Numbered from the stretch's first letter, positions 1 to 64,000 are shown. The stretch is 64,000 nt of DNA from an uncultured Oligoflexia bacterium (GCA_913058265.1 CAJXPQ010000003.1:1-64000), one strand, 5' to 3'. Numbers and translations are program-made. The notes: generated from the sequence alone by a model not told the origin.

Positions 1-234
1 TCGAACTTTTTTCCTCACGATTCAGCGCGCACACCATCAAATTTGGAGACCCTTTTGTAGTGGGTAATTTTTCTAGACTGAAGCCTATAAGTTAATCACA
101 TAAACCATCTTCTTCAAAAGTATCTTCACCTTAAAGTTAATCGGTTGTTTTTAGTATAGCATAACTCGATTTTAAATACAGATCTTCACTGGCCTTTAAA
201 CTAAAGTCCAAATCTGATGCTATTGCTGTTCAAA

Positions 235-1446
235 TTACCTACATGCGTAGAGCAGCTTTAAACGATAGTTCTCAAACTTTCTAAAACCGTATGCTTGTCT
301 CTGGATAAGCTTCGCTTTTCTATTAAAGCCTTCTGTTTTTCCGTTTGTTACTCTTCGTTTGAAGTAATTTAATATTTCTGTTCTCCAAATCATAAGCGTT
401 CGCCTAAGAGACATGAGTCCATCCATCTTAAGACTTGCTATGAAGTCTGTGAGATTAATAAAGTATCTTCTCGCTCTGTTGTAGCCTCTAATTCGATACA
501 GCTCATGAATCATCTCTTTTACTCGATAAAAAGCTTGAAGCTCTGGGTGACGATCAAAGACATACATCAGTGATCTCTCTTCGCTGAAGTGAAGTCTTTT
601 TCCATTGGTTAAGAGCATTTTACGAAGAGGATTATTTCTCTTCTTTAAGATTTTATTTTTGGGATCATTCATAATCTCTAAACGTTTCATATTCACCACT
701 TGATTCGCAAGTCGAACCAAGTGAAACTTATCTGCAATTATCTTAGCATTTGGAAAAAACTCTTTTGCAAATCTTCTCATGCTCGGTGCAAAGTCGATAA
801 TGACATTCTTAACACCTTCTCGGCCTGGAATTTTAAGTAAGTTTTGATCTCTCATATAGTCACTGGGGTAGCGTCCAAGCACGGCTTCTCTGACTCTGGA
901 TTTATCATAATCAACAAATACGGTCGCAAATTCTTTATGTCCATAGCGCTTGTTTCTAATAAAGGAATGTTCATCAATTCCAATCGTTTTTCCCCAGGGA
1001 TTTTGAAGTTTCTTAACTTCGAGTTTGGCATGTTCATAGTAAGCTGTATAAACCATCCAAGACGAACATTTGCACTTGAGTCTTACTCGCTTTAAATCTT
1101 GAAACTGAGTTGCACACCAAAAGACATGCTTTCTAAAGCGAACAGTTGATCTTCTACCTTTGATAATTCCAGTGACTGGTTCAGTGAACGGTTTCTTACA
1201 CTTTTTACAAAAGAAGCGTCTTTTCATAATTTTAAGAGTGACCTGCTTATCTCGAATAGGAGAATCTTTAATTGTGACAATTCGTTTGTCATAACAGGTG
1301 TCAGATAAAGTTGCGCACTTTGGACAGACTTCTTTTTCTGATTTCTTCTTAAAATGAAAAATTAATTGATTTTTGAACTGTTGGGATTTGTGAGTAAATT
1401 GTAGTTCAGGTAATCCAAATAAATTGTTAAGCTTTTTATCAAACAT
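235..1446 (-). CDS. ISL3-family transposase
   Basis: About 403 residues, near the usual length for ISL3 transposases. The N-terminal part has two Cys pairs (CPKC near residue 40 and CKKC near 80), the zinc-binding region of the family. A DDE-type catalytic core follows: GIDEHSF with the first Asp, VIIDFAP and the IADKFHLVR block, and a final TEGFN Glu motif near the C-terminus. The second ATG is preferred because AAGGAG lies 6 nt before it, whereas the first ATG abuts the Shine-Dalgarno. No frameshift is seen, so the gene may be active. The 234 bases downstream show no gene and no recognisable second terminal repeat. Confidence 0.9.
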   Translation of the reverse strand: MFDKKLNNLFGLPELQFTHKSQQFKNQLIFHFKKKSEKEVCPKCATLSDTCYDKRIVTIKDSPIRDKQVTLKIMKRRFFCKKCKKPFTEPVTGIIKGRRSTVRFRKHVFWCATQFQDLKRVRLKCKCSSWMVYTAYYEHAKLEVKKLQNPWGKTIGIDEHSFIRNKRYGHKEFATVFVDYDKSRVREAVLGRYPSDYMRDQNLLKIPGREGVKNVIIDFAPSMRRFAKEFFPNAKIIADKFHLVRLANQVVNMKRLEIMNDPKNKILKKRNNPLRKMLLTNGKRLHFSEERSLMYVFDRHPELQAFYRVKEMIHELYRIRGYNRARRYFINLTDFIASLKMDGLMSLRRTLMIWRTEILNYFKRRVTNGKTEGFNRKAKLIQRQAYGFRKFENYRLKLLYACR

Positions 1447-1538
1447 GGGCATCTCCTTTTAATAAAATACATTTTGGAGATTATATTTTATCAGAAATGA
1501 TGTCCGTGTTTACCTTATCAAAATAATCCAGAAGCACT

Positions 1539-1565
1539 GCTTCCCACTCTCAACCGACAAGAGCC
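1539..1565 (-). repeat. Putative ISL3 terminal inverted repeat
   Basis: Read on the minus strand this begins GGCTCTTGTCGGTTG, matching the GGCTCTT start typical of ISL3-family ends. It lies about 90 bp upstream of the transposase, as expected for that end of the element. It stops 6 bp before the stop codon of the flavin oxidoreductase gene, so the insertion sits at that gene's 3' end. The partner repeat is not recognised in bases 1-234. A very similar sequence occurs at 33570-33596. Confidence 0.55.
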
Positions 1566-1571
1566 GATAAA

Positions 1572-2720
1572 TTAAACGCGACTTAGAATTGATCTGGCCG
1601 CTTTTAATCCCGAGCTAAGTGCCCCTTGTATACTTGCACTTTCTAAATAGTCTCCACAGTAAATGACTTTATCTTTTCCAGGGTTAAATTTTCCATAATA
1701 TGGATTTTTAGGGAGTGCTTCTTTGATTTTAAAGCTTTTGAGGTGGTGCCATTGATTAACTTCTTCACTTCCGAACATTTCTGCTAGGTGTGTACTAATT
1801 GCTTCTAAGTTAGCCTCTTGTAATACATTTACTGAGTATAAGTGCCAATCCTTAGGGGCATAGCTCGGGTTGACAGCAGTTAAACACGCTATATGATTAA
1901 TGGGCTTATTTGATTCAGCATTCAAATAAAGTGTTTTAGATGCCCACTTGTTTGAAGTTGTTTTGAAGTAGTGCGTTGTCACAGAGTGATATTCAACATT
2001 TTCTGGTTTTCCTGCCCAAACGATATAGTCGAATTCGGTAAGTTCAACTTCATCTAAACTGACACTTTTATTAAGAGTGATGTTTTCTTGCCCAATCTCA
2101 TTCGCTAATTGGAGTGGCAGTTGATTCATTCCTTTTTCTGGAAGCGAAGCATAGGCTTTCGAAAACTTCTTGAAGATATAACGAAAAAAATGGGAAGAGA
2201 CAGAAAGCTCTTTATTTAAGAAGACACCCGAAAAGAAAGGTTTAAAAAAATTATCGATATATCTTTGGCTAAAGCCATATTCTTTTAAAAATTCGAGAGT
2301 AGTCTTTGATTGATTTATATTAATATAAGCTGGAGCTTTACTAAAAATGAGCTTAGTTGTAAGAGCTTTATCTTTAATCGTTGCAGATGTAGAAAACAAT
2401 GTGTTTAGTAAGTTCCTAGGGTCTCGAAGCGGGTCAGAGAGATGATTAAATTTACCACTTTTATATATTCGAGCTCCAGGTGAAAACGCTTTAAGATTTA
2501 AATTTTTATAATCAAAAAAATAAGGGCCTAGCTCATAGGAAGGAAGAAAAGCTTGAAATCCATAGTCTAGCTTATACCCCTGATAGTCCTCAGTTCCTAC
2601 TCTGCCGCCTACATAAGAATTTGATTCAAATACTGTGGGAATAACTCCATGTCTTTTGAGTTCTACTCCACAAGCAAGCCCAGAAAGTCCTGCCCCGATA
2701 ATGACAACTTTTTTTTCCAT
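1572..2720 (-). CDS. FAD-dependent oxidoreductase (amine oxidase / phytoene desaturase-like)
   Basis: 382 residues. The N-terminal dinucleotide-binding motif VVIIGAGLSGLACG (residues 5-18) is followed by an acidic strand end (FES) and the YVGGRVGT motif common to flavin amine oxidases, protoporphyrinogen oxidases and phytoene desaturases. The C-terminal YCGDYLESASIQGAL segment is the second FAD-contact region. The substrate cannot be read from sequence. The gene ends next to the ISL3 terminal repeat, so the insertion may have changed its last codons. It is followed upstream on the same strand by a DoxX-like membrane gene only 12 nt away, suggesting co-transcription. Confidence 0.85.
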   Translation of the reverse strand: MEKKVVIIGAGLSGLACGVELKRHGVIPTVFESNSYVGGRVGTEDYQGYKLDYGFQAFLPSYELGPYFFDYKNLNLKAFSPGARIYKSGKFNHLSDPLRDPRNLLNTLFSTSATIKDKALTTKLIFSKAPAYININQSKTTLEFLKEYGFSQRYIDNFFKPFFSGVFLNKELSVSSHFFRYIFKKFSKAYASLPEKGMNQLPLQLANEIGQENITLNKSVSLDEVELTEFDYIVWAGKPENVEYHSVTTHYFKTTSNKWASKTLYLNAESNKPINHIACLTAVNPSYAPKDWHLYSVNVLQEANLEAISTHLAEMFGSEEVNQWHHLKSFKIKEALPKNPYYGKFNPGKDKVIYCGDYLESASIQGALSSGLKAARSILSRV

Positions 2721-2732
2721 ATCTAACTCTGA

Positions 2733-3068
2733 TCAGGCATGGAAAAAGAAAATGACGGAGAAGATCATAAGTATAAAGGACGGAACAAATTCAATAAGAG
2801 GATTTTTGACTTTAAAGTGGGTCGCAAAAGCAGACAGCATTAAGATGGCCAATAATGCACTTCCTATTTGAACATTAAGACTAGACTCAGTATTTATTAG
2901 GAGCACTGCAGTTATTTTTAAGATTCCGACTAAGTCACGAAGCTTAGGTGAATAATTATACTTTTCAAATTCTTTGACGATATTTTCATAGCGGATAAAC
3001 CAAACAAAAAAAACAGCGGCTAAGGTGAGTAGTTTTAGAGCGGGTATAAAAGCAGCAAAGAAGTCCAT
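2733..3068 (-). CDS. DoxX-like membrane protein
   Basis: 111 residues with about four hydrophobic helices and the DoxX-like pattern of a short integral membrane protein (conserved polar FEKYNYSP..LRDLVGILK loop after helix 1). It resembles the divergently transcribed neighbour at 3096 in size and topology, including the EFE+Y / LRDLVG versus EFERYGL / FRTLTG loop, so the two look like distant paralogues. It probably shares a transcript with the downstream oxidoreductase. Function unknown. Confidence 0.6.
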   Translation of the reverse strand: MDFFAAFIPALKLLTLAAVFFVWFIRYENIVKEFEKYNYSPKLRDLVGILKITAVLLINTESSLNVQIGSALLAILMLSAFATHFKVKNPLIEFVPSFILMIFSVIFFFHA

Positions 3069-3095
3069 TTTACGTCCTTGTTTAAATCAGTTAGT

Positions 3096-3440
3096 ATGGT
3101 TCTAATGATATTATTATTGACCATTTTAAACACTTTGGCATTTATTATTTATGGAGTTTTATGTTTAACAACTGACTCGATGATGAATGAATTTGAACGG
3201 TATGGATTACTTAAGTTCAGGACTTTAACTGGGTACCTAGAAGTTCTTGGTGGCCTTGGATGTATTGTCGGTTATTACTTTAATAACTATCTCAACCTTG
3301 CTGCTTGCTTAGGACTTGCGCTCTTGATGACTGCTGGAGTCATTATTCGAGTGCGAGTAGGGGATCCCTTCATACAGACTATTCCGGCCATTGCTCTGGG
3401 TGTTATTAATTACTATTTGTTTTATAAGAAAGTTACATAG
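3096..3440 (+). CDS. DoxX-like membrane protein
   Basis: 114 residues from ATG 3096; a TTG at 3078 would add six residues. Neither start has a good Shine-Dalgarno. There are four hydrophobic helices with a polar loop EFERYGLLKFRTLTGYLEVLGG after the first, as in DoxX-like proteins. It is transcribed away from the similar gene at 2733-3068, with fewer than 30 bp between the starts, so the two promoters must overlap each other's 5' ends. Function unknown. Confidence 0.6.
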   Translation: MVLMILLLTILNTLAFIIYGVLCLTTDSMMNEFERYGLLKFRTLTGYLEVLGGLGCIVGYYFNNYLNLAACLGLALLMTAGVIIRVRVGDPFIQTIPAIALGVINYYLFYKKVT

Positions 3441-3561
3441 GATATTTGGTCCAAGAATTTAACTGAATTTTCCATACTCAAGCGAGAAAGAACAGAATGA
3501 ATGGTTTTTGTATCCTTTTGAGTACATCTTAGCTCGCTTGATCTTTTAATAAGTTATGTGT

Positions 3562-4295
3562 CAATTGAGCAATTTCTTGTTACTAGTCACACCTTTCGCA
3601 TTTACGATTATATTCATAGTAGCTTACTGCACTGTTTTATTGTTACCCAATATCACTGGATTTTCTTCGTTTGGTGTCAAGTTGAGGAGGGTCCCTTTTT
3701 TTTCGTAGAATATGGAAAGAAGGTCTACCGTTGATTGAATACTATTATTCAAGCTAAATGAGAAAAGAGTAAGATCGTCTTGACGAGCGAAAACTCCCAT
3801 ACTTTGTACCACCTTTACAATTCGCTCAAACGCAGAATGTAATTGTGAATATGTCTTTCGAGATCATGATTTGACTGACCACTCTTTTTTAGGGATCGAA
3901 AGACTTTATCTATAGACTTTATCTATGTTTCTATTAGCTATTGTCAGTGGATTGATGATTTCATGAGCAAGGCGTGTTTTTAATCTTTTTAAATAAATAG
4001 TTTGAGGAACTTCAGACTTTCTAACGCCAACAAAGAACATACTATGACCATTCTCCCATTCAAGCTCTGTTCTAAGCATATCATAAACATCATTACTCTC
4101 TAAAATTATAAGATTATCTTGATAAAACTTATGAAGCTTAAGTGGGTGAGTGCCCGTTTGTTGATCTTCAACTGTATAATCAGCGAGATAAAGTCTAACC
4201 TCGTCATGTATAAGCATTGAGATATTAGCTATGGAACCGGTACTTATATTAAGTGCGATAAATACAGTGAGTGATGTATTCTTCATATAGTACAC
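3562..4295 (-). pseudogene. Broken sensor histidine kinase
   Basis: Pieces of one kinase survive in different frames. The first open part (3906-4295) ends with a HisKA H-box, LAHEIINPLTIA. It then runs into a perfect 13-bp tandem duplication (3901-3926) that shifts the frame. A second open stretch (about 3624-3812) contains VVQSMGVFARQDD and LTPNEENPVILGNN, the linker into the ATP-binding domain. A stop follows, and then a remnant N-box, NIIVNAK. The G boxes are missing. At least two frameshifts and one stop make function unlikely. A receiver fragment lies at 5575-5718 on the same strand, so a hybrid or paired two-component system may once have existed here. Confidence 0.75.
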
Positions 4296-4367
4296 TGAAA
4301 ATTATTCATAACGAATACAGCAATCAACTGTTATTTAATAAAGAGGTAATTACTTAGCTATTTTCAT

Positions 4368-4484
4368 TTAATTTTGATCATCAGAGTCATATTGCTCGAA
4401 TTTAATTCGAAAGTATAAATAAGCTCCAGAGAAGAATATACTTGTTATAATAGCACCGATAATGAAGATAGTTTGATCAGACAT
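4368..4484 (-). CDS. 38-residue single-helix membrane protein
   Basis: Starts at ATG 4484 with GGAGGAAATAAG immediately upstream, a strong ribosome site that favours this short frame over the longer one opening at 4568. The product is one hydrophobic helix (IFIIGAIITSIFFSGAYLYF) with an acidic tail ending DSDDQN. The start overlaps the end of the upstream gene by 8 nt, so translation is probably coupled. It is not recognised; size and coupling suggest an accessory subunit or partner of the upstream membrane protein. Confidence 0.55.
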   Translation of the reverse strand: MSDQTIFIIGAIITSIFFSGAYLYFRIKFEQYDSDDQN

Positions 4485-4668
4485 TCTTATTTCCTCCAAT
4501 GAGCAGTGTTCCCGCTGATAGAATTGAAGGCACCCAAATACCCACAAAAATACCGTTTTGCTTATCACCAGAGAAATAAAGGTAAATAGAGAATAGAAAT
4601 GAAAGAAAAGCGGCTAAAAAAATTAATGCTTTAACTCTTTTTAATTGAGAACTAACTGAGCTCATCAT
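4477..4668 (-). CDS. Small two-helix membrane protein
   Basis: 63 residues with a basic N-terminus (SQLKRVK) and two hydrophobic segments separated by SGDKQNG. It is preceded by AAGGAG-type sequence and overlaps the next small membrane gene. Unrecognised. The 266 bases between this gene and the deformylase hold a possible TATAAT (4858-4863) but no further gene. Confidence 0.5.
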   Translation of the reverse strand: MMSSVSSQLKRVKALIFLAAFLSFLFSIYLYFSGDKQNGIFVGIWVPSILSAGTLLIGGNKNV

Positions 4669-4952
4669 GACTCCTTATTTTTTTTATTAATTTTAGCATG
4701 GTGCTTGAAGTATCACCAATAGAAAAGGAGGTCGCTCAGAGCTGAGATAGTAATTGTCTAGTATTAGATATAAGTAAAGTTATATTAGTGATAATGTTAA
4801 TGCGTAATGTTACCTCTTTTTCTTTTACTTTGAACCCTATCTTTTAATATTTAGAGGTATAATATGTAATATAGCGAAGGAATTAATTTGGTGTTTAAGA
4901 CTCTTAAAAAATCAAAGAGCATATCATATAGAGAGTGACAGCTTTATTGTTA

Positions 4953-5561
4953 ATGATTTATAATTTTCTTACTGGAGACTTGATCATCAAATCATTAATA
5001 GTATTATTAGCACTATTCAACTTTAACTTATCTGCTCATAAATTACATATGTATCCTGATGCTCCCTTGAAAATTATTACTATAGGTCATCCAACTTTAA
5101 CTATGATTGCTGGTGAAATACCTTATGAAGAGATTTCTTCTGAGGAAACTCAAGAGCTTATTGATAAAATGATTGTCACTATGAAAAAGGCTGGCGGTGT
5201 TGGTCTGGCCGCACCTCAAGTCAATGTATCTAAGCGTTTGTTTGTTATGAAGCCTAGTTGGTTTAAGAAAGCAGAAGCTATTATCAATCCAGTTGTTGAA
5301 TATATTGATGGCGCAGGAACTAAGAGCTCAACTGAGGGATGTTTATCAATACCAGGTAAGCAATTCAAAGTTGAACGATATAAAGAATTGAATCTATCTT
5401 ACTATACAAGAGAAGGTGAATTTATGAGTGAACATGCAACAGGCTTTCGCGCAATTGTAGCTCAACACGAATACGATCATTTGAACGGTATTCTTATCGC
5501 CAACTTTTTCTTTCCTAACTTTGTACCTATGCCAATATCAAAAGATGTTCCCTTGATGTAG
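4953..5561 (+). CDS. def: Peptide deformylase with N-terminal hydrophobic segment
   Basis: All three deformylase motifs are present: GVGLAAPQV, EGCLS (metal-ligand Cys) and QHEYDHLNG (HExxD/H metal ligands and catalytic Glu). The enzyme would remove formyl groups from N-terminal methionine. Unusually, about 30 residues precede the domain and form a hydrophobic stretch (LIIKSLIVLLALFNFNLSA) resembling a signal peptide or membrane anchor. The start is uncertain: ATG 4953 and GTG 4935 both lack a good Shine-Dalgarno, and neither removes the hydrophobic part. It stands alone between decayed two-component fragments, so it may be a second, non-housekeeping copy. Confidence 0.85.
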   Translation: MIYNFLTGDLIIKSLIVLLALFNFNLSAHKLHMYPDAPLKIITIGHPTLTMIAGEIPYEEISSEETQELIDKMIVTMKKAGGVGLAAPQVNVSKRLFVMKPSWFKKAEAIINPVVEYIDGAGTKSSTEGCLSIPGKQFKVERYKELNLSYYTREGEFMSEHATGFRAIVAQHEYDHLNGILIANFFFPNFVPMPISKDVPLM

Positions 5562-5574
5562 AACCTTCAGTGAA

Positions 5575-5718
5575 CTAATGATTTTTAGCTATTGCTAATT
5601 TAAAATCCTTTAATGAGACAGGATTCTTTATCACATGATTCATACCACCTTCAGTACACTCTTTGATATCTTCATCGTAAACATTTACAGTAAGCCCAAT
5701 GATAGGCCTTATCCTCAT
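5575..5718 (-). pseudogene. Response-regulator receiver domain fragment
   Basis: 47 codons read RPIIGLTVNVYDEDIKEC, then GGMNHVIKNPVSLKDF. This matches the last third of a CheY-like receiver: the PIIALTAN strand, the KCxEAGMN turn and the KP motif with the conserved Lys (here KNPVS, so the Lys-Pro pair is itself altered). The phosphoacceptor Asp half is absent. It lies on the same strand as the broken kinase at 3562-4295. Confidence 0.7.
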
Positions 5719-5862
5719 ACGGGGTCATTCTGGTAGGTATTAATTTAAGTTGTCCCTACCAAGAAGCACCTTACGTCGCGTTAAGAACATCAAATTATAT
5801 AATCATTAATGGCATTTAAATTGCAAAATTTCTTGTTAACGATACTTCATTAGGAGACACAT

Positions 5863-6024
5863 ATGAAAGTTTATCTATTAAACACAACTTTATTATTCGT
5901 AACGTTAACATTTTCAAGCTTTTCAAACGCAAAGGATTGTAGAAATAACCCTTATTCAAGTGCATGTTCTGGGTCTCCGGCCAATTGTAGAGTGAGTCCT
6001 CATTCTTCTGCTTGTTGTGAATAG
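5863..6024 (+). CDS. 53-residue cysteine-rich secreted peptide
   Basis: An AGGAG sits 7 nt before ATG 5863. Residues 1-23 form a classic signal peptide ending SNA. The predicted mature peptide has about 30 residues with six cysteines and an internal near-repeat, CRNNPYSSAC then CRVSPHSSAC, ending ACCE. This points to a small exported, disulfide-bonded peptide; no family is recognised. A minus-strand frame overlapping it (5816-6049) has no such features. The ribosome site and signal sequence support real translation. Confidence 0.65.
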   Translation: MKVYLLNTTLLFVTLTFSSFSNAKDCRNNPYSSACSGSPANCRVSPHSSACCE

Positions 6025-6111
6025 AGAGAACTAATATATCAGGACCCACTGTTATTGGTGGATTCTAAACTATCGCTTTTAAATGAGATGATAATTTCAT
6101 AGAATGATCTT

Positions 6112-7134
6112 ATGAAAATATTATTTATTTTTATTTTTATTTTGTGCCATGGCGCCATTGCCTCAGAGATTGATAGTTTTAATATTGATATCAAGACTCT
6201 TAAAGATGCATCACCTTTATTGAACTCAGAGGTTAATCATTCCATTCAACTGGCAATAAAAGAGTCCATGGAGGCTTATTCAGATACTTGTAATAAAAAA
6301 TCACTTGTTAACATTTTGAAGAAAAAACTTGCAAGAGAAGGTATTAGTCATCATGAGCATTTCGCCATGGAGTCAGATCTAATTGATAAGGTCGATAGGA
6401 GAAAGTCCAAAAGTATTTATAGAAATTTTTCATTTAAAGAAATGTCATTAGTTTATATTTATCCTCGTGCCATGGGGAAGACAATAAATTTAGATGGACA
6501 CCTTGTTGGAACAGATAAAATTGGGCACTTTTTTGCTGAAGGTTTTTTATATTATAATAATTATTTCAAAAAGGGACGTGAGCTCAAAGAGGCTTTAATT
6601 TTTGCAGCTGATGTGCACGAAGGTTTTTTGGCGGCTCGATTCACAGGTGTTATTTCTTATGGAGATTTAGTTGCAAATTTCAATGGTTATAGATTTTGGT
6701 CTCAAATTTTTAAAGATAATTCAGATCTCTTAAATGAAACTGATACAGCGTATATTTATTGTAAAGAAAATAAGTGGATTCAAAATCGTCAATTTAGATG
6801 GGATAGCTTTGTCGACTCTGGTTGGGATGAGAGTCGTAATTGTAGTAAGCTTTTTTCACAAACAGAAGTAGATAAAGTAAAAAAACATCTAAATAAGGTT
6901 GAACTAGCTAAGTGCCATAGTCCGGCTACAGTGGAATCCTTACAATCTCGTTATGGTGAATACTATAAATACTTAATTAATGATGAGGGGATTTCATTAT
7001 ATGGGCCGAATGATGTTCATATGCCAAAAACATTTTGGCAACGTGTAAACCAATCTTTGAGTTGGGGAGCGAATACAGCCGAATGGCCTGGGATTAAGTA
7101 TATTCTATCAACAATTTTCTTCAATCGAAGCTAG
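6112..7134 (+). CDS. Secreted protein with GTDKIGHF motif, function unknown
   Basis: 340 residues with a signal peptide (hydrophobic IFIFILCHGAIA, cleavage near ASE). The middle carries GTDKIGHFFAEGFLYY, reminiscent of the DKxxHF motif of small envelope proteins such as the YfiM/DUF2279 type, followed by DVHEGFLAARFTGVISYGD. No catalytic set is certain. The downstream secreted gene at 7249 is on the same strand but separated by about 110 nt, so a separate promoter is likely. Function not assigned. Confidence 0.6.
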   Translation: MKILFIFIFILCHGAIASEIDSFNIDIKTLKDASPLLNSEVNHSIQLAIKESMEAYSDTCNKKSLVNILKKKLAREGISHHEHFAMESDLIDKVDRRKSKSIYRNFSFKEMSLVYIYPRAMGKTINLDGHLVGTDKIGHFFAEGFLYYNNYFKKGRELKEALIFAADVHEGFLAARFTGVISYGDLVANFNGYRFWSQIFKDNSDLLNETDTAYIYCKENKWIQNRQFRWDSFVDSGWDESRNCSKLFSQTEVDKVKKHLNKVELAKCHSPATVESLQSRYGEYYKYLINDEGISLYGPNDVHMPKTFWQRVNQSLSWGANTAEWPGIKYILSTIFFNRS

Positions 7135-7226
7135 TTTTTGTGCGGTGCGCGTCTTTATGACTTTTACTATTCTATTGTCGTCATAAATGAATTTTCATAT
7201 GCTAAGTATATATAATTACTTCTATT

Positions 7227-7250
7227 AAAGGTTCATATAAAGGTTCATAT
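7227..7250 (+). repeat. Tandem 12-bp duplication of a ribosome-binding site
   Basis: The 12-mer AAAGGTTCATAT occurs twice in direct succession immediately before the ATG at 7249, whose first two bases are the last two of copy 2. Each copy carries an AAAGG Shine-Dalgarno-like core. Only the second is correctly spaced for the annotated start. Confidence 0.7.
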
Positions 7251-8727
7251 GAAATATGTTTTATTTGCAGTTCTACTCCTTTCTTCTTTGAGTACATTTG
7301 CATATGAGAGAGATTACTTTTCCACGGCAAAAGGTGAACATATTGTTTACTCTTATGAAGAGGAAGATCGTTGGTTTTTAAAAGAACTTCTTATTCGTCC
7401 AGGTAAGCTTCAGGAGGAAGTAAACTCATTTGTCTTTGATTCGAAAGCGGCCATGAAGCAATTTAAAATAAAGAACTACAACCATCAAAGTTCCGCTAAA
7501 CATAAATCTATTCGTTTTTTTAGAAATACAGAGGTCGCAACGAAATCCCTTTGGAAAGTAACAAAGAAGTGGGATTTAAACTGGGAAGAAAAATTTATTA
7601 AATGGTTAGAGAAGGATTTTAATAAGGATTTTTTTGTTAAACATCAAATTGTAACTGATTGTGCTGATGCTGCTTTTGCCCTTCGTTGGATTTTCGCTAG
7701 AATTCACGGTCTTCCGGCGGCCAATACAATGGCCGGGTCACATCTTTTATTTACTCAGGACTCCATGAAACAGGAGTGGACATTAATACCAACTGCTGAA
7801 AATTGGTATGAAGATAAATTATTCTTAACAGGTTTAGAGTATATTCTTAGGCATGCATTTACAGGAACTCTTGGAATTGATGGTTATCCTATAGAGATGA
7901 GCCCAGACGCTTTTAGGGTTGGAACTATTCATCTTGATGGCGTACATACCATGATCATCTCAAAAATTGATTTCTCTGGTAAAGGAGCTCCTATTTGGAA
8001 GTTAAGTAGTACTGTTCCTGCAGAGATTAGAGTTCTTTATGAAGAAATCATGCTTGACCAATCGGCAACAGATCAAGCCTCTGGTGCAATTATATCAAGT
8101 GATGAAGAACAATATCTCTATCAAACTGATGAGCATACAGGAGCGACAACGCTTTTCTATACTGATGGTGAGAAATTACAGTCAATTCAGCTGGGTGTAG
8201 GCGTTGATCTCTATGAGACTATTAGGAAGAAAAACGAAGCTCTTTTTATTGTTTATACAATTAATAATTCTCAGACAAATGACTACGATAAAAAAGTAAA
8301 GAAGATAAACCTTCTTGATCAAACCTCTTGTTTACTTGATTTAGGTGAATCAGATGAACTGTACTTTAGTGTTGAGTCAAGCCTTGTCGCTAGGACGTCA
8401 TATGATGACCCTACTGAATCAATTCTCTATACATTTGATGACAACTGTAATGTAAGTATCGTTGAATCTTTTAGTTCAGAGCTTTATGGTTTTAGTGAAT
8501 TAGGGAGTACAAAGTTTTTGGATTTTGATGATGCTCTAAGATATATGTTCCAAGATACCATTTATGACCTTGGAGATTATAGCTTTATCATGAAATATAC
8601 TGACTTTGCATATATTTATGACAACTCAAGCCAAGCTCTTTCATTTAGTCATATCGATTTCAAAACAGGTACGAAAAGTCCTGCTAAGATGAGTGATATT
8701 GTTTATGAGTGTGGAAAGGGTGAGTGA
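7249..8727 (+). CDS. Large secreted protein, function unknown
   Basis: 492 residues. A signal peptide (hydrophobic VLFAVLLLSSLSTFA) is followed by YERDYFS. Residues of about 140-185 contain TDCADAAFALRWIFARIHGLPA, then GSHLLFTQ. This Cys-Asp-helix followed by a later His is loosely similar to papain or transglutaminase folds. That resemblance is weak. The C-terminal half looks like an extended beta-rich region. The start is supported by AAAGG within the 12-bp duplication. Probably exported; no substrate or partner evident. Confidence 0.6.
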   Translation: MKYVLFAVLLLSSLSTFAYERDYFSTAKGEHIVYSYEEEDRWFLKELLIRPGKLQEEVNSFVFDSKAAMKQFKIKNYNHQSSAKHKSIRFFRNTEVATKSLWKVTKKWDLNWEEKFIKWLEKDFNKDFFVKHQIVTDCADAAFALRWIFARIHGLPAANTMAGSHLLFTQDSMKQEWTLIPTAENWYEDKLFLTGLEYILRHAFTGTLGIDGYPIEMSPDAFRVGTIHLDGVHTMIISKIDFSGKGAPIWKLSSTVPAEIRVLYEEIMLDQSATDQASGAIISSDEEQYLYQTDEHTGATTLFYTDGEKLQSIQLGVGVDLYETIRKKNEALFIVYTINNSQTNDYDKKVKKINLLDQTSCLLDLGESDELYFSVESSLVARTSYDDPTESILYTFDDNCNVSIVESFSSELYGFSELGSTKFLDFDDALRYMFQDTIYDLGDYSFIMKYTDFAYIYDNSSQALSFSHIDFKTGTKSPAKMSDIVYECGKGE

Positions 8728-8800
8728 CTCTTATGCTATTTATAGTATAGGGAAGATGTCTCGTGTTCTTGTAAGTACAAAATAACTTTTAGGTGGTCTA

Positions 8801-9388
8801 ATGAAAAAACAAGCAGCAATCTTAGCTATTCTTAAGCAATACATAACTCGAGATCATAAAAGACTTTTAGAAGTTGGTTGCGGTTCTGGCAATGATGCCG
8901 TTTTTTTAGGAAAACAATTTCCAGCTCTCCATTGGGTTACCTCAGACCTCAAACGAAACCATAAATTTATTAAAGAGAGATTAAAAGACCATAAACTTAT
9001 AAATGTTCACGGGCCAGAAAAGCTAGAGGTTGGAAAAGATGACTTTCCTGGCAGACTAATGTTTGACTTAGTCTATACTGCCAATACATTGCATATTATG
9101 GGTTGGAAAACTAATAAAACATTCTTTAAATTACTTGGAAAACGTCTTAGAGAGGGAAGTCTGGTTTTCTTTTATGGACCATTTAATTATAATGGTGAGT
9201 TTTCTAGTGATAGTAATAAAGAACTTGATGCTAGTTTAAAGAAGAATGATCCTAAAAGTGGGATACGTAGTTTTGAAGACGTTGAGACTAATATGATTAA
9301 ATCTGGTTTCAATTTACTCAATGATCATGAGATGCCTGAAGATAATCGTCTCCTAGTTTTTGAACGTCTTCAATTTTCTAAATACTAA
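8801..9388 (+). CDS. DUF938-type SAM-dependent methyltransferase
   Basis: 195 residues. Motif I LLEVGCGSGNDAVFLG (residues about 22-37), an acidic TSDLK after strand 2, and the late YGPFNYNGEFSSDSN...DPKSGIR region are characteristic of the DUF938 class I methyltransferases. The substrate of this family is unknown. A GGTGG-type site precedes the ATG. An acetyltransferase gene begins 28 nt after the stop, so the two may share a transcript. Confidence 0.8.
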   Translation: MKKQAAILAILKQYITRDHKRLLEVGCGSGNDAVFLGKQFPALHWVTSDLKRNHKFIKERLKDHKLINVHGPEKLEVGKDDFPGRLMFDLVYTANTLHIMGWKTNKTFFKLLGKRLREGSLVFFYGPFNYNGEFSSDSNKELDASLKKNDPKSGIRSFEDVETNMIKSGFNLLNDHEMPEDNRLLVFERLQFSKY

Positions 9389-9416
9389 ATATTCTTTTAT
9401 AATCTTTAGGAGAGTT

Positions 9417-9947
9417 ATGTCTGAAAATATACAATTAATTAAAGTCTCAATGGATTATCAAGACTCCTTCATGGACGGTTTAAAAGAATGTGAAAAAGAG
9501 TCAAGTGAGCAGGCTTGGATTTACGTACATGAAAAAGATTTAGCTTTACCCAAAGAGAGTTTCAGCTCTTATATAGAAACATTATTAGACTATGAATTTA
9601 CTGCGCCTGAATTTTTTGTTCGCGGTATAACTTATTGGGCAATTATGGGGAACGAAGTTGTTGGAAGACTCGGATTAAGGTTAGAGTTGAATGAAGAGCT
9701 GGAAAAACTTGGTGGACATATTGGCTATATAGTTCGACCAAGCTTTAGAGGGCAAGGAATTGCATCTAAGATGCTGGCACTGGCCTTAGAAACAGATTAT
9801 GCCAAAGACATTGGTAAGCTTCTTCTTACTTGTGATTTGAATAACGAGGCATCAGAGAGAACAATTCTTAAAAATGGTGGTGTTTTTTATGATATCGTTG
9901 AGTTAGAGAGTAGAGCTAATAAGAAAAGATTTTGGATTAAATTATAG
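9417..9947 (+). CDS. GNAT-family N-acetyltransferase
   Basis: ATG 9417 is chosen because AGGAG precedes it by 5-6 nt; the frame is open upstream to 9360. About 176 residues. The acetyl-CoA site appears as IGYIVRPSFRGQGIASKML (R/Q-x-x-G-x-G/A pattern), followed by LTCDLNNEASERTILKNGG typical of the last helix and strands. The acceptor is not predictable. A metallopeptidase remnant directly follows the stop. Confidence 0.85.
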   Translation: MSENIQLIKVSMDYQDSFMDGLKECEKESSEQAWIYVHEKDLALPKESFSSYIETLLDYEFTAPEFFVRGITYWAIMGNEVVGRLGLRLELNEELEKLGGHIGYIVRPSFRGQGIASKMLALALETDYAKDIGKLLLTCDLNNEASERTILKNGGVFYDIVELESRANKKRFWIKL

Positions 9948-9949
9948 TC

Positions 9950-10117
9950 ACTAAACTCGAGTTACCCTTGGCATTCTTTCTTATTCATGAGCTGGCGCAT
10001 ACTGTTGGTTATTCTAATGAGTGTGATGCCTCAAGTATTGAAGTTTCGGCCATGAGACTATCAGACACTGGCTTAAAGTTTAGAAATGGTTATCTTAAAA
10101 GATGTGGGATCAATTAA
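9950..10117 (+). pseudogene. 3' fragment of a zinc metallopeptidase gene
   Basis: In one frame the DNA reads LAFFLIHELAHTVGYSNECD, then SSIEVSAMRLS and GYLKRCGIN before TAA. HELAH is an HExxH zinc site, and the following Asn-Glu-Cys and Glu residues resemble the third-ligand region of small secreted proteases seen elsewhere in this window (41124). The 5' part and signal peptide are missing; the frame runs back into the acetyltransferase gene. Best read as a truncated relic. Confidence 0.6.
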
Positions 10118-10645
10118 TTAACTTTTTATACTTTCATCAAGCATTTCTGCAACAATTGTAGGTAGTTTTACTGCGGTCATTCTACAGTACAAGAAGTATG
10201 CTGTGAGGAAAAATAATACAATTACTGTTCCAAGAATCTCTTGTCCGCTAGGAACTCTTCCTAATAAAACCAGATTAGCACATAGTAATCCACATATAGA
10301 TAAAGGTGTAATAAGACCAAACCTTGAAGAGAATACTATTTCACCGTCCTTTAGTTCACCGACACCTTTTAGAGCTATAAGGTTTCTAAAATTACCGATA
10401 TCAAAGTTATAGCGAAAGACCATCGAAGTGGGACCTACAAACTTGTAAAGAGTTTCTTTTGATTTATAAATCATTTTATAATTGCTTGGGAACTCGTCTC
10501 TTCCATTCCATGGAGAAGTCCCAGATGAAAGTATAAGACCTTGTTGATAGTGCGGAAGATTAAAATTAAATATTTGATAGAAATCGTAGCCAACGGCCAT
10601 GACTGTAAGAATAATAAATATTTCAATCGTACTAATAGTTTCCAT
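10118..10645 (-). CDS. Three-helix membrane protein, function unknown
   Basis: 175 residues. One hydrophobic helix lies at the N-terminus (IEIFIILTVMAVGYDFY), then about 80 polar residues that may form a small beta-rich domain, then two helices (LSICGLLCANLVLLG and LGTVIVLFFLTAYFLY) and a short acidic tail. No motif recognised. It is convergent with, and immediately adjacent to, the peptidase fragment at 9950-10117. Confidence 0.55.
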   Translation of the reverse strand: METISTIEIFIILTVMAVGYDFYQIFNFNLPHYQQGLILSSGTSPWNGRDEFPSNYKMIYKSKETLYKFVGPTSMVFRYNFDIGNFRNLIALKGVGELKDGEIVFSSRFGLITPLSICGLLCANLVLLGRVPSGQEILGTVIVLFFLTAYFLYCRMTAVKLPTIVAEMLDESIKS

Positions 10646-10802
10646 TTTAAATCCCTTAGAAATAGTATAAGCATGGCATTATTCATTGGCCATACTTCAT
10701 GAGATCGATCTCGATTACTGGAGTTCTTTAGTTTCCTTCTCTTTGATATTTGTGAGATATACTGCTAAGTTAGAATCCTTAACAGTTAGTATTAGGAGAG
10801 AA

Positions 10803-11129
10803 GTGATAAATAATTTTCATATTCATCTTTATTATAACAAAGAGACTATTTTAATTGCCAAGGACTTAGCTAAACAAGTTCAGGATAGCTTTTCTGTTCG
10901 TATTGGTACATTTCATGAAAGAAATGTCGGGCCTCATCCTCGGTGGAGTGTTCAATTGTCAGTACCTAATGAGCTCTTTGGAGATGTTTTATCTTTTGTC
11001 ACAATGAATAGAAATGGCCTTACCATTTTCAGTCATCCTGATACTGGAAATGATCTTATTGACCATACAGAGCGTGCTATTTGGATGGGGGAGATATTAG
11101 AACTAAAAACTGATATCTTTAAGGAGTAA
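10803..11129 (+). CDS. DOPA 4,5-dioxygenase family protein
   Basis: Start GTG 10803 is preferred: AGGAG lies at 10794-10798 and the protein then begins directly with the conserved FHIHLYY block. 108 residues match the small DOPA-dioxygenase-like family (PF08883 type): FHIHLYY with His ligands, FHERNVGPHPRWS, LTIFSHPDTGNDLIDH and the final AIWMG. These proteins are related to extradiol ring-cleaving enzymes; the substrate is unknown in bacteria. A small hypothetical gene begins 7 nt after the stop. Confidence 0.8.
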   Translation: MINNFHIHLYYNKETILIAKDLAKQVQDSFSVRIGTFHERNVGPHPRWSVQLSVPNELFGDVLSFVTMNRNGLTIFSHPDTGNDLIDHTERAIWMGEILELKTDIFKE

Positions 11130-11136
11130 TTTAAAT

Positions 11137-11358
11137 ATGACACCTTCTAAGGAAACACTATTAGATAATATCGAAAAAGAAAAGTATCAAATTCCCATAG
11201 ACAAGGAAGCCACTCTTTTTGAATTTGATAAAGTGATTGAAGAGCACTGTGATGAGTTTGAGTATGAATTAGAAGCAAATGGATATACGATAGCTTTTCA
11301 AGACCTAGAGCCCGCAGCAACAAGTATTTTTAACTATAAAGTTATTGCTTATAAATGA
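11137..11358 (+). CDS. Small acidic protein, function unknown
   Basis: 73 residues, acidic, cytoplasmic, with no hydrophobic segment. An AAGGAG at the end of the upstream gene serves as ribosome site, and the 7-nt spacing implies co-transcription with the dioxygenase-like gene. No family recognised. Confidence 0.55.
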   Translation: MTPSKETLLDNIEKEKYQIPIDKEATLFEFDKVIEEHCDEFEYELEANGYTIAFQDLEPAATSIFNYKVIAYK

Positions 11359-11377
11359 TTGGAATAGCTTCACTTTC

Positions 11378-13906
11378 CTACAGATGTCTTTTCATTCTAA
11401 CGGGTTGCGAATTCGCCGGATCGTCAGGCCAATAATGTCTAGGATAACGTGGACGAAGATCACTTCTCAATAGCTCCCATCCAGTTTTCCATAGAGATGG
11501 TAAGTCACTAGCAGTCTGAATCACTTTGTTTGCAGGCGAAAGTAGCTTGAGTAATAAGGGTACTTTTGTATTTGCAATGTATGGATGCTCTACAACGCCA
11601 AAGAGATCCTGAATTCGAGCCTGAATGAAAGGACGATCTTCAAGGTATTCAATAGTGAAGCTTTTGCCATTACTAAGTATGATTTCTAGTGGAGCTTCCG
11701 TTTCCAGAACATATATATCTTGAGGCGCCAATTGATCTTGGATTAACTTAACTAAACCACGCTTTTGTATCTCTTGGTAGTTTGTATCAGGTTCAATACT
11801 TGATTCAATAAATAGTTCAAACATCTCGTCAGTAAACTCAGGACAGTTATGTTCTATGGAGGCTTTGTTTAAAGTAGAGACTCTTTGATTATACTCTCGT
11901 AACTTATTGTCATTTTCAAAAGGCCATGGCCAATTCGATTGCATTAACTTTACCAGGACATTACCTTTAGGAACGACTGGTGGAGCAGTAGTTGTAGATA
12001 ATTTAAGTCCGCCATATTTTCTAATAGTGGAGAGTGTTAGAGTTCCTTTTTTTTCATTGAAAATACTTTCATTTATTGTCGACAGAAAAGCTGAATTGGT
12101 ACTTTCAAGATCCTGTATTGTCATTTTTGAGGCCGCAACAATACTTGTTCCTATCGCCGCATTTGCTTTCGGATTTTCGAGAGCATCTAAAACAATAATA
12201 AAATCTGGAAGAGTTGTTGAAAGGGCAGAGTTAGATGTGACTTTTCCTCCGCGGCCCATACAGAGATTATAACTATCAGTATTCTTACCTTTTTTTATTA
12301 TTTGCCTCTTAGCTGCGACACGATCTGGATACCCGGCCAAAAGAGCAAAACTAAGATCTCCTAAATTGGTCTTCTCTTTTGAGATCGGATTCACTCCCAT
12401 TAGTCTTCTACTCAGTGACTGATAGAGCTCTATCACTCGTTTATAGGCCCTCGTATCTAGCATATGAGCTTGGTAATCACTTAAGCTATCATTTCGCCAG
12501 TGAACTGATTTAATTAGATCTAATTGGAGACAAATATCACAGTTCTCTTCTTCGTCATCAGAGAAAAATTTTGTTTGTTTAGATAAAACCATTCCTTCAT
12601 TAATAAGACAGACAGCGAGTAGAATATCATTTAGTTTGTGATGCTCTTGCGCTTTGAAGAGCATTGTTCCAAGCCTTGGATGAAGTGGTAGTTTCGCAAT
12701 ATATTTTCCAAGTTCTGTGATTTTATTTTGTTTTAGAGCGCCTAAAATATTCAATAGCTCTAGTGCTTTATCTAGGTTTTTTTCTTCGGGGACTTGGAAC
12801 CAATTCAGTTCTTTTGGATTATGTCCTAAATCTACGAGATCAAGAATATAGCTGGATAGCTCCACTCTCTTTACTTCGGGAGGGGTGAAGTGAGATCTTT
12901 GGTTGAAATCATTTAAGTGATATGTCCTGAAAACTAAGCCGTTTTGAACTCGCCCGGCGCGCCCTGCTCTTTGGGTTGCACTGGCCTTTGAAATTTTCTC
13001 AAGTTGCAGGAGGGGCATACCACTCCAAGGTGCGAAACTTGCTCTTCTCTCTGTCCCGGTATCCACGACTCCAGTAATGTTTGGAATGGTCAGAGAAGTT
13101 TCAGCAATATTCGTGGACAGTAAGATTTTTCTATTATTCCCTGTAAAAGCTCTATTCTGCTCTTTTTTAGGCAGAGTTGAATGAAGTGGAATAATCTCAA
13201 TATCTCTTGGTACTGAATTCTTTAATTTATCCTGTAGAACTCTAATACTTCCCATGCCAGATAAAAAAACTAAAATATTACGAGGACAGCGGCGATCATG
13301 AAGCATATCCAGTATTGCATCTTCAATTTCTACTTCATGGTACTCAATCTCAATGGGAAAAACTCTTCCCGGTACATCAAATATTTTTGCCCCAATTAAA
13401 TATTTTTCTAGTTCTGTGGTATCGAGAGTCGCAGACATCACAATAAGTTTCAAGTCAGGCCGTGTGGTTGCCTGTAACTTTCTAATTAAGCATAATGCGG
13501 TGTCTGTGTGAATACTACGTTCATGAAACTCATCAAGTATAATAATACTGAATTTACTAAGAGTTGGATCTTCACGTAAGTAGGAAAGAAATAGTCCTTC
13601 AGTGATAAAGAGTAATCTCGTTTCATCACTTGTGATTTTATCAAATCGAATATGATGACCTACTAATGTACCAAGTTTGGTTTTAAGAGTATCTGCACAC
13701 CTCTCAGCTGAAAGTTTCGCTGCTAATCTTCTAGGCTCTAAGACTAAAACCATACCGTCTGTTTTTGAAACTAGATAGGGGGGCAATCGAGTTGTCTTTC
13801 CAGCTCCAGTTTCTGCTTTTAATAGTAAGCAATTATTTTGACTAAGAGATTGGCAAATACTTGTAAGTTGCTGATCTATTGGGAATTTATTGGGTTCTAG
13901 CTGCAC
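11378..13906 (-). CDS. hrpB: ATP-dependent helicase HrpB
   Basis: 842 residues, the usual HrpB length. DEAH-box RNA helicase motifs appear in order: KAETGAGKTTRLP (Walker A, near residue 30), LDEFHER (motif II), MSATLD (motif III), STNIAETSLTIP with VVDTG (motifs IV-V) and QRAGRAGR (motif VI). The HrpB-specific C-terminal region ends DLRPRYPRHYWPDDP, a hallmark of this subfamily. The role is RNA remodelling; the precise target is not established. Transcribed alone. Confidence 0.95.
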   Translation of the reverse strand: MQLEPNKFPIDQQLTSICQSLSQNNCLLLKAETGAGKTTRLPPYLVSKTDGMVLVLEPRRLAAKLSAERCADTLKTKLGTLVGHHIRFDKITSDETRLLFITEGLFLSYLREDPTLSKFSIIILDEFHERSIHTDTALCLIRKLQATTRPDLKLIVMSATLDTTELEKYLIGAKIFDVPGRVFPIEIEYHEVEIEDAILDMLHDRRCPRNILVFLSGMGSIRVLQDKLKNSVPRDIEIIPLHSTLPKKEQNRAFTGNNRKILLSTNIAETSLTIPNITGVVDTGTERRASFAPWSGMPLLQLEKISKASATQRAGRAGRVQNGLVFRTYHLNDFNQRSHFTPPEVKRVELSSYILDLVDLGHNPKELNWFQVPEEKNLDKALELLNILGALKQNKITELGKYIAKLPLHPRLGTMLFKAQEHHKLNDILLAVCLINEGMVLSKQTKFFSDDEEENCDICLQLDLIKSVHWRNDSLSDYQAHMLDTRAYKRVIELYQSLSRRLMGVNPISKEKTNLGDLSFALLAGYPDRVAAKRQIIKKGKNTDSYNLCMGRGGKVTSNSALSTTLPDFIIVLDALENPKANAAIGTSIVAASKMTIQDLESTNSAFLSTINESIFNEKKGTLTLSTIRKYGGLKLSTTTAPPVVPKGNVLVKLMQSNWPWPFENDNKLREYNQRVSTLNKASIEHNCPEFTDEMFELFIESSIEPDTNYQEIQKRGLVKLIQDQLAPQDIYVLETEAPLEIILSNGKSFTIEYLEDRPFIQARIQDLFGVVEHPYIANTKVPLLLKLLSPANKVIQTASDLPSLWKTGWELLRSDLRPRYPRHYWPDDPANSQPVRMKRHL

Positions 13907-14022
13907 AAAAGCATTTTAAGTAACTTTAAAGAGTCTGTAAATGATTGGAATTCTTCTATGAAAACAAGTTTACAGAGTATATAAGAACTAAGCTCATTGA
14001 AATGAGTTATAGGATTATTACA

Positions 14023-14298
14023 ATGAATAAAGAGATTACATGCTCAACCTGTACCGCACTTTGTTGTCGACTAGAGGTACGCCTCATTGATGATAGGGAT
14101 GAACTGATACAAGTTGATCTAACTGAACAGGTGGATGGATTATACTTTGTTATGAAGCGAGGAGAGGATGGTTGGTGTGAAGCACTAGATCGCAAAACAA
14201 TGCTGTGTACAATTTATGAAAAAAGACCAACTATATGTAGAGAGTATGAAGTTGGGGACTATGACTGTATAAATGAGAGAGAAAAACACCTTCGTTAG
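14023..14298 (+). CDS. YkgJ-family cysteine-cluster protein
   Basis: About 91 residues from ATG 14023 (AGGA 8 nt upstream); longer in-frame starts exist at 14002 and before. The pattern CSTCTALCC, then CTIYEKRPTICREY and a final DYDC, gives the Cys arrangement of the YkgJ/UPF0153 zinc- or iron-binding family. Function unknown. A coiled-coil gene follows after 8 nt. Confidence 0.75.
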   Translation: MNKEITCSTCTALCCRLEVRLIDDRDELIQVDLTEQVDGLYFVMKRGEDGWCEALDRKTMLCTIYEKRPTICREYEVGDYDCINEREKHLR

Positions 14299-14306
14299 GA
14301 ATTTAA

Positions 14307-14513
14307 ATGGCCAGCTTACAAGAAACAGTAATGAAAAGTATGATTAAAGACCTTGAGAATATAGGAAGTCTTGAAGATAGAAAGCTTGTAAGGAAAGAAT
14401 GCTCTCTGCTCCTAAAACGAATTGAAAGTGCAAAAAAATTATTTTCAGATAATAAAGAACTAATCTCCCAACTTCTCGAAATAGAGCTTAAGACTAAGCT
14501 TCTCAAGGTATAG
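14307..14513 (+). CDS. Short helical protein, function unknown
   Basis: 68 residues rich in Lys, Glu and Leu with heptad-like spacing, likely a two-helix coiled coil. It starts 8 nt after the YkgJ-like gene and probably shares its transcript. Unrecognised. Confidence 0.45.
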   Translation: MASLQETVMKSMIKDLENIGSLEDRKLVRKECSLLLKRIESAKKLFSDNKELISQLLEIELKTKLLKV

Positions 14514-14567
14514 CTAACTAATAGTTCCTAGATGACGAGTTGTCACGATATGTGTTATTAATAGACT

Positions 14568-15746
14568 ATGAAACAAACTGAAATTCAGACGGATATAGTG
14601 ATTATCGGAGCAGGAGCTTCCGGTATGATGGCCGCTCATTTTTGTGCTAAGGGTGGAAAGGAAGTCTATATTCTAGATCATAACAAGCAAGTTGGACGAA
14701 AAATCTTAATTTCTGGCGGAGGAAAGTGTAACTTCACAAATTTATATGGCTCGGATCCAAAAGATTACTACTCTGAAAATCCTCACTTTGTTAGGTCTGC
14801 TCTTTCCAGATATTCCCCATGGGAATTTATTGATTTAATGACTAAAAATAATATACCCTATGAAGAAAGACTACATGGCCAATTATTTTGTAAAAAATCT
14901 GCGAAAGATATAAATACAGTTCTATTATCTCAATTACAGAAACCCAATATTCACCTTAAATTAAGTGAGGCCGATCTTGAGGTAAGTATTAAGAGCGATA
15001 GCTTCTACGTAGCAAATGCAAATATTTCAATTAAGACGAAGAAACTTATTATTGCCACCGGAGGCATTGTTCTACCGCAAATTGGGGCTTCTGACTTTGG
15101 TTATGTTTTAGCGAAAAAAGTTGGACATAAAATAATTCCTGTTACACCAGCGCTCGTTCCTCTTAAAATCGAGGGTTTCTCTTCTCTATCTGGCAATGCC
15201 TTTATAGCTGGAATCACCTGTAATGGTCATTATGTTGCAGAAAATGTTTTGTTTACACACAAAGGTTTAAGTGGCCCAGGTATATTAAAAACTTCTTTGT
15301 TTTGGAATCATGGAGATTCGATCGAGGTCAACTGGCTACCTTCAATGTCGTTAGCTGATATGCTTAAAAAAGTTTCAGGAAATACTCGAGTAGATAATAT
15401 GATTAAAAAGTATCTTCCTAATAGTTTTGTGGATTTATTTTTTGAACGCATAGATATTGATGGATCTCTCTACGTAAGTCGTTTATCAAAAGATATGATT
15501 CTAAAGATTAAGAATGAGCTTCATTATATGAAGCTCGTACCAACAAATACAGAAGGTTTTAGAAAAGCTGAGGTTTCTCGTGGTGGCATCTGCACCAGTA
15601 AAGTTTCCTCCAAGACATTGGAGAGCCAATTGCAACCAGGGCTCCACTTTATTGGAGAAGTTCTCGATGTCACAGGTCAGCTGGGCGGACACAATTTTCA
15701 ATGGTGCTGGGCAAGTGCTAGTGCGGTTGGTGAGGCCTTAAGATAA
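14568..15746 (+). CDS. HI0933/BaiN-type flavoprotein
   Basis: 392 residues. FAD motif IVIIGAGASGMMAAHFCA at the N-terminus, GRKILISGGGKCNFTN (a signature of the HI0933-like family), IATGG in mid-protein and the C-terminal GEVLDVTGQLGGHNFQWCWASA complete the family pattern. Members are uncharacterised NAD(P)/FAD-dependent oxidoreductases. Length is typical. Confidence 0.9.
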   Translation: MKQTEIQTDIVIIGAGASGMMAAHFCAKGGKEVYILDHNKQVGRKILISGGGKCNFTNLYGSDPKDYYSENPHFVRSALSRYSPWEFIDLMTKNNIPYEERLHGQLFCKKSAKDINTVLLSQLQKPNIHLKLSEADLEVSIKSDSFYVANANISIKTKKLIIATGGIVLPQIGASDFGYVLAKKVGHKIIPVTPALVPLKIEGFSSLSGNAFIAGITCNGHYVAENVLFTHKGLSGPGILKTSLFWNHGDSIEVNWLPSMSLADMLKKVSGNTRVDNMIKKYLPNSFVDLFFERIDIDGSLYVSRLSKDMILKIKNELHYMKLVPTNTEGFRKAEVSRGGICTSKVSSKTLESQLQPGLHFIGEVLDVTGQLGGHNFQWCWASASAVGEALR

Positions 15747-15813
15747 AGCTCCTTACTAGTTTTTTTTATATATATGAGTTAGAATTTAAGTTTGAAATAT
15801 AGGAAGAAAATAG

Positions 15814-16269
15814 ATGAAGAAAAAAGAAAAAAAAGTGATTGGGTGGCGTGAATGGGTAGGAATGCCAGACTTAGGTATCAAGCAAATTAAGGCAAAGGTT
15901 GATTCCGGAGCAAGAACCTCATCTCTTCATGCATTTGATATTGAACTCTATACTCGTCGTAAAGTTGAGTATGTTAAATTTACGGTTCAGCCGGATCAAA
16001 AATCCAAAAAAGGTGAGATTGTATGTAGTGCTAAGGTGTTAGAGTTTAGAAAAATCAAAAGTTCGAACGGTCAAACTGAATTAAGACCTGTGATTTTAAC
16101 AACGATAGAGTTACTTGGTGAAGAGTGGGAAGTAGAAGTTACTCTTACTAATCGAGATGAGATGGGATTTAGAATGTTACTTGGACGTGAAAGTATAAGA
16201 AAGAAATTTTTAATTGATACAGGTAATTCATTTTTTGGATTAAAAAATCAAAGTAAGGATAAAGTATGA
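15814..16269 (+). CDS. RimB-type retropepsin-like protease
   Basis: 151 residues with the retropepsin-like KAKVDSGARTSSLHA motif (catalytic Asp in D-S-G-A) and GFRMLLGRESI near the end, as in the RimK-associated ATP-dependent zinc protease family. In characterised systems RimB partners with RimK in modifying ribosomal protein S6. The stop overlaps the rimK start by 4 nt, so expression is coupled. The ATG is preceded by AGGAAG. Confidence 0.85.
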   Translation: MKKKEKKVIGWREWVGMPDLGIKQIKAKVDSGARTSSLHAFDIELYTRRKVEYVKFTVQPDQKSKKGEIVCSAKVLEFRKIKSSNGQTELRPVILTTIELLGEEWEVEVTLTNRDEMGFRMLLGRESIRKKFLIDTGNSFFGLKNQSKDKV

Positions 16270-17474
16270 AGCTAGCAATACTGTCTAAGGAACCTAAGAA
16301 CTATACAACTAAACGTTTAGTTGAAGCTGCAAAACTTAGAGGTCATGAAGTCAAAGTGTTAAATACTCTTAAATTTGCATTGGACTTAGAAGAAGAGGCG
16401 CCAGATCTTTACTATCGACAAAAACACTTATCAAATTATGATGCCATCTTACCGAGGATTGGTGTTTCATTAACATACTTTGGAACTGCAGTTGTAAGGC
16501 AATTTCAACAAATGGATGTTTATAGTCCTAACTCTGCTGACGGTATATTAAACTCTAGAGATAAATTACGAAGCTTTCAAATTCTAAGTAAGCATAAAAT
16601 TGGAATACCTGCGACAACTTTTGTAAAAGATAAAAAGGATGTACTTCCTGCTATTGAAAGAGTTGGTGGCGCACCAGTTGTTATTAAACTTCTTGAAGGG
16701 ACTCAAGGAATCGGAGTGCTTCTCGCTCATACGATCGAGATGGCGACCTCTATTATTGAGTTACTACAGAGTCAAAAACAAAATGTTTTAATTCAAAAAT
16801 TTGTTGCCGAGAGTAAAGGCAAAGATATTAGAGCTATTGTTGTTGGGGACAGAGTTATTGCCGCAATGAGAAGAGTTGCTCAGGGACAAGAGTTTAGAAG
16901 TAATGTTCACCGTGGTGGACATACCGAAATGGTCGAACTAGATGACCAATATAAAGAAACGGCAATTAGAGCAGCAAGACTTATGGGCCTTGCAATCGCT
17001 GGAGTTGATATGTTAGAAGGAAAAGATGGTCCTCAAATAATGGAGATTAACTCTTCTCCAGGTTTAGAGGGAATTGAAGGTTGTACGAACTTAGATATCG
17101 CCGGAGCTATGATTGATTTTATCGCGGCAAAAATAGACTTTCCTGAAATAGATTTTAAGGAAAAGCTTTCTGTTAGTAAGGGGTATGGAGTAAATGAGAT
17201 ACTTATACCTGAAGGATCTGAATACGTAGGAAAGTCCATTAAGGACTCAGGTCTTCGAGAAAAAGATATTAATGCGCTATCTTTACACCGAGAGGGAATG
17301 GTATTTCCAAACCCTAAAGAAGATAAAATTTTAGAAGCTGAGGATCGTATTTTATGTTTTGGTAAAACAGAGTCCATGAAAGATTTGATTCCTATGAAAA
17401 CTAGAAAACGCAGAAAACCAAAAACTCAAATTCTCACTGATGAAGATATTGATAAAATGAAAGATGAGTCATAA
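16266..17474 (+). CDS. rimK: RimK-like S6 glutamate ligase with TrkA-C extension
   Basis: Residues 1 to about 290 are an ATP-grasp ligase: PATTFVKD, GGAPVVIKLLEGTQGIGV, KGKDIRAIVVGD and the metal-binding IMEINSSPGLEGIE. This is RimK, which adds Glu residues to the C-terminus of S6. A C-terminal domain follows, VNEILIPEGSEYVGKSI...LREKDINALSL...LEAEDRILCFG, which resembles an RCK_C/TrkA-C ligand-binding domain. The final residues are basic. Normal RimK is about 300 residues, so the extension (about 100) may be a regulatory sensor. Confidence 0.85.
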   Translation: MKLAILSKEPKNYTTKRLVEAAKLRGHEVKVLNTLKFALDLEEEAPDLYYRQKHLSNYDAILPRIGVSLTYFGTAVVRQFQQMDVYSPNSADGILNSRDKLRSFQILSKHKIGIPATTFVKDKKDVLPAIERVGGAPVVIKLLEGTQGIGVLLAHTIEMATSIIELLQSQKQNVLIQKFVAESKGKDIRAIVVGDRVIAAMRRVAQGQEFRSNVHRGGHTEMVELDDQYKETAIRAARLMGLAIAGVDMLEGKDGPQIMEINSSPGLEGIEGCTNLDIAGAMIDFIAAKIDFPEIDFKEKLSVSKGYGVNEILIPEGSEYVGKSIKDSGLREKDINALSLHREGMVFPNPKEDKILEAEDRILCFGKTESMKDLIPMKTRKRRKPKTQILTDEDIDKMKDES

Positions 17475-18506
17475 ATGAATCAAAAAGCATTTAAAAAAGA
17501 TCCTGATATTTTAACTATCGGTGGGACTAAGATTAAAAGGGGTGAAAGGATCAAGTTACAGCTTGACTGTGCCGCTCTCTATGATTACACAAAATTAACT
17601 ATTCCTGTTGAAGTTATCAGAGGCGTTGAGAAGGGACCTGTACTTTTTATTTCTGCTGCAATTCATGGTGATGAACTAAATGGTATTGAAATAATTCGAA
17701 AACTACTTAAGAAAAAATTCTTAAAAAAAATTAAAGGGACATTAATTCTTGTGCCTATTGTGAATGTCTTTGGTGTCCTTAATAAGTCTAGGTATTTACC
17801 AGACAGAAGAGATTTAAATAGATCCTTCCCAGGTTCTCGGAATGGCTCACTTGCAAACAGATTAGCTTATATTTTTATGAAGGAAATTGTTTCTAAATGT
17901 ACTCATGGAATTGATCTTCATACTGCAGCGATACACCGAACCAACTTACCACAAATTCGAGCCTGCTTGGATGATAAGGTTACAAAAGAGCTTGCGGAGG
18001 GATTTGGTGCACCCGTCGTTATAAACTCAAATTTAAGAGATGGCTCACTGAGGGAAGCTGCCAGAAGAAAGAATGTTTCAATGCTATTGTTTGAAGGTGG
18101 AGAAGCCTTAAGGTTCGAAGAAAATATTATTTCTAAAGGGCTTCGAGGTTGTATCAGCGTTATGAATAAAATTGGTATGGTCACAGATATTAAGCCCTTA
18201 AAGAAAAAATCAAATATCTTTATTGCAAAGTCTAGTTTTTGGGTTAGAGCACCCCGAAGTGGAATCTTTTCAGTACATAAAAAGATTGGTGCGAATATTA
18301 GTGAGGGCGATCTATTGGCCGTAATTTCTGATCCTTTCGGAGGGGAATCTCTTAATATTATTGCGGATGAAGATGGAATCCTTATCGGGGCGGCACTCTT
18401 GCCTCTAGTTAATCAGGGTGATGCTATGTTTCATATTGCTACTTTTAGAGACTCTGCAAAGGTTAAGCGCGCCATTGAGAAACACAACGAGTTTGACGCT
18501 GACTAG
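17475..18506 (+). CDS. Aspartoacylase/succinylglutamate desuccinylase-type hydrolase
   Basis: 343 residues beginning directly after the rimK stop. Zinc-site motifs of the M14-like AstE/AspA family are visible: HGDELNGIE (His and Glu ligands), RDLNRSFPG (substrate Arg), DLHTA (third ligand) and FEGGEALRFE (catalytic Glu). It forms a three-gene set with the RimB-like protease and RimK, which suggests a carboxypeptidase or deacylase acting on glutamate-tagged or small-molecule products. That specific role is inference. Confidence 0.85.
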   Translation: MNQKAFKKDPDILTIGGTKIKRGERIKLQLDCAALYDYTKLTIPVEVIRGVEKGPVLFISAAIHGDELNGIEIIRKLLKKKFLKKIKGTLILVPIVNVFGVLNKSRYLPDRRDLNRSFPGSRNGSLANRLAYIFMKEIVSKCTHGIDLHTAAIHRTNLPQIRACLDDKVTKELAEGFGAPVVINSNLRDGSLREAARRKNVSMLLFEGGEALRFEENIISKGLRGCISVMNKIGMVTDIKPLKKKSNIFIAKSSFWVRAPRSGIFSVHKKIGANISEGDLLAVISDPFGGESLNIIADEDGILIGAALLPLVNQGDAMFHIATFRDSAKVKRAIEKHNEFDAD

Positions 18507-18567
18507 ATGTTCCTCTTTAAAGAGTGTATTAAAACTTGTATAGTAATGCTCGATTCAGGGGATAGAT

Positions 18568-20433
18568 ATGATTCAAGAAAATACTGTAAGCTATATAAAG
18601 AATGTTTTTGAGAATATGCCGACTGATTGGCTGAAACTAACTACTCATAGGTTAGATATTTACAACGAAGAACTCGCCAAGTCAGAGTTTTTGGAACAAT
18701 TTGAACAATTATCTCATCTAAATCTTACAGACCCTGAAACTCTTAAAATTAAACTAAGTGGACTTCCTACAGCTTACGATTATATAAGATTAGGACATCC
18801 ACTTTCCTGTATTTTAGAGTGGGCGGTTGGGAAGTCAAATGATGTAGCTGTTGAGAATGTCATCAGTTTCTCATCTCAGATAATGCCAATCTTAGCGATT
18901 CTCAGAAAGAACCTACTTGATAACACTAAAACTCAAATTATCTATAAGGACGAACTACCAAAGTGTTTTGATGCAGATCTACTTCGAAATACTTATGGTT
19001 ATAAATTTGATTTAATTAAATACAAAAGCAGTGACGACTTTTCTGTATTTGATGGTGTGTCTATTTATCTTACTTCATTGGACGTCGCAGGACGGGCCAA
19101 GTCTGATCTTAAAGCTGACTTTGTTGTCGGAATGTACTCTGACCTTGGAAGTATAACTCTAGTTAATGAATCTCATAGTAATTATATTTCAGAAATTCTA
19201 CATGTAAGAAGAAGAGAATCTATCGCTATGTCACCTAATGATTCCCTTACAGTTCTAAAAAATATAATTACTAGTTCACCTCTAAAAAGAATCCCAGTGA
19301 GTTCGAGTCGTAGAGATCTTGCTACAAAGGCTATTAGAAAAATCTCAAATACAGCTCCTGACGCTTCTGTCGCTCTTGGTTCAAGTGGCCTATCCGTCCA
19401 ATACGCTATCATGATGGGACTTATAAACCATGCTCAAGATAATCATAAGGGAAAGGATATAAAGTTTATTGTGCCACCCAATTGTTATGGCGGTACCAAT
19501 GATCAAGCAAGGAGAGTTGCTACCTGTATTGATAATGTTGAAATCTTAGACCTCGCAGTTGATGACGGGCAAGATATGGTTCAAAGTATCGAAAGAATTC
19601 TAGACCAAGTTGCAAATGAAGATTCTGTACCATTTATAATTGCAGAAATTCCAACCAACCCAAGAGTTGAGATTCCAGACTTGGCCAAATTAAGAGACAC
19701 GCTAAGTAAGAATAGAAAAACTAAAGATGGGCAAAACTCTGTTGCTCCTGTTTTCGTCTTAGATCAAACATTTTGTCCTAACGTTAAATTTTTAGGTGAG
19801 GGAGATTTCCTCTCAACAGTTAAAACTATTTCATATGTTAGCGGGTCTAAATTTCCATCTGGTGGCCTTTGTACTGCCGGTTATTGTGTTGCCAACACTA
19901 TTGGGGATGATCTTATAGCCTATGTGAATAAGCACTTAAGGTTATGTGATAACGAAGCAACTGATCTACAAATTGAAATACTATCTAAACAAATGCCCTC
20001 AATGCTTAAAAGAATTGATGATGCTTATAAAAATACACGTGGCTTTGTGAATTTTATTCAAGAGACTTTGCCTCAGGCCAAAATGAATTTTGTTTCCGAA
20101 GAATTGGCAGCGCTTGGCTTTACACCTTCTGTCTTTTCATTGGACCTTCCTACAAGGGGAGATACCCATGAAGAGAGAGAGTCTTTTAAGAGGGAACTAA
20201 ACTTGAAGTTGATTAATCTTATGATCCAAAATATTCCGGAACAGAGTAAGCATTGTGTAAGCTATGGGCAATTACAGGGTTGTTATTGGACAATACCGGC
20301 CACATCTACACAGGGCACGACTAAAGAGGGAGATAAGGACTATATTGTAAGAGTCGCGATCTCTCCAGACTTTGATTTAAAGCTGCATAACAAAATTTTT
20401 GCACAATTTTGTAATGATCATATTAAGTATTAA
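18568..20433 (+). CDS. PLP-dependent Cys/Met-metabolism-type enzyme
   Basis: 621 residues, longer than usual because about 200 N-terminal residues precede the PLP fold. The fold itself shows IIAEIPTNPRVEIPDL, PVFVLDQTFCP and the probable Schiff-base region SYVSGSKFPSGG with Lys after Ser-Gly-Ser. This matches the Cys/Met metabolism lyase/synthase class (PF01053). The reaction cannot be specified. GGGGATAG precedes the ATG. Its 3' end overlaps the convergent HTH gene by 11 bp. Confidence 0.75.
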   Translation: MIQENTVSYIKNVFENMPTDWLKLTTHRLDIYNEELAKSEFLEQFEQLSHLNLTDPETLKIKLSGLPTAYDYIRLGHPLSCILEWAVGKSNDVAVENVISFSSQIMPILAILRKNLLDNTKTQIIYKDELPKCFDADLLRNTYGYKFDLIKYKSSDDFSVFDGVSIYLTSLDVAGRAKSDLKADFVVGMYSDLGSITLVNESHSNYISEILHVRRRESIAMSPNDSLTVLKNIITSSPLKRIPVSSSRRDLATKAIRKISNTAPDASVALGSSGLSVQYAIMMGLINHAQDNHKGKDIKFIVPPNCYGGTNDQARRVATCIDNVEILDLAVDDGQDMVQSIERILDQVANEDSVPFIIAEIPTNPRVEIPDLAKLRDTLSKNRKTKDGQNSVAPVFVLDQTFCPNVKFLGEGDFLSTVKTISYVSGSKFPSGGLCTAGYCVANTIGDDLIAYVNKHLRLCDNEATDLQIEILSKQMPSMLKRIDDAYKNTRGFVNFIQETLPQAKMNFVSEELAALGFTPSVFSLDLPTRGDTHEERESFKRELNLKLINLMIQNIPEQSKHCVSYGQLQGCYWTIPATSTQGTTKEGDKDYIVRVAISPDFDLKLHNKIFAQFCNDHIKY

Positions 20434-20695
20434 GTAGAAAATAGTGATTAGCAGCTTGCTTAGTAAGTGGATGAATCTTTGTCATTTCATTAAAGTAATC
20501 TAATGAAAAATTATAACATTCTAAAAATGAGAGTATTTGTTCTTTTGTCACGATTTTGCGGCCGCTTTCTATATGATCAATTATTTTTGGTTTAATCTCT
20601 ATTTTTTTACCAACATGGAGTAATGTGAGTTTTCTTTTCTCACGCATAAAACGAAGTACTAAGCTTTCAGGATTTTGGTAATCTGGCTTTTTCAT
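20423..20695 (-). CDS. XRE-like helix-turn-helix protein
   Basis: 90 residues. The segment LVLRFMREKRKLTLLHVGKKIEIKP..IDHIESGRK fits an XRE-type helix-turn-helix. Two nucleotides separate it from the rbgA stop, so it is the second gene of an rbgA operon. Target unknown. Confidence 0.6.
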   Translation of the reverse strand: MKKPDYQNPESLVLRFMREKRKLTLLHVGKKIEIKPKIIDHIESGRKIVTKEQILSFLECYNFSLDYFNEMTKIHPLTKQAANHYFLLNT

Positions 20696-20697
20696 AA

Positions 20698-21591
20698 TTA
20701 TTCCGGCGGTAGTTCAAAGCTAATTAAGCCTAACATTCCTTTTCTGAAGTCATTGAGAATGATGACGTAGATATGCTCATAATCAAAGTGGCCACCTGAT
20801 CGAAGGCAACCTCTTCTTTTACCAATATGCTCAATGGCCGTGAGTACATCTATGTCGAGAGATTTAAGCTCATAAAATTTTTGAAAATCCGTTGAACGAA
20901 TTTCTAATAAGTACTTGATAATGAAACAGGCCGAGTCTTCCGGCGTTATAATATGATCTGGAATAGCGTGTATTGCCGATAACCACTTAGCATGTATTTC
21001 TTCTTTAATTCTCGGAGGCATGACACCTGGTGTATCAATAATTTGAAGATCTTTATCTGCTTTAACCCACAGCTTTTGTTTTGTTTGTCCAGGTTTCGAA
21101 GCTGCTTTGGTGGCGTTTCTATTGGCAAGCTTATTAATAATTGTTGATTTCCCTGTATTTGGTAAACCCAGCACCATCATTGTCATTTGTTTTTTTTCAG
21201 CGATATTAGCATTTGATTTTAGCCGATGAGATTGAAGAATTTCTCTTGATCGTTTGACGATAGCTTTAATTGAGATCGGGTCTAGGGCATTAATAAAAAT
21301 GAATGACTCATTTTGTTCTGTGAACCAGGATTCCCAAAGTTTAATAGATGCTGGATCTGCAAGATTCGCTTTATTAAATACGATTAAGTAAGGCTTCTCA
21401 CCGGACTGGTTGTAAATGGCCTTATTACCTGAGGCCATAGGTACACGAGCATCCCTAACTTCCACAATGATATTAACTTTTTTAATATTTTCTTTTATTT
21501 GGTTAATGGCCTTCTTCATATGGCCTGGAAACCAGTTAAAGCCTTGATTATTACGGTGTTCTATATCGTCTTTCATGATGTTTTTTAGCAT
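20698..21591 (-). CDS. rbgA: RbgA/YlqF ribosome-assembly GTPase
   Basis: 297 residues. WFPGHMKKA at the N-terminus and VEVRDARVPMAS are hallmarks of YlqF/RbgA. The GTPase motifs are circularly permuted: G4 (FNKANLAD) comes first, then G1 (GLPNTGKST), G2 region (KPGQTKQ) and G3 (DTPGVM). RbgA promotes late 50S subunit assembly. The canonical G4 NKxD reads NKAN here, an Asp-to-Asn change at the guanine-recognition residue. ATG 21576 is an alternative start. Confidence 0.9.
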   Translation of the reverse strand: MLKNIMKDDIEHRNNQGFNWFPGHMKKAINQIKENIKKVNIIVEVRDARVPMASGNKAIYNQSGEKPYLIVFNKANLADPASIKLWESWFTEQNESFIFINALDPISIKAIVKRSREILQSHRLKSNANIAEKKQMTMMVLGLPNTGKSTIINKLANRNATKAASKPGQTKQKLWVKADKDLQIIDTPGVMPPRIKEEIHAKWLSAIHAIPDHIITPEDSACFIIKYLLEIRSTDFQKFYELKSLDIDVLTAIEHIGKRRGCLRSGGHFDYEHIYVIILNDFRKGMLGLISFELPPE

Positions 21592-21658
21592 TGACTGTGC
21601 ATAGGGTCAAGTTCAGTGAATACTAGCGCTTTTAGTCATTAAATCGTAAAATAGGCAT

Positions 21659-23530
21659 ATGTCAGATATTCAAAGAGAGATGGACATTATTCTCAAAGAG
21701 ACCTTTTCTCACGATAGCTTTCGTGGAGAGCAAGCTGAAGTGATTAAATCCGTAATTGAGGGGAATGATGCACTTGTCTTAATGCCTACTGGAGCGGGAA
21801 AATCTTTGTGTTTTCAAGTACCCGCATTATATTTTGGAGGAACAACTATTGTTGTTTCACCACTAATAGCTTTGATGAAAGATCAAGTGGATGCATTAGT
21901 AGGAAAAGGGGTTGAGGCCGGTTTTCTTAACTCTACTTTAATCAGTGCTGAGCAAAGACAAGTCGAGGAAGCTCTCTTCTTTGGCCATTATAAGTTACTT
22001 TATGTCTCACCAGAAAGATTAATGATGGATAGCTTTCAAGAGCTTTTAGAGGAATGTGACATCTCTTTGTTTGTCATTGATGAGGCCCATTGTGTTTCTC
22101 AGTGGGGACATGACTTTCGTCCTGAATATATGAAACTAGGTATATTGGGGGAGAAGTTTCCAGATGTACCAAGAATTGCTTTAACTGCCACTGCAGGTGA
22201 GGCAACAAGAACAGATATGCTTCAGAGTCTTGGAATGAAAAATGCTGAGGTATTTGTCTCTCGCTTTGATAGACCCAATATTGAATACCTCATTCAAAAA
22301 AAATCAACTAAAGATATAAATCTTCAAAAACTATCTGATTTTATAACAGGCAACTATTTAGGATGTACTGGTATTGTGTACTGTCTCTCAAGAAAGAAAA
22401 CTGAAGATATTGCAAAATATTTAAGAAAGCATAAGTTTAAGGCCTATGCGTATCATGCTGGTCTTAGTCTAGATAAAAGGGAGGCTATTCAAAATAAATT
22501 TCTTCAAAACAAAGGTGTGATCATAGTCGCCACAATTGCCTTTGGTATGGGGATTGATAAACCTGATGTTCGCTTTGTAGCTCATATGGATATGCCTAAA
22601 TGTTTAGAGTCTTATTATCAAGAAACAGGACGTGCAGGACGAGATGGTGAACCGGCCAAGGCGTGGATGCTTTTTGGCAGACAAGAAGTTGTCACTATAA
22701 AGCGCATGATGAATAAGGGAAGAATTGGAGTTAAAAGACAGAGAGTGAATAATCAGAAGCTTGATGCCATGATTGGCCTATGTGAGACAACATCTTGTCG
22801 CAGAGTCGTACTCCTGAATTATTTTAATGATGTGTATGAAGGCCCCTGTCATAACTGTGATGTCTGTAATGAAATAGTTGAAAGTCAAATTAACGCTACA
22901 GCTGAAGCCATTATTGCTTTACGTTGTGTGCATGAAACAAAACAAAAGTATGCAGTTGAGTATATGATCCAAGTTTTAACTGGATATGATACTGGAGAGA
23001 TTCAAGTTAGAGATCATCATAAGATAGAAAGCTTTGGAAATGGATCTCATATTTCAGAAGATAAATGGAAATCTATTTATAGACAACTAATAGCAGGTGG
23101 CATGCTTAAGATGAAAATGGATGGGTCTTCGAAAATTGAATTAACAAGTAAAGCTTTACCTGTTATAAAAGGCGAAGAAGAAGTATGGCTCAGAGGTGAC
23201 TTAACTAAGCCTGCTCCAAAAAAGAAAAAATTCGCAACGAAATCTAGAAAAAAAAGAACTCCAAAAGTTCAGTATTCAGAAGTTAAAGAAAAACCAAACT
23301 TTAGTTGTAGTGATGAACAGGCCGTTTTTGAATATTTGAAACTTATAAGAAAAAATGTCGCTAGAAATAAAAGAACCAAGCCTTTTAGAGTATTTCCTGA
23401 TAAAACCCTCTTAGAGATGGCGAGTAAACGTCCGACGCAAATGGCAGAACTTGAAAATATTTACGGAGTAGGACCTAAAAAGCTTAAGCGATATGGGAAG
23501 ATATTTTTAGAGGCGCTCAGTGGTATGTAA
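21659..23530 (+). CDS. recQ: ATP-dependent DNA helicase RecQ
   Basis: 623 residues. Motif 0 [10 protein letters not shown], Walker [10 protein letters not shown], aromatic-rich loop [19 protein letters not shown] and motif [12 protein letters not shown] are intact. The zinc-binding Cys set (CETTSC ... CHNCDVC) and a winged-helix follow. After a Lys-rich linker (about residues 525-545), an HRDC domain is present ([17 protein letters not shown] ... [11 protein letters not shown]). Role: unwinding DNA in repair and recombination. Confidence 0.96.
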
Positions 23531-23580
23531 TATTATTCGTAATTTAATTAAATCAAATATTAAAGACTAGGGAAAAAGAA

Positions 23581-24597
23581 GTGCACTATATTTTATGTAA
23601 AGATGATAATTGGACTAGTATTTTAAAAAAAGAACTAACGGCTGACTTCACTAAAGATTGTTATGTTTTGAAAGGGTTCCCACTAATAAAGCTGCCCGCT
23701 GAAACGAACTTAAAAGATGGATATATAGCATTCTCTTCTACTGCATTGATTGATGCTGCACTTGTTCCGGACAATAGTGTCTCTAAGCAGGCCGCCGAGA
23801 TCATGGCAGACCTTTCATCAAAAATTGAGCCAGGCTCTAAGATCAATTGCCACGTTTTTGGACTCACTGAAAAATATGGAATATTAGAAACAGGCAGGGC
23901 GGAAATAATAAGTGGTAAGGTCACCCAAGCTCTAAAAAAGAAAAATATACATTGTCCGAGAAAAGGTTTCGATCGCACTCTTGGCTTCTTACAGATTCTG
24001 ATCTTACCCAATCGCTCTGTGGCGGTATCTTTTATTAAGAAAGAAGATTTGGCTTCATATCAATCTCTAATCTCTCCATTCGCTGGAGGCTTTAGTAATG
24101 TGGGAGATGACCTAAAGGCACCATCTAGGGCCTTTAAAAAGCTTATAGAGGCACAAGAAGTTATGGGAATCAAGATCTCTGAAACTGATATTGTTGTTGA
24201 TCTTGGAGCTTGCCCTGGTGGATGGACCTATGTTGCCCGTAAAAGCGGAGCAAAAGTTATAGCTCTTGATCGATCACCTCTTGCTAAAGAGTTAATGGAA
24301 GATAAATTAGTCATATTTAAAAAAGAAGATGCTTTTAAGTTTGAAGTCAAAGAGCCGGTCGATTGGGTCGTTTCTGATATTGTCTGTGCTCCTGAAAGGA
24401 TTTTAGAACTTATTAATTATTGGGCGGTTGAAAAAAAATGTAAAAATTTTGTTTTTACCATTAAGTTTAAAGGTCATCAGGATTACGGTTTACTTAAAAA
24501 GTTTAAAAATATTGCGAAAGAAGTTGATTATAATGTCATTCTGAAACAGCTAAACGTTAATAAGAATGAAGTGACTATTATGGGCACCCAGTATTAA
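23581..24597 (+). CDS. RlmM-like rRNA 2'-O-methyltransferase
   Basis: 338 residues from GTG 23581. The C-terminal half is an RrmJ/FtsJ-type fold: PSRAFKKLIEA (first Lys of the K-D-K-E tetrad), VVDLGACPGGWTYVA (SAM site), WVVSDIVCAPER (Asp) and FTIKFKG (second Lys). The N-terminal half resembles the THUMP-like module of RlmM, which methylates C2498 of 23S rRNA. RlmM assignment is likely but not certain. GGGAAAAAGAA precedes the start. Confidence 0.75.
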   Translation: MHYILCKDDNWTSILKKELTADFTKDCYVLKGFPLIKLPAETNLKDGYIAFSSTALIDAALVPDNSVSKQAAEIMADLSSKIEPGSKINCHVFGLTEKYGILETGRAEIISGKVTQALKKKNIHCPRKGFDRTLGFLQILILPNRSVAVSFIKKEDLASYQSLISPFAGGFSNVGDDLKAPSRAFKKLIEAQEVMGIKISETDIVVDLGACPGGWTYVARKSGAKVIALDRSPLAKELMEDKLVIFKKEDAFKFEVKEPVDWVVSDIVCAPERILELINYWAVEKKCKNFVFTIKFKGHQDYGLLKKFKNIAKEVDYNVILKQLNVNKNEVTIMGTQY

Positions 24598-24679
24598 TGC
24601 CTTGCGTTGTACGTAGGTGGGTGTAAGCTCACATTAATTCACTATTCATTTAAAGCTATCTCTAATACAATTCATCCCT

Positions 24680-25129
24680 ATGGATGATCTTACCTTCAAC
24701 CTTTGGCTAGGTTTCGGAATTTTTTGTGTTTTATCAGAGCTCCTTTTACCTGGGCTCGTCATGGTATTTGTTGGGCTTGGGTCTCTAACTGTTGTTCTCA
24801 CTATGCACTTAGGATATATCCACACTATCCCAGAGCAATTTACGACTTTTTTTATTAGTTCTATTTTTTATTTAGTAACACTACGTTTTCTAGTATTAAG
24901 ACTTGTGCCAATAAATGAAATAAAAACAGATATAGATGAAGACCGTGCTGCTTTAGGTTCAATTGTGACTATTATAGATGATATTACTCCTGAGAGTTTA
25001 GGGCGTATCGAGTACAGTGAAAGTACATGGCAAGCAAAAGCAGATGATAGTAAGATCACTATTTTAAGTGGTGATAAAGCTAAAATAGTAGGACGTGAGA
25101 ATATCACATGGATTGTTCAAAAGTTATAA
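24680..25129 (+). CDS. NfeD-family membrane protein
   Basis: 149 residues with about three N-terminal helices (LGFGIFCVLSELLLPGLVMVFVGLG is the typical NfeD opening) and a C-terminal OB-fold-like part, ALGSIVTIID...KADDSKITILSGDKAKIVG. NfeD proteins work with SPFH/stomatin partners in the membrane, and two SPFH genes follow immediately. The overlaps and short gaps indicate one operon. Confidence 0.85.
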   Translation: MDDLTFNLWLGFGIFCVLSELLLPGLVMVFVGLGSLTVVLTMHLGYIHTIPEQFTTFFISSIFYLVTLRFLVLRLVPINEIKTDIDEDRAALGSIVTIIDDITPESLGRIEYSESTWQAKADDSKITILSGDKAKIVGRENITWIVQKL

Positions 25130-25142
25130 TTAAGGAGTTAAG

Positions 25143-26072
25143 TTGCTAAGTTTTTTATCAGGAATTATTATTTTTGTTTGTTTTTTAATATTAAAAACAG
25201 TCATTATTGTCACGGAACGTGAAAATGTAATAATCGAAAGATTAGGGAAGTATCAAAGAACTTTGGAGCCTGGGATTTATTTTCTCATACCATTCTTTGA
25301 CAATGCGGCCTACAGGCAGGAAATGAGAGAGCAAGTTATAGATATCCCATCTCAGGGGGTTATTACAAAAGATAATATTCAAGTGGAAGTTGACGGTCTA
25401 CTTTATTTAAAAGTGATGGATCCTAAAAGGGCGAGTTATGGAATAGGTAACTACTTAGCAGCAACAAATAATCTTGCACAAACGACCATGAGATCTGAAG
25501 TTGGTAAGATTACTCTTGGTGCTATCTTCTCTGAGAGAGAAGAAGTTAATGCTAAGATTATAAGTGAAATAGATAAGGCTTCAGACCCTTGGGGTGTAAA
25601 AGTTTTAAGATATGAAATTAAAGATATTTCACCTTCTAGACACGTTGTTGAAACGTTAGAAAAACAGATGGAAGCTGAAAGAGAAAAAAGAGCAGAAATC
25701 ACAAGGGCCACTGCAGAAAAAGAAAAGTTAATAAATGTTTCGCAAGGTCAGAGGCAACAGGCGATTAATATCTCTGAGGGTGAGAAACAGAAACGAATCA
25801 ATGAAGCTAAAGGTAAAGCAGAAGGGATTAAGTTGATTGCTGAATCAACTGCAAAGAGTCTTGCTATGGTAGGAGAGTCGATTAATCTTGATGGTGGCCA
25901 TGAAGCTCTTAAGATGCGTTTAGTTGATCAATACATTGATCAGCTAGATGAAGTTTTACATGCAGGAGATGTATCTTTATTTCCTTCAAATTTGGCATCT
26001 CTTAAGGGTGTTATAGACGAACTTAAAGGCAACAACTCTAGTACGAAAGGAAGTAATCATGTCAGTAGATAA
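25143..26072 (+). CDS. SPFH/stomatin-like (paraslipin) protein 1
   Basis: 309 residues from TTG 25143, preceded by AAGGAG. One N-terminal membrane anchor is followed by a SPFH domain: VIIERLGKYQRTLEPGIYFLIPF, VIDIPSQGVITKDNIQVEVDG and YEIKDISPS. A long charged coiled coil rich in Ala, Glu and Lys with repeated I.VSQGQRQQ / ISEGEKQKRI blocks comes next. It likely forms oligomeric membrane scaffolds with NfeD and the second SPFH protein. Confidence 0.88.
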   Translation: MLSFLSGIIIFVCFLILKTVIIVTERENVIIERLGKYQRTLEPGIYFLIPFFDNAAYRQEMREQVIDIPSQGVITKDNIQVEVDGLLYLKVMDPKRASYGIGNYLAATNNLAQTTMRSEVGKITLGAIFSEREEVNAKIISEIDKASDPWGVKVLRYEIKDISPSRHVVETLEKQMEAEREKRAEITRATAEKEKLINVSQGQRQQAINISEGEKQKRINEAKGKAEGIKLIAESTAKSLAMVGESINLDGGHEALKMRLVDQYIDQLDEVLHAGDVSLFPSNLASLKGVIDELKGNNSSTKGSNHVSR

Positions 26073-26976
26073 TTTGGTATTTATGATAATTTTGGGGGCG
26101 CTATTTATTTATGTCATTAGTGCATTAATTAAATCCCTGCGATTAGTACCGGCCCGAATTGAATTTATTGTGGAAAGGTTTGGACGTTACCATACGACTC
26201 TTCAAGCAGGGTTTCATTTCTTGATACCATTTGTAGATAGAGTAGCATTTACACAAGACTTAAAGGAACACACGATGGATGTTCCCTCTCAGACTTGTTT
26301 CACAAAAGACGAAATCCAGGTCGAGGTTGATGGTGTTATTTACTTACAAGTATTTGACTCGCAGAAAGCAAGCTATGGTATTACTGATTATCAATACGCG
26401 GCCATTCAGTTAGCTCAAACCACAACGAGAGCGATCATCGGGACATTAGATCTAGATCGTACCTTTGAGGAGAGAGAAGCTATTAGCGGTAAAGTCGTTT
26501 CAGTCTTAGATAATGCTGCTATGAAATGGGGAGTAAGAATCTTAAGGTTTGAAATTAAAAACCTCGTTCCTCCTGAATCTGTAAGACAATCAATGGAGAA
26601 ACAAGTTACTGCAGAAAGAAATAGACGTGCCATCTTAGAGCAAAGTGTAGGACATAAGCAGTCTTTGATTAATACTTCGGAAGGACAGATGAGTGAACTC
26701 ATTAACAACTCTGAAGGGGAAATGCAAAAACGTATTAACGAGGCAAGTGGTAGAGCATCTGAAATTCTTGCACTAGGTGAAGCAACAGCTGAATCAATAA
26801 AAAAAGTAGCTGAGGCGATAAGTGGACCAGGCGGTAAAGCTGCTGTTAATTTAGAATTAGGTCAAAAGTACATAAGATCTCTAGCAAAATTAAAAACTAA
26901 TGATAATAAAGTTATTATGGGTGGGAATCTTGCTGATATGAAAGAAATGCTTAAGGGCCTTGAGATAGATATTTAG
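26059..26976 (+). CDS. SPFH/stomatin-like protein 2
   Basis: 305 residues, paralogous to the preceding gene, whose 3' end it overlaps by 14 nt. Same layout: N-terminal helix, SPFH core (IVERFGRYHTTLQAGFHFLIPF, TMDVPSQTCFTKDEIQVEVDG) and coiled-coil tail (LINTSEGQMSELINNSEGEM). Two tandem SPFH genes behind one NfeD gene suggest a hetero-oligomeric complex. Confidence 0.87.
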   Translation: MSVDNLVFMIILGALFIYVISALIKSLRLVPARIEFIVERFGRYHTTLQAGFHFLIPFVDRVAFTQDLKEHTMDVPSQTCFTKDEIQVEVDGVIYLQVFDSQKASYGITDYQYAAIQLAQTTTRAIIGTLDLDRTFEEREAISGKVVSVLDNAAMKWGVRILRFEIKNLVPPESVRQSMEKQVTAERNRRAILEQSVGHKQSLINTSEGQMSELINNSEGEMQKRINEASGRASEILALGEATAESIKKVAEAISGPGGKAAVNLELGQKYIRSLAKLKTNDNKVIMGGNLADMKEMLKGLEIDI

Positions 26977-26980
26977 ATTC

Positions 26981-28024
26981 ATGGATGTTATCAAAGAATC
27001 TTTTTATAATCTTACTTTCGAAAACTTACACTCTTTAATGAGAGAGAATGGTTTTAATGAATCAGCAACGTCGATTCTTTTTAACCATTATTATAAAAAG
27101 AAAAATAGTGACCCATGTTCTAAAGATATTAGCTTATCAACAATCTCTTACTTAAATAAGAACTTTGATTTTACACTTCCTGAAATAGATACTGTCCACG
27201 AATCTAGCGATAAGACTGTTAAGTTTTTATTTAAGCTTAAAGATGGAAAAAAGGTGGAGTCGGTACTGATTCCCTTTCATAATAAATATTCAATTTGTCT
27301 TTCCTCTCAAGTCGGTTGTGCTATGAAATGCTCCTTTTGTTTTACGGGTACCCAAGGACTAAAAAGAAATCTTGAAACCTCTGAAATCATTGGCCAGTTT
27401 TTAGCCGCGTGGCATTGGTTAAAATTAAATCGACCAGGGGAAGAAAAAATATTAAATATTGTATTTATGGGGCAAGGTGAGCCCTTACATAATTTTGATC
27501 CTGTTAAAGCGGCATGTGAAATTTTTGTCTCTCAATATGGAACCTCTATTGGTCATCAAAAAATTACAATCTCTACCTCCGGTTATATTCCAGGGCTTGC
27601 ACGTTGGAAGGATGAGATACCTGGGGTTAATCTAGCTTTATCCCTTCATTCTCCGATGGAAGAGAAGAGAAATGAGTTAATTCCGATTAATAGAAAATAT
27701 CCATTAGCTGAAGTTCTAGATTACATTGATGATATTCCCTTAGCTAAGAAACAGTTTATTACCTATGAATATCTACTGATTGATAATCTAAATGATTCTA
27801 TCGAAGATGCTATGGTGACTGGTGAACTACTCAAAGGTAAAAGAGCCTATATAAATATTATTCCATTTAATCCCTTTCCTGGTTCTAAGTATAAGAGACC
27901 ATCTGAAAAGAAAATTGCTAGTTTTAAGACGGCATTAGATACCTTTAAAATCCCTATACTTGTAAGAAGTACAAAAGGTGATGATGTTCTAGCGGCCTGT
28001 GGCCAATTAAATACTTCCGATTAG
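26981..28024 (+). CDS. rlmN: RlmN-type radical SAM rRNA/tRNA methyltransferase
   Basis: 347 residues. CAMKCSFCFTG provides the CxxxCxxC iron-sulfur cluster, with FMGQGEPLHNF, ISTSGYIPGL and ALSLHSP in the usual order and a C-terminal Cys (VLAACGQL) matching the methyl-accepting Cys of RlmN/Cfr. RlmN methylates A2503 of 23S rRNA at C2 and A37 in some tRNAs. It starts 4 nt after the second SPFH gene. Confidence 0.92.
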   Translation: MDVIKESFYNLTFENLHSLMRENGFNESATSILFNHYYKKKNSDPCSKDISLSTISYLNKNFDFTLPEIDTVHESSDKTVKFLFKLKDGKKVESVLIPFHNKYSICLSSQVGCAMKCSFCFTGTQGLKRNLETSEIIGQFLAAWHWLKLNRPGEEKILNIVFMGQGEPLHNFDPVKAACEIFVSQYGTSIGHQKITISTSGYIPGLARWKDEIPGVNLALSLHSPMEEKRNELIPINRKYPLAEVLDYIDDIPLAKKQFITYEYLLIDNLNDSIEDAMVTGELLKGKRAYINIIPFNPFPGSKYKRPSEKKIASFKTALDTFKIPILVRSTKGDDVLAACGQLNTSD

Positions 28025-28102
28025 ATAACTAACACTCTGCTCCTTCCTTTACATTTATCCCTCAAAGGTTATACTGATATTTTTATTATCAGAGGGAATA
28101 TC

Positions 28103-28678
28103 ATGAACAAATTTTTACTAATTTTACTTACTCTTTTTATCACTTCTTGTGGAATGCAAAGCATCCCGACAGCTTTAAATGAAGTTGAGGCCAAATGGGC
28201 GGAAGTTCAAAATCAATACAAAAGACGTAGTGATCTTATTCCAAACCTTGTATCCACTGTTAAGGGATACGCAGCTCATGAGAAAAGTACTCTTCAGGCA
28301 GTTGTTGAAGCAAGAGCAAAGGCAACTTCAGTAAATGTTGATGCCTCAAAACTTGATCAAGCAAGCATGGCAAAATTCTCACAAGCTCAACAGGGAGTTT
28401 CTTCAGCTCTTGGACGCTTAATGGTCGTAGTTGAAAAATATCCGGACTTGAAGGCAAGTGCAAATTTTCGTGACTTACAAGTACAATTAGAAGGAACTGA
28501 AAATAGAATTACAGTGGCAAGAAACCGTTATATTGAGACAATTAAAGGATTCAATAATCTCGTAACTGTACCTCCTACATCTTGGTATAATTCAGTGTTT
28601 TTAAAACATGATAAAAAACCCCAATTTCAGGTTGAAAACTTAGAAAAAGTTAAAGATGCTCCAGAAGTTAAATTTTAA
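28103..28678 (+). CDS. lemA: LemA-family lipoprotein
   Basis: 191 residues. Signal with lipobox (ITSC) at residues 13-16, then the LemA core: NEVEAKWAEVQNQYKRRSDLIPNLV, QGVSSALGRLMVVVEKYPDLKAS and FNNLVTVPPTSW. LemA proteins are helical envelope proteins that commonly neighbour TPM-domain genes, as here. The next gene begins immediately after the stop. Confidence 0.92.
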   Translation: MNKFLLILLTLFITSCGMQSIPTALNEVEAKWAEVQNQYKRRSDLIPNLVSTVKGYAAHEKSTLQAVVEARAKATSVNVDASKLDQASMAKFSQAQQGVSSALGRLMVVVEKYPDLKASANFRDLQVQLEGTENRITVARNRYIETIKGFNNLVTVPPTSWYNSVFLKHDKKPQFQVENLEKVKDAPEVKF

Positions 28679-29404
28679 TTGAAAGCTTTACTCGTCCTAA
28701 CATTCTTTATCGGCCTGTCTCAGTTTTCTCATGCAAAAGAGGTTACTCGTGGTGGAAAGGCCATCGTAGATCATGCGGGTTTACTATCCCCACAAGCTAG
28801 AATTGCATTAAGTAATTCTCTTTTTGAAATTAAAAGACAAACAGGTAATGAGATTGCTTTACTCACTATTAAATCTTTAGATGGTGACACAATTGATGGT
28901 TATGCTTTAAAAGTCGTAGATCAGTGGAAGCTTGGTCAAAAAGAAAAAGATAATGGAATTTTATTTCTAATTTCAGTTGCAGATAGAAAAATGAGAATTG
29001 AAGTTGGGAGTGGATTAGAAGGTGATCTTCCTGATATAGTTGCTGGCCGTATCATTAGAGACGTTCAGCCATACTTTAAGAGGGGAGACTATCAATCTGG
29101 AATCATTTTAGGACTCTCTCATATTGTTGAAAAAACAGGGGGTAAATTAACGAATACACCTCGTGTAACAAATAGACGATCAGGAAAAAAATCTTCTGGT
29201 TTATTATTTATAATTCTATTTATCCTCTCAATGCTTTTTGGTAGACGACGAGGATTGGTATCAGGACTTCTCCTTGGAAGTGCACTTGGGGGTGCCTCAT
29301 CTCGTGGCGGCTTTGGTAGCGGCGGAGGATTTGGTGGCGGTGGTAGCTTTGGCGGAGGCGGAGGCGGAGGCTTTTCAGGCGGCGGCGCCAGTGGAGGTTG
29401 GTAA
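28679..29404 (+). CDS. TPM-domain protein with glycine-rich tail (YgcG-like)
   Basis: 241 residues from TTG 28679, abutting the lemA stop. A signal peptide is followed by a TPM domain (LLSPQARIALSNSL, DGYALKVVDQWKLGQKEKDNG, RKMRIEVGSGLEG), one membrane helix (LFIILFILSMLFG) and a tail consisting mostly of Gly with Ser and Phe that ends GGW. This is the standard YgcG/TPM architecture paired with LemA. Its stop overlaps the next start as TAATG. Confidence 0.9.
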   Translation: MKALLVLTFFIGLSQFSHAKEVTRGGKAIVDHAGLLSPQARIALSNSLFEIKRQTGNEIALLTIKSLDGDTIDGYALKVVDQWKLGQKEKDNGILFLISVADRKMRIEVGSGLEGDLPDIVAGRIIRDVQPYFKRGDYQSGIILGLSHIVEKTGGKLTNTPRVTNRRSGKKSSGLLFIILFILSMLFGRRRGLVSGLLLGSALGGASSRGGFGSGGGFGGGGSFGGGGGGGFSGGGASGGW

Positions 29405-30018
29405 TGAAAATATCTGAGACGGATAAAGAGATTATAAGTGAAGCAATAAAAACTGCTGAATCAAAGACTTCCGGCGAAATTGTTCCTGTTATTCTAGGTA
29501 GCTCCGACTTTTATCCTGCAGCTCACTTCAGACTTGCTCTGATTATGGGGATTTTAGCTTCACTCATTTGTTATTATACATATGATTTTAACGATCCAAT
29601 TATGCTCTTATTTATTCAACTTCCTGGAATGGTTGTTGGGTACTTACTTGCTTACTTAAACTTTTTTAAAAGATTGTTCACATCACAATCCGAGATGGAT
29701 GAAGAGGTCTTTCAAAGAGCACTTGAAGTTTTTTATAAGAATAAAGTTTCTATGACTAAAGATCGTACTGGAATTATGATCTTCATTTCTTTGTTAGAGA
29801 GAAAGGTTGAAATCCTGGCAGATTGTGGCATTAATGAAAAAGTCGAAAAAGAGTATTGGAATAATATGTTAAATAATCTTTTGAGTAAAATTAAAACGAA
29901 TGATATCACCTCCGGTTTAGCTGAAGCGATTGCAGAGTGTGGTAGAAGCCTAGAAAAATCATTTCCAATTAAGGGCGACGATACTAATGAAATCTCTGAT
30001 GATTTAGTTACAGACTAA
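29404..30018 (+). CDS. TPM-domain membrane protein
   Basis: 204 residues from ATG 29404, which overlaps the previous stop. It begins with the TPM-like ISEAIKTAESKTSGEIVPVI, has two central membrane helices (LALIMGILASLICYYTY and LFIQLPGMVVGYLLAYL), then VFQRALEVFY and GIMIFISLLERKVEILADCGI, typical of the second TPM protein in LemA clusters. Probably membrane-associated with the other two products. Confidence 0.85.
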   Translation: MKISETDKEIISEAIKTAESKTSGEIVPVILGSSDFYPAAHFRLALIMGILASLICYYTYDFNDPIMLLFIQLPGMVVGYLLAYLNFFKRLFTSQSEMDEEVFQRALEVFYKNKVSMTKDRTGIMIFISLLERKVEILADCGINEKVEKEYWNNMLNNLLSKIKTNDITSGLAEAIAECGRSLEKSFPIKGDDTNEISDDLVTD

Positions 30019-30020
30019 TT

Positions 30021-30839
30021 ATGTTTTATCGGCCACGTACCCAATGGGAAAATATATTAACAAAACCTCTCGTTAAACAAAGTAATTTTTTAAATAAAGT
30101 TTGTAAGGTGAATCACCGTGATGCTCTTGTTATAAGAGAAGCCTTCTTTGATAATCTTAGTTTTTCACTAGTTCGGAGAATATTTAAACTCGTGAAGGAT
30201 GTTACTGATGCAGACGGAATTGATTATAGCTTTCAAGATATAATATTCGATCGCTTGTTGAGAGTAAGTGGCATTGCATACCTTTATCCTGAAGACCAAA
30301 ACTCAGAAGACAATATTATTTTTGGTGAGGGCTATCATGTTTACTCTGCCGCCTATCATGACCTTGATGTTTTAATTGAGTTTATTAATTCTCGAGATGA
30401 TATCAGGTCAGTATGTGACTTAGGTTCAGGTTCTGGCCGTGCTCTTTTTTATATTGCACTTCAAGTGAATAGAGAACTTGAGTATACAGGACTTGAGCTT
30501 GTAGCTGAACGAGTCGATTTTACTAACTCAATTGCTCATTACTTTGAACTTAAGAATATCTTTTTTAAGACCAGTGACTTCTTAGAAACTCCAGAAGATT
30601 TTTATGGCTTTGATGCATATTATCTTTATGATCCAGTAGGGACTGATGAAGTAACTTTACTCATTTCACATATAGAAAAGATGATTGCAGACGGTGCAAA
30701 GTTCTACATTATGTTTATATCTGGTTGGGATCGTATCATGCTAGACGCTCTAGATAGTCTTGAATCACTTGAGCAAATTGAATCTGTTAATAGCCATAAG
30801 CAAGAAGATCGCTTTATAAGTTTTTATAAAACCCTCTAA
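30021..30839 (+). CDS. Class I SAM-dependent methyltransferase
   Basis: 272 residues; starts 2 nt after the TPM gene and is the last gene of the lemA operon. SAM motif I VCDLGSGSGRALFYIALQ and the acidic YTGLELVAERVDF lie near residues 130-165, with YLYDPVG in the motif IV position. The N-terminal 110 residues are unassigned. It loosely resembles the DOT1-like/histone-methylation fold; substrate unknown. Confidence 0.7.
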   Translation: MFYRPRTQWENILTKPLVKQSNFLNKVCKVNHRDALVIREAFFDNLSFSLVRRIFKLVKDVTDADGIDYSFQDIIFDRLLRVSGIAYLYPEDQNSEDNIIFGEGYHVYSAAYHDLDVLIEFINSRDDIRSVCDLGSGSGRALFYIALQVNRELEYTGLELVAERVDFTNSIAHYFELKNIFFKTSDFLETPEDFYGFDAYYLYDPVGTDEVTLLISHIEKMIADGAKFYIMFISGWDRIMLDALDSLESLEQIESVNSHKQEDRFISFYKTL

Positions 30840-30909
30840 CTGATTGTATCTCATCTTATGCACTTAACAGTTCTTCTGAAGACTTTACTGAAACTTTATG
30901 TATTTCCTT

Positions 30910-30970
30910 GAGCGACGGGCAGAGTTGAACTGCCGACCCCCGGGTGCTACTACCGTTAGGCCCACTCTAT
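30910..30970 (-). other. tRNA-like remnant at the edge of the accessory island
   Basis: On the minus strand there is a perfect T arm: stem GGCAG/CTGCC (30930-30934 with 30918-30922) around loop TTCAACT, which fits the T-loop consensus TTCRANY. The 3' acceptor half CGTCGCT follows at 30917-30911. Upstream, CCTAACGGTAGTAGC resembles a D arm, but the anticodon arm is missing and no matching 5' acceptor is found. It looks like a deleted tRNA or an att-type tRNA fragment. The rest of the 30840-31097 gap holds nothing else recognised. Confidence 0.4.
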
Positions 30971-31097
30971 TTTAAATTCCGTGTTAACACCTGAAAATAC
31001 AGTTAATTCAGAAAGCCAGTGACGAATTTTCGTCATGTTTGGTATTAAAAAAAAATATACATAAGTATCTGAAATATGGTGTGTAAATGTAATATAT

Positions 31098-31144
31098 ATA
31101 CCTTTTAGGATTTTATATTGATGACATATCCTTTAGGGTATATA
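31098..31144 (+). promoter_or_regulatory. Twin palindromic operator of the HigBA-type pair
   Basis: Two similar dyads lie just before the toxin gene: ATACCTTTTAGGATTTTAT (31098-31116) and ATATCCTTTAGGGTATAT (31126-31143). Both centre on CCTTTAGG-like sequence. Toxin-antitoxin operons of this kind are usually repressed by the antitoxin through such sites; HigA-like binding here is inferred. Confidence 0.5.
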
Positions 31145-31149
31145 CTCAT

Positions 31150-31428
31150 ATGTGTATGTGGAACGTGTTCGAAAAAAAATCAGTTGCAAAAGCTTTAAAA
31201 AAAGCTCCAACAGAAGTGCTTAAAAGGTATGAAGCTTGGAAGCGAATTGTTGAGATTTCTGGGCCGGCAGGTTTAAAGCTAATCAGAGGTTTTAGAGATG
31301 AATCATTAAAAGGTGAGTGGAAGGGATATCGATCTTCTAGGTTAGGAATCCAATGGAGAGTTATTTATAAAATTGAAAATGAGGTTCTTGAAATACACGT
31401 TTTTGAGATAACACCACATAAATATTAA
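31150..31428 (+). CDS. RelE/HigB-type toxin
   Basis: 92 residues with the compact RelE/ParE fold pattern: alternating helices rich in Lys (VAKALKKAPTEVLKRYEAWKRIV), then GFRDESLKGEWKGYRSSRLGIQWRVIYKI and a final strand EIHVFEITPHKY. Members cleave ribosome-bound mRNA. The toxin gene precedes the antitoxin, as in HigBA modules. ATG 31156 is an alternative start. This pair opens the accessory island. Confidence 0.8.
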   Translation: MCMWNVFEKKSVAKALKKAPTEVLKRYEAWKRIVEISGPAGLKLIRGFRDESLKGEWKGYRSSRLGIQWRVIYKIENEVLEIHVFEITPHKY

Positions 31429-31440
31429 AAGGTGATAAGT

Positions 31441-31701
31441 ATGAATAAGAAAAATTTAGTACGTGCAAAAGTTAATATCAAAATGACTCCTGGTGAGATG
31501 CTTAAAGTTTTACGCGAACTACAAGAACTATCTCAGTCTGAGTTAGCAGAGCTAGCAGGAATGAGTCAAAGTAATATTTCTGCTTTAGAGAGTGGCACTA
31601 GACAAATTGGACGTGAAAGATCTTTAGCATTATCAAAAGCATTAAAAGTTCACCCTGCTGTAATTTTGTTTCCTGACTTTGATTTGAAAGAAGTTGCATA
31701 G
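31441..31701 (+). CDS. XRE-family (HigA-like) antitoxin
   Basis: 86 residues from ATG 31441 (AAGG upstream; GTG 31432 also in frame). Helix-turn-helix LRELQELSQSELAELAGMSQSNISALESGTR is clear. It sits 12 nt after the toxin and is expected to neutralise it and to bind the twin palindromes upstream. Confidence 0.85.
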   Translation: MNKKNLVRAKVNIKMTPGEMLKVLRELQELSQSELAELAGMSQSNISALESGTRQIGRERSLALSKALKVHPAVILFPDFDLKEVA

Positions 31702-31734
31702 TTTGCTAAAGAGATAGATATTAAACAAAACTCT

Positions 31735-31877
31735 AAAAAGCTTCAAACCTGTCTGCAGTTGTCTGAAGCAGTCTAGAGAAAAGAGGGCCGTGGCTATTTT
31801 GGCTACGAATAGAATTTTAACTCAACTATTTTAATGAGTTGAAACGATTAAGCCACCTCCACCACAATTGTAACGCC
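31735..31877 (+). repeat. Island intergenic repeat, copy R1
   Basis: Contains the array core CCACCTCCACCAC (31853-31865) followed by AATTGTAACGCC. Upstream, two nested inverted repeats lie in order: CTCTA with TAGAG enclosing GCTTCA with TGAAGC (31740-31797), a two-part stem with an unpaired spacer as in attC sites. TCAACT/AGTTGA then flanks ATTTTAATG. ACTCAAC fits RYYYAAC, but no GTTRRRY partner is seen. Confidence 0.45.
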
Positions 31878-31919
31878 TTGTTGCATTTCTATTAACTAGA
31901 ATCTTGATATTCACAACAG

Positions 31920-32822
31920 ATGAATAAAAAGAAAGTTCTCGCTTACATTTTTAGAATGAATAATGGAACGAAAGAACTTTTGGTCTTTGATCATAGAGGT
32001 GTGCCTGAAGTGAACCCACAGGTTCCTGCAGGAACTGTTGATTCAGGAGAAAAGCCAAGGGATGCAGTTTTGAGAGAAGTGTATGAAGAGACAGGCCTAA
32101 AACTCACATCATTTGATTTCTCTCTCGGCCAATATGATTATCACCCTCAAGACTTAGAACAACTTCACAGGCGTAGTATTTACATTTTTAACATTCAAGA
32201 ATCAAGAGATGAGTGGAGACATATAGTTTCCACAGGTGAAGAAGATAAAGGAATGAAGTTTGATTTCTATTGGCTTCCAGTAGAGAAGGCAAGGAAAACT
32301 CTTGTGGCAAAGATGGGAGATTATTTACCAAAATATTTCTTTAAAGAATTGGTTGAGTCAGATTTACTAATCCTTAAAGATTGGCTAAAGAAACCTCATG
32401 TTAAAGAGTTTTGGGATGATAACGAAAGTTGGCAAGAGTCATACAATAAATATGTTTCAAAGATTTCATCTGAAGCTGTAAAGCAATATCTAGTTTACTT
32501 TCAGAATAGACCCATAGGATATATTCAATATTACTGGGCATCTAAGGTCGGAGACGGATGGTGGGAAGGCTATTCAAATGATGTTGTAGGAATTGATCAG
32601 TATATTGGAGAGTTTGATTTTATTGGAAAAGGCCATGGAACTCAGATGATTAAAGAGTTTATAAATCTTCTGAAATCTAATTTAAAAATTTCAAAAATAA
32701 TTGCAGACCCAAATCCAACAAACTCAAGGGCCATAAAGTGCTATGAAAATTGTGGTTTTAAGAATGTTGGAGAAATTGATACTCCTGATGGTAAAGAAGT
32801 ATTGATGGAATATTTGTTATAA
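31920..32822 (+). CDS. NUDIX hydrolase fused to AAC(6')-like acetyltransferase
   Basis: 300 residues with two domains. Residues of about 1-140 form a NUDIX hydrolase with a complete Nudix box (G-x5-E-x7-REVYEETGL). From about residue 155, a GNAT domain resembles aminoglycoside 6'-N-acetyltransferases: LKDWLKKPHVKEFW, GIDQYIGEFDFIGKGHGTQMI and PNPTNSRAIKCYENCGF. A role in detoxifying a nucleoside or aminoglycoside-like compound is plausible but unproven. It occupies its own unit between repeats R1 and R2. Confidence 0.85.
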   Translation: MNKKKVLAYIFRMNNGTKELLVFDHRGVPEVNPQVPAGTVDSGEKPRDAVLREVYEETGLKLTSFDFSLGQYDYHPQDLEQLHRRSIYIFNIQESRDEWRHIVSTGEEDKGMKFDFYWLPVEKARKTLVAKMGDYLPKYFFKELVESDLLILKDWLKKPHVKEFWDDNESWQESYNKYVSKISSEAVKQYLVYFQNRPIGYIQYYWASKVGDGWWEGYSNDVVGIDQYIGEFDFIGKGHGTQMIKEFINLLKSNLKISKIIADPNPTNSRAIKCYENCGFKNVGEIDTPDGKEVLMEYLL

Positions 32823-32863
32823 AAATTATTTCATAAACTTAGGGCTAAATTTACTTTACGGAG

Positions 32864-32967
32864 TACTTCTTAGTGTACTGTAGATTCTAAAGTTAATGAT
32901 ATCGAGAGGATAAGATACGCATAACCACCTCCACCACATCGAATGATCTCTAGTGATCTTGAATGAC
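32864..32967 (+). repeat. Island intergenic repeat, copy R2
   Basis: Carries GTACTTCTTAGTGTACTGTAG in place of the hairpin motif, the core CCACCTCCACCAC (32925-32937), and TAGTGATCTTGAATGAC (32951-32967), which recurs as AAGTGATCTTAACTGAC in copy R6 (36955-36971). The area to 33073 shows no gene. Confidence 0.45.
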
Positions 32968-33073
32968 TTCTTGTAATTTATAGTTATAATTTAAAAAAGG
33001 TTGTGGATGAACTCACTAAAGCGAAAAATTAATAATTTACTAATGAGACGGATTAATTAAAGGTATTTGAAAA

Positions 33074-33496
33074 ATGAAGCTATTTTTAATTTTCATATTA
33101 TTTTCAGCCAGTGGATGGACTAATGAAAAATCGTTTCGTGACAAGCTACTGGCCGTAGAAGATATATCAGATCAATTGAAAATCGGTTTAAATTCATTCC
33201 CTGGAGTAAATGAGGACATTATTAACGATTACGTTTTTAACAATGAAGTGAAAACTCCTTTTATTGTTTCCATCAAGTATGGAAATGTAGTTGGTGAAAG
33301 AAAAAATGGAGAATCGATAAAAGGAGCTACTATTTATTTCGTTAACCCTCAAGTAACAACGGGATATTTATGGTGGAAAAAAGTTTCGCTCCATTATGTC
33401 AATGAACCCGACTGGACGCTATTCAATCTTGATAAAAAGTCCCTAAGTGCAAGTGACGTGGATGTAATTAAATCACTTTTTAATTGGATAGATTAG
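33074..33496 (+). CDS. Small secreted protein, function unknown
   Basis: 140 residues with a signal peptide (LFLIFILFSASGWT). The remainder is soluble, with IYFVNPQVTTGYLWWKKVSLHYVNEPDW suggesting a beta-rich domain. No family recognised. AAAGG precedes the ATG. It stands as a single-gene unit between repeats R2 and R3. Confidence 0.55.
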   Translation: MKLFLIFILFSASGWTNEKSFRDKLLAVEDISDQLKIGLNSFPGVNEDIINDYVFNNEVKTPFIVSIKYGNVVGERKNGESIKGATIYFVNPQVTTGYLWWKKVSLHYVNEPDWTLFNLDKKSLSASDVDVIKSLFNWID

Positions 33497-33510
33497 GTTT
33501 ATAAAAAGAT

Positions 33511-33596
33511 TTATGTAATACTTTGTAGTTACTTTAAAAAATCACCCAACAATTTAGATTAGTTACAAGGCTTCCCACTACGAACCGACAAGACCC
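33511..33596 (+). repeat. Island intergenic repeat, copy R3, with ISL3-end-like sequence
   Basis: Hairpin arms CTTTGTA (33521-33527) and TACAAGG (33564-33570) pair apart from one G-T wobble. ACCCAAC between them fits RYYYAAC. The CCTCCACCA core is absent; instead 33570-33596 closely resembles the ISL3 terminal repeat at 1539-1565 (23 of 27 positions by eye). Confidence 0.5.
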
Positions 33597-33619
33597 ATAG
33601 TCTAGTTTAGGAGGTGCTA

Positions 33620-33880
33620 ATGAAATTTTTTATAGTTTTAGGAATGTTCGTTTTACTTTCCTGTAACAATGATTCAGTAGATGTTGTGGATAAGAATGGT
33701 TTCAAGATGATTTACACCGAAATCACTGAGTCGGATGCGAGAGAAATAAAAGGAATTTTAGAAAATAACAGCATTACTTTTAAAGAAACAAAAATGAGTA
33801 ATGACAGATTTGGAATAAGAATACCAAAAGATAAAGTAGAGCTTTATAGAAAAACCCTCGGTGATAAGTTTAAAAAGTAA
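33620..33880 (+). CDS. Small lipoprotein
   Basis: 86 residues from ATG 33620, with GGAGG five nt upstream. Lipobox LLSC ends the signal peptide near residue 14. The mature part contains ITESDAREIKGILENNSITFKE, resembling the small ferredoxin-like folds of envelope proteins that sense or bind, but no family is assigned. Single-gene unit after repeat R3. Confidence 0.55.
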   Translation: MKFFIVLGMFVLLSCNNDSVDVVDKNGFKMIYTEITESDAREIKGILENNSITFKETKMSNDRFGIRIPKDKVELYRKTLGDKFKK

Positions 33881-33996
33881 TTAACCAAAAAATGATAAGT
33901 ATTCTATACATTGGTATTTCCTATCAACTCATTGATAAAAACAATTTTGATTTTCATAAAAATCATATATTGTCTATTTATAGTTAGGAGTTAAAT

Positions 33997-34998
33997 ATGA
34001 AAGTTAATCAATTAATAGCAAAGCATAATCAAAATTTCAGTACATATTATAGTGGGGAGCTTTATTCACACACTCCAATGGCCTTAATCGCATTGCGTGA
34101 CCTTGGCGCAAGTGAGAAACGTCTCACTGAGTTCTATGACTTTGATACAAAAAAATTAGAACCAATAAAAAAAGAATCAAAAAGTATAAGTGATGAAAAT
34201 TGGAAAAAAACTTTTGGAGAATATGAATTAGAGTCATCATATTTTAAATACTTTCGAGATATTGTAGAGAAAAATGGAATAAACAAAACGGTAGAGAAGT
34301 TCTTTGATATTCTCATGGAGGGAGTTGGTGCAGCTGCCTTTCATCCCATTATTCGGCTGTCTTATGCTGTAAGAGAAGACAATAGTGATGAAGTGGCCAT
34401 TAGTCTTGCAACTTGGGCCGCAAGTTTTGTGAATCTAAATGTGAATTCCAAACTATCTGAAGAAAGTGGATTGATCGATATTTTAAAATCTTTTCAAGCA
34501 TTGAATTTTAACGATAATAGCAAAATAGAAACTGATAATATTGCAACTCGTATGCGAAAAGTTTCAGAAGATAAATTTTATAAGGAATTGAACTCTACAA
34601 TTACTTTAAGTGATCTTGATAAAGACAAGTTAGAGAGTTCGTTACTTTGGCTATATTCACAGACAAATAACTTTACTCTTTTACATGCTGTAACATCCCA
34701 TTATGCTTTTGAGAACTTAGTTCAATTTTCTGTAAATAAAGTAGAATCAAGAGTTTATTTCTGGAAGGCAATATTAGCTGCTTATCTCTCGACAACAGGA
34801 GTTGTTAAGATTGATATGGGGTGGAAATATCCAATGATTGAAAAATTACCAAGCTGGGATGAACTTAAGAATAAGGCGATTGAAAGTAATGATGACCACG
34901 TGATTAAGTTAGTTCATATTTTAAATCTTAAACGCAAAGAAAGTTTAGATTATGAGTTAAGATATGCTTCAGCATTGAAGTTAAATATGTTGAGATAA
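33997..34998 (+). CDS. Questin oxidase-like protein
   Basis: 333 residues. The N-terminus shows HTPMALIALRDLGASEKRLTEFY, and further on GVGAAAFHPIIRLSYAV, both signatures of the questin oxidase/DUF4243 family (Baeyer-Villiger-type enzymes first known from fungal anthraquinone pathways). The C-terminal half has LLHAVTSHYA. The substrate in bacteria is unknown. TAGGAG precedes the ATG. It is a single-gene unit of the island. Confidence 0.75.
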   Translation: MKVNQLIAKHNQNFSTYYSGELYSHTPMALIALRDLGASEKRLTEFYDFDTKKLEPIKKESKSISDENWKKTFGEYELESSYFKYFRDIVEKNGINKTVEKFFDILMEGVGAAAFHPIIRLSYAVREDNSDEVAISLATWAASFVNLNVNSKLSEESGLIDILKSFQALNFNDNSKIETDNIATRMRKVSEDKFYKELNSTITLSDLDKDKLESSLLWLYSQTNNFTLLHAVTSHYAFENLVQFSVNKVESRVYFWKAILAAYLSTTGVVKIDMGWKYPMIEKLPSWDELKNKAIESNDDHVIKLVHILNLKRKESLDYELRYASALKLNMLR

Positions 34999-35005
34999 GA
35001 GTGGA

Positions 35006-35082
35006 TGTAGTACTTCGTAGTCCTTTGCAAAAATTAATCTATAAATTTAAAGAGTTACGGAGCTCCCACTTCCTCCACCACC
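35006..35082 (+). repeat. Island intergenic repeat, copy R4
   Basis: GTAGTACTTCGTAGTCCTTT at 35007-35026. Arm CTTCGTA (35013-35019) pairs with TACGGAG (35056-35062) with one wobble. The core TCCTCCACCACC lies at 35071-35082. CGGAG (35058-35062) can also pair with CTCCG at 35093-35099. Confidence 0.55.
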
Positions 35083-35156
35083 GTGATGATGCACTCCGCC
35101 AGTTCATAAGGTCGAATTTCCGTTATTATTAAGTCTATCTATAATCTGGAGAATAG

Positions 35157-35795
35157 ATGAAAGTATTATTTATTTTTACAACCTTATTATTTTTGAACTC
35201 GTGTTTAGAAAACGATGAAAGCACACAGTCAAAACCTGTAAAGACAACCTCAAAGAGCGTAGCTCAAGTCGATTATGGCTTTATAATAGGTGAGGCCGCA
35301 ATTGTTGAAGTTGGCCTTGAACTTAGCCGGAAGAAAGACTTATTGGATAAATTTAAAACTCAAATTAACAGAGACTTTGAAGGTCCATGTGGCGAAGTGA
35401 TGTTCTATACAAAAGTAAAAAAGTTCGGAGCAGATGAAATCATAATAATGCAAAACGAAGAGTCCCTGACTTTAGATAAAGCGCATTTAGTAAACGACCA
35501 AGTTCAAATTTTTGATACTAATAAAAAGAGTGTAGCAAACATATCAATTCCATACGGTGAACATGTTTTAGCAGTTGTTAAAGATGGGAAGGGAGTTGTA
35601 ATCAAAATTAAAAATAAGTATTTTGTTTTTGATAATGAGGAACCTAAAAGTGCAACTCTAAACGGTACATTAAAAGAGATGGAGTTTTTAGACTCAAGTC
35701 TCTTCAAAGGAATTTTAGACAACTCAGCCTATAAGCAAGTTCTTCGTGATCCAAGTTCGAATTTTTATATTGTTAAAAATGGACCTTGCACCTAG
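35157..35795 (+). CDS. Lipoprotein, function unknown
   Basis: 212 residues. Signal peptide with lipobox LNSC near residue 16, then a Ser/Thr-rich linker and a soluble domain. GPCGEVMFYTKVKKFG and the final NGPCT contain the only mature cysteines apart from the lipidated one and may form a disulfide. ATCTGGAG precedes the ATG. Single-gene unit between R4 and R5. Confidence 0.55.
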   Translation: MKVLFIFTTLLFLNSCLENDESTQSKPVKTTSKSVAQVDYGFIIGEAAIVEVGLELSRKKDLLDKFKTQINRDFEGPCGEVMFYTKVKKFGADEIIIMQNEESLTLDKAHLVNDQVQIFDTNKKSVANISIPYGEHVLAVVKDGKGVVIKIKNKYFVFDNEEPKSATLNGTLKEMEFLDSSLFKGILDNSAYKQVLRDPSSNFYIVKNGPCT

Positions 35796-35843
35796 CTCTC
35801 TTAGTAAAATTTGGTAGCTTCTTTTAACAATAATATGCTTATT

Positions 35844-35920
35844 TGTAGTATTCTGTAGTCCTTTCCAATATTCAATCAACAAGTTGAACAAGTTACAACG
35901 CTCTCACCACCTCCACCACC
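35844..35920 (+). repeat. Island intergenic repeat, copy R5
   Basis: GTAGTATTCTGTAGTCCTTT precedes TCAACAAGTTGA and AGTTACAACG. The arms TGTA/TACA pair but the outer positions are mismatched, making this the weakest hairpin of the four. The core CACCACCTCCACCACC lies at 35905-35920. Confidence 0.5.
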
Positions 35921-35965
35921 ACGGTGCATATTGTTATTACATTATGACTGTCTTTTAATGTTTAT

Positions 35966-36847
35966 ATGAAAAAAATATTAATTTTTGGTGGAACACAATT
36001 TGTAGGAAAGAGACTCGTAGGTAACTTACTTGAGAAGGGTTATGATATAACTCTTGCCACGAGAGGTAATTGGCCAGTACCACATTCCTCATCAATACAG
36101 CATATCAAGGCAGATCGTTATGACATTGCAACCTTTGGAGAACTTCTAAAAACTGATTGGGATGTTATAGTGGATCAATTAGCATTTTCAGGTTTTGACG
36201 CTAAACTAATTACAGATACTTTTGAAGGTAAAGTTGGACGAATTGTTACTGTTAGCTCTTCTGCAGTTTACAATGAATGCTTAGATTGCAAGGAAGAAGA
36301 GTTTGATTCCTCTTCTATTAATATGTCAGACATAGACTTAAGTCATTATAGAGTACTAACGCCAGACACTCCAGATTACAAAATAGGGAAAAGAGAAGTT
36401 GAGTGTATATATTCACTGTCTAAAATACCAACAGCCTGTGTCCGCTTCCCAAAAATAATTGGTCTAGATGATCTTTATTTTCGTTTCTACGATCTATATA
36501 AAAAGATTAAAAATAATGAAGATATACATATTAAAAATAATTTTAAAAAAATAAGCTTAATTAATTCTCGAGAAGCAGCTAGATTTCTTTCTTTTATTGT
36601 AAGCTCAAACATTGAAGGTGGCATAAATGCAAGTCTTGATGGAGAACTTTCACTAGATTTCTTAGAGAAAAAAATTGAGCGTAAAATTAACTGCGTAACT
36701 ACTGGGAACGAAGAATCTCTTTTTCTTGGAGAAGAAATTTTATTAAATAATAAAAAGGCCAAAGATTATGGCTTTAAATTTGAAATACTTGAAGAATATT
36801 TAAAAGAGTTAATGTTACTATATGATTTCTATAGTGAGCGGTTTTGA
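35966..36847 (+). CDS. NAD-dependent epimerase/dehydratase-like protein
   Basis: 293 residues, extended SDR fold. The NAD(P) site ILIFGGTQFVGKRLVGNLL (GGTxFxG) is at the N-terminus; TVSSSAVY supplies the Ser and YKIGKREVE the Y-x-x-x-K catalytic pair. The shape is close to the atypical SDRs related to sugar epimerases and CSP41-like proteins. Substrate unknown. Single-gene unit between R5 and R6. Confidence 0.8.
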   Translation: MKKILIFGGTQFVGKRLVGNLLEKGYDITLATRGNWPVPHSSSIQHIKADRYDIATFGELLKTDWDVIVDQLAFSGFDAKLITDTFEGKVGRIVTVSSSAVYNECLDCKEEEFDSSSINMSDIDLSHYRVLTPDTPDYKIGKREVECIYSLSKIPTACVRFPKIIGLDDLYFRFYDLYKKIKNNEDIHIKNNFKKISLINSREAARFLSFIVSSNIEGGINASLDGELSLDFLEKKIERKINCVTTGNEESLFLGEEILLNNKKAKDYGFKFEILEEYLKELMLLYDFYSERF

Positions 36848-36866
36848 TTATAAAAAAACCTTCGTT

Positions 36867-36975
36867 GTAGTACTTCGTAGTCCTTTCAAATAATCACTCA
36901 ACAAATATAGATAGTTACGAGGCTGTCACCACCTCCACCACCTAGAACGAGCTCAAGTGATCTTAACTGACAGCC
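36867..36975 (+). repeat. Island intergenic repeat, copy R6
   Basis: GTAGTACTTCGTAGTCCTTT at 36867-36886. Arm CTTCGTA (36873-36879) pairs with TACGAGG (36916-36922), and ACTCAAC (RYYYAAC) lies between. The core CACCACCTCCACCACC is held in a second, perfect stem, GGCTGTCA/TGACAGCC (36921-36928 with 36968-36975). The best-preserved copy of the series. Confidence 0.6.
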
Positions 36976-37073
36976 TTTGTTCCAAAAATGAAAAATCTAT
37001 CGATTTTAGCCATAATGCTTTGAGCTTAATTAGGCTCTTTGATAATGCTTTAAGGTTAACTCTCGGAGGATAA

Positions 37074-37586
37074 ATGTCAGAAATTACACCCAAAAGAATT
37101 GAAAAGATAATCTATGTAATAAGAGGTCAAAAAGTGATGTTGGATAATGATTTAGCAGACTTATATGCTGTACTTACTAAAAACTTCAATAAGGCCGTTA
37201 AGCGAAATACTGATAGGTTTCCATCGGATTTTATGTTTCAGATTACTAAAGAGGAGTTTGAGGTTTTGAGGTTCCAAATTGGAACCTCAAATGGAAAGGG
37301 AAGTGGGGGAAGGAGGTATTTACCTTACGTCTTTACTGAGCCTGGGATCGCTATGTTATCAAGTGTTTTGAATGGCCCTCAATCTATTCAGGTGAATATA
37401 TCAATAATGAGGACATTTATTAAAATGAGACATTTACTAGCATCGGAAGAATCACTAACTGATAGAATTGAGGAATTAGAGAAAGGAAGTGATAAGCTCT
37501 TTCGTATAGTGTTTGAAAGATTAGATAATGTAGAGAAAAAGGTCCCTCTCTTACCAAAAGATCGTAATAAAATTGGGCTAAAGTAG
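37074..37586 (+). CDS. ORF6N-domain protein, copy 1
   Basis: 170 residues. The N-terminal ORF6N domain (IYVIRGQKVMLDNDLADLY, then NKAVKRNTDRFPSDFMFQ and FTEPGIAMLSSVL) is a KilA-N-related domain common in phages and mobile elements, presumed to bind DNA. The C-terminus is a short coiled coil ending LLPKDRNKIGLK. CGGAGGA precedes the ATG. Copy 2 lies 778 bp downstream with similar flanks, so gene and flanks were duplicated together. Confidence 0.85.
   Translation: MSEITPKRIEKIIYVIRGQKVMLDNDLADLYAVLTKNFNKAVKRNTDRFPSDFMFQITKEEFEVLRFQIGTSNGKGSGGRRYLPYVFTEPGIAMLSSVLNGPQSIQVNISIMRTFIKMRHLLASEESLTDRIEELEKGSDKLFRIVFERLDNVEKKVPLLPKDRNKIGLK
37265..37291 (+). repeat. Perfect palindrome inside ORF6N copy 1
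   Basis: TTTGAGGTTCCAA, one central A, then TTGGAACCTCAAA: 13-bp arms with no mismatch, encoding the LRFQIGTSN part of the protein. The equivalent place in copy 2 (38046-38066) is also palindromic but with compensating changes. Confidence 0.75.
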
Positions 37587-37851
37587 GGGGTCGGTTTGTT
37601 ACGATTCGTATTCATGCGGACGTTCAAAAATTCTAGAATCATTGGCCTTGAAAGAAACTAGAAAAATATTTGTGTAATAAAACTCTTCCACCCTTCGTCG
37701 GGAAATGAGCTCCTGTGATCTAGAGTGAGTTGAAATGATCTTAGATAAGACCTTTTGTTTCAAAAATGAACGAATTCACAGCTTTGTCCCTCTAGTTATT
37801 GAAATGGCATTGGCTCTTTGATAATTCCTTAAGATTACTTGGAGGAAGCAA

Positions 37852-38361
37852 ATGTCTAAAATTACACCAAAAGAAATTGAGAAGATGATCTATGTTGTTA
37901 GGGGCCAAAAGGTGATGCTTGATAGTGATCTTGCAGAGCTATATTGTGTTTTAACGAAAAATCTTAACAAAGCCGTCAAGAGGAATAGTGAGAAGTTTCC
38001 AAGTGATTTCATGTTTAAATTGACTAAAAAAGAGTATGAGGATTTAAGGTTCCAGTTTGGAACCTTTAAAAATGCAACAAAAGGGCGAAAATATCTACCA
38101 TCCGTCTTTACCGAATATGGGGTAGTTGCACTCTCTGGGGTGTTAAGTAGTGATGTTGCAACGAGGGTGAATATATCAATTGTGAGAACCTTTATTAAGA
38201 TGAGACACTTACTAGCATCAGAGGAGTCTCTGACAGATCGAGTTGGAAAGCTTGAGCAGGGAACAGATAAGTTATTTCGAATTGTTTTTGAAAGACTTGA
38301 GAACATGGAGGAAAAATCTCCTCTTTTACCTAAAAAGCGGAATAGGATAGGTCTAAAGTAG
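37852..38361 (+). CDS. ORF6N-domain protein, copy 2
   Basis: 169 residues, clearly paralogous to copy 1 along the whole length (IYVVRGQKVMLDSDLAELY, NISIVRTFIKMRHLLASEE and C-terminal LLPKKRNRIGLK), with divergence centred on the middle region. TTGGAGGAAG precedes the ATG. The 5' flank (GGCTCTTTGATAAT) and 3' flank (TATTCATGC.GAC then ATTTCTAGAATC) match those of copy 1, supporting tandem duplication of a whole unit. Confidence 0.85.
   Translation: MSKITPKEIEKMIYVVRGQKVMLDSDLAELYCVLTKNLNKAVKRNSEKFPSDFMFKLTKKEYEDLRFQFGTFKNATKGRKYLPSVFTEYGVVALSGVLSSDVATRVNISIVRTFIKMRHLLASEESLTDRVGKLEQGTDKLFRIVFERLENMEEKSPLLPKKRNRIGLK
38046..38066 (+). repeat. Palindrome inside ORF6N copy 2
   Basis: AAGGTTCCA, centre GTT, then TGGAACCTT: 9-bp perfect arms at the same codons as the copy 1 palindrome. 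Where copy 1 has G paired with C, copy 2 has A paired with T. Confidence 0.7.
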
Positions 38362-38375
38362 TCTTTTATTTGTTA

Positions 38376-38435
38376 AGGTTTATATTCATGCAGACTTCAG
38401 AGATTTCTAGAATCTGAGACTCAAACCTCCACCAC
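38376..38435 (+). repeat. Island repeat remnant R8 after ORF6N copy 2
   Basis: Matches the 3' flank of ORF6N copy 1 and ends in the array core ACCTCCACCAC (38425-38435). The hairpin motif is absent. It closes the same-strand gene series; the following operon is on the minus strand. Confidence 0.4.
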
Positions 38436-38447
38436 ACAACTGACAAA

Positions 38448-38714
38448 CTAGCCTATAATCTTTTCAACAAATCCACGAGTAAGCATTTCTTTTTCTGCAT
38501 CCGTGAGATCTTCTTTAAACTCTCTTCTGTAGTTAGCAATACCATTTGCTTGATCAATTTTTATTTGATGTTGTTTTTCAATTTTATCCATTGATCTTTC
38601 ATGTTCAACTTGGTTGGTGTGTAGGTTGACCATTTTATTAATTAACTCAGTCGTTTCAAGAGCTTTCATCACTCCGCTACCCTTAATCGGTAATTTTTTA
38701 GTTAAGTTTTTCAT
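38448..38714 (-). CDS. Small helical protein of the divergent membrane locus
   Basis: 88 residues, highly charged and probably coiled coil (LHTNQVEHERSMDKIEKQHQIKIDQ). GAGC-type Shine-Dalgarno before the ATG; it overlaps the upstream gene by 4 nt and is third in a minus-strand operon. Unrecognised. Confidence 0.55.
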   Translation of the reverse strand: MKNLTKKLPIKGSGVMKALETTELINKMVNLHTNQVEHERSMDKIEKQHQIKIDQANGIANYRREFKEDLTDAEKEMLTRGFVEKIIG

Positions 38715-39049
38715 AGTAAGCTCCTAATTATTCTTTCTTGAAAGAAATCATTACGGTAATCAGTTAATATTTTTTCGGCGACTCTTATATCTTGCTCACG
38801 GGCAATATAAAGTATTCGTAGTCCTTCAAAACATACTTCCTTCTCGTACTGTGAGAAGGATTGAATATTTTCATCGATATAGGTATGCAACGCTTCTATT
38901 TCTGTTGTTGTGCAGTCATAGGTTAGTTGGGCATTCTCTACCGTATGATTTATCTTTTGTAGGTTTTGATATGTGCAGATCAACTCTTCCACTATCTTGA
39001 GAGGAAGAGCTACTGTACCTACAATTTTTCTTATAGGTACTGCTGCCAT
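38711..39049 (-). CDS. Helical protein of the divergent membrane locus
   Basis: 112 residues, predicted all-helical, with the central YDCTTTEIEALHTYIDENIQSFSQYEKEVCFEGLRILY. It overlaps both neighbours (19 nt upstream, 4 nt downstream), indicating tight translational coupling. No family recognised. Confidence 0.55.
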   Translation of the reverse strand: MAAVPIRKIVGTVALPLKIVEELICTYQNLQKINHTVENAQLTYDCTTTEIEALHTYIDENIQSFSQYEKEVCFEGLRILYIAREQDIRVAEKILTDYRNDFFQERIIRSLL

Positions 39050-39444
39050 AATTTTCTCTCTTGGTCAGACATTTCTGAATGATATTTGCTATATGCCTTT
39101 TTAAAGTCGGCATTATGATTAGTTGCTAAGTCATGAAGATGTTGATCTGCTTTTTCAAAATTTTCATCTTCCATTGCTGTACAGAAAGCTACAACGCAAC
39201 CACCACCAGCAGCGGATAGTCCTGTTATAACGACTGTTCCTGCAAGTACTGATCCACCAACTGCAGCTAAACTAGCTGAGGTGAGTGCTGCTCCCGACAA
39301 TCCTACAATCGCAGTTCCTGTTCCTGCGGCCCCAAGGATTCCTGCGGCTCCGGCCCCTGCTGCTATAACGGGTGCAAGAAAAAATCCTGCTATTCCTACT
39401 CCTAATGCTCCTACTGCAATCATTAACGCTTTTTCTCCACTCAT
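39031..39444 (-). CDS. Gly/Ala-rich hydrophobic protein
   Basis: 137 residues from ATG 39444, which has AGGAG 7 nt upstream; the frame also runs open to 39585. The first about 90 residues are a continuous Gly/Ala/Val-rich hydrophobic region (LAPVIAAGAGAAGILGAAG, LSGAALTSASLAAVGGSV) able to form two or more tightly packed membrane helices. The C-terminal 45 residues are soluble and helical. A similar segment occurs in the divergent gene at 39658, tying the two operons together. Confidence 0.6.
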   Translation of the reverse strand: MSGEKALMIAVGALGVGIAGFFLAPVIAAGAGAAGILGAAGTGTAIVGLSGAALTSASLAAVGGSVLAGTVVITGLSAAGGGCVVAFCTAMEDENFEKADQHLHDLATNHNADFKKAYSKYHSEMSDQERKLWQQYL

Positions 39445-39657
39445 GTTATTTCTCCTGCTGTGGTTGTTAGTTGATAAAGTTTTCTCAATAGAACAGCTTT
39501 GTTGATTGTAACTCGCCGCATAATAATGGTCAGGTAAAATAGAACTAGCGTAGGTAAAAAATAGAGCTGATTGTAATTGAATCAACTATTTATTGCTGCT
39601 AGCGCTATATATGGTAAGGTGTATATGTAGAGCATTTTTCAATAAAGAAGGTTAGTT

Positions 39658-40314
39658 ATGGCCAGTAATGAGACAGATTTTAAGACCCGATTTGAGGTCA
39701 AACGTTGGACTCAAACATTCATACTTTATATTAGAGCCAACAATAATAAGAACAAAGAGCTTGGTCAGGTGATTGGCGTCACAGAAAGAACTATTAGCGA
39801 ATGGAATAATCCCAAATATGCAGACATAAAAGATGGGGATAAATTCAAAATTCCTTCGAAGAGTAATTTTTTAAAACTTGCAATGATACGCTTACAGTTT
39901 GACTACTTGAAGGAGCAAAAAAGTTTCGATAAGGGTTCTTTGCTGGCCATGTCTTCTATGCCTGTATTGGGTGGATTAGTAGGAGCGGGAGCTGCTGCTT
40001 TAGGAGTAGGTGCGACAGGGGCAACTATAGCAAGTTTGTCTGGGGCAGCAGCTGTAAATGCTACCGTCGCAGCTCTAGGGGGACTGGCACTCTTTAATCC
40101 AATTGTCCTCGGAATTATAGGTAGTGCAATTGCTTTGAAAGTTGTTGATGCTCGTAAAAAAGATAATAGAGAGGACTTGATGTCTTTGAGTGAATACCTA
40201 GTTGATCATATGGCCGCGAAGTTTATCGGTGGTAATGCCTCTTGGGATGAAATCATCGAGTTCATCAACGAGTTCGACTCATCTTTTGATTTCTCGAAAG
40301 ATACTTATAAATAA
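39658..40314 (+). CDS. HTH protein with Gly/Ala-rich membrane segment
   Basis: 218 residues. The N-terminal part has a helix-turn-helix-like stretch (NKELGQVIGVTERTISEWNN). Residues of about 100-160 are a Gly/Ala-rich hydrophobic hairpin (GATGATIASLSGAAAVNATV then ALGGLALFNPIVLGIIGSAI). The tail is soluble and acidic. The combination of a DNA-binding-like head and membrane hairpin is unusual. AGAAGG precedes the ATG; the nuclease-like gene follows after 9 nt. Confidence 0.6.
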   Translation: MASNETDFKTRFEVKRWTQTFILYIRANNNKNKELGQVIGVTERTISEWNNPKYADIKDGDKFKIPSKSNFLKLAMIRLQFDYLKEQKSFDKGSLLAMSSMPVLGGLVGAGAAALGVGATGATIASLSGAAAVNATVAALGGLALFNPIVLGIIGSAIALKVVDARKKDNREDLMSLSEYLVDHMAAKFIGGNASWDEIIEFINEFDSSFDFSKDTYK

Positions 40315-40323
40315 GGAATAATC

Positions 40324-40890
40324 ATGGACCTATATAGTTACACGAAGACATTTTATACGGATCGTATTGACGGCCTACCTGGTGAACACCATTTTGTGTG
40401 TGCATTTGTTATTCCCCTTATGCAAACTAAACTTGGAGATAATTGGTGGCCTGAATATATTAACCCTGATGGGATGAAGTCAGGTATGAAAATATACGGT
40501 GATATTATTTGGAAAGAGAAAAAAACATGGAAATCGATTGAGGTTAAGTATGGAAACTCATATTGCACAGAGAATCAAAAGATTATCTTTTTCGGTACAA
40601 ATAATGAATTACCCCCGCCTCCTGGAGTCTTTGTTTTTTATGATGGTGTGACGTTATTGGTTTGTGATCTCAAGGCATACCGTTATGCTGAGGAAAATAT
40701 TGGTAATGTACCTAAAGGATTGGGGAATAAGAAAAGACCCTCTAAGATGGGGGCGATCTTAGCAGATCAGAAAAAAAGAAAGTTCAACTTTCATTGGTTC
40801 AGAGCAACTGATGAAAAGTTTTCGAATATGGACTCTGAGCTTAAAGAATATGATGAATCTCAATTACGAACTTTCCTTCTTCAAAAATGA
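40324..40890 (+). CDS. PD-(D/E)xK nuclease-like protein
   Basis: 188 residues, soluble. IYGDIIWKEKKTWKSIEVKYG gives Asp followed after about 14 residues by Glu-Val-Lys, the D...ExK arrangement of the restriction-endonuclease fold. An upstream Glu (GEHHFVCAFVIP) could be the helix-1 acid. No sequence family is recognised. Together with the upstream HTH/membrane gene it could act as a toxin or nuclease effector; that role is inference. Confidence 0.5.
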   Translation: MDLYSYTKTFYTDRIDGLPGEHHFVCAFVIPLMQTKLGDNWWPEYINPDGMKSGMKIYGDIIWKEKKTWKSIEVKYGNSYCTENQKIIFFGTNNELPPPPGVFVFYDGVTLLVCDLKAYRYAEENIGNVPKGLGNKKRPSKMGAILADQKKRKFNFHWFRATDEKFSNMDSELKEYDESQLRTFLLQK

Positions 40891-40971
40891 AAAAATGATC
40901 TATATTATTAGAGGTCAGAAAGTCATGCTTGATAGCGAGTCGAACGCGATTTATTTGCAGCCCCTCCACCA
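40889..40971 (+). pseudogene. N-terminal ORF6N fragment plus array core
   Basis: Codons from 40889 read EKMIYIIRGQKVMLDSE, nearly identical to the ORF6N N-terminus of copies 1 and 2, then homology stops. Shortly after comes CCCCTCCACCA (40961-40971), the array core. The overlapping 69-residue frame is not considered a gene. Confidence 0.7.
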
Positions 40972-41123
40972 TCAGTTGGAAAAAATTGGGGATAATAAAT
41001 TAATGACTAGTTACAAGTAATTTCTTGTATTTTGTTAACACCAACTTACTCAAGTTTAATTTTCTAGACAGAGTTTTCTCAACTAGGGAGAATTATAGCT
41101 ATACTTTGGTCATGGAGGATTAA

Positions 41124-42008
41124 GTGTTTAGAAGTATCTTAATAGTTTTGGTTGTGCTTTCCGTGTCATCAGTTTTTGCATGTACTATAGATGGTACTAA
41201 GGGGATTGTTGAAGACAATAATTTATGGATTAGTCCTAATGCTAAAAATGTTAGTAAAATTGATGAAGTTGAATTTAATAGAGTTATCGATAAAGTCGTA
41301 AAAGTTTATGAACCTATCATTGTAGCCGAGGGTGTTAAACTTAAGGTCGAAAGAAAATGGTCTGATGGAACTGTTAATGCCTTTGCTTCTAGAAAATGGG
41401 GGAAGTGGGTTATTAGTATGTTTGGTGGGTTGGCAAGACATGAGGCTATTACGGCAGATGGTTTTACATTAGTTGTTTGTCATGAAATCGGTCATCATAT
41501 TGGTGGCGCTCCTAAAAAAACAAAAAGTATGGGACGCAATGGAACTCGTAAAAGATGGGCCACTAATGAAGGGCAAGCAGATTATTGGGCGACGTTAAAG
41601 TGTTTAAGAAAAGTTTGGCAAGGTGATAATCACGCCAATATTCTTGCTGAAATGGAAGTGCCGGAAGTTGTATCTAAAAAATGTGAATCTCAGTTTTCAG
41701 GTACTGAACAGAGACTACTTTGCCAACGTAGTGCTATCGCTGGTTTAAGTGTGGCAAAATTATTTCAAACTTTAAGAAAAGAGCCTAAAGCTCCAGATTT
41801 TAAAACACCAGATACAAATATTGTGGCCAAAAATTATCATAACCATCCAGCAACTCAATGTCGTCTCGACTCTTATTATCATGGAGCATTATGTAGTGTT
41901 TCAGAGTTCAGTGATGTAGATCAAGAAGATGCCATGGCCGGAAATTGTAATAGAGCTGATGGAGAGATAATTGGGGGTAGGCCGCTTTGTTGGTTTAAGC
42001 CTGAATAA
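41124..42008 (+). CDS. Secreted HExxH zinc metallopeptidase
   Basis: 294 residues from GTG 41124, preceded by GGAGG. Signal peptide (ILIVLVVLSVSSVFAC) with a Cys just after the likely cleavage site, so it may be lipidated or disulfide-bonded. VVCHEIGHHIGG provides the zinc-binding HExxH, and NEGQADYWA about 40 residues later a third Glu ligand. Eight or more cysteines in the C-terminal half suggest disulfides. Probably an exported peptidase, resembling the fragment at 9950. Confidence 0.75.
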   Translation: MFRSILIVLVVLSVSSVFACTIDGTKGIVEDNNLWISPNAKNVSKIDEVEFNRVIDKVVKVYEPIIVAEGVKLKVERKWSDGTVNAFASRKWGKWVISMFGGLARHEAITADGFTLVVCHEIGHHIGGAPKKTKSMGRNGTRKRWATNEGQADYWATLKCLRKVWQGDNHANILAEMEVPEVVSKKCESQFSGTEQRLLCQRSAIAGLSVAKLFQTLRKEPKAPDFKTPDTNIVAKNYHNHPATQCRLDSYYHGALCSVSEFSDVDQEDAMAGNCNRADGEIIGGRPLCWFKPE

Positions 42009-42074
42009 CTAGCTAGCCTGAAAAAGCTCACCAGACCAGATAAGTACTTGAAAATACATAGTTTTTGTTTTTGA

Positions 42075-42157
42075 CCAGTTAGTGTAGTTTATTTACACTA
42101 ACTGGTTAGAAATATGATATACTTATCCCATAAGTGTAGTAAAAATACTCTAACTGG
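42075..42157 (+). promoter_or_regulatory. Promoter and two operator repeats of the AbiE pair
   Basis: CCAGTTAGTGTA (42075-42086) and TACACTAACTGG (42094-42105) form a perfect 12-bp inverted repeat. A second, imperfect copy follows at 42132-42157 (AAGTGTAG ... CTCTAACTGG). TTGACC (42071-42076) and TACACT (42094-42099) with 17-nt spacing form a promoter overlapped by the first repeat. Known AbiEi antitoxins repress their operon by binding two inverted repeats, which this matches. Confidence 0.65.
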
Positions 42158-42163
42158 ACTGAT

Positions 42164-42781
42164 ATGGAAGAAAAACTCTTAAACACTCAAAGTAACTATC
42201 TTACAGCGGAATATCTTCAGGCCCTCTATAGCTCACTCGAGATGCCTAAAAATAAGATCGCGAACCTAGTAAAAAAGGGGGAGCTGGTACCTGTTCGGCG
42301 GGGTCTTTATTTGCACGGAAAACCTTATGGCCGTCAGTACTCCAAGGCGGTTCTATCTGGCATGATTTATGGACCTTCGGCCATATCATTTGAATACGCT
42401 CTTTCTCACCATGGACTAATTCCAGAGAGAGTAGAGGTCGTCACCTGTCTTTGTTTTAAAAGAGATAAGAGTTTTGAAACATCAGTGGGAAGCTTTCACT
42501 ATAAGTACATCTCAAAAGAACTCTATCCTGAGGGCCTTGAGTTTTACCAAACAGAACTTGGAAATTATTTTATGGCATCGGCTGAGAAGGCACTTTGTGA
42601 TATGGCTTACTTCCAAACAATTACTTCGGTTGATGCTGCACGGGTTTATTTATTTGAATCCCTGCGTGTAGATAGAGATGAAATTAAGAAGCTAAATGTA
42701 GAGAAGTTACTCTTGTTAGAAAAATGTTATAAGCGTAAAAGCGTAGTATTTGTGGTGGATGCTATAAGGAGCGAGATATGA
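42164..42781 (+). CDS. abiEi: AbiEi-type antitoxin
   Basis: 205 residues. An N-terminal winged-helix region (LYSSLEMPKNKIANLVKKGELVPVRRGLY) and the C-terminal antitoxin part (SAEKALCDMAYF) match the AbiEi transcriptional regulators of type IV toxin-antitoxin systems. The stop overlaps the toxin start as ATGA. By eye this pair is somewhat richer in G and C than neighbouring island genes, suggesting a separate origin. Confidence 0.88.
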   Translation: MEEKLLNTQSNYLTAEYLQALYSSLEMPKNKIANLVKKGELVPVRRGLYLHGKPYGRQYSKAVLSGMIYGPSAISFEYALSHHGLIPERVEVVTCLCFKRDKSFETSVGSFHYKYISKELYPEGLEFYQTELGNYFMASAEKALCDMAYFQTITSVDAARVYLFESLRVDRDEIKKLNVEKLLLLEKCYKRKSVVFVVDAIRSEI

Positions 42782-43632
42782 GCCCGGCCATATTGCAGAT
42801 GTTAGAGCCTTACGAGTGTAGAACTCCTGAAGATTATAAAAACGCATTGAAAGAGATTATGCAAGAGGTGGCCCTCTTAGGGCTTTACCGCCAAAAGTTT
42901 TTTGATAAGGCTGCATTCTATGGAGGCACGGCCCTTAGGATTGCCCATAAGATTCAACGCTTTTCTGAGGATATGGATTTTACGCTCTTAAGAGCAAATA
43001 ATAATTTTGATTTATCCGTTTACCTCAAAGGTATTGAGCAAGAATTTGCAGCCTTCGGTTTAGGACTTACCACCAAAAAGAATATAAAAAATGTGGAGAC
43101 CTCTGTGGATTCGGCTTTTCTTAAGGCCAATACCCTAGAGTATCTTCTGATGATCGATGGTCTAACTAACCCTGGCAGCGGCACCAATAAAAATGAGATA
43201 ATAAAAATTAAGCTTGAAATTGATACCAGCCCATCTATGCCAATGGGAGAGTTAGAGACACTTTTTCTCACTCTTCCCATCCCCTTTAGTTACCAAGTCC
43301 TAAGCCTGCCCTCCCTTTTTGGAGGAAAACTTCACGCCCTCTTATGCCGTCAGTATAAAAGTGGCCGAGTTAAAGGCAGGGATTATTACGACTTCATCTG
43401 GTACAGAACTAAAAAAGTTTCCCCAGACCTAGCATACCTCAAAGGTAAGCTCTGCGAATCAGGGCACTGGGATATAAAAAAAGATTTCGGTGCAGCTGAA
43501 CTCAAAATCATGCTCGAGCAAAAATTTGAAACGACCGACTGGGAAAGTGCCAAAAAAGATGTTGCACCCTTTATAAAGGATCAAGCCGAACTTGACCTTT
43601 GGTCTACCGCCTTTTTTAAATCACTTATTTGA
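42778..43632 (+). CDS. abiEii: AbiEii-type nucleotidyltransferase toxin
   Basis: 284 residues. FYGGTALRIAH with RFSEDMDFTL carries the nucleotidyltransferase GG(S/T)...DxD motif of AbiEii/AbiGii toxins; LHALLCRQYKSGRVKGRDYYDFIWY is the second conserved block. AbiE systems abort phage infection by toxin activity held in check by AbiEi. Overlaps the antitoxin gene by 4 nt. Confidence 0.9.
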   Translation: MSPAILQMLEPYECRTPEDYKNALKEIMQEVALLGLYRQKFFDKAAFYGGTALRIAHKIQRFSEDMDFTLLRANNNFDLSVYLKGIEQEFAAFGLGLTTKKNIKNVETSVDSAFLKANTLEYLLMIDGLTNPGSGTNKNEIIKIKLEIDTSPSMPMGELETLFLTLPIPFSYQVLSLPSLFGGKLHALLCRQYKSGRVKGRDYYDFIWYRTKKVSPDLAYLKGKLCESGHWDIKKDFGAAELKIMLEQKFETTDWESAKKDVAPFIKDQAELDLWSTAFFKSLI

Positions 43633-43740
43633 TTAACTTATATTAAGCGTTTCCCTGAAGATTTTATGTTTCAGCTAAATAAGTTAGAAGTAGGATCGCC
43701 GACACTACCTAAAGAGCGTAATAAGATAGGATTTAAATGA
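43633..43740 (+). pseudogene. C-terminal ORF6N fragment
   Basis: The frame reads KRFPEDFMFQLNK and then jumps to LPKERNKIGFK before TGA, i.e. the middle of the ORF6N protein joined to its last residues with the intervening part deleted. With the N-terminal fragment at 40889 it brackets the metallopeptidase and AbiE genes. Confidence 0.7.
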
Positions 43741-43768
43741 GTGACACTATCTGACCGACTCACCTGAG
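43741..43768 (+). promoter_or_regulatory. Putative WYL-regulator site A, upstream of the AAA+ operon
   Basis: GTGACACTATCTGACCGACT followed by CACCTGAG. It matches site B (47697-47724) at 19 of 28 ungapped positions, with CCGACTCA identical. Its start lies 62 nt before the ATPase ATG; site B lies 65 nt before the small ORF ATG. TATCT and AGATA flank the centre as a loose dyad. Confidence 0.5.
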
Positions 43769-43802
43769 ATACTTCATCTGTACTAATATTACAGAGGAGG
43801 AC

Positions 43803-45209
43803 ATGATTATAAATACCTACGACGAAAACAAGTTTCCCATAGTGACAGCGAATCTGACAAAGAACAAAGTCTTAGAAAATCTATTGAATAATTTTAATAC
43901 ACCGGAAGAAAAGGAGTTGATTATTGATCTCATCAATAGCATTCCATCGGAAATTATTGAGTATGAATACAATCTAAATTCAACAAAGGCAGATCTTAGG
44001 TATTTTTTCAAAGAGTATATCACTGAGACAGCGGCTTTCATGTTGTATGCCTATGTAAATGCAAAAGATAAGGATGTGTCTTGGGATAAGGCGTCACCAT
44101 ATTCGGTACTTCAAAGTTGTGAGGACTATGATTTAGAGCTCATAGGTCTCGAGATTGATGAAGAGGTTGAGGGATATGAAATTTACACAAGAAGTGAGAT
44201 AACTGATATCTTTGATCTATTGTGCTCTATAAGTTTTAAAGAGTTAATTGTATCTGAGACATTTCTAGATTTATTAGAAGAGCGCTTTGATAACTATAAA
44301 GAGATCATACAAAAATACGGAGAAATGAATAATCCCTTCAAAAAATATGCGGATGAATGCATAGAGATTGGTATTGATAGCTCTGCTGTTGAAAAGTATA
44401 AGGAATTAGCGGGAATCGTAAGTCTTCCTGTAAAATCATACAATATTGATTATAAATTTGTAATCAAAGAGCAAGATAGAATTGAAAATCCACATTATGA
44501 TGAAAAGTATATTCGTTGTGAAGATGGCATCAAAGACATTCAAAGTGCTGTTAAGAACTATGATGTAAATTCAAATACAAAACTATCTGTGATGATCATG
44601 GGAGTTCCTGGAAGTGGAAAATCCGAATATGCCATAAATATGTTTCCAAAGTTCATTAGGATTACTCCAGGTGTGCTTTTGAGTAAGTGGATCGGAGAAG
44701 CTGAGAAAACTCTTCGAAACACGTTCTTATATGCCGAGAAGATGCAAATCCCAATTATTATTGATGAGCTTGATGGAATATTAGTCTCTAGAGAGTCAGG
44801 TGATCACCATACTAAATCAGTGACTGTAGAATTCTTAACGATCCTTGATAGCTATAGAGGAATACTTATAAGTACCACAAATTTCTTTGACGAGATGGAT
44901 ATAGCCTTTTCTAGAAGGTTTACTTACAAGAAAGTATTTGAACAAATGTCGAAGGATGTCATAGGAGACTCTTGTATCAATTATTTCAAAGATAAGATTT
45001 TAGGTTTTGATGAGAAGGCGCTAAACAAAGCGATTCGAAGTATTTCAAAGTTATGCCTTGGTGACTTAAGAGTGGTTTATGACCAACTTGAACTCGAGAG
45101 ATCCAAACTCAGTGTTGAAGATTTGTCTCAAAGGCTAAGACGAGAAGTTGGATTTAGAAGTAACAAGGTAATAACAAATCAAAGATCACAGGTCGGTCTT
45201 TGTCGATAA
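43803..45209 (+). CDS. AAA+ ATPase of a WYL-associated module
   Basis: 468 residues, preceded by GAGGAGG. The first about 250 residues are helical and match no known domain. The AAA+ module follows: Walker A GVPGSGKS (about 267-274), KWIGEAEKTLRN, Walker B IIIDELD (about 318-324), sensor-1 Asn in ISTTNF (about 360) and Arg residues in FSRRF (371-372). It resembles the classical AAA (spastin/VPS4-like) clade seen in phage and bacterial remodelers. Coupled to the next gene. The N-terminal region may recognise the target. Confidence 0.75.
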   Translation: MIINTYDENKFPIVTANLTKNKVLENLLNNFNTPEEKELIIDLINSIPSEIIEYEYNLNSTKADLRYFFKEYITETAAFMLYAYVNAKDKDVSWDKASPYSVLQSCEDYDLELIGLEIDEEVEGYEIYTRSEITDIFDLLCSISFKELIVSETFLDLLEERFDNYKEIIQKYGEMNNPFKKYADECIEIGIDSSAVEKYKELAGIVSLPVKSYNIDYKFVIKEQDRIENPHYDEKYIRCEDGIKDIQSAVKNYDVNSNTKLSVMIMGVPGSGKSEYAINMFPKFIRITPGVLLSKWIGEAEKTLRNTFLYAEKMQIPIIIDELDGILVSRESGDHHTKSVTVEFLTILDSYRGILISTTNFFDEMDIAFSRRFTYKKVFEQMSKDVIGDSCINYFKDKILGFDEKALNKAIRSISKLCLGDLRVVYDQLELERSKLSVEDLSQRLRREVGFRSNKVITNQRSQVGLCR

Positions 45210-45238
45210 TAGTATCAAAGGTAATTGGGGAAGATAAA

Positions 45239-46666
45239 ATGAAAAATGCAACAACTCATAATTTTGATGATTTCTTTTATGACAAGGATAATGAATTAAC
45301 GGTTCAGGTCTGTAAGGATTTTGTTTCTACCAATTCACAATCTACATCTGTTCTCTATATTAGTGGAGAGTCTGGTCTTGGTAAGTCTCATTTAGGTGAA
45401 GCCATTCAGACTGAGGCAGAGCTAAAAGAATTAAGATGTATATTTATAAGTACTAATGAGTTTGTTTCTGAAATGATTAAGGCCATTCAAAATAATGTTT
45501 CGGAAGATTTTCGTGAGAAGTATACCAATGGATTAGATTTACTAATTATTGATGATCTGCAAGATCTCCGGAGTAAGTCGAGAACACAGAATGAGTTTCT
45601 CACAATTTTAAATTTTGCTGCATCCGGAAATATGAAACTTGTAGTATTTGCAGATGCTAAAATTAGTAAACTCTATGGTATGGAAAAAAGCATTCTCTCC
45701 AAGCTGCATAACTCATTACAACTAAATCTCAAACGTCCTAGTAAGAGCGAGATTGAAAGGTATTCAACTCATTACTTAGATAATAGGGATGTGAGCTATG
45801 AGCCTGGTATCATCAGTGTTATTTCTGGTGAGTATATAGGGAATTTCAATGAACTCTTAGGTTACTTAAAGAAGCTTGCACTATACTCATCACCTAAAAA
45901 TAAGATTTCAGTCGACATCGCCAAAGAAGTCATAAGTGAGTTGAGTGTTGAGGGAAAAGAATTTAAAGGCTTCACATCTATAAACCGCACACTAAAGAAT
46001 TGTATGGAGAAGTATCAGGATAGATTCTGTATCGAAACAGGAATTAAGTCCTTAGATGAGTTTATCCATGGTGTTGATAAAGGTGAGCTTGTTACATTCA
46101 TTAATAATGCCAATATGGATATGGGAAAATTCTTCATGGAGATCACTCTTAATATGGTGAAGAATAATGGAGTTTCGATTGCCTTCTTCTCCCTTGGGAC
46201 TAGCGCTCAAGAATTAACTCAATATGCTGTAGAACTTGAGACAGGTATTCCAAGTGAGAACTTGAAGGAAAGAAATCTTACTGATGAAAATATCGAAGAC
46301 CTTGAAAGGGCGGTACAAAACATAGGGCGATATTCAATATATCTTAATGATGATGAAAACTTAAAACTTAATACTATCACTGATGTTTTAGAAAATATTA
46401 AAAATGACTGTGATCTCAAGGTTGTGTTTATTGATGACCTAGCACGAGTTGAAGAGATTGACTATCATTTAATCCGAAAGTTGAGTCGTACTTGTAAAAG
46501 ACTTGGGGGTGCACTTGTAACAGCAGTCAGTAATGACTTAGAGATTTTATCTAACGCAAGTAAGGTTATTCGTATTGAGCATAAAAATGAAGCGTCAAAA
46601 CTTTTTGAAGTAATACAAAATAGTAGAGGTAAAAAAGGAACTTTTGATTTAGTTCGCTTTTACTAG
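45239..46666 (+). CDS. DnaA-like AAA+ fused to degenerate DnaB-like domain
   Basis: 475 residues from ATG 45239 (GGGGAAGA upstream; a TTG at 45200 overlaps the previous gene). Residues 1 to about 230 look like the DnaA AAA+ core: GESGLGKSHL (43-52) and LDLLIIDDLQDL (99-110). Residues of about 260-475 resemble the DnaB/RecA-type C-terminal helicase domain: TGIKSLDEFIHGVDKGELV, IAFFSLGTSAQEL, VVFIDDLARVEE and a final NSRGKKGTFDLVRFY. The second P-loop is NMDMGKF, lacking the normal GKT/S, so it may not hydrolyse ATP. DnaA's DNA-binding domain is absent. Confidence 0.7.
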   Translation: MKNATTHNFDDFFYDKDNELTVQVCKDFVSTNSQSTSVLYISGESGLGKSHLGEAIQTEAELKELRCIFISTNEFVSEMIKAIQNNVSEDFREKYTNGLDLLIIDDLQDLRSKSRTQNEFLTILNFAASGNMKLVVFADAKISKLYGMEKSILSKLHNSLQLNLKRPSKSEIERYSTHYLDNRDVSYEPGIISVISGEYIGNFNELLGYLKKLALYSSPKNKISVDIAKEVISELSVEGKEFKGFTSINRTLKNCMEKYQDRFCIETGIKSLDEFIHGVDKGELVTFINNANMDMGKFFMEITLNMVKNNGVSIAFFSLGTSAQELTQYAVELETGIPSENLKERNLTDENIEDLERAVQNIGRYSIYLNDDENLKLNTITDVLENIKNDCDLKVVFIDDLARVEEIDYHLIRKLSRTCKRLGGALVTAVSNDLEILSNASKVIRIEHKNEASKLFEVIQNSRGKKGTFDLVRFY

Positions 46667-47625
46667 GAAACTTTTTTGAGACCAGAGTTCCATATTTCTT
46701 CAACGGAACTTTGGATCTCCTTTGGAGTCACTGATGTCAGGTGTCCGCCAAACGAGGCAAGTAGTCTTGAAAGTTCACTGCTGACTGTACACTCTAGGTG
46801 TATTTCATAACTTGTTTCTGAGTGTTTTATAACTTCCTGACTCTTATGAATGATTTTTTCCTCAAAGTAGGTACCAAGAACTTCATCACACATTATTGTG
46901 ATCCGTTCACTTTCATCCTTTGTGCCACCAAAACCACCGAGTCCGCTCTCAAGATTGAACTCTTCTTGGTTTGGAATATCACAATCGATGTCAGTGATAT
47001 TAATATATTTTAATCTAGTAATTCTTATTTTTTTTAACTTATCATCCTTTAGATCTTTAACTAATAGATAAGGAGTTCCAGATGTTAATATAAAAACCAG
47101 TGGTGCAAACTGCCTTAATTGCTCATTGTAAGCAGCATTCTTATAAGGTGAATGATTTTGACAGGTAATGACTTTCTTTGTTCTCATCGCTTTTAAGATT
47201 TTATTAAAATCAGTATGATCGGTAGTATTAGGTTTCCCAGACATACTATAATCATAATAGTAATTCTTCTTTTGTTTTATTAGCTTCTGATTAGTCTTTT
47301 CTTTAAGATTATTTAGAATGGCATTCTCTGCAGAAGTCGCATGCTCGTAGAAATAACTATGAGAAGTATGTTTTAAGTTATTGAGCGCCATAAGAAGAAC
47401 CTCAAGAGTGTCTTCATTTAGCTTTAACTTATGCTCCAATTCATAGTCAGGGGAGATAAAGTATTTTGCTGGATAGTCATCAGTCTCAACCAGGCCGCGA
47501 CCATTCGAGAGCTCTTCTATATCCCGTCTTACCGTTCTCGTATCAACGTCGATGTCATTTGATAGTAGTTTCTTGCGAATCTCTGTGATGGAAATAGCGC
47601 TCATATCACTTAGGCCCCTAAGCAT
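46663..47625 (-). CDS. WYL-domain transcriptional regulator
   Basis: 320 residues. N-terminal winged helix-turn-helix (SITEIRKKLLSNDIDVDTRTVRRDIEEL), then a WYL-like ligand domain (KKVITCQNHSPY ... LRQFAPLVFILTSGTPYLLVKD ... IRITRLKYINITD) and a WCX-like C-terminus. The HTH homology continues upstream of ATG 47625 (LSKEKRQEYIYQ) without a stop for about 40 nt, so initiation may be at a non-ATG codon. Its 3' end overlaps the convergent operon by 4 nt. WYL proteins often regulate defence loci. Confidence 0.8.
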   Translation of the reverse strand: MLRGLSDMSAISITEIRKKLLSNDIDVDTRTVRRDIEELSNGRGLVETDDYPAKYFISPDYELEHKLKLNEDTLEVLLMALNNLKHTSHSYFYEHATSAENAILNNLKEKTNQKLIKQKKNYYYDYSMSGKPNTTDHTDFNKILKAMRTKKVITCQNHSPYKNAAYNEQLRQFAPLVFILTSGTPYLLVKDLKDDKLKKIRITRLKYINITDIDCDIPNQEEFNLESGLGGFGGTKDESERITIMCDEVLGTYFEEKIIHKSQEVIKHSETSYEIHLECTVSSELSRLLASFGGHLTSVTPKEIQSSVEEIWNSGLKKVS

Positions 47626-47696
47626 CTGATAGATATATTCTTGTCGCTTTTCTTTACTCAGCTTAATTATTTCGGGTACTTACCTTTGTTTTAACA

Positions 47697-47724
47697 GTGT
47701 CATAGTATGTCCGACTCATCGGCT
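47697..47724 (+). promoter_or_regulatory. Putative WYL-regulator site B
   Basis: GTGTCATAGTATGTCCGACT followed by CATCGGCT, matching site A in the same orientation. CCGA and TCGG form a short perfect dyad around CTCA. It lies between the divergent WYL gene and the small ORF at 47762, placed to control both. Confidence 0.5.
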
Positions 47725-47761
47725 AAAGTATTAATAACTTTTATTTTATCATTGGAGAACT

Positions 47762-47923
47762 ATGAAGACAGAACTAGAAATACGACTTAAGCAGGCCACT
47801 GGACTATTAGAAAGAATAAGTTCATTACCATTTATTTTTCCCTCACCATACGATCCAACTTTGGAGCAAGAAATTGGAGACTTCTTTGAATCAAGTTCAG
47901 AGTCAACTGCGGAAGAAGAGTAA
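47762..47923 (+). CDS. 53-codon ORF divergent from the WYL regulator
   Basis: ATG 47762 has GGAG 6 nt upstream. The product is acidic, begins MKTELEIRLKQATGLLERIS, contains the Pro-rich LPFIFPSPYDPT and ends SSSESTAEEE. No signal or membrane segment, no family recognised. The promoter region parallels that of the AAA+ operon (same motif at the same distance), which argues that it is a real, co-regulated component. Confidence 0.5.
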   Translation: MKTELEIRLKQATGLLERISSLPFIFPSPYDPTLEQEIGDFFESSSESTAEEE

Positions 47924-48029
47924 TGAAATGTCTCAAAGAAATTTTGAGTAATTATATGCTCATAAGATAGACACTCTGATTTCATATTTCAGCTGTCAAA
48001 AGATATGGTCAAAGGTTTATAGTACCAAT

Positions 48030-48146
48030 TTATCTAAAGAGAACTAGTCCTATCAGACCAACTCCGACAGGAAGAGATATAAGATTTAAGCTTAATGTCA
48101 CCTTAGACGTGTATTCTTTTCTGGTGGCAAGGCAGTAAGTACCAAA
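48030..48146 (-). pseudogene. Fragment of a membrane protein gene
   Basis: A 38-codon frame reads FGTYCLATRKEYTSKVTLSL and then NLISLPVGVGLIGLVLFR before TAA: the end of a membrane protein with one helix, no start codon and no ribosome site. It lies between the small ORF and rlmF at the right edge of the island. Identity unknown; the remaining bases of the 47924-48181 gap show nothing else. Confidence 0.3.
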
Positions 48147-48181
48147 AGCAGTTTAGATTGTTTTTGACGATCCAAGGTATC

Positions 48182-49105
48182 CTATCGAAATTTCCAAGCA
48201 AGTATATGGACAATCTTTTTTCCATGACGCATTTTGATTGTACGAACTTCTTTGGTCTTTAGGTTTCGTAATTGTTTATTAAGTTCAGGTAAATTATTTT
48301 TATTCGATACTAAAGTCGTAAACCATCGGCATTGATCTTTAACTTGTACAGATTGTTCTATCATCTTACTTATAAATGACATTTCACCTCCTGGACACCA
48401 AAGTTCATAGTCTTTGCCTCCAAAATTTGAAACATCACCTACTTTTATTTTATTTGCAGCATGACCTTTTTTATCTCTGTTTATGTTTAAATTTTTAACT
48501 TTGCGCTCACTTGCACTTTTTGCTTCTAAAAGTGATGAGTAAAAAGGAGGGTTACACATAGTGAAGTCAAAATGCTCATCTTGTTTAAGGATTCCTTGAA
48601 ATATATGATCGGCAGATTCCTGGTACCGCATCTTAATATTCTTTTTAAGTGTAGGGTTCGCATTTAATATTTTTTTACAATGATTGATACTATCTGAATG
48701 AATATCAGTTGCGACAAATTTCCAACCATAGACACTATTTCCAAGAATCGGATAAATACACCCTGTTCCAGCTCCAATATCAAGTCCTTTTATTTTAGGG
48801 CCCACAGGTGGAGTATCTCCATTCTGCTGAGTTAATAGATCTGCTATATAGTGAAGGTAGTCTACACGCCCCGGTATTGGAGGGCAGAGGTTACCTTTTG
48901 GAATAGTCCAATCTTTAACACTATAATGTAAGGCCAGAAGAGCTTGATTCAGTGTAAGAACTGCATTTGCATCTGAAAAATCAACACTAAGGTCACCGTA
49001 CTTGTTCTCACTTACATATGAGGTGAGTTTTGGAAATTCTTTAACTAAAGATTTAAAGTCATACTTCTCGTTATGTATATTTCTATGATGCAATTCTTTC
49101 GTCAT
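48182..49105 (-). CDS. rlmF: 23S rRNA (adenine-1618-N6)-methyltransferase RlmF
   Basis: 307 residues. LHHRNIHNEKYDFKSLVKEFP at the N-terminus and NLCPPIPGRVDYLHYIADLL are specific to RlmF (YbiN). GLDIGAGTGCIYPIL is SAM motif I and MCNPPFYSS the catalytic NPPF of N6-adenine methyltransferases. Methylates A1618 of 23S rRNA. First conserved gene to the right of the accessory island. Confidence 0.93.
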   Translation of the reverse strand: MTKELHHRNIHNEKYDFKSLVKEFPKLTSYVSENKYGDLSVDFSDANAVLTLNQALLALHYSVKDWTIPKGNLCPPIPGRVDYLHYIADLLTQQNGDTPPVGPKIKGLDIGAGTGCIYPILGNSVYGWKFVATDIHSDSINHCKKILNANPTLKKNIKMRYQESADHIFQGILKQDEHFDFTMCNPPFYSSLLEAKSASERKVKNLNINRDKKGHAANKIKVGDVSNFGGKDYELWCPGGEMSFISKMIEQSVQVKDQCRWFTTLVSNKNNLPELNKQLRNLKTKEVRTIKMRHGKKIVHILAWKFR

Positions 49106-49234
49106 ATAGGATGTTTACACTAGTATTGGTCTGCTGACTATCGGTCGTTAGTAGTTATTTCACGATATTAGGATTTTTGTGTATATTCCGCGTCTTTTGA
49201 GGTAGCTATACTCAAATTTAATATAGAGGATTTT

Positions 49235-49630
49235 ATGAAGATAGCAGTTGAACTTGTTAAGTACGATATGGATAAGACTAAGAAAAGAAAAAGAGCAAAC
49301 TTTTCAGTTGATGCCCAAACAGAAGAAGCAGTCATAGCAAAATTAGAAAAAATTCATAAAGGTGAAAAAGTTCAAGCTATACATGAGTTAGTATGGGGTG
49401 AAGAACAAGCGGAAAAGCAAAGCCATATGAAAAAGATCACAGGCAAAGTGAAATATTATGACGATGTCAAGGGTTTTGGATTCATTGAACCAGATGAGGA
49501 TATGGATGACTTATTTTTCCATGCAACCTCTTTAGGTGGCGGGACTGTTCATGACCATGATACTGTTCAATTTGAAGTTAGTGAGGGTCCTAAGGGACAT
49601 GTTGCTGTTAACGTAAAGCGTGTCGATTAA
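49235..49630 (+). CDS. Cold-shock-domain protein with N-terminal extension
   Basis: 131 residues. The C-terminal 70 form a cold-shock domain: ITGKVKYYDDVKGFGFIEPD (RNP1-like KGFGFI) and DDLFFHATSL (RNP2-like). The N-terminal 60, with basic KKRKRANFSVDAQTEEAVIAKL, are not typical of CspA and form a separate small domain. Likely a single-strand nucleic-acid binder. The downstream acyltransferase gene starts inside its last codons. Confidence 0.8.
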   Translation: MKIAVELVKYDMDKTKKRKRANFSVDAQTEEAVIAKLEKIHKGEKVQAIHELVWGEEQAEKQSHMKKITGKVKYYDDVKGFGFIEPDEDMDDLFFHATSLGGGTVHDHDTVQFEVSEGPKGHVAVNVKRVD

Positions 49631-50699
49631 ATTTACCAATCAATTAATAGATAGTGAACTAGGGAAGCTGGATCATCAGGGTTTCCCTTTTCTATCAAGT
49701 GAGTTTTTTAAAGCACTTGAGGGAAGTAAATCTGTTGGAGAGGACTCTGGGTGGAACCCTGTGTACATCAGCGATCCTGGCAAGTCTCTACTATACACTT
49801 TTGTTAAGAATCATAGCTATGGTGAGTATATATTTGATTGGGATTGGGCCAACTTTTATCATCAGAACAATACTTCCTATTATCCTAAGTTAACATCAAT
49901 GATTCCATTTACTTCTGTGACAACACCTCATTTCTTAGGTGAGTCGTCTAGGTCTGTAATGGAAGCTTATGAAAAATTTTATGAAGAAAATAATTTTTCT
50001 TCATCACATTTTCTATTTTTACCTGAAACCGAGTTAGATTTTTTTAAATCCTTTGACTATATAATTAGAGATAGTTTTCAATATCATTTCAATAATAATG
50101 CATATGAAACATTCGAAGACTTTTTATCTAACTTAAAAAATAAAAAAGCCAAACAAATACGCAAAGAAAGAATTTTCACAGATAGTATCAAAATAACAAA
50201 AATTACTGGCTTAGATTTAACTTTAGAGCATGCAGATGAGATGTATCAATTTTATCTTTCAACTATCGATAACAAACAGGCAATACCATACTTGACGAAA
50301 AGTTTCTTTGTTCAAATTTTCACTAGATTGAAAAAGAATATTCTTTATGTTCAAGCAAAAAATCTAGATGTTACTATTGCAGGAGCGCTCTACTTTTATG
50401 ATTCAAATCGACTATATGGGCGTTACTGGGGAGCCACGGAAAGTATGGCGAATCTTCACTTCGAGTTATGTTATTACCAGGGGATTGAGTTTTGTATTCA
50501 AAAAAAACTATCTGTTTTTGAAGCCGGTGCTCAAGGTGAACATAAAATTAGTAGAGGGTTTTCCCCCGTTAAAACATATAGTGCACATAAATTTAAACAT
50601 TCAGGTTTTTCCCATGCCATAAGTATGTATATTGAAGATGAAAGAAAAAATATTGAGAAAATTATGTCTATCCTCAGTGAAAAACTGCCATTTAAATAA
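49620..50699 (+). CDS. Predicted N-acyltransferase (COG3146/DUF482-like)
   Basis: 359 residues from GTG 49620, overlapping the cold-shock gene by 11 nt. FPFLSSEFFKALEGSKSVG, YIFDWDWANFYHQN and YPKLTSMIPFTSVT are typical of the peptidogalycan/COG3146 acyltransferases with a GNAT-like double fold. The C-terminal EAGAQGEHKISRGF is another family block. Substrate unknown. Confidence 0.8.
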   Translation: MSIKFTNQLIDSELGKLDHQGFPFLSSEFFKALEGSKSVGEDSGWNPVYISDPGKSLLYTFVKNHSYGEYIFDWDWANFYHQNNTSYYPKLTSMIPFTSVTTPHFLGESSRSVMEAYEKFYEENNFSSSHFLFLPETELDFFKSFDYIIRDSFQYHFNNNAYETFEDFLSNLKNKKAKQIRKERIFTDSIKITKITGLDLTLEHADEMYQFYLSTIDNKQAIPYLTKSFFVQIFTRLKKNILYVQAKNLDVTIAGALYFYDSNRLYGRYWGATESMANLHFELCYYQGIEFCIQKKLSVFEAGAQGEHKISRGFSPVKTYSAHKFKHSGFSHAISMYIEDERKNIEKIMSILSEKLPFK

Positions 50700-50823
50700 C
50701 TATTTCCGCAGTACGTTGTATAATTAAAGCTTTGCTGTACAATAAAATAACAATCCCATTTATAAAATCTAGATGATAAATACCTTTTACTTGGTAATTT
50801 GCATTAATAATAAAGGAATATAC

Positions 50824-52608
50824 ATGACTCATCTTGTAGACGAGAAAAAAGCTAAATCAAAAATTCAATTAGCAAAAAAACTTGCTTTGGCGGAAGATAA
50901 GGCGAGGGATAAAGCAATAAATGAACGCAAGCCATTTAGGGGACTCCAGTTTACACCTACGGCTTCTCTCTTTGATGATGCCGGTAAGAAGGAGCCGGGG
51001 GAAGGGAATTTAACCGGCTTTGGATTTGATATTCACCCACAAGTCACTTTTATTTCAGCAATTATTCTCATTGTCTTTATTATGCTTACTTTAATGTTTG
51101 GAGAGCAGTCAGCTGCAATTTTTAAAATGGGTATGAAAGTTATAACAAAGTATATGGGATGGTTCATGATTCTCGTTGTCAACTTGATGATTGTGGCCTC
51201 ATGCTATTTTGCTTTTAGTCGACTTGGAAAGGTTCGAATTGGTGGTAAGAATGCAGTACCAGAGTTCACAACAATTTCGTGGTATGCCATGCTTTTATCT
51301 GCAGGTATGGGAGTAGGTCTTATGTTTTGGGGGGTTGGTGAGCCAATCACTCATTTTATGTCACCATCACCTATGTTCATCGGAGTTGAGGGAGGATCAG
51401 TTGTTGCTGCTCAGGCGGCGATGGGAGTAACTTACTTTCATTGGGGATTACATGCCTGGTCTATTTATGCCATGGTTGGTCTGGGATTAGCATTCTTTTC
51501 TTTTAATAGAGGTCTTCCTTTAACGATTAGATCTATTTTTTATCCTGTACTAGGTAATAAGATTTATGGTTTTTGGGGAAATTTAATCGATATTCTTGCC
51601 GTGTTAGCTACTGTCATTGGACTTGCCATCTCTCTTGGTTTTGGTTCTCAACAAGTAAACGCAGGTCTTCATTTTCTTTTTGGTGTCGAGATTAGTGTCA
51701 CCATGCAAATAGTTCTCATTATTGGTATTACATTTATTGCAACTTTATCAGTTGTTGCGGGATTAGATTCGGGTGTGAAAAAACTTTCACAATTAAATAT
51801 GGGACTTGCGGGAATATTTTTATTAATTTTGCTTATAGCGGGACCAACTGTTTATATCTTAAGTGCTAGTGTTCAAAATGTTGGCTATTATTTAAGTCAG
51901 TTGCCACAACTAAGTCTATGGACCGAAACTTTTCAAAAGACTAGCTGGCAGGGATCGTGGACCGTATTCTATTGGGCCTGGTGGATTTCATGGTCACCAT
52001 TTGTAGGAATGTTTATTGCAAGAATTTCTAAAGGACGTACTGTCCGTGAATTCATTGTGGGTGTTATGGTTGTTCCTACAATTCTTTCATTTATTGTATT
52101 ATCTATTTTTGGTAGTTCTGCCATATATCTACAATCAAACGGAGTCGTTGACCTCTTTGGCGCAGTTAAGAATGATCTATCTACTGCATTATTTATAATG
52201 CTGAAATCATACCCTTTAACGGACTTGTTATCTCTTGTTGGAATCATTTTAGTTATAGTCTTCTTTGTTACGTCATCAGATTCAGGTTCATTAGTTGTTG
52301 ATCATCTTACTTCTGGTGGAAAGTTAGATTCACCTGTACCTCAAAGAGTTTTTTGGGCACTTATGGAAGGTGTTGTTGCGGGTGTTTTATTGCTTGGTGG
52401 AGGACTTCAAACTCTTCAGACCGCAACTATCTGTACCGGGCTTCCTTTTGCATTCATGCTAGTCTTTATGGTGTACTCAATTTATATCGGGTTAACTCAA
52501 GAGGCCAATGTTGAAGATGCTGTTACAAATAGATTAGATGCAGTTAAAGAAGAACATCGTTTTCAAGAGGCTATAGACAGTGCTGTTCATGACGATGCTT
52601 TACTTTAG
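50824..52608 (+). CDS. BCCT-family betaine/choline/carnitine transporter
   Basis: 594 residues from ATG 50824 with AAAGGAA upstream; the frame is open to 50773. After a charged N-terminal stretch come about 12 membrane helices. The BCCT signature region is clear: WTVFYWAWWISWSPFVGMFI with ARISKGRTVREF next. The Gly-rich LLSAGMGVGLMFWGVGEP is the helix 3 substrate/sodium motif. Imports compatible solutes such as glycine betaine. A small membrane gene follows after 5 nt. Confidence 0.93.
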   Translation: MTHLVDEKKAKSKIQLAKKLALAEDKARDKAINERKPFRGLQFTPTASLFDDAGKKEPGEGNLTGFGFDIHPQVTFISAIILIVFIMLTLMFGEQSAAIFKMGMKVITKYMGWFMILVVNLMIVASCYFAFSRLGKVRIGGKNAVPEFTTISWYAMLLSAGMGVGLMFWGVGEPITHFMSPSPMFIGVEGGSVVAAQAAMGVTYFHWGLHAWSIYAMVGLGLAFFSFNRGLPLTIRSIFYPVLGNKIYGFWGNLIDILAVLATVIGLAISLGFGSQQVNAGLHFLFGVEISVTMQIVLIIGITFIATLSVVAGLDSGVKKLSQLNMGLAGIFLLILLIAGPTVYILSASVQNVGYYLSQLPQLSLWTETFQKTSWQGSWTVFYWAWWISWSPFVGMFIARISKGRTVREFIVGVMVVPTILSFIVLSIFGSSAIYLQSNGVVDLFGAVKNDLSTALFIMLKSYPLTDLLSLVGIILVIVFFVTSSDSGSLVVDHLTSGGKLDSPVPQRVFWALMEGVVAGVLLLGGGLQTLQTATICTGLPFAFMLVFMVYSIYIGLTQEANVEDAVTNRLDAVKEEHRFQEAIDSAVHDDALL

Positions 52609-52613
52609 GAATA

Positions 52614-52847
52614 TTGGAAATGAAGAATAAATTAAAAAAGATTATTGCAGTTGGAGCAGTTATAGTCGGAATCATTTATATTTTGAATCCTACGATGGGT
52701 CTTTTTGAATTACTTCCCGATAATCTTCCTATTGTTGGTAATCTCGATGAAGCAGCAGCTGTCTATATGATTCTTCTTGCTCTTCGTTACCTGGGGCTTG
52801 ATCTTATACGATCCTTTGATTTAGGTAAAAAGAAGATTGATAAGTAG
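52614..52847 (+). CDS. Small two-helix membrane protein
   Basis: 77 residues with hydrophobic helices IIAVGAVIVGIIYILNP and AAAVYMILLALRYLGLDLI. The spacing to the BCCT gene (5 nt) suggests an accessory role or at least co-expression. It resembles the short DUF1232-like single-domain membrane proteins only weakly; no firm assignment. Confidence 0.5.
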   Translation: MEMKNKLKKIIAVGAVIVGIIYILNPTMGLFELLPDNLPIVGNLDEAAAVYMILLALRYLGLDLIRSFDLGKKKIDK

Positions 52848-52877
52848 ACAAATATCTACATTAACTTCGGAGTAATA

Positions 52878-53723
52878 ATGAAAATTTTTATAGTATTTAT
52901 GATGCTTACTTTTAGTTTCTCAATATTTGCAATCGTTCAGGGTTATAAATGGTCGGTAAAGAGTAATATTAAGACACCTGAGTCTGCTTACTATGCAGTC
53001 GATTATAACTTAGTCTTTGTTTCAAGTATCGATGGAGAAGGAAGTAAGAAAGATGGTAAAGGCCATATCTCTATTTTGTCCAGTGCTGGAAAAATTCTCA
53101 ATGAAAATTGGATAACTGGTCTTAATGCTCCAAAAGGCATGAGATCTTTAAATGGTAAGCTTTGGGTAAGTGATATTGATGAACTGGTTGAAATCGATAT
53201 GAATAAAGGTAAAGTATTAAAAAAGTATCCCATCAAGGGAGCTAAGTTTCTAAATGATATTGCTATCTCTGCAAGCGGAGAGGTTTATGTATCAGATACT
53301 ATAACCTCTAAAATATACCTGTTGAAAAATGATAAAATATCTTCTTTTGTCGAGGGCCCAGAACTTGAATCACCAAATGGTTTGTTAATATTAGATAACT
53401 ATTTATATGTCGCTGCATGGGGATTAACAACTGATTAGTCTACTAAAATTGATGGAAGGTTATATAAGATTAATATGGACTCTAAAAAGAGAATCTATAT
53501 AAATAAAAAACCACTTGGTCATTTAGATGGTCTTGAGGTCGATCATGAGGGTAATTTTCTTGTCTCAGATTGGTCAGCTGGTATCGTTTATAAAATTACA
53601 CCAACAGGTGATACGACTGTTTTATATGAGGGAAAAAAAGGTTTGGCCGATATCGGTTGGATTTCAAATTCTAAAACTTTATTAATACCTTATATGAATG
53701 ATAATGAAATACAAGGTATCTAA
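52878..53723 (+). pseudogene. SMP-30/gluconolactonase-like gene interrupted by in-frame TAG
   Basis: A signal peptide and beta-propeller repeats (LNDIAISASGEVYVSDT, LESPNGLLILDNYLYVAAWG) run to a TAG at 53436-53438. In the same frame the protein continues: GRLYKINMDSKK, LGHLDGLEVDHEGNFLVSDW and ADIGWISNSKTLLIPYMND, to TAA at 53723. The full length (about 281) suits a six-bladed secreted propeller. Nothing else is damaged, so the stop is either recent or read through. GGAG precedes the ATG. Confidence 0.75.
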
Positions 53724-53729
53724 AATTAA

Positions 53730-53755
53730 AAGCCCACGTTTTTAAACGAGGGCTT
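53730..53755. terminator. Bidirectional intrinsic terminator
   Basis: AAGCCC and CGTTT pair with AAACG and GGGCTT, separated by a single bulged A on each side and a short TT loop. T-rich flanks lie on both strands. It sits between the converging propeller gene and the zinc-ribbon membrane gene. Confidence 0.75.
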
Positions 53756-53781
53756 CTTATAAAATTAAAATTATTTCTTAT

Positions 53782-54600
53782 TTAAGCTGCTTCATCGTGA
53801 TTAACTTCTTCTGCTTGATAATTATCATCTAGTTGATCAAGTAGCATCCACGTTTCTTTTATCTCAGACCACTTTCGCTTATTCATTGTGAATAGACCAT
53901 AAAGAGACCCTCCTCCAAGGAGAATCATATAGGTAGAGATTAATATGTCTCGTAGTAATCCTTTATCTGTCATCGCTTCTATAGCAAAACCACCTATAAG
54001 GAGTGTAATGACAAATGTAATACTAACAACAAAAACAGACTTCACATTCTCACCTAAAAGATTAACTATTCCTCTTGGCTTTAATGGAATAAAGTTTACA
54101 CCAAAATAACCAATGAATGCTGCACCTATTGATGAGAGCGAAACGGCAACCTTTGAAATTCCCACGTCTTTAAGAAGTGCATATGTACCAATTAGTAGTA
54201 TACCCGCAAGAATCTTTTGAGTATTATTAGTTGAAGCATCATAGCTTACACCAAGGTACTCAGGCCTACTTTCACATTGAGGGTGATCAACTACGCTATG
54301 ACATTCCATACAGGCGTAGTAGTGATCAGCTCCCATTGCTAGATCGACACTTTTATTATTCATACTATTCATGATTGAAACTGCTGCATCAGACTGACTA
54401 TTTCTAACAGCTCTATTATGTCTCGCGTGACTATTGAGCATTTGATTCTTATCTGTTTCATAGTGACTTTCATCACTGATTTTCATCGCAAGGTTAACCG
54501 TTGCGCCGGCAGTAGATACTGCACCTTTCGCAATCGCTTTACCGACTTTTGTCTTTTGTTCAATCTCTACACTCTTGTCACAGTGTGGACAATAACTCAT
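53782..54600 (-). CDS. Zinc-ribbon membrane protein, function unknown
   Basis: 272 residues. CPHC at residues 4-7 and a second pair, CMEC, near 97 could form a split zinc ribbon. Between them is a helical stretch; afterwards four hydrophobic helices (including GILLIGTYALLKDVG, VAVSLSSIGAAFIGYFGV and VFVVSITFVITLLIGGFAI) and an acidic tail. No family recognised. AAAGGAGAGAG precedes the ATG. Divergent from the exbB operon. Confidence 0.6.
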   Translation of the reverse strand: MSYCPHCDKSVEIEQKTKVGKAIAKGAVSTAGATVNLAMKISDESHYETDKNQMLNSHARHNRAVRNSQSDAAVSIMNSMNNKSVDLAMGADHYYACMECHSVVDHPQCESRPEYLGVSYDASTNNTQKILAGILLIGTYALLKDVGISKVAVSLSSIGAAFIGYFGVNFIPLKPRGIVNLLGENVKSVFVVSITFVITLLIGGFAIEAMTDKGLLRDILISTYMILLGGGSLYGLFTMNKRKWSEIKETWMLLDQLDDNYQAEEVNHDEAA

Positions 54601-54833
54601 AAGCTCTCTCCTTTAAAATAATTCAACCTATATGGACGTATCGTATTAGGTTAGATGTTACTTGAGTTTTTTAGTTGGGCGACTGGTAAGTGTATAGTAT
54701 TGCTGAAGTATTGGTAGGTGAAGTACGCATTATCTTGATGAGGCCGTACAGCTTTAATATACGGTTTGGCCAGATTAAGAGATGAAAGATCGTTAAGTAA
54801 ATGACATAATCTTTATGAAAATTGGAGGAATAT

Positions 54834-55346
54834 ATGCCTATATGGATGATAATTGTTGAGTGGCTTGCAAGATTGATATTACTTATTTTATTTGGTTTAT
54901 CTATTTGGTCTTTTGCAATCATAATTGAACGTAGGCGCTTCTTAAAGTCCTTTGATTTAGATAAAGAGTTTTTAGATATTGAAAATCAGGCGAGTAAACT
55001 ATCCAAAGAAAATATTCATATGGGTTTAAACCGGCACTTTTATAGTTTGCAAAAAAGATTGCAGGTTAGACTTGCTATCCTTGGAACCTTAGGATCAACA
55101 ACACCTTTTATTGGCCTCCTTGGAACGATCCTCGGCATCATTGTGGCATTTGGTGAGCTTTCTGCTGGTAATGCAGGTTCAAATGCCGTTATGTTTGCTT
55201 TGGCCGAAGCATTAATCCTTACAGCTGTCGGATTATTTGTCGCCATACCAGCTGTTATTGCATTTAATATTTTCTCTAAACGCTCTAAACTTATTATTAA
55301 TGATCTGCAGACTCGTTTAGATGAGTATATCGCATTGGAGAAATAG
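54834..55346 (+). CDS. exbB: ExbB/TolQ-type proton channel subunit
   Basis: 170 residues from ATG 54834, with GGAGGA 5 nt upstream (the longer frame starts at TTG 54822). Three helices as in ExbB/TolQ: an N-terminal one, then LAILGTLGSTTPFIGLLGTILGIIVAFG and ALAEALILTAVGLFVAIPAVIAFN. It starts an operon with exbD, tonB, a receptor and a lipoprotein. A CCGTA/TACGG hairpin lies at 54744-54764 upstream; no Fur box is evident. Confidence 0.9.
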   Translation: MPIWMIIVEWLARLILLILFGLSIWSFAIIIERRRFLKSFDLDKEFLDIENQASKLSKENIHMGLNRHFYSLQKRLQVRLAILGTLGSTTPFIGLLGTILGIIVAFGELSAGNAGSNAVMFALAEALILTAVGLFVAIPAVIAFNIFSKRSKLIINDLQTRLDEYIALEK

Positions 55347-55348
55347 AG

Positions 55349-55765
55349 ATGGCATCAAATTTCGATCCAAGTGAAAGCGATGGCATAAATGATATCAATA
55401 TCACCCCATTTGTTGATGTGGTTTTAGTTCTCCTTGTTATATTTATGGTAACAGCTCCAATTATGGTTAAAGAGACAATGAATATAAAGTTACCTGAGGG
55501 AAAAAGCACCAAGCGCTCAGAGGCCAAGACTTTTGCTGTTGCCATCTCAAAAAATGGTCAGGTTCTTCTTGATGGAGAAATTATTGAGATGACTCTGCTC
55601 TATGATAGGGCAGTCAGGTTGAAGAGTGATAATGCAGACATTCAACTACTGATCTCTGCAGATAAAGAGGCGATGCACGGTGATGTGATTAAAGTTTTGG
55701 ATCAAGTTAAACTGGCAGGTATCAGTAACTTTGCCTTTCAAGTAGAAAAAATTAAAGATGAATAA
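55349..55765 (+). CDS. exbD: ExbD/TolR-type protein
   Basis: 138 residues. One N-terminal helix preceded by the conserved INDINITPFVDVVLVLLVIF (with the proton-linked Asp), followed by the periplasmic domain with KRSEAKTFAVAIS and VLLDGEII. Starts 2 nt after exbB and overlaps tonB by 8 nt. Forms the energy-harvesting complex with ExbB. Confidence 0.92.
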   Translation: MASNFDPSESDGINDINITPFVDVVLVLLVIFMVTAPIMVKETMNIKLPEGKSTKRSEAKTFAVAISKNGQVLLDGEIIEMTLLYDRAVRLKSDNADIQLLISADKEAMHGDVIKVLDQVKLAGISNFAFQVEKIKDE

Positions 55766-56393
55766 AGCGCTAACTGAATCATTAGTCAGTCACCTTTTGA
55801 TAATTTTTATTTTTGTCATCATACTTAGTATGAACAAAAGAGAAGTGATTGAAACATTTAATTTTACGATTGTTGAAAAAGAAGTGATTGAAATGAATAA
55901 ATCTCCTAAGATTGTTATCAATGCAGATACAAGCTTACCGATCCCAAGTAAAACACAGAAAAAGATTCGTGAAGTTTTTGGAGTCAAAAGAAATACACTG
56001 ACAAGTGATAAGGGAACAGTTACTGCTAAAGTTGGTAATACTCTCACTAAAAAAGAAGATGATAAAGAGCTTCAGGATGATGAGTCTGACTCCCTTCCTC
56101 AGGCGGCGGAAGAGTTTTTAATCACCTCAATGCCTAGAGCGATAAATGAGGTTCGACCAGAGTACCCTAAGTGGGCAAAAGAGCAAAAAGTATCGGGTTC
56201 AGTAATCTTTGAGATACTGATTGATAAAAATGGTGACGTTAGGCAGGCAAAACTCGTTCGGGGCTTAAATCCTAAATTAGATCAGCTTGCTAAAGCAGCT
56301 ATTTTAAAATTTAAATTTAAGCCCGCCTATATAGAAAAAAAACCTGCAGCAGTGAGAATAAAGTATGCGATTAAATATTTACTTGAGTCTTAA
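55758..56393 (+). CDS. tonB: TonB energy-transducing protein
   Basis: 211 residues. An N-terminal helix (LLIIFIFVIILSM), a linker rich in Lys and Glu instead of the usual Pro-rich spacer, and a TonB C-terminal domain: YPKWAKEQKVSGSVIFEILIDKNG, LVRGLNPKLDQLA and KFKFKPAY. Links ExbBD to outer-membrane receptors. The short linker is atypical. Overlaps the receptor gene by 29 nt. Confidence 0.9.
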   Translation: MNKALTESLVSHLLIIFIFVIILSMNKREVIETFNFTIVEKEVIEMNKSPKIVINADTSLPIPSKTQKKIREVFGVKRNTLTSDKGTVTAKVGNTLTKKEDDKELQDDESDSLPQAAEEFLITSMPRAINEVRPEYPKWAKEQKVSGSVIFEILIDKNGDVRQAKLVRGLNPKLDQLAKAAILKFKFKPAYIEKKPAAVRIKYAIKYLLES

Positions 56394-58575
56394 TATATTA
56401 CTGATGAGCACTTGTTTTGCTCAAACAGGAATTAAGGGAGTTCTTTTCGAAAAAGGAACTCGAAATGTTTTAGCTGAGACAAATGTTTTTATTATGCCCC
56501 ATAAGCTTAAGGCCACAACCGATTCCAAGGGACGATTCTTATTTCCAGATGTCCCTAAGGGAAAGTTTAACTTTATCGTTAATAAAAGTAATTATCTTCG
56601 AATTGATATTGAGAGCACAAAAAATGAAACGAATTACGAATTATACCTAGAAAAAGAATTTTATGATGTTTTTGAAACAGTCGTAACTGGTAAAGAAATA
56701 AAGAAAGACGTAGCAAAAAAGAGCTTGTCCCAAAAAGATTTTCTTAAAGCACCTGGTGCCCAGGAAGACCCTGTTAAAGCAGTACAAAATTTACCTGGAG
56801 TTGCGAGTCAAACCTTTAGTTCTCAAATTGTAATCCAGGGCTCTGAGCCTGATGATACTCGCTACTCCATTGATGGTCATGAGATTCCACTTATCTTTCA
56901 CTTTGGTGGTCTGACTTCTGTCGTGACACCGACTGCAGTAAGAGAGGTGGAATTCCTCGCAGCTGGCTTTGGTCCTGAGTATGGTCGTGCACTTGGAGGG
57001 ATCATTAACCTAAACACTCGAAGTGCAAAGACTGATCGTTGGCATGGAGAGGGATTCATGGATATAACAAAGCTTGGAGCTTTAGCCGAGGGACCTATTA
57101 CTGAAAAATCCTCTCTTATTACTTCTGCCAGAATTAGCTATTTTGGAAAAATAGTAGAAAAAGTTGCTGAAGAAATGGATGACTTTGGAGTTACAGCTGC
57201 ACCAGAGTTTCAAGATTATTATATAAACTATAAGTACGATATATCAGACGATGAACGTTTTTCTCTCGTTGCAATTTCTAGTAAGGATACTCTTGAACTT
57301 ATTGTTAAAGAAATCGATAACCCTAGCTTTGAGGGCAATATTTCTAATGTCACAACATTTAATAGAGTAATCCCGAGATACTATAAGAAGATAAATGATA
57401 AGACTAAACTAGATGTCTCTGTGGCAGTTGGTAGTGATAATTTAACCTTTAATTTGGCGGAAAGATTTTTTGAATTAAATTCGACAGTGATTACTCAAAG
57501 AGGTGAAGTTGAGTATAAGTATAATGACAAGCTCACAAACTATATTGGGACTGATATTCAGTTGAGAAAAGTTGAATTAGATATTTTTCTACCTAATAAC
57601 TTAAGCGGTGGTGGTGTTAACACTGCTGGTTCTGAGTCTACCTTTGCTCGTATTGAAGATGAGGATGTGAACACTGCTGTCTACTTAAGAAATATTTTTA
57701 AGTATAATGAAAAGCTCTCACTCTCTCCAAATTTAAGGGTTGAACACTTTTCTACTACTGAAGAGTCATATTTAATGCCAAGACTTAATGCTAGCTATAC
57801 TTTATCGGACTCACTCTTTTTGAATTTTGCCACCGGGTTTTATTATCAAGCTCCTCAGAATGGACAAAATAGTAAAGAGTTTGGAAATCCTGATATTGGT
57901 GCTGAAAAATCAACTCATTATTTATTCTCTGTTGTGAAAGACTTTAGGCAAGGCTCAAATAAGGGGCTTACTCTTGATGTTGGTGTTTTCTATAAAGAGC
58001 TTGAGGACCTCATTGTGTCTACAGATGATAGAAGAAGTGATGGAACAAGCATTAGAAACACTAATGACGGTAAAGGAACAGTACAAGGTTTACAGTTACA
58101 GGCGAGTTATAAATTTGATGAATACACACTATTAACATCATACACATTTTTGAAATCGAGAAGAAATGACCCCGAAAATGGAACATACCCTTCTGAGTTT
58201 GACCAAACTCACAATCTAAACCTCATTGGAATTTATGAACGATCCCGTTGGTCATTCTCAACAAGACTTAGATATGTCTCCGGTGGTCCTTATACCCCTG
58301 TAGAGGGGGCGTCTTACGATGCTGATGGAGATGTCTATATTCCAACACGAGGTGATTTTTATTCTGAACGCTTCGATGATTTCTTTCAATTAGACTTTAG
58401 GGTTGACCGTAAATTTATTTATAAAAAATGGATTTTATCAAGTTACTTAGATATTCAAAATATAACTAATGCTAATAATGGCCAGGGAATTTCTTATAGC
58501 TATGACTATAGTGAAAAAGAGAAGTCGGCCGGTACACCCATTATACCTATTATAGGCTTAAGAGGAGAGTTTTAA
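56365..58575 (+). CDS. TonB-dependent outer-membrane receptor
   Basis: 736 residues. The start at 56365 gives a clean signal peptide ending CFAQ. Residues of about 20-100 form a carboxypeptidase-regulatory-like beta domain (TDSKGRFLFPDVPKGKFNFIV); the plug follows (DPVKAVQNLPGVA, VIQGSEPDDTRYSIDGHEIP, GPEYGRALGGIINL) and then the barrel, with a C-terminal aromatic end (LRGEF). The ligand is unknown; no heme or siderophore motif is apparent. Translationally coupled to tonB. Confidence 0.92.
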   Translation: MRLNIYLSLNILLMSTCFAQTGIKGVLFEKGTRNVLAETNVFIMPHKLKATTDSKGRFLFPDVPKGKFNFIVNKSNYLRIDIESTKNETNYELYLEKEFYDVFETVVTGKEIKKDVAKKSLSQKDFLKAPGAQEDPVKAVQNLPGVASQTFSSQIVIQGSEPDDTRYSIDGHEIPLIFHFGGLTSVVTPTAVREVEFLAAGFGPEYGRALGGIINLNTRSAKTDRWHGEGFMDITKLGALAEGPITEKSSLITSARISYFGKIVEKVAEEMDDFGVTAAPEFQDYYINYKYDISDDERFSLVAISSKDTLELIVKEIDNPSFEGNISNVTTFNRVIPRYYKKINDKTKLDVSVAVGSDNLTFNLAERFFELNSTVITQRGEVEYKYNDKLTNYIGTDIQLRKVELDIFLPNNLSGGGVNTAGSESTFARIEDEDVNTAVYLRNIFKYNEKLSLSPNLRVEHFSTTEESYLMPRLNASYTLSDSLFLNFATGFYYQAPQNGQNSKEFGNPDIGAEKSTHYLFSVVKDFRQGSNKGLTLDVGVFYKELEDLIVSTDDRRSDGTSIRNTNDGKGTVQGLQLQASYKFDEYTLLTSYTFLKSRRNDPENGTYPSEFDQTHNLNLIGIYERSRWSFSTRLRYVSGGPYTPVEGASYDADGDVYIPTRGDFYSERFDDFFQLDFRVDRKFIYKKWILSSYLDIQNITNANNGQGISYSYDYSEKEKSAGTPIIPIIGLRGEF

Positions 58576-58576
58576 T

Positions 58577-59419
58577 ATGAATAAAATTTTTAAGAAGTTC
58601 AGTTTCACTTTTCTATGTTTCGCTCTTATTGGCTGTGGAAATGATAATTTTAAGGCCCAATCAGAACTTGGGGGCTTACGAGTTTTGGCACTGTCTGCAA
58701 ATACTCCTGAAATAAATAGTGCTGCGACTGTAACAGTCACACCTCTTATCAGTTACGTTGATGGTGGAGGAGCGACAATAAATTACTCTTGGGAAGCGTG
58801 TCCTGACCCCGGGATTGATTTTGGCGCTGAGGTCAGTTGTGACTCTTCACCTGCTTCTTTGAAACAATCATCTTCTGGAAGCTTTAATACAAACACTTTG
58901 TCAGCATCTTTGTTTACTGGTGTTGCTACAAGTATTTCAGTCGTAGTATCTCCTGCCATATTTGCTTATTTTGCTAGTCTTGATAGCGATTTACAATTTA
59001 ACGGTGTGGATTATCTAGTGATCGTTACTTACACTGACTCAAATAATGGCAAAGAAGTAACTGCTTTAAAAAGAATAAGATTAACTAGTAAGGCCGGAGG
59101 GGATTTAAATACCAATCCTACTTTTGGAGGAATGTTATTTAATAACTCCGCCATTTTGGCTTATCCAACCTCAGAAGGTGATTTTTTACTATCTTCAACT
59201 TCAGCGCCGCAAACTTACTCCCAAATCACTAATGTAGGAACTAAAACTTTCTCTGAAGATATGTTTATTAGTTGGTATGCAAGTTCAGGGGAGTTTCTTT
59301 CAAATCGTACCGATGTGGGAGAGAAGAGTACTTTTGATCCTAAAGGATCATCCGGGATTTTTGTTGCTGTTTACAGGGACGGCAGAGGTGGAGTCTCATT
59401 TGACGTTGAGAGCTTTTAA
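58577..59419 (+). CDS. Lipoprotein partner of the TonB receptor
   Basis: 280 residues. Lipobox LIGC near residue 20. The soluble part is rich in Thr, Ser, Asn and beta-like repeats (VTPLISYVDGGGATINYSWEACPDPG); CPDPG and CDSS may form a disulfide. The gene starts 1 nt after the receptor stop, so it is probably a surface or periplasmic accessory protein for the same ligand. Family unknown. Confidence 0.65.
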   Translation: MNKIFKKFSFTFLCFALIGCGNDNFKAQSELGGLRVLALSANTPEINSAATVTVTPLISYVDGGGATINYSWEACPDPGIDFGAEVSCDSSPASLKQSSSGSFNTNTLSASLFTGVATSISVVVSPAIFAYFASLDSDLQFNGVDYLVIVTYTDSNNGKEVTALKRIRLTSKAGGDLNTNPTFGGMLFNNSAILAYPTSEGDFLLSSTSAPQTYSQITNVGTKTFSEDMFISWYASSGEFLSNRTDVGEKSTFDPKGSSGIFVAVYRDGRGGVSFDVESF

Positions 59420-59440
59420 AAATTGTACGGTGGAGTTATA

Positions 59441-59899
59441 ATGATTTTAATTTCTGATGAAATTCAAGAATATTGGGACAAGTTTATATCTCAAAGGGCC
59501 GATCTAAGTCATTTATCCAAATTCAAATTCGAGGCGTGGAGTTTTGGAAATACAAAAGGCATGGCAGATGAACTTGGCCAGCTGGTGCTTGAAGGTAAGA
59601 AAATAGCAACATGTAGTCTGCTTAGGGCCTATCGTGGAGAGGAAAATGAAATCCCTCAAGTTGGAGTCTTCAGTGTTTTATGCAATGGAGATTCAAAGCC
59701 AATCTGTGTCATCCTTGTAACTCATACTTGGATCTGTAAATTCAACGATGTGACAGAAGAGCATGCTTTTGAAGAAGGAGAGGGAGATAGGAGTCTTAAC
59801 TATTGGAGGAAAGCTCATTTAGAGTTCTTTTCAAGTTATGGAAACTTCCAAGAAAGTGAAGAGCTTGTCTGTGAGAAATTTATGGTCGTGTATACATAG
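59441..59899 (+). CDS. ASCH-domain protein
   Basis: 152 residues from ATG 59441 with GGAG 7 nt upstream. KFEAWSFGNTKGMADELGQL, then GKKIATCSLLRAY and GVFSVLCNGDSKPICVILVTHTW, form the ASCH fold. Some ASCH proteins are amidohydrolases acting on N4-acetylcytidine-type substrates; others bind RNA. Specific function is open. Confidence 0.85.
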   Translation: MILISDEIQEYWDKFISQRADLSHLSKFKFEAWSFGNTKGMADELGQLVLEGKKIATCSLLRAYRGEENEIPQVGVFSVLCNGDSKPICVILVTHTWICKFNDVTEEHAFEEGEGDRSLNYWRKAHLEFFSSYGNFQESEELVCEKFMVVYT

Positions 59900-59975
59900 T
59901 CTGTATTCTTTACTCGAAATAGCTGTATAGATTTAATCCATTCATAACTCACTTCTTGTGTGTTATGAAGTATAC

Positions 59976-61070
59976 ATGAAGAAGTACATCCAAGATTTCA
60001 ACGTTTATCATAGTAAAAATCAAATGCCACAAGATCAGGGAACCGACTGGCTCGCTAATTATCAAGGCTTTGAGGATAAAGAATTCTTTAAAAAATATGC
60101 CGTAAAATCCGACTATATTCATTCAAGAGATGTATACGCTAAAGGTATCGGAGCTCTATCATTTGAAGGAGATGCTCTCTATAATTTAGAGGATAAAATT
60201 AATCCAAGTATAAATAATAGGGCCAAGCAAGCTCAAGTAAAAATCGAAGAAATTTTCGAAAGTTTATATGAAGGTGAAACTGAAAGCCCAAATCATCTTA
60301 ACCACGTGAGTTGTACTCATTACGAGTCACCATCTGCCGCCCAGAAGATGGTTGTTACAAAGGAATGGTTTCGGACTACGCCGGTTACTCATCTTTATCA
60401 TATGGGGTGCTACGCCGCTTTACCTGCTGTTAGAGTATCTAAGGCTTATGTTGCTGATGGTGCAAATAAGGTCGATGTTGTCCACACTGAACTATGCTCA
60501 TTTCACCTCGATAGAGATAACCATACTGCCGAACAAATCATTATGAATACCTTATTTGCTGACGGGGCGATAAAGTATTCAGTGACAAGTGAAGACTATT
60601 TCCACTCAAATAAGCAAAATGGATTTGAAGTTCTTACTCAGAAAGAAGTTGTTGTTGCGGGATCTGAGGACGAGATGACCTGGAAGTTAGGTGCTACCGG
60701 CTTTATGATGACACTTACTCGTAAAGTTCCAATTATGCTTGCAAAAAGAATTGAAGCTTATATGCGAGAGATGTTTATTGATGTGAACCTTGATTTTGAC
60801 AAAGATAAGGATAAAGTTGTCTTTGCCGTTCATCCAGGTGGCCCTAAAATTATTGAATTGGTGGAAAAGGTTTTAAAGCTTAGGCCTGATCAAGTTCAAC
60901 ATTCAAAAAAAATATTGAGCTCTAGGGGAAATATGTCCTCTGCGACTTTACCTCATATTTGGAATGAAATCCTTCATGATACTGATATTGCGAGTAATAC
61001 TTATATTGCAACAGTGGCCTTTGGCCCTGGTTTAACGATTACAGGAGCGATGCTAAAGCTATGCAAGTAA
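59976..61070 (+). CDS. Type III polyketide synthase (chalcone/stilbene synthase-like)
   Basis: 364 residues from ATG 59976; a GTG at 59958 is in frame. The thiolase-fold catalytic triad is visible: Cys in HMGCYAALPAVR (about residue 145), His in FAVHPGGPKIIE and Asn in SSRGNMSSATLP. GFGPG-type loop near the C-terminus (VAFGPGLTITGAM). It would condense acyl- and malonyl-CoA to pyrones, resorcinols or similar. The downstream membrane and methyltransferase genes overlap it and each other, forming a biosynthetic operon. Confidence 0.88.
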   Translation: MKKYIQDFNVYHSKNQMPQDQGTDWLANYQGFEDKEFFKKYAVKSDYIHSRDVYAKGIGALSFEGDALYNLEDKINPSINNRAKQAQVKIEEIFESLYEGETESPNHLNHVSCTHYESPSAAQKMVVTKEWFRTTPVTHLYHMGCYAALPAVRVSKAYVADGANKVDVVHTELCSFHLDRDNHTAEQIIMNTLFADGAIKYSVTSEDYFHSNKQNGFEVLTQKEVVVAGSEDEMTWKLGATGFMMTLTRKVPIMLAKRIEAYMREMFIDVNLDFDKDKDKVVFAVHPGGPKIIELVEKVLKLRPDQVQHSKKILSSRGNMSSATLPHIWNEILHDTDIASNTYIATVAFGPGLTITGAMLKLCK

Positions 61071-61501
61071 TAATCGTAGGCTTTTGGATGATACAGGGAA
61101 TCTTAATGTTCTTTGATGAATTTAAGTTTCATCATGATAGAGGTCTTGGGAAATGGGAACGAATAGGCCATCCTGTTGATTCCTTGTTTTTTTTAATCCC
61201 GTTTCTTTATACTCAGTTCTTTTCAAATATATATGTATTTATAGGCCTTAGCCTTTTTTCATGTCTACTGATTACGAAGGATGAATTTGTCCACGCAGAA
61301 GAGTGTATACCTACTGAGCAATGGCTTCACTCTGTTCTCTTTGTCACTCATCCAATTGCTTTATATGGATTATGGGTAGCATGGCAAAATAACTTTAATA
61401 TGATTATTCAGATACAGTCTGTGATCATATTTTTATTTATGTTATATCAAATTATTTATTGGAACTTTTATATAGGATCGCAAAATGAAGCCAAAAGTTA
61501 A
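61061..61501 (+). CDS. His-rich membrane protein of the polyketide operon
   Basis: 146 residues with four hydrophobic helices. Conserved-looking polar clusters at the membrane edge (DEFKFHHDRGLGKWERIGHPVD and DEFVHAEECIP.EQWLH then THP) suggest metal binding, as in membrane hydroxylases, though spacing does not match a known desaturase motif exactly. Overlaps the polyketide synthase by 10 nt and the methyltransferase by 17 nt. A tailoring role is inferred. Confidence 0.55.
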   Translation: MQVIIVGFWMIQGILMFFDEFKFHHDRGLGKWERIGHPVDSLFFLIPFLYTQFFSNIYVFIGLSLFSCLLITKDEFVHAEECIPTEQWLHSVLFVTHPIALYGLWVAWQNNFNMIIQIQSVIIFLFMLYQIIYWNFYIGSQNEAKS

Positions 61502-62222
61502 TAATGATTATTATAACCACCTCGGTGAAGATTGGTATAATGCAGACGATGACCCTATCGCGGTTCTTAGGGTAGAGCAAAAGGCAAAAAACCCTTGGGT
61601 TGAAAATATAATTAATGAGCACTTTACTTCAAAAGACTTAAGGATTGCTGATATTGGTTGTGGTGCTGGTTTCTTAACGAATTACCTTGGAACACGTTAC
61701 GGAGAAGTAAATGGATTAGACGCTTCGGAATCTAGTCTTGCTGTAGCGAAATCAAAAGATACTTCTGAAAAAGTAAATTATGTTTTAGGGGATGCTTACA
61801 AACTTCCCTATGAAAGCGGCTCTATGGATGTTGTCTGTGCTATGGACTTTTTAGAACATGTTGAGCGACCTGAAGATGTTGTTGCTGAGTGTGCAAGAAT
61901 TCTAAAGCCTGGTGGGTTTTTCTTTTTCCATACATTCAATAGAAATTTTCTTTCATGGCTTATTGTCATTAAATTTATGGAATGGTTTGTTCCTAATACT
62001 CCCAAGCATTTACATGTTTTACATTTATTCATAAAGCCAAGTGAGCTTAAAGCAATGATGATGATTAATGATCTTACAACTCAAGAAATTGTTGGAATAG
62101 GTCCACGGTTTAATCTTGGTTTTTTTAAGTCTATCTTTGCAAGAAAGGTTACTCCAGGCTTTGGCTTTAAAGTCGGTGGCCCTACTTTACTTGGATATAT
62201 AGGTTACTCAAAGAAACTTTAG
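61485..62222 (+). CDS. UbiG-like SAM-dependent methyltransferase
   Basis: 245 residues. RIADIGCGAGFLTNYLG (motif I), VNGLDASESSLAVAK (motif post I) and DVVCAMDFLEHVERPEDVV lead to a UbiG-like C-terminus, FHTFNRNFLSWLIVIKFMEW with KHLHVLHLFIKPSEL. UbiG methylates hydroxyl groups on aromatic quinone precursors; here it probably O-methylates the product of the adjacent type III polyketide synthase. The stop overlaps the next, convergent gene by 4 nt. Confidence 0.82.
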   Translation: MKPKVNNDYYNHLGEDWYNADDDPIAVLRVEQKAKNPWVENIINEHFTSKDLRIADIGCGAGFLTNYLGTRYGEVNGLDASESSLAVAKSKDTSEKVNYVLGDAYKLPYESGSMDVVCAMDFLEHVERPEDVVAECARILKPGGFFFFHTFNRNFLSWLIVIKFMEWFVPNTPKHLHVLHLFIKPSELKAMMMINDLTTQEIVGIGPRFNLGFFKSIFARKVTPGFGFKVGGPTLLGYIGYSKKL

Positions 62223-62863
62223 CCTTTTTGGTAATAGTGAATATTCCCTTTGAAGTCAGGCATTTTACTTGATTTTTTCTGGTGGTGAACAAAGCCAAAC
62301 TTCTCCATTGCTCTTGTGAAGTTATTTGCGTTTCCACGCTTAGGATCTACGAGAATAATTTCACATTTCTCATTTGCATGGGACACTAAAAAACTTGATA
62401 GAAGCTCTATTTGAGGAACTTCATAAAGAAGATCACTTCCTATGATTAAATCAAATCTACCAAGTTTTGACTCCTCAGTATTCCAATCTTCAAGAACAAA
62501 GGGAATATCCTGTTGCTCATTAAGTTTCGTATTATCCTTTAGAAAAGTTCCAACTGTTGGGTGGTAGTCAGTCGCCGTAATATTTCCGCCTCTAGCATTT
62601 AGAACATGGGAGGCAACAGCAATACCACAGCCAACTTCTAGGATCAATTTTTCTGCTATTTTTTGATTGACCATTTCATGGGCCAAGGCCATTCCTGAAT
62701 CCCAAACAACACCAAAGATAGACCATTGAGCAGAAGATATTCCTAGCTTAAGTGCCACGTCATCAGCATCAGAGAATTGATTTTTATCTTTGAGAGATTT
62801 AAGGTGAATATCAATATCACCAAATTCGTATGAATTATATTTGAATCTTAGGAGAGTGTGCAT
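62219..62863 (-). CDS. METTL-like protein N-methyltransferase
   Basis: 214 residues. SSAQWSIFGVVWDSGMALAHEMV and LILEVGCGIAVASHVLNARGG are typical of the lysine/protein methyltransferase family 16 (METTL20/21-like); FDLIIGSDLLYE is the motif IV region with the D-L-L-Y hallmark. The target protein cannot be predicted. The downstream gene lies 1 nt away, same strand. Confidence 0.78.
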   Translation of the reverse strand: MHTLLRFKYNSYEFGDIDIHLKSLKDKNQFSDADDVALKLGISSAQWSIFGVVWDSGMALAHEMVNQKIAEKLILEVGCGIAVASHVLNARGGNITATDYHPTVGTFLKDNTKLNEQQDIPFVLEDWNTEESKLGRFDLIIGSDLLYEVPQIELLSSFLVSHANEKCEIILVDPKRGNANNFTRAMEKFGFVHHQKKSSKMPDFKGNIHYYQKG

Positions 62864-62864
62864 A

Positions 62865-63338
62865 CTACCTACAGTCAGGAAAGATTAGGCCTCTTAGAAG
62901 GTAACCTTCTGACTCCGTATAAGGGATAGATATTAGAATTCCATTATTATCAAACACATCTTGTATGGTATTTTTTGGGTATCCAAGTAAGTACGTGATC
63001 GGAGTTACTTGAATCCTTTCTTCTGGATAAACTGTAATTGTTTCCTTTAAATTTTCGATGCTATTAGCAATACAAATTCCATTATCCTCTCTATTCTTAT
63101 ATTTTAAAAGGGTTTTCGTTTGTACTTTTTTCCCTAACCATGTCTTTTCACTTATCACTATACAGTCTGCTTCTAATTGAAATTCTTCTGTTAGTGCTTG
63201 ATTTATCTCTTCAATTTTTTCTTCAATTTTACTACATTTAAAATCCATCGTATCCATATCTTCATGAGTTAAATGACCAGCAAAAGCTTGTAGTGATGCT
63301 AAGAATAGTAAGCTGCTAAGTAGTTTTAAGATATTCAT
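62865..63338 (-). CDS. Small secreted protein, function unknown
   Basis: 157 residues with a signal peptide (LLSSLLFLASLQAFA). Four cysteines in the mature part (FKCSKIEE, EADCIVIS, GICIAN and a final FPDCR) suggest two disulfides. No family recognised. The ATG has AGGAAAG upstream. The next gene to the left starts only 1 nt after its stop. Confidence 0.6.
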   Translation of the reverse strand: MNILKLLSSLLFLASLQAFAGHLTHEDMDTMDFKCSKIEEKIEEINQALTEEFQLEADCIVISEKTWLGKKVQTKTLLKYKNREDNGICIANSIENLKETITVYPEERIQVTPITYLLGYPKNTIQDVFDNNGILISIPYTESEGYLLRGLIFPDCR

Positions 63339-63447
63339 GTCTTTCCTTTATTTTCTTTGTAAGAATAGTACATCATAAAGAAAATGTTCGTAGATAAATT
63401 GTAATTACTACTAGAGGTGTTATAAAAATAGACAGTTTTATACTTTT

Positions 63448-64000
63448 CTAATCTTTACAGTATTTATCTCGCCGCCTTTGAAGATCTGCTGCGACATCTG
63501 TGGCTGCAGTCTCTTTACTTGTAAATGATTTTAAGTACTCATCGACAGGTAAAACTTCAATATCAGCTTCGACCTTTTTGAACATTCTTGGGAGCTTATC
63601 GCCTGGGGCCAGGATATGATGCAAACCATGGCTATATACAAGTGCCATTTTTCTGCCTTTATATTTTTGCATGAGCTCATAGACTCCGGTCTTAACCTTC
63701 ATTGTATTTCCATTCTTATCAAGACCATTTTTTCTTTTCATCTGCCCTTCTGGCATAAAGATGCAAATATTATCCTGTTGAATTTGATCGAGAAACTTTT
63801 GCCAAGAATCATCCCTTTTGCGAGTTAAACTGATTGTATGAGGTGCAAGGTATTTAAATATAAACCCGGACACAGGCTTCTTCATGGTCTTTTCGGCAAC
63901 AGGAATCACTAGCTTGCTTGATAGTGCTTTCAGGAAATCGAAGGGTAGTGTAACTCCGTAAACAAACTCAAAGAGGCTAGTATGGTTTAGAACTAAGATT
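63448..64000 (-). CDS. PlsC-like acyltransferase, 5' end beyond the window
   Basis: About 184 residues are visible, and the frame stays open to the right edge, so the start is outside. LVLNHTSLFEF near the edge carries an NHxxxxE form of the acyltransferase HX4D motif. FMPEGQMKR is the motif III region with Pro-Glu-Gly. The C-terminus is basic. Likely a lysophospholipid/1-acylglycerol-3-phosphate acyltransferase; note Glu in place of Asp in the first motif. The segment 63339-63447 shows no gene. Confidence 0.7.
   Translation of the reverse strand, partial: ILVLNHTSLFEFVYGVTLPFDFLKALSSKLVIPVAEKTMKKPVSGFIFKYLAPHTISLTRKRDDSWQKFLDQIQQDNICIFMPEGQMKRKNGLDKNGNTMKVKTGVYELMQKYKGRKMALVYSHGLHHILAPGDKLPRMFKKVEADIEVLPVDEYLKSFTSKETAATDVAADLQRRRDKYCKD

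Follow-up and report, generated by a model that had tools for sequence, protein, structure and literature searches.

What could be the function of a protein that joins a DnaA-like part to a DnaB-like part in a single chain, when its gene lies between those of an AAA+ ATPase and a WYL regulator in a bacterium that most likely belongs to a group of bacterial predators? The locus raising this question lies in a 64-kb stretch of contig C3 of a 3.2-Mb genome, and this whole stretch is referred to here as the window. A preliminary description had placed three genes and a 53-codon ORF in an accessory island next to an AbiE system, and had argued from a shared upstream motif and tight gene overlaps that they form one regulated unit in the style of anti-phage or plasmid-interference systems, matching no system that could be named. 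Our analysis suggests that the locus is most likely a WYL-regulated AAA+ conflict cassette, with a fair chance that the DnaA-DnaB fusion is a new kind of effector. The features of the locus are as follows.

42164-43632, plus strand: AbiEi-AbiEii pair (PADLOC 1.4e-57 and 6.3e-99), genes overlapping
43739-43765, minus strand: predicted WYL operator, second copy, ahead of the ATPase-fusion operon (core GTCA-GATAG-TGTC, 43743-43755)
43803-45209, plus strand: AAA+ ATPase, 468 aa (Pfam AAA 2e-13), with an AAA module at residues 263-376 and an orphan N-terminal region at residues 1-236
45239-46666, plus strand: fusion of DnaA domain III and DnaB RecA domain, 475 aa (Bac_DnaA and DnaB_C matches)
46663-47676, minus strand: WYL regulator, putative wHTH-WYL-WCX (PADLOC WYL 7.8e-19), with orthologues 35-47% identical
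47695-47721, minus strand: predicted WYL operator, first copy, in the gap that separates the WYL gene from the small ORF (core GACA-TACTA-TGAC, 47699-47711)
47762-47923, plus strand: small ORF of 53 codons, an open frame with GGAG upstream; possible small protein

The three genes, with their domain matches, and the 53-codon ORF are present as described, with open frames and codon statistics that resemble those of adjacent genes. The ATPase and fusion genes form a plus-strand operon on which the minus-strand WYL gene converges, the 3' ends overlapping by 4 bases, and the 53-codon ORF diverges from the WYL gene. The ATPase and fusion genes are 29 bases apart when the fusion starts at ATG 45239, which has GGGGAAG ahead of it, and they overlap only with a start at TTG 45200. 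Because the WYL gene is convergent and the small ORF divergent, the locus is a candidate regulon under WYL control rather than a single transcript. The small ORF has a Shine-Dalgarno-like GGAG and coding-like codons, its antisense frame scores almost equally, and a search for a homologue found none. A promoter scan of the locus did no better than on shuffled sequences.

No DNA match to 42164-47923 was found in three congeners (one of them very fragmented), and this stretch is therefore accessory, which together with the PADLOC match to the AbiE pair bears out the accessory island beside AbiE. The pair has the expected composition, with an AbiEi antitoxin gene overlapping an AbiEii nucleotidyltransferase gene; it has no strong WYL-type operator upstream and is probably separate from the ATPase-fusion/WYL module. 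The same island contains two ORF6N-like phage-type paralogues and a fragment of a third (37074-38361 and 40811-41020, by eye). A gene pair at 39658-40890, for which there is only a weak PDC-M09A match, encodes a 188-aa protein and a glycine-rich protein that is probably a membrane protein and has a helix-turn-helix-like N-terminal stretch. At 41124-42008 there is a metallopeptidase-like gene with several diverged copies in its own genome and in congeners.

Judging by its residues, the fusion appears to be a crippled mimic of replication proteins. Its reading frame is intact, open and codon-biased over the whole length. Residues 6-161 match Bac_DnaA (2.3e-29), and the first 240 residues correspond to DnaA domain III; residues 265-422 match DnaB_C (8.6e-22, positions 2-164 of the 255 in the model), and residues 265-475 correspond to the DnaB RecA domain. 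The match to the NCBIfam DnaA model reaches 1.1e-42, which is under the cut-off of that model. Within the DnaA half there is a weak match to Hda (1.6e-17), and the closest resemblance is to host DnaA, with approximately 33% identity to the DnaA of the same genome. This genome encodes a full-length DnaA (544-codon open frame, contig C14) and a full-length DnaB (466-codon open frame, contig C8), and thus the fusion is an extra. A tree of the DnaA half has an extreme branch, of 8.3 changes per column, and gives no usable position.

In a comparison with 24 host DnaAs of the class, both Walker motifs (A and B) and the region of the initiator-specific motif are retained in the DnaA half, whereas the arginines of the arginine finger, box VII and sensor 2 are gone, the equivalents of E. 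coli Arg285, Arg281 and Arg334 being K, S and N. In E. coli DnaA those arginines serve oligomerization, helicase loading or ATP hydrolysis (PMC5742627). The DnaA half probably still binds ATP, and it should neither hydrolyze ATP nor oligomerize normally. The DnaB half is recognizable as a DnaB RecA domain whose key catalytic residues are missing: GKT is replaced by GKF, SLE by SLG, SQ by SN and KNR by QNS, in an alignment that is off by one or two residues at the P-loop and for which no alternative Walker A exists. By the defining features of the two families, the fusion is neither a DnaA nor a DnaB. Its domain III is clearly recognizable, but DnaA domain I, the domain IV helix-turn-helix, the arginine finger and the sensor 2 arginine are absent; its RecA domain is clearly recognizable as well, but it has no DnaB N-terminal domain, has lost the ATPase-site motifs and shares one chain with the DnaA part.

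The ATPase contains a classical AAA module (residues 263-376), in which the Walker A, Walker B and arginine residues are intact on inspection. The nearest PDB relatives of this module are VCP-like (2.2e-18), and the nearest PADLOC models are those of IetA (1.4e-13). We nevertheless rejected an assignment to IetA, given a score of 42.6 bits against an NCBIfam cut-off of 510 and the lack of IetS. The likeness to IetAS lies in the AAA module, whereas the N-terminal region differs, the partner is the DnaA-DnaB fusion, and there is no adjacent IetS subtilisin-like protease, the neighbors being the fusion, the WYL gene and AbiE. For the N-terminal residues 1-236, a search of 369 genomes of the phylum gave no relative, and a profile comparison of this region with the L041_185 family yielded nothing. 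We took a weak match to CRISPR_Cas9_WED in the ATPase (0.0024, under the cut-off) to be due to chance, and matches to mad8 to be P-loop cross-matches. Library searches revealed no recognizable effector domain (nuclease, NADase or membrane protein) in either the ATPase or the fusion.

The genes had also been reported to share an upstream motif. A 22-base pattern from the two window sites has perfect matches only at those two places in 3.23 Mb, a pattern that was derived from the same two sites it finds. Compared with each other alone, the two sites are not significantly similar (p about 0.1-0.2, over stretches of at least 22 bases), and we therefore dropped their similarity as evidence for a motif and used footprinting of orthologues instead. 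A perfect GACA-N5-TGTC, often preceded by CCGA, occurs in 10 of the 18 regions upstream of WYL orthologues, whereas 500 shuffled sets average 0.03 and never exceed 1. When the window is scored with an operator matrix built from 12 orthologue sites, with the window sites excluded, the 47695 site (17.0 bits) ranks first and the 43739 site (13.3 bits) second among 127,948 window positions; the third-ranked site (13.1 bits) lies within a gene elsewhere in the window. The 43739 site has the same placement relative to the ATPase start codon as the 47695 site has relative to the small ORF. The two window sites thus become significant because of the independent evidence from the WYL orthologues, and the shared motif is predicted to be the operator of the WYL protein, in two copies. 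On the strength of these sequence comparisons, control of the putative cassette by the WYL protein is well supported.

The PADLOC WYL match covers residues 11-304 of the regulator, and the Pfam scores are 17.8 bits for WYL (cut-off 21.8) and 19.4 bits for WCX (cut-off 23.9). From ATG 47625 the gene occupies 46663-47625, to which an upstream extension must be added: alignment with orthologues indicates a protein approximately 15 residues longer, and a start at this codon, the sole in-frame ATG, drops approximately 15 residues of the winged helix. At the position of the orthologues' ATG start the window reads ATA (47668-47670), and the homologous reading frame begins there. Either the WYL gene uses a rare start codon or its start has been damaged; with ATA as its start codon, the regulator may be weakly made or damaged. 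Most of the named GTDB records for WYL orthologues carry the labels Bacteriovoracaceae, Halobacteriovoraceae or Bdellovibrionales, which makes membership of this predatory group most likely for the host. A pattern scan for the WYL family in viral contigs found nothing. No phmmer match to the regulator was found among PDB chains at E up to 0.1, in a set whose inclusion of BrxR and CapW is unconfirmed.

The arrangement resembles that of BrxR and CapW, the repressors of BREX and CBASS (PMC9122601; PMC9122588), in that a putative wHTH-WYL-WCX regulator is found at a defense-type locus. BrxR represses, and brxR and brxA are each preceded by a box of inverted repeats with a 5-base spacer (PMC9122601); in the window, too, inverted repeats with a 5-base spacer precede the regulator's own gene and the putative effector operon. 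The WYL protein of the window differs from BrxR and CapW in that the candidate genes under its control belong to neither BREX nor CBASS and in that its own gene has a probable non-ATG start. Because BrxR and CapW repress, we infer that it acts as a repressor and not as an activator.

As previously claimed, the combination of genes matches no named system in the libraries searched. No PADLOC system model is matched completely, the three proteins giving only weak IetA, mad8 and WYL-type matches, and we found no description of a DnaA-DnaB fusion in a defense system in the open-licence literature searched. The fusion is absent from all other genomes of the phylum that were searched (369), and pattern scans of GTDB and of viral contigs found nothing. 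With tblastn, plasmids and phages yielded DnaA, DnaB or AAA proteins solely as separate chains, with less than 80% of the query covered in every case, and no phage or plasmid in the searched collections carries the fusion. Since single-sequence pattern scans detect close relatives only, and metagenomes lay outside the scope of the searches, other copies of the fusion may exist. From these comparisons the module looks like an unrecorded anti-phage or anti-plasmid type.

The preliminary description had asked whether such genes co-occur, and at the level of domain families they do: lone DnaB_C, DnaA-like and IetA-like AAA+ proteins recur in other Bacteriovoracia, often near related WYL genes or other defense-type genes. 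The gene diverging from a WYL gene encodes a tandem AAA+ protein at L077, a BCS1-type AAA+ ATPase (Pfam) at L078 (558-1829) and an AAA protein that is BCS1-like by eye at L106 (366-1577). On a Desulfosarcina plasmid (L109, 3528-10153), it encodes a tandem AAA+ ATPase of the same group, and two unknown proteins come next, one of which has a weak PLD-like and ZacB match. At L080 the WYL gene is divergent from an operon encoding two members of an uncharacterized Cys-containing family, a PcfJ-like protein and a lone DnaB_C; at L085 it is followed by a lone DnaB_C, with dnd-type genes adjoining (by eye); at L079 it lies near a DnaA-like protein of 267 aa and a weakly AbiEii-like protein; and at L081 and L086 it adjoins AbiE-type pairs (by eye and by a weak match, respectively). 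Genome G102 has two such loci. The first (L041, 4924-11254) comprises five genes, encoding a DnaA-like protein of 283 aa, a second full DnaB, a tandem IetA-like AAA protein, a lone DnaB_C and an unknown protein of 185 aa, and is a candidate for a system in its own right; its DnaA-like protein is without the same three arginines as the fusion. In the second (L046, 4965-8089), the gene for an IetA-like AAA protein precedes that for a DnaB_C-AAA fusion; an ankyrin-repeat protein is encoded upstream, and a WYL-like gene is close by. The uncharacterized family is found both at L041 (4924-5481) and at L080 (3421-4074 and 5491-6021), with approximately 29% identity and conserved Cys and aromatic residues, and accompanies lone DnaB_C genes in two genomes.

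Among 126 genomes of the class there are four lone DnaB_C ORFs, requiring a near-full-domain match and excluding ORFs at contig edges, and three of these lie within 7.5 kb of a WYL homologue. By our estimate, approximately 25 WYL loci in approximately 0.4 Gb would give a chance expectation of about 0.001 per ORF; the proximity stems in part from the general clustering of defense genes. Most of the lone DnaB_C domains at related loci appear catalytically intact, and a dead helicase is therefore no general rule. The loci L041, L046, L080 and L085 resemble the module in their domain families and in being accessory or WYL-associated, and they differ from it in that the parts are separate genes or other fusions, such as DnaB_C-AAA.

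We hypothesize, at slightly less than an even chance, that the module is a WYL-repressed accessory conflict cassette that blocks the replication of invading genomes. Its accessory nature, the adjoining AbiE pair and the BrxR-like design with two operators support this reading, as do the residue losses in the fusion despite its open, codon-biased frame, the loss of the same arginines at L041, and the WYL homologues near three of the four lone DnaB_C genes. Against it, searches of the phylum turned up orthologues neither of the fusion nor of the ATPase N-terminus, most lone DnaB_C domains at related loci look intact, and the WYL gene has ATA in place of its ATG. The WYL protein would bind the two GACA-N5-TGTC-type operators, as the footprinting supports, and would thereby silence both the ATPase-fusion operon and its own gene, and perhaps the small ORF as well. 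Infection or stress would release this repression, and the released operon would yield the AAA+ ATPase, with its intact motifs, and a pseudo-initiator/pseudo-helicase. The fusion might then mimic a DnaA-DnaB loading complex and trap or poison helicase loading or helicase hexamers, with the ATPase as a putative motor that remodels the fusion, loads it or is triggered by it.

The closest rival to such interference with replication is that the fusion serves as bait, to be bound by phage proteins that commandeer the DnaA or DnaB of the host, their binding activating the ATPase or freeing a toxicity that leads to abortive infection. Dead copies of both replication proteins would be natural bait, and repression by WYL proteins is typically found at systems whose expression is costly (PMC9122588; PMC9122601), but neither protein has a recognizable effector domain, and we consider this explanation unlikely. 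It is also conceivable, as the preliminary description had suggested, that the locus is the replication module of a plasmid, phage or integrative element, now in decay or domesticated, and the fusion its evolutionary remnant. The DnaA-like and DnaB-like parts and the nearby ORF6N-like genes point in this direction, as do the second full DnaB and the DnaA-like gene at L041 and the PcfJ-like gene at L080. This origin fits less well because neither frame is broken, their codon bias is normal, the ATPase has retained its motifs and two operators have been kept. It is weakened further by the losses in the fusion, which include specifically catalytic and oligomerization residues, by the lack of a tRNA in the window and of any Rfam feature nearby, and by the absence of the fusion from the phages and plasmids searched, and we regard it as distinctly unlikely.

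That the DnaA half is closest to host DnaA and weakly matches Hda would agree with a role in host replication control, for example as an Hda-like or DnaA-modulating accessory factor during the predatory cycle; the absence of the fusion from congeners and from the other searched genomes of the phylum, and its place in a WYL/AbiE accessory island, make such a role very improbable. We likewise give little credence to a chance neighborhood in which AbiE, the WYL gene and the ATPase-fusion operon share one island but are independent of each other, and the WYL protein controls only itself. WYL orthologues do adjoin many different genes, and the ATPase operator is the weaker of the two and barely exceeds the next background site, yet it still ranks second in 64 kb, lies upstream of the operon and keeps the same placement relative to a start codon.

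Under the cassette reading, the module would work like a defense cassette controlled by BrxR or CapW and would fall outside BREX, CBASS and IetAS. The anti-phage or interference style that had been proposed is upheld as far as a WYL-controlled unit in a defense-type neighborhood is concerned, whereas an anti-phage function is putative. More tentatively, and with considerable doubt, we propose a new anti-phage or anti-plasmid class in which a dead fusion of DnaA domain III and DnaB RecA domain, copied from the host's initiation machinery, acts as a poison or decoy, driven by an AAA+ protein and switched by a WYL repressor; the Bacteriovoracia would then hold a wider family of replication mimics with exchangeable DnaA-, DnaB- and IetA-like parts. 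If this is true, imitating the complex that initiates replication would represent a distinct means of halting a virus, and the DnaA-DnaB fusion would offer a ready-made reagent for studies of how helicase loading can be blocked. The GACA-N5-TGTC element before this WYL family marks loci with AAA+, DnaB-like and AbiE-type genes and provides a handle for finding further cassettes in this predatory group.
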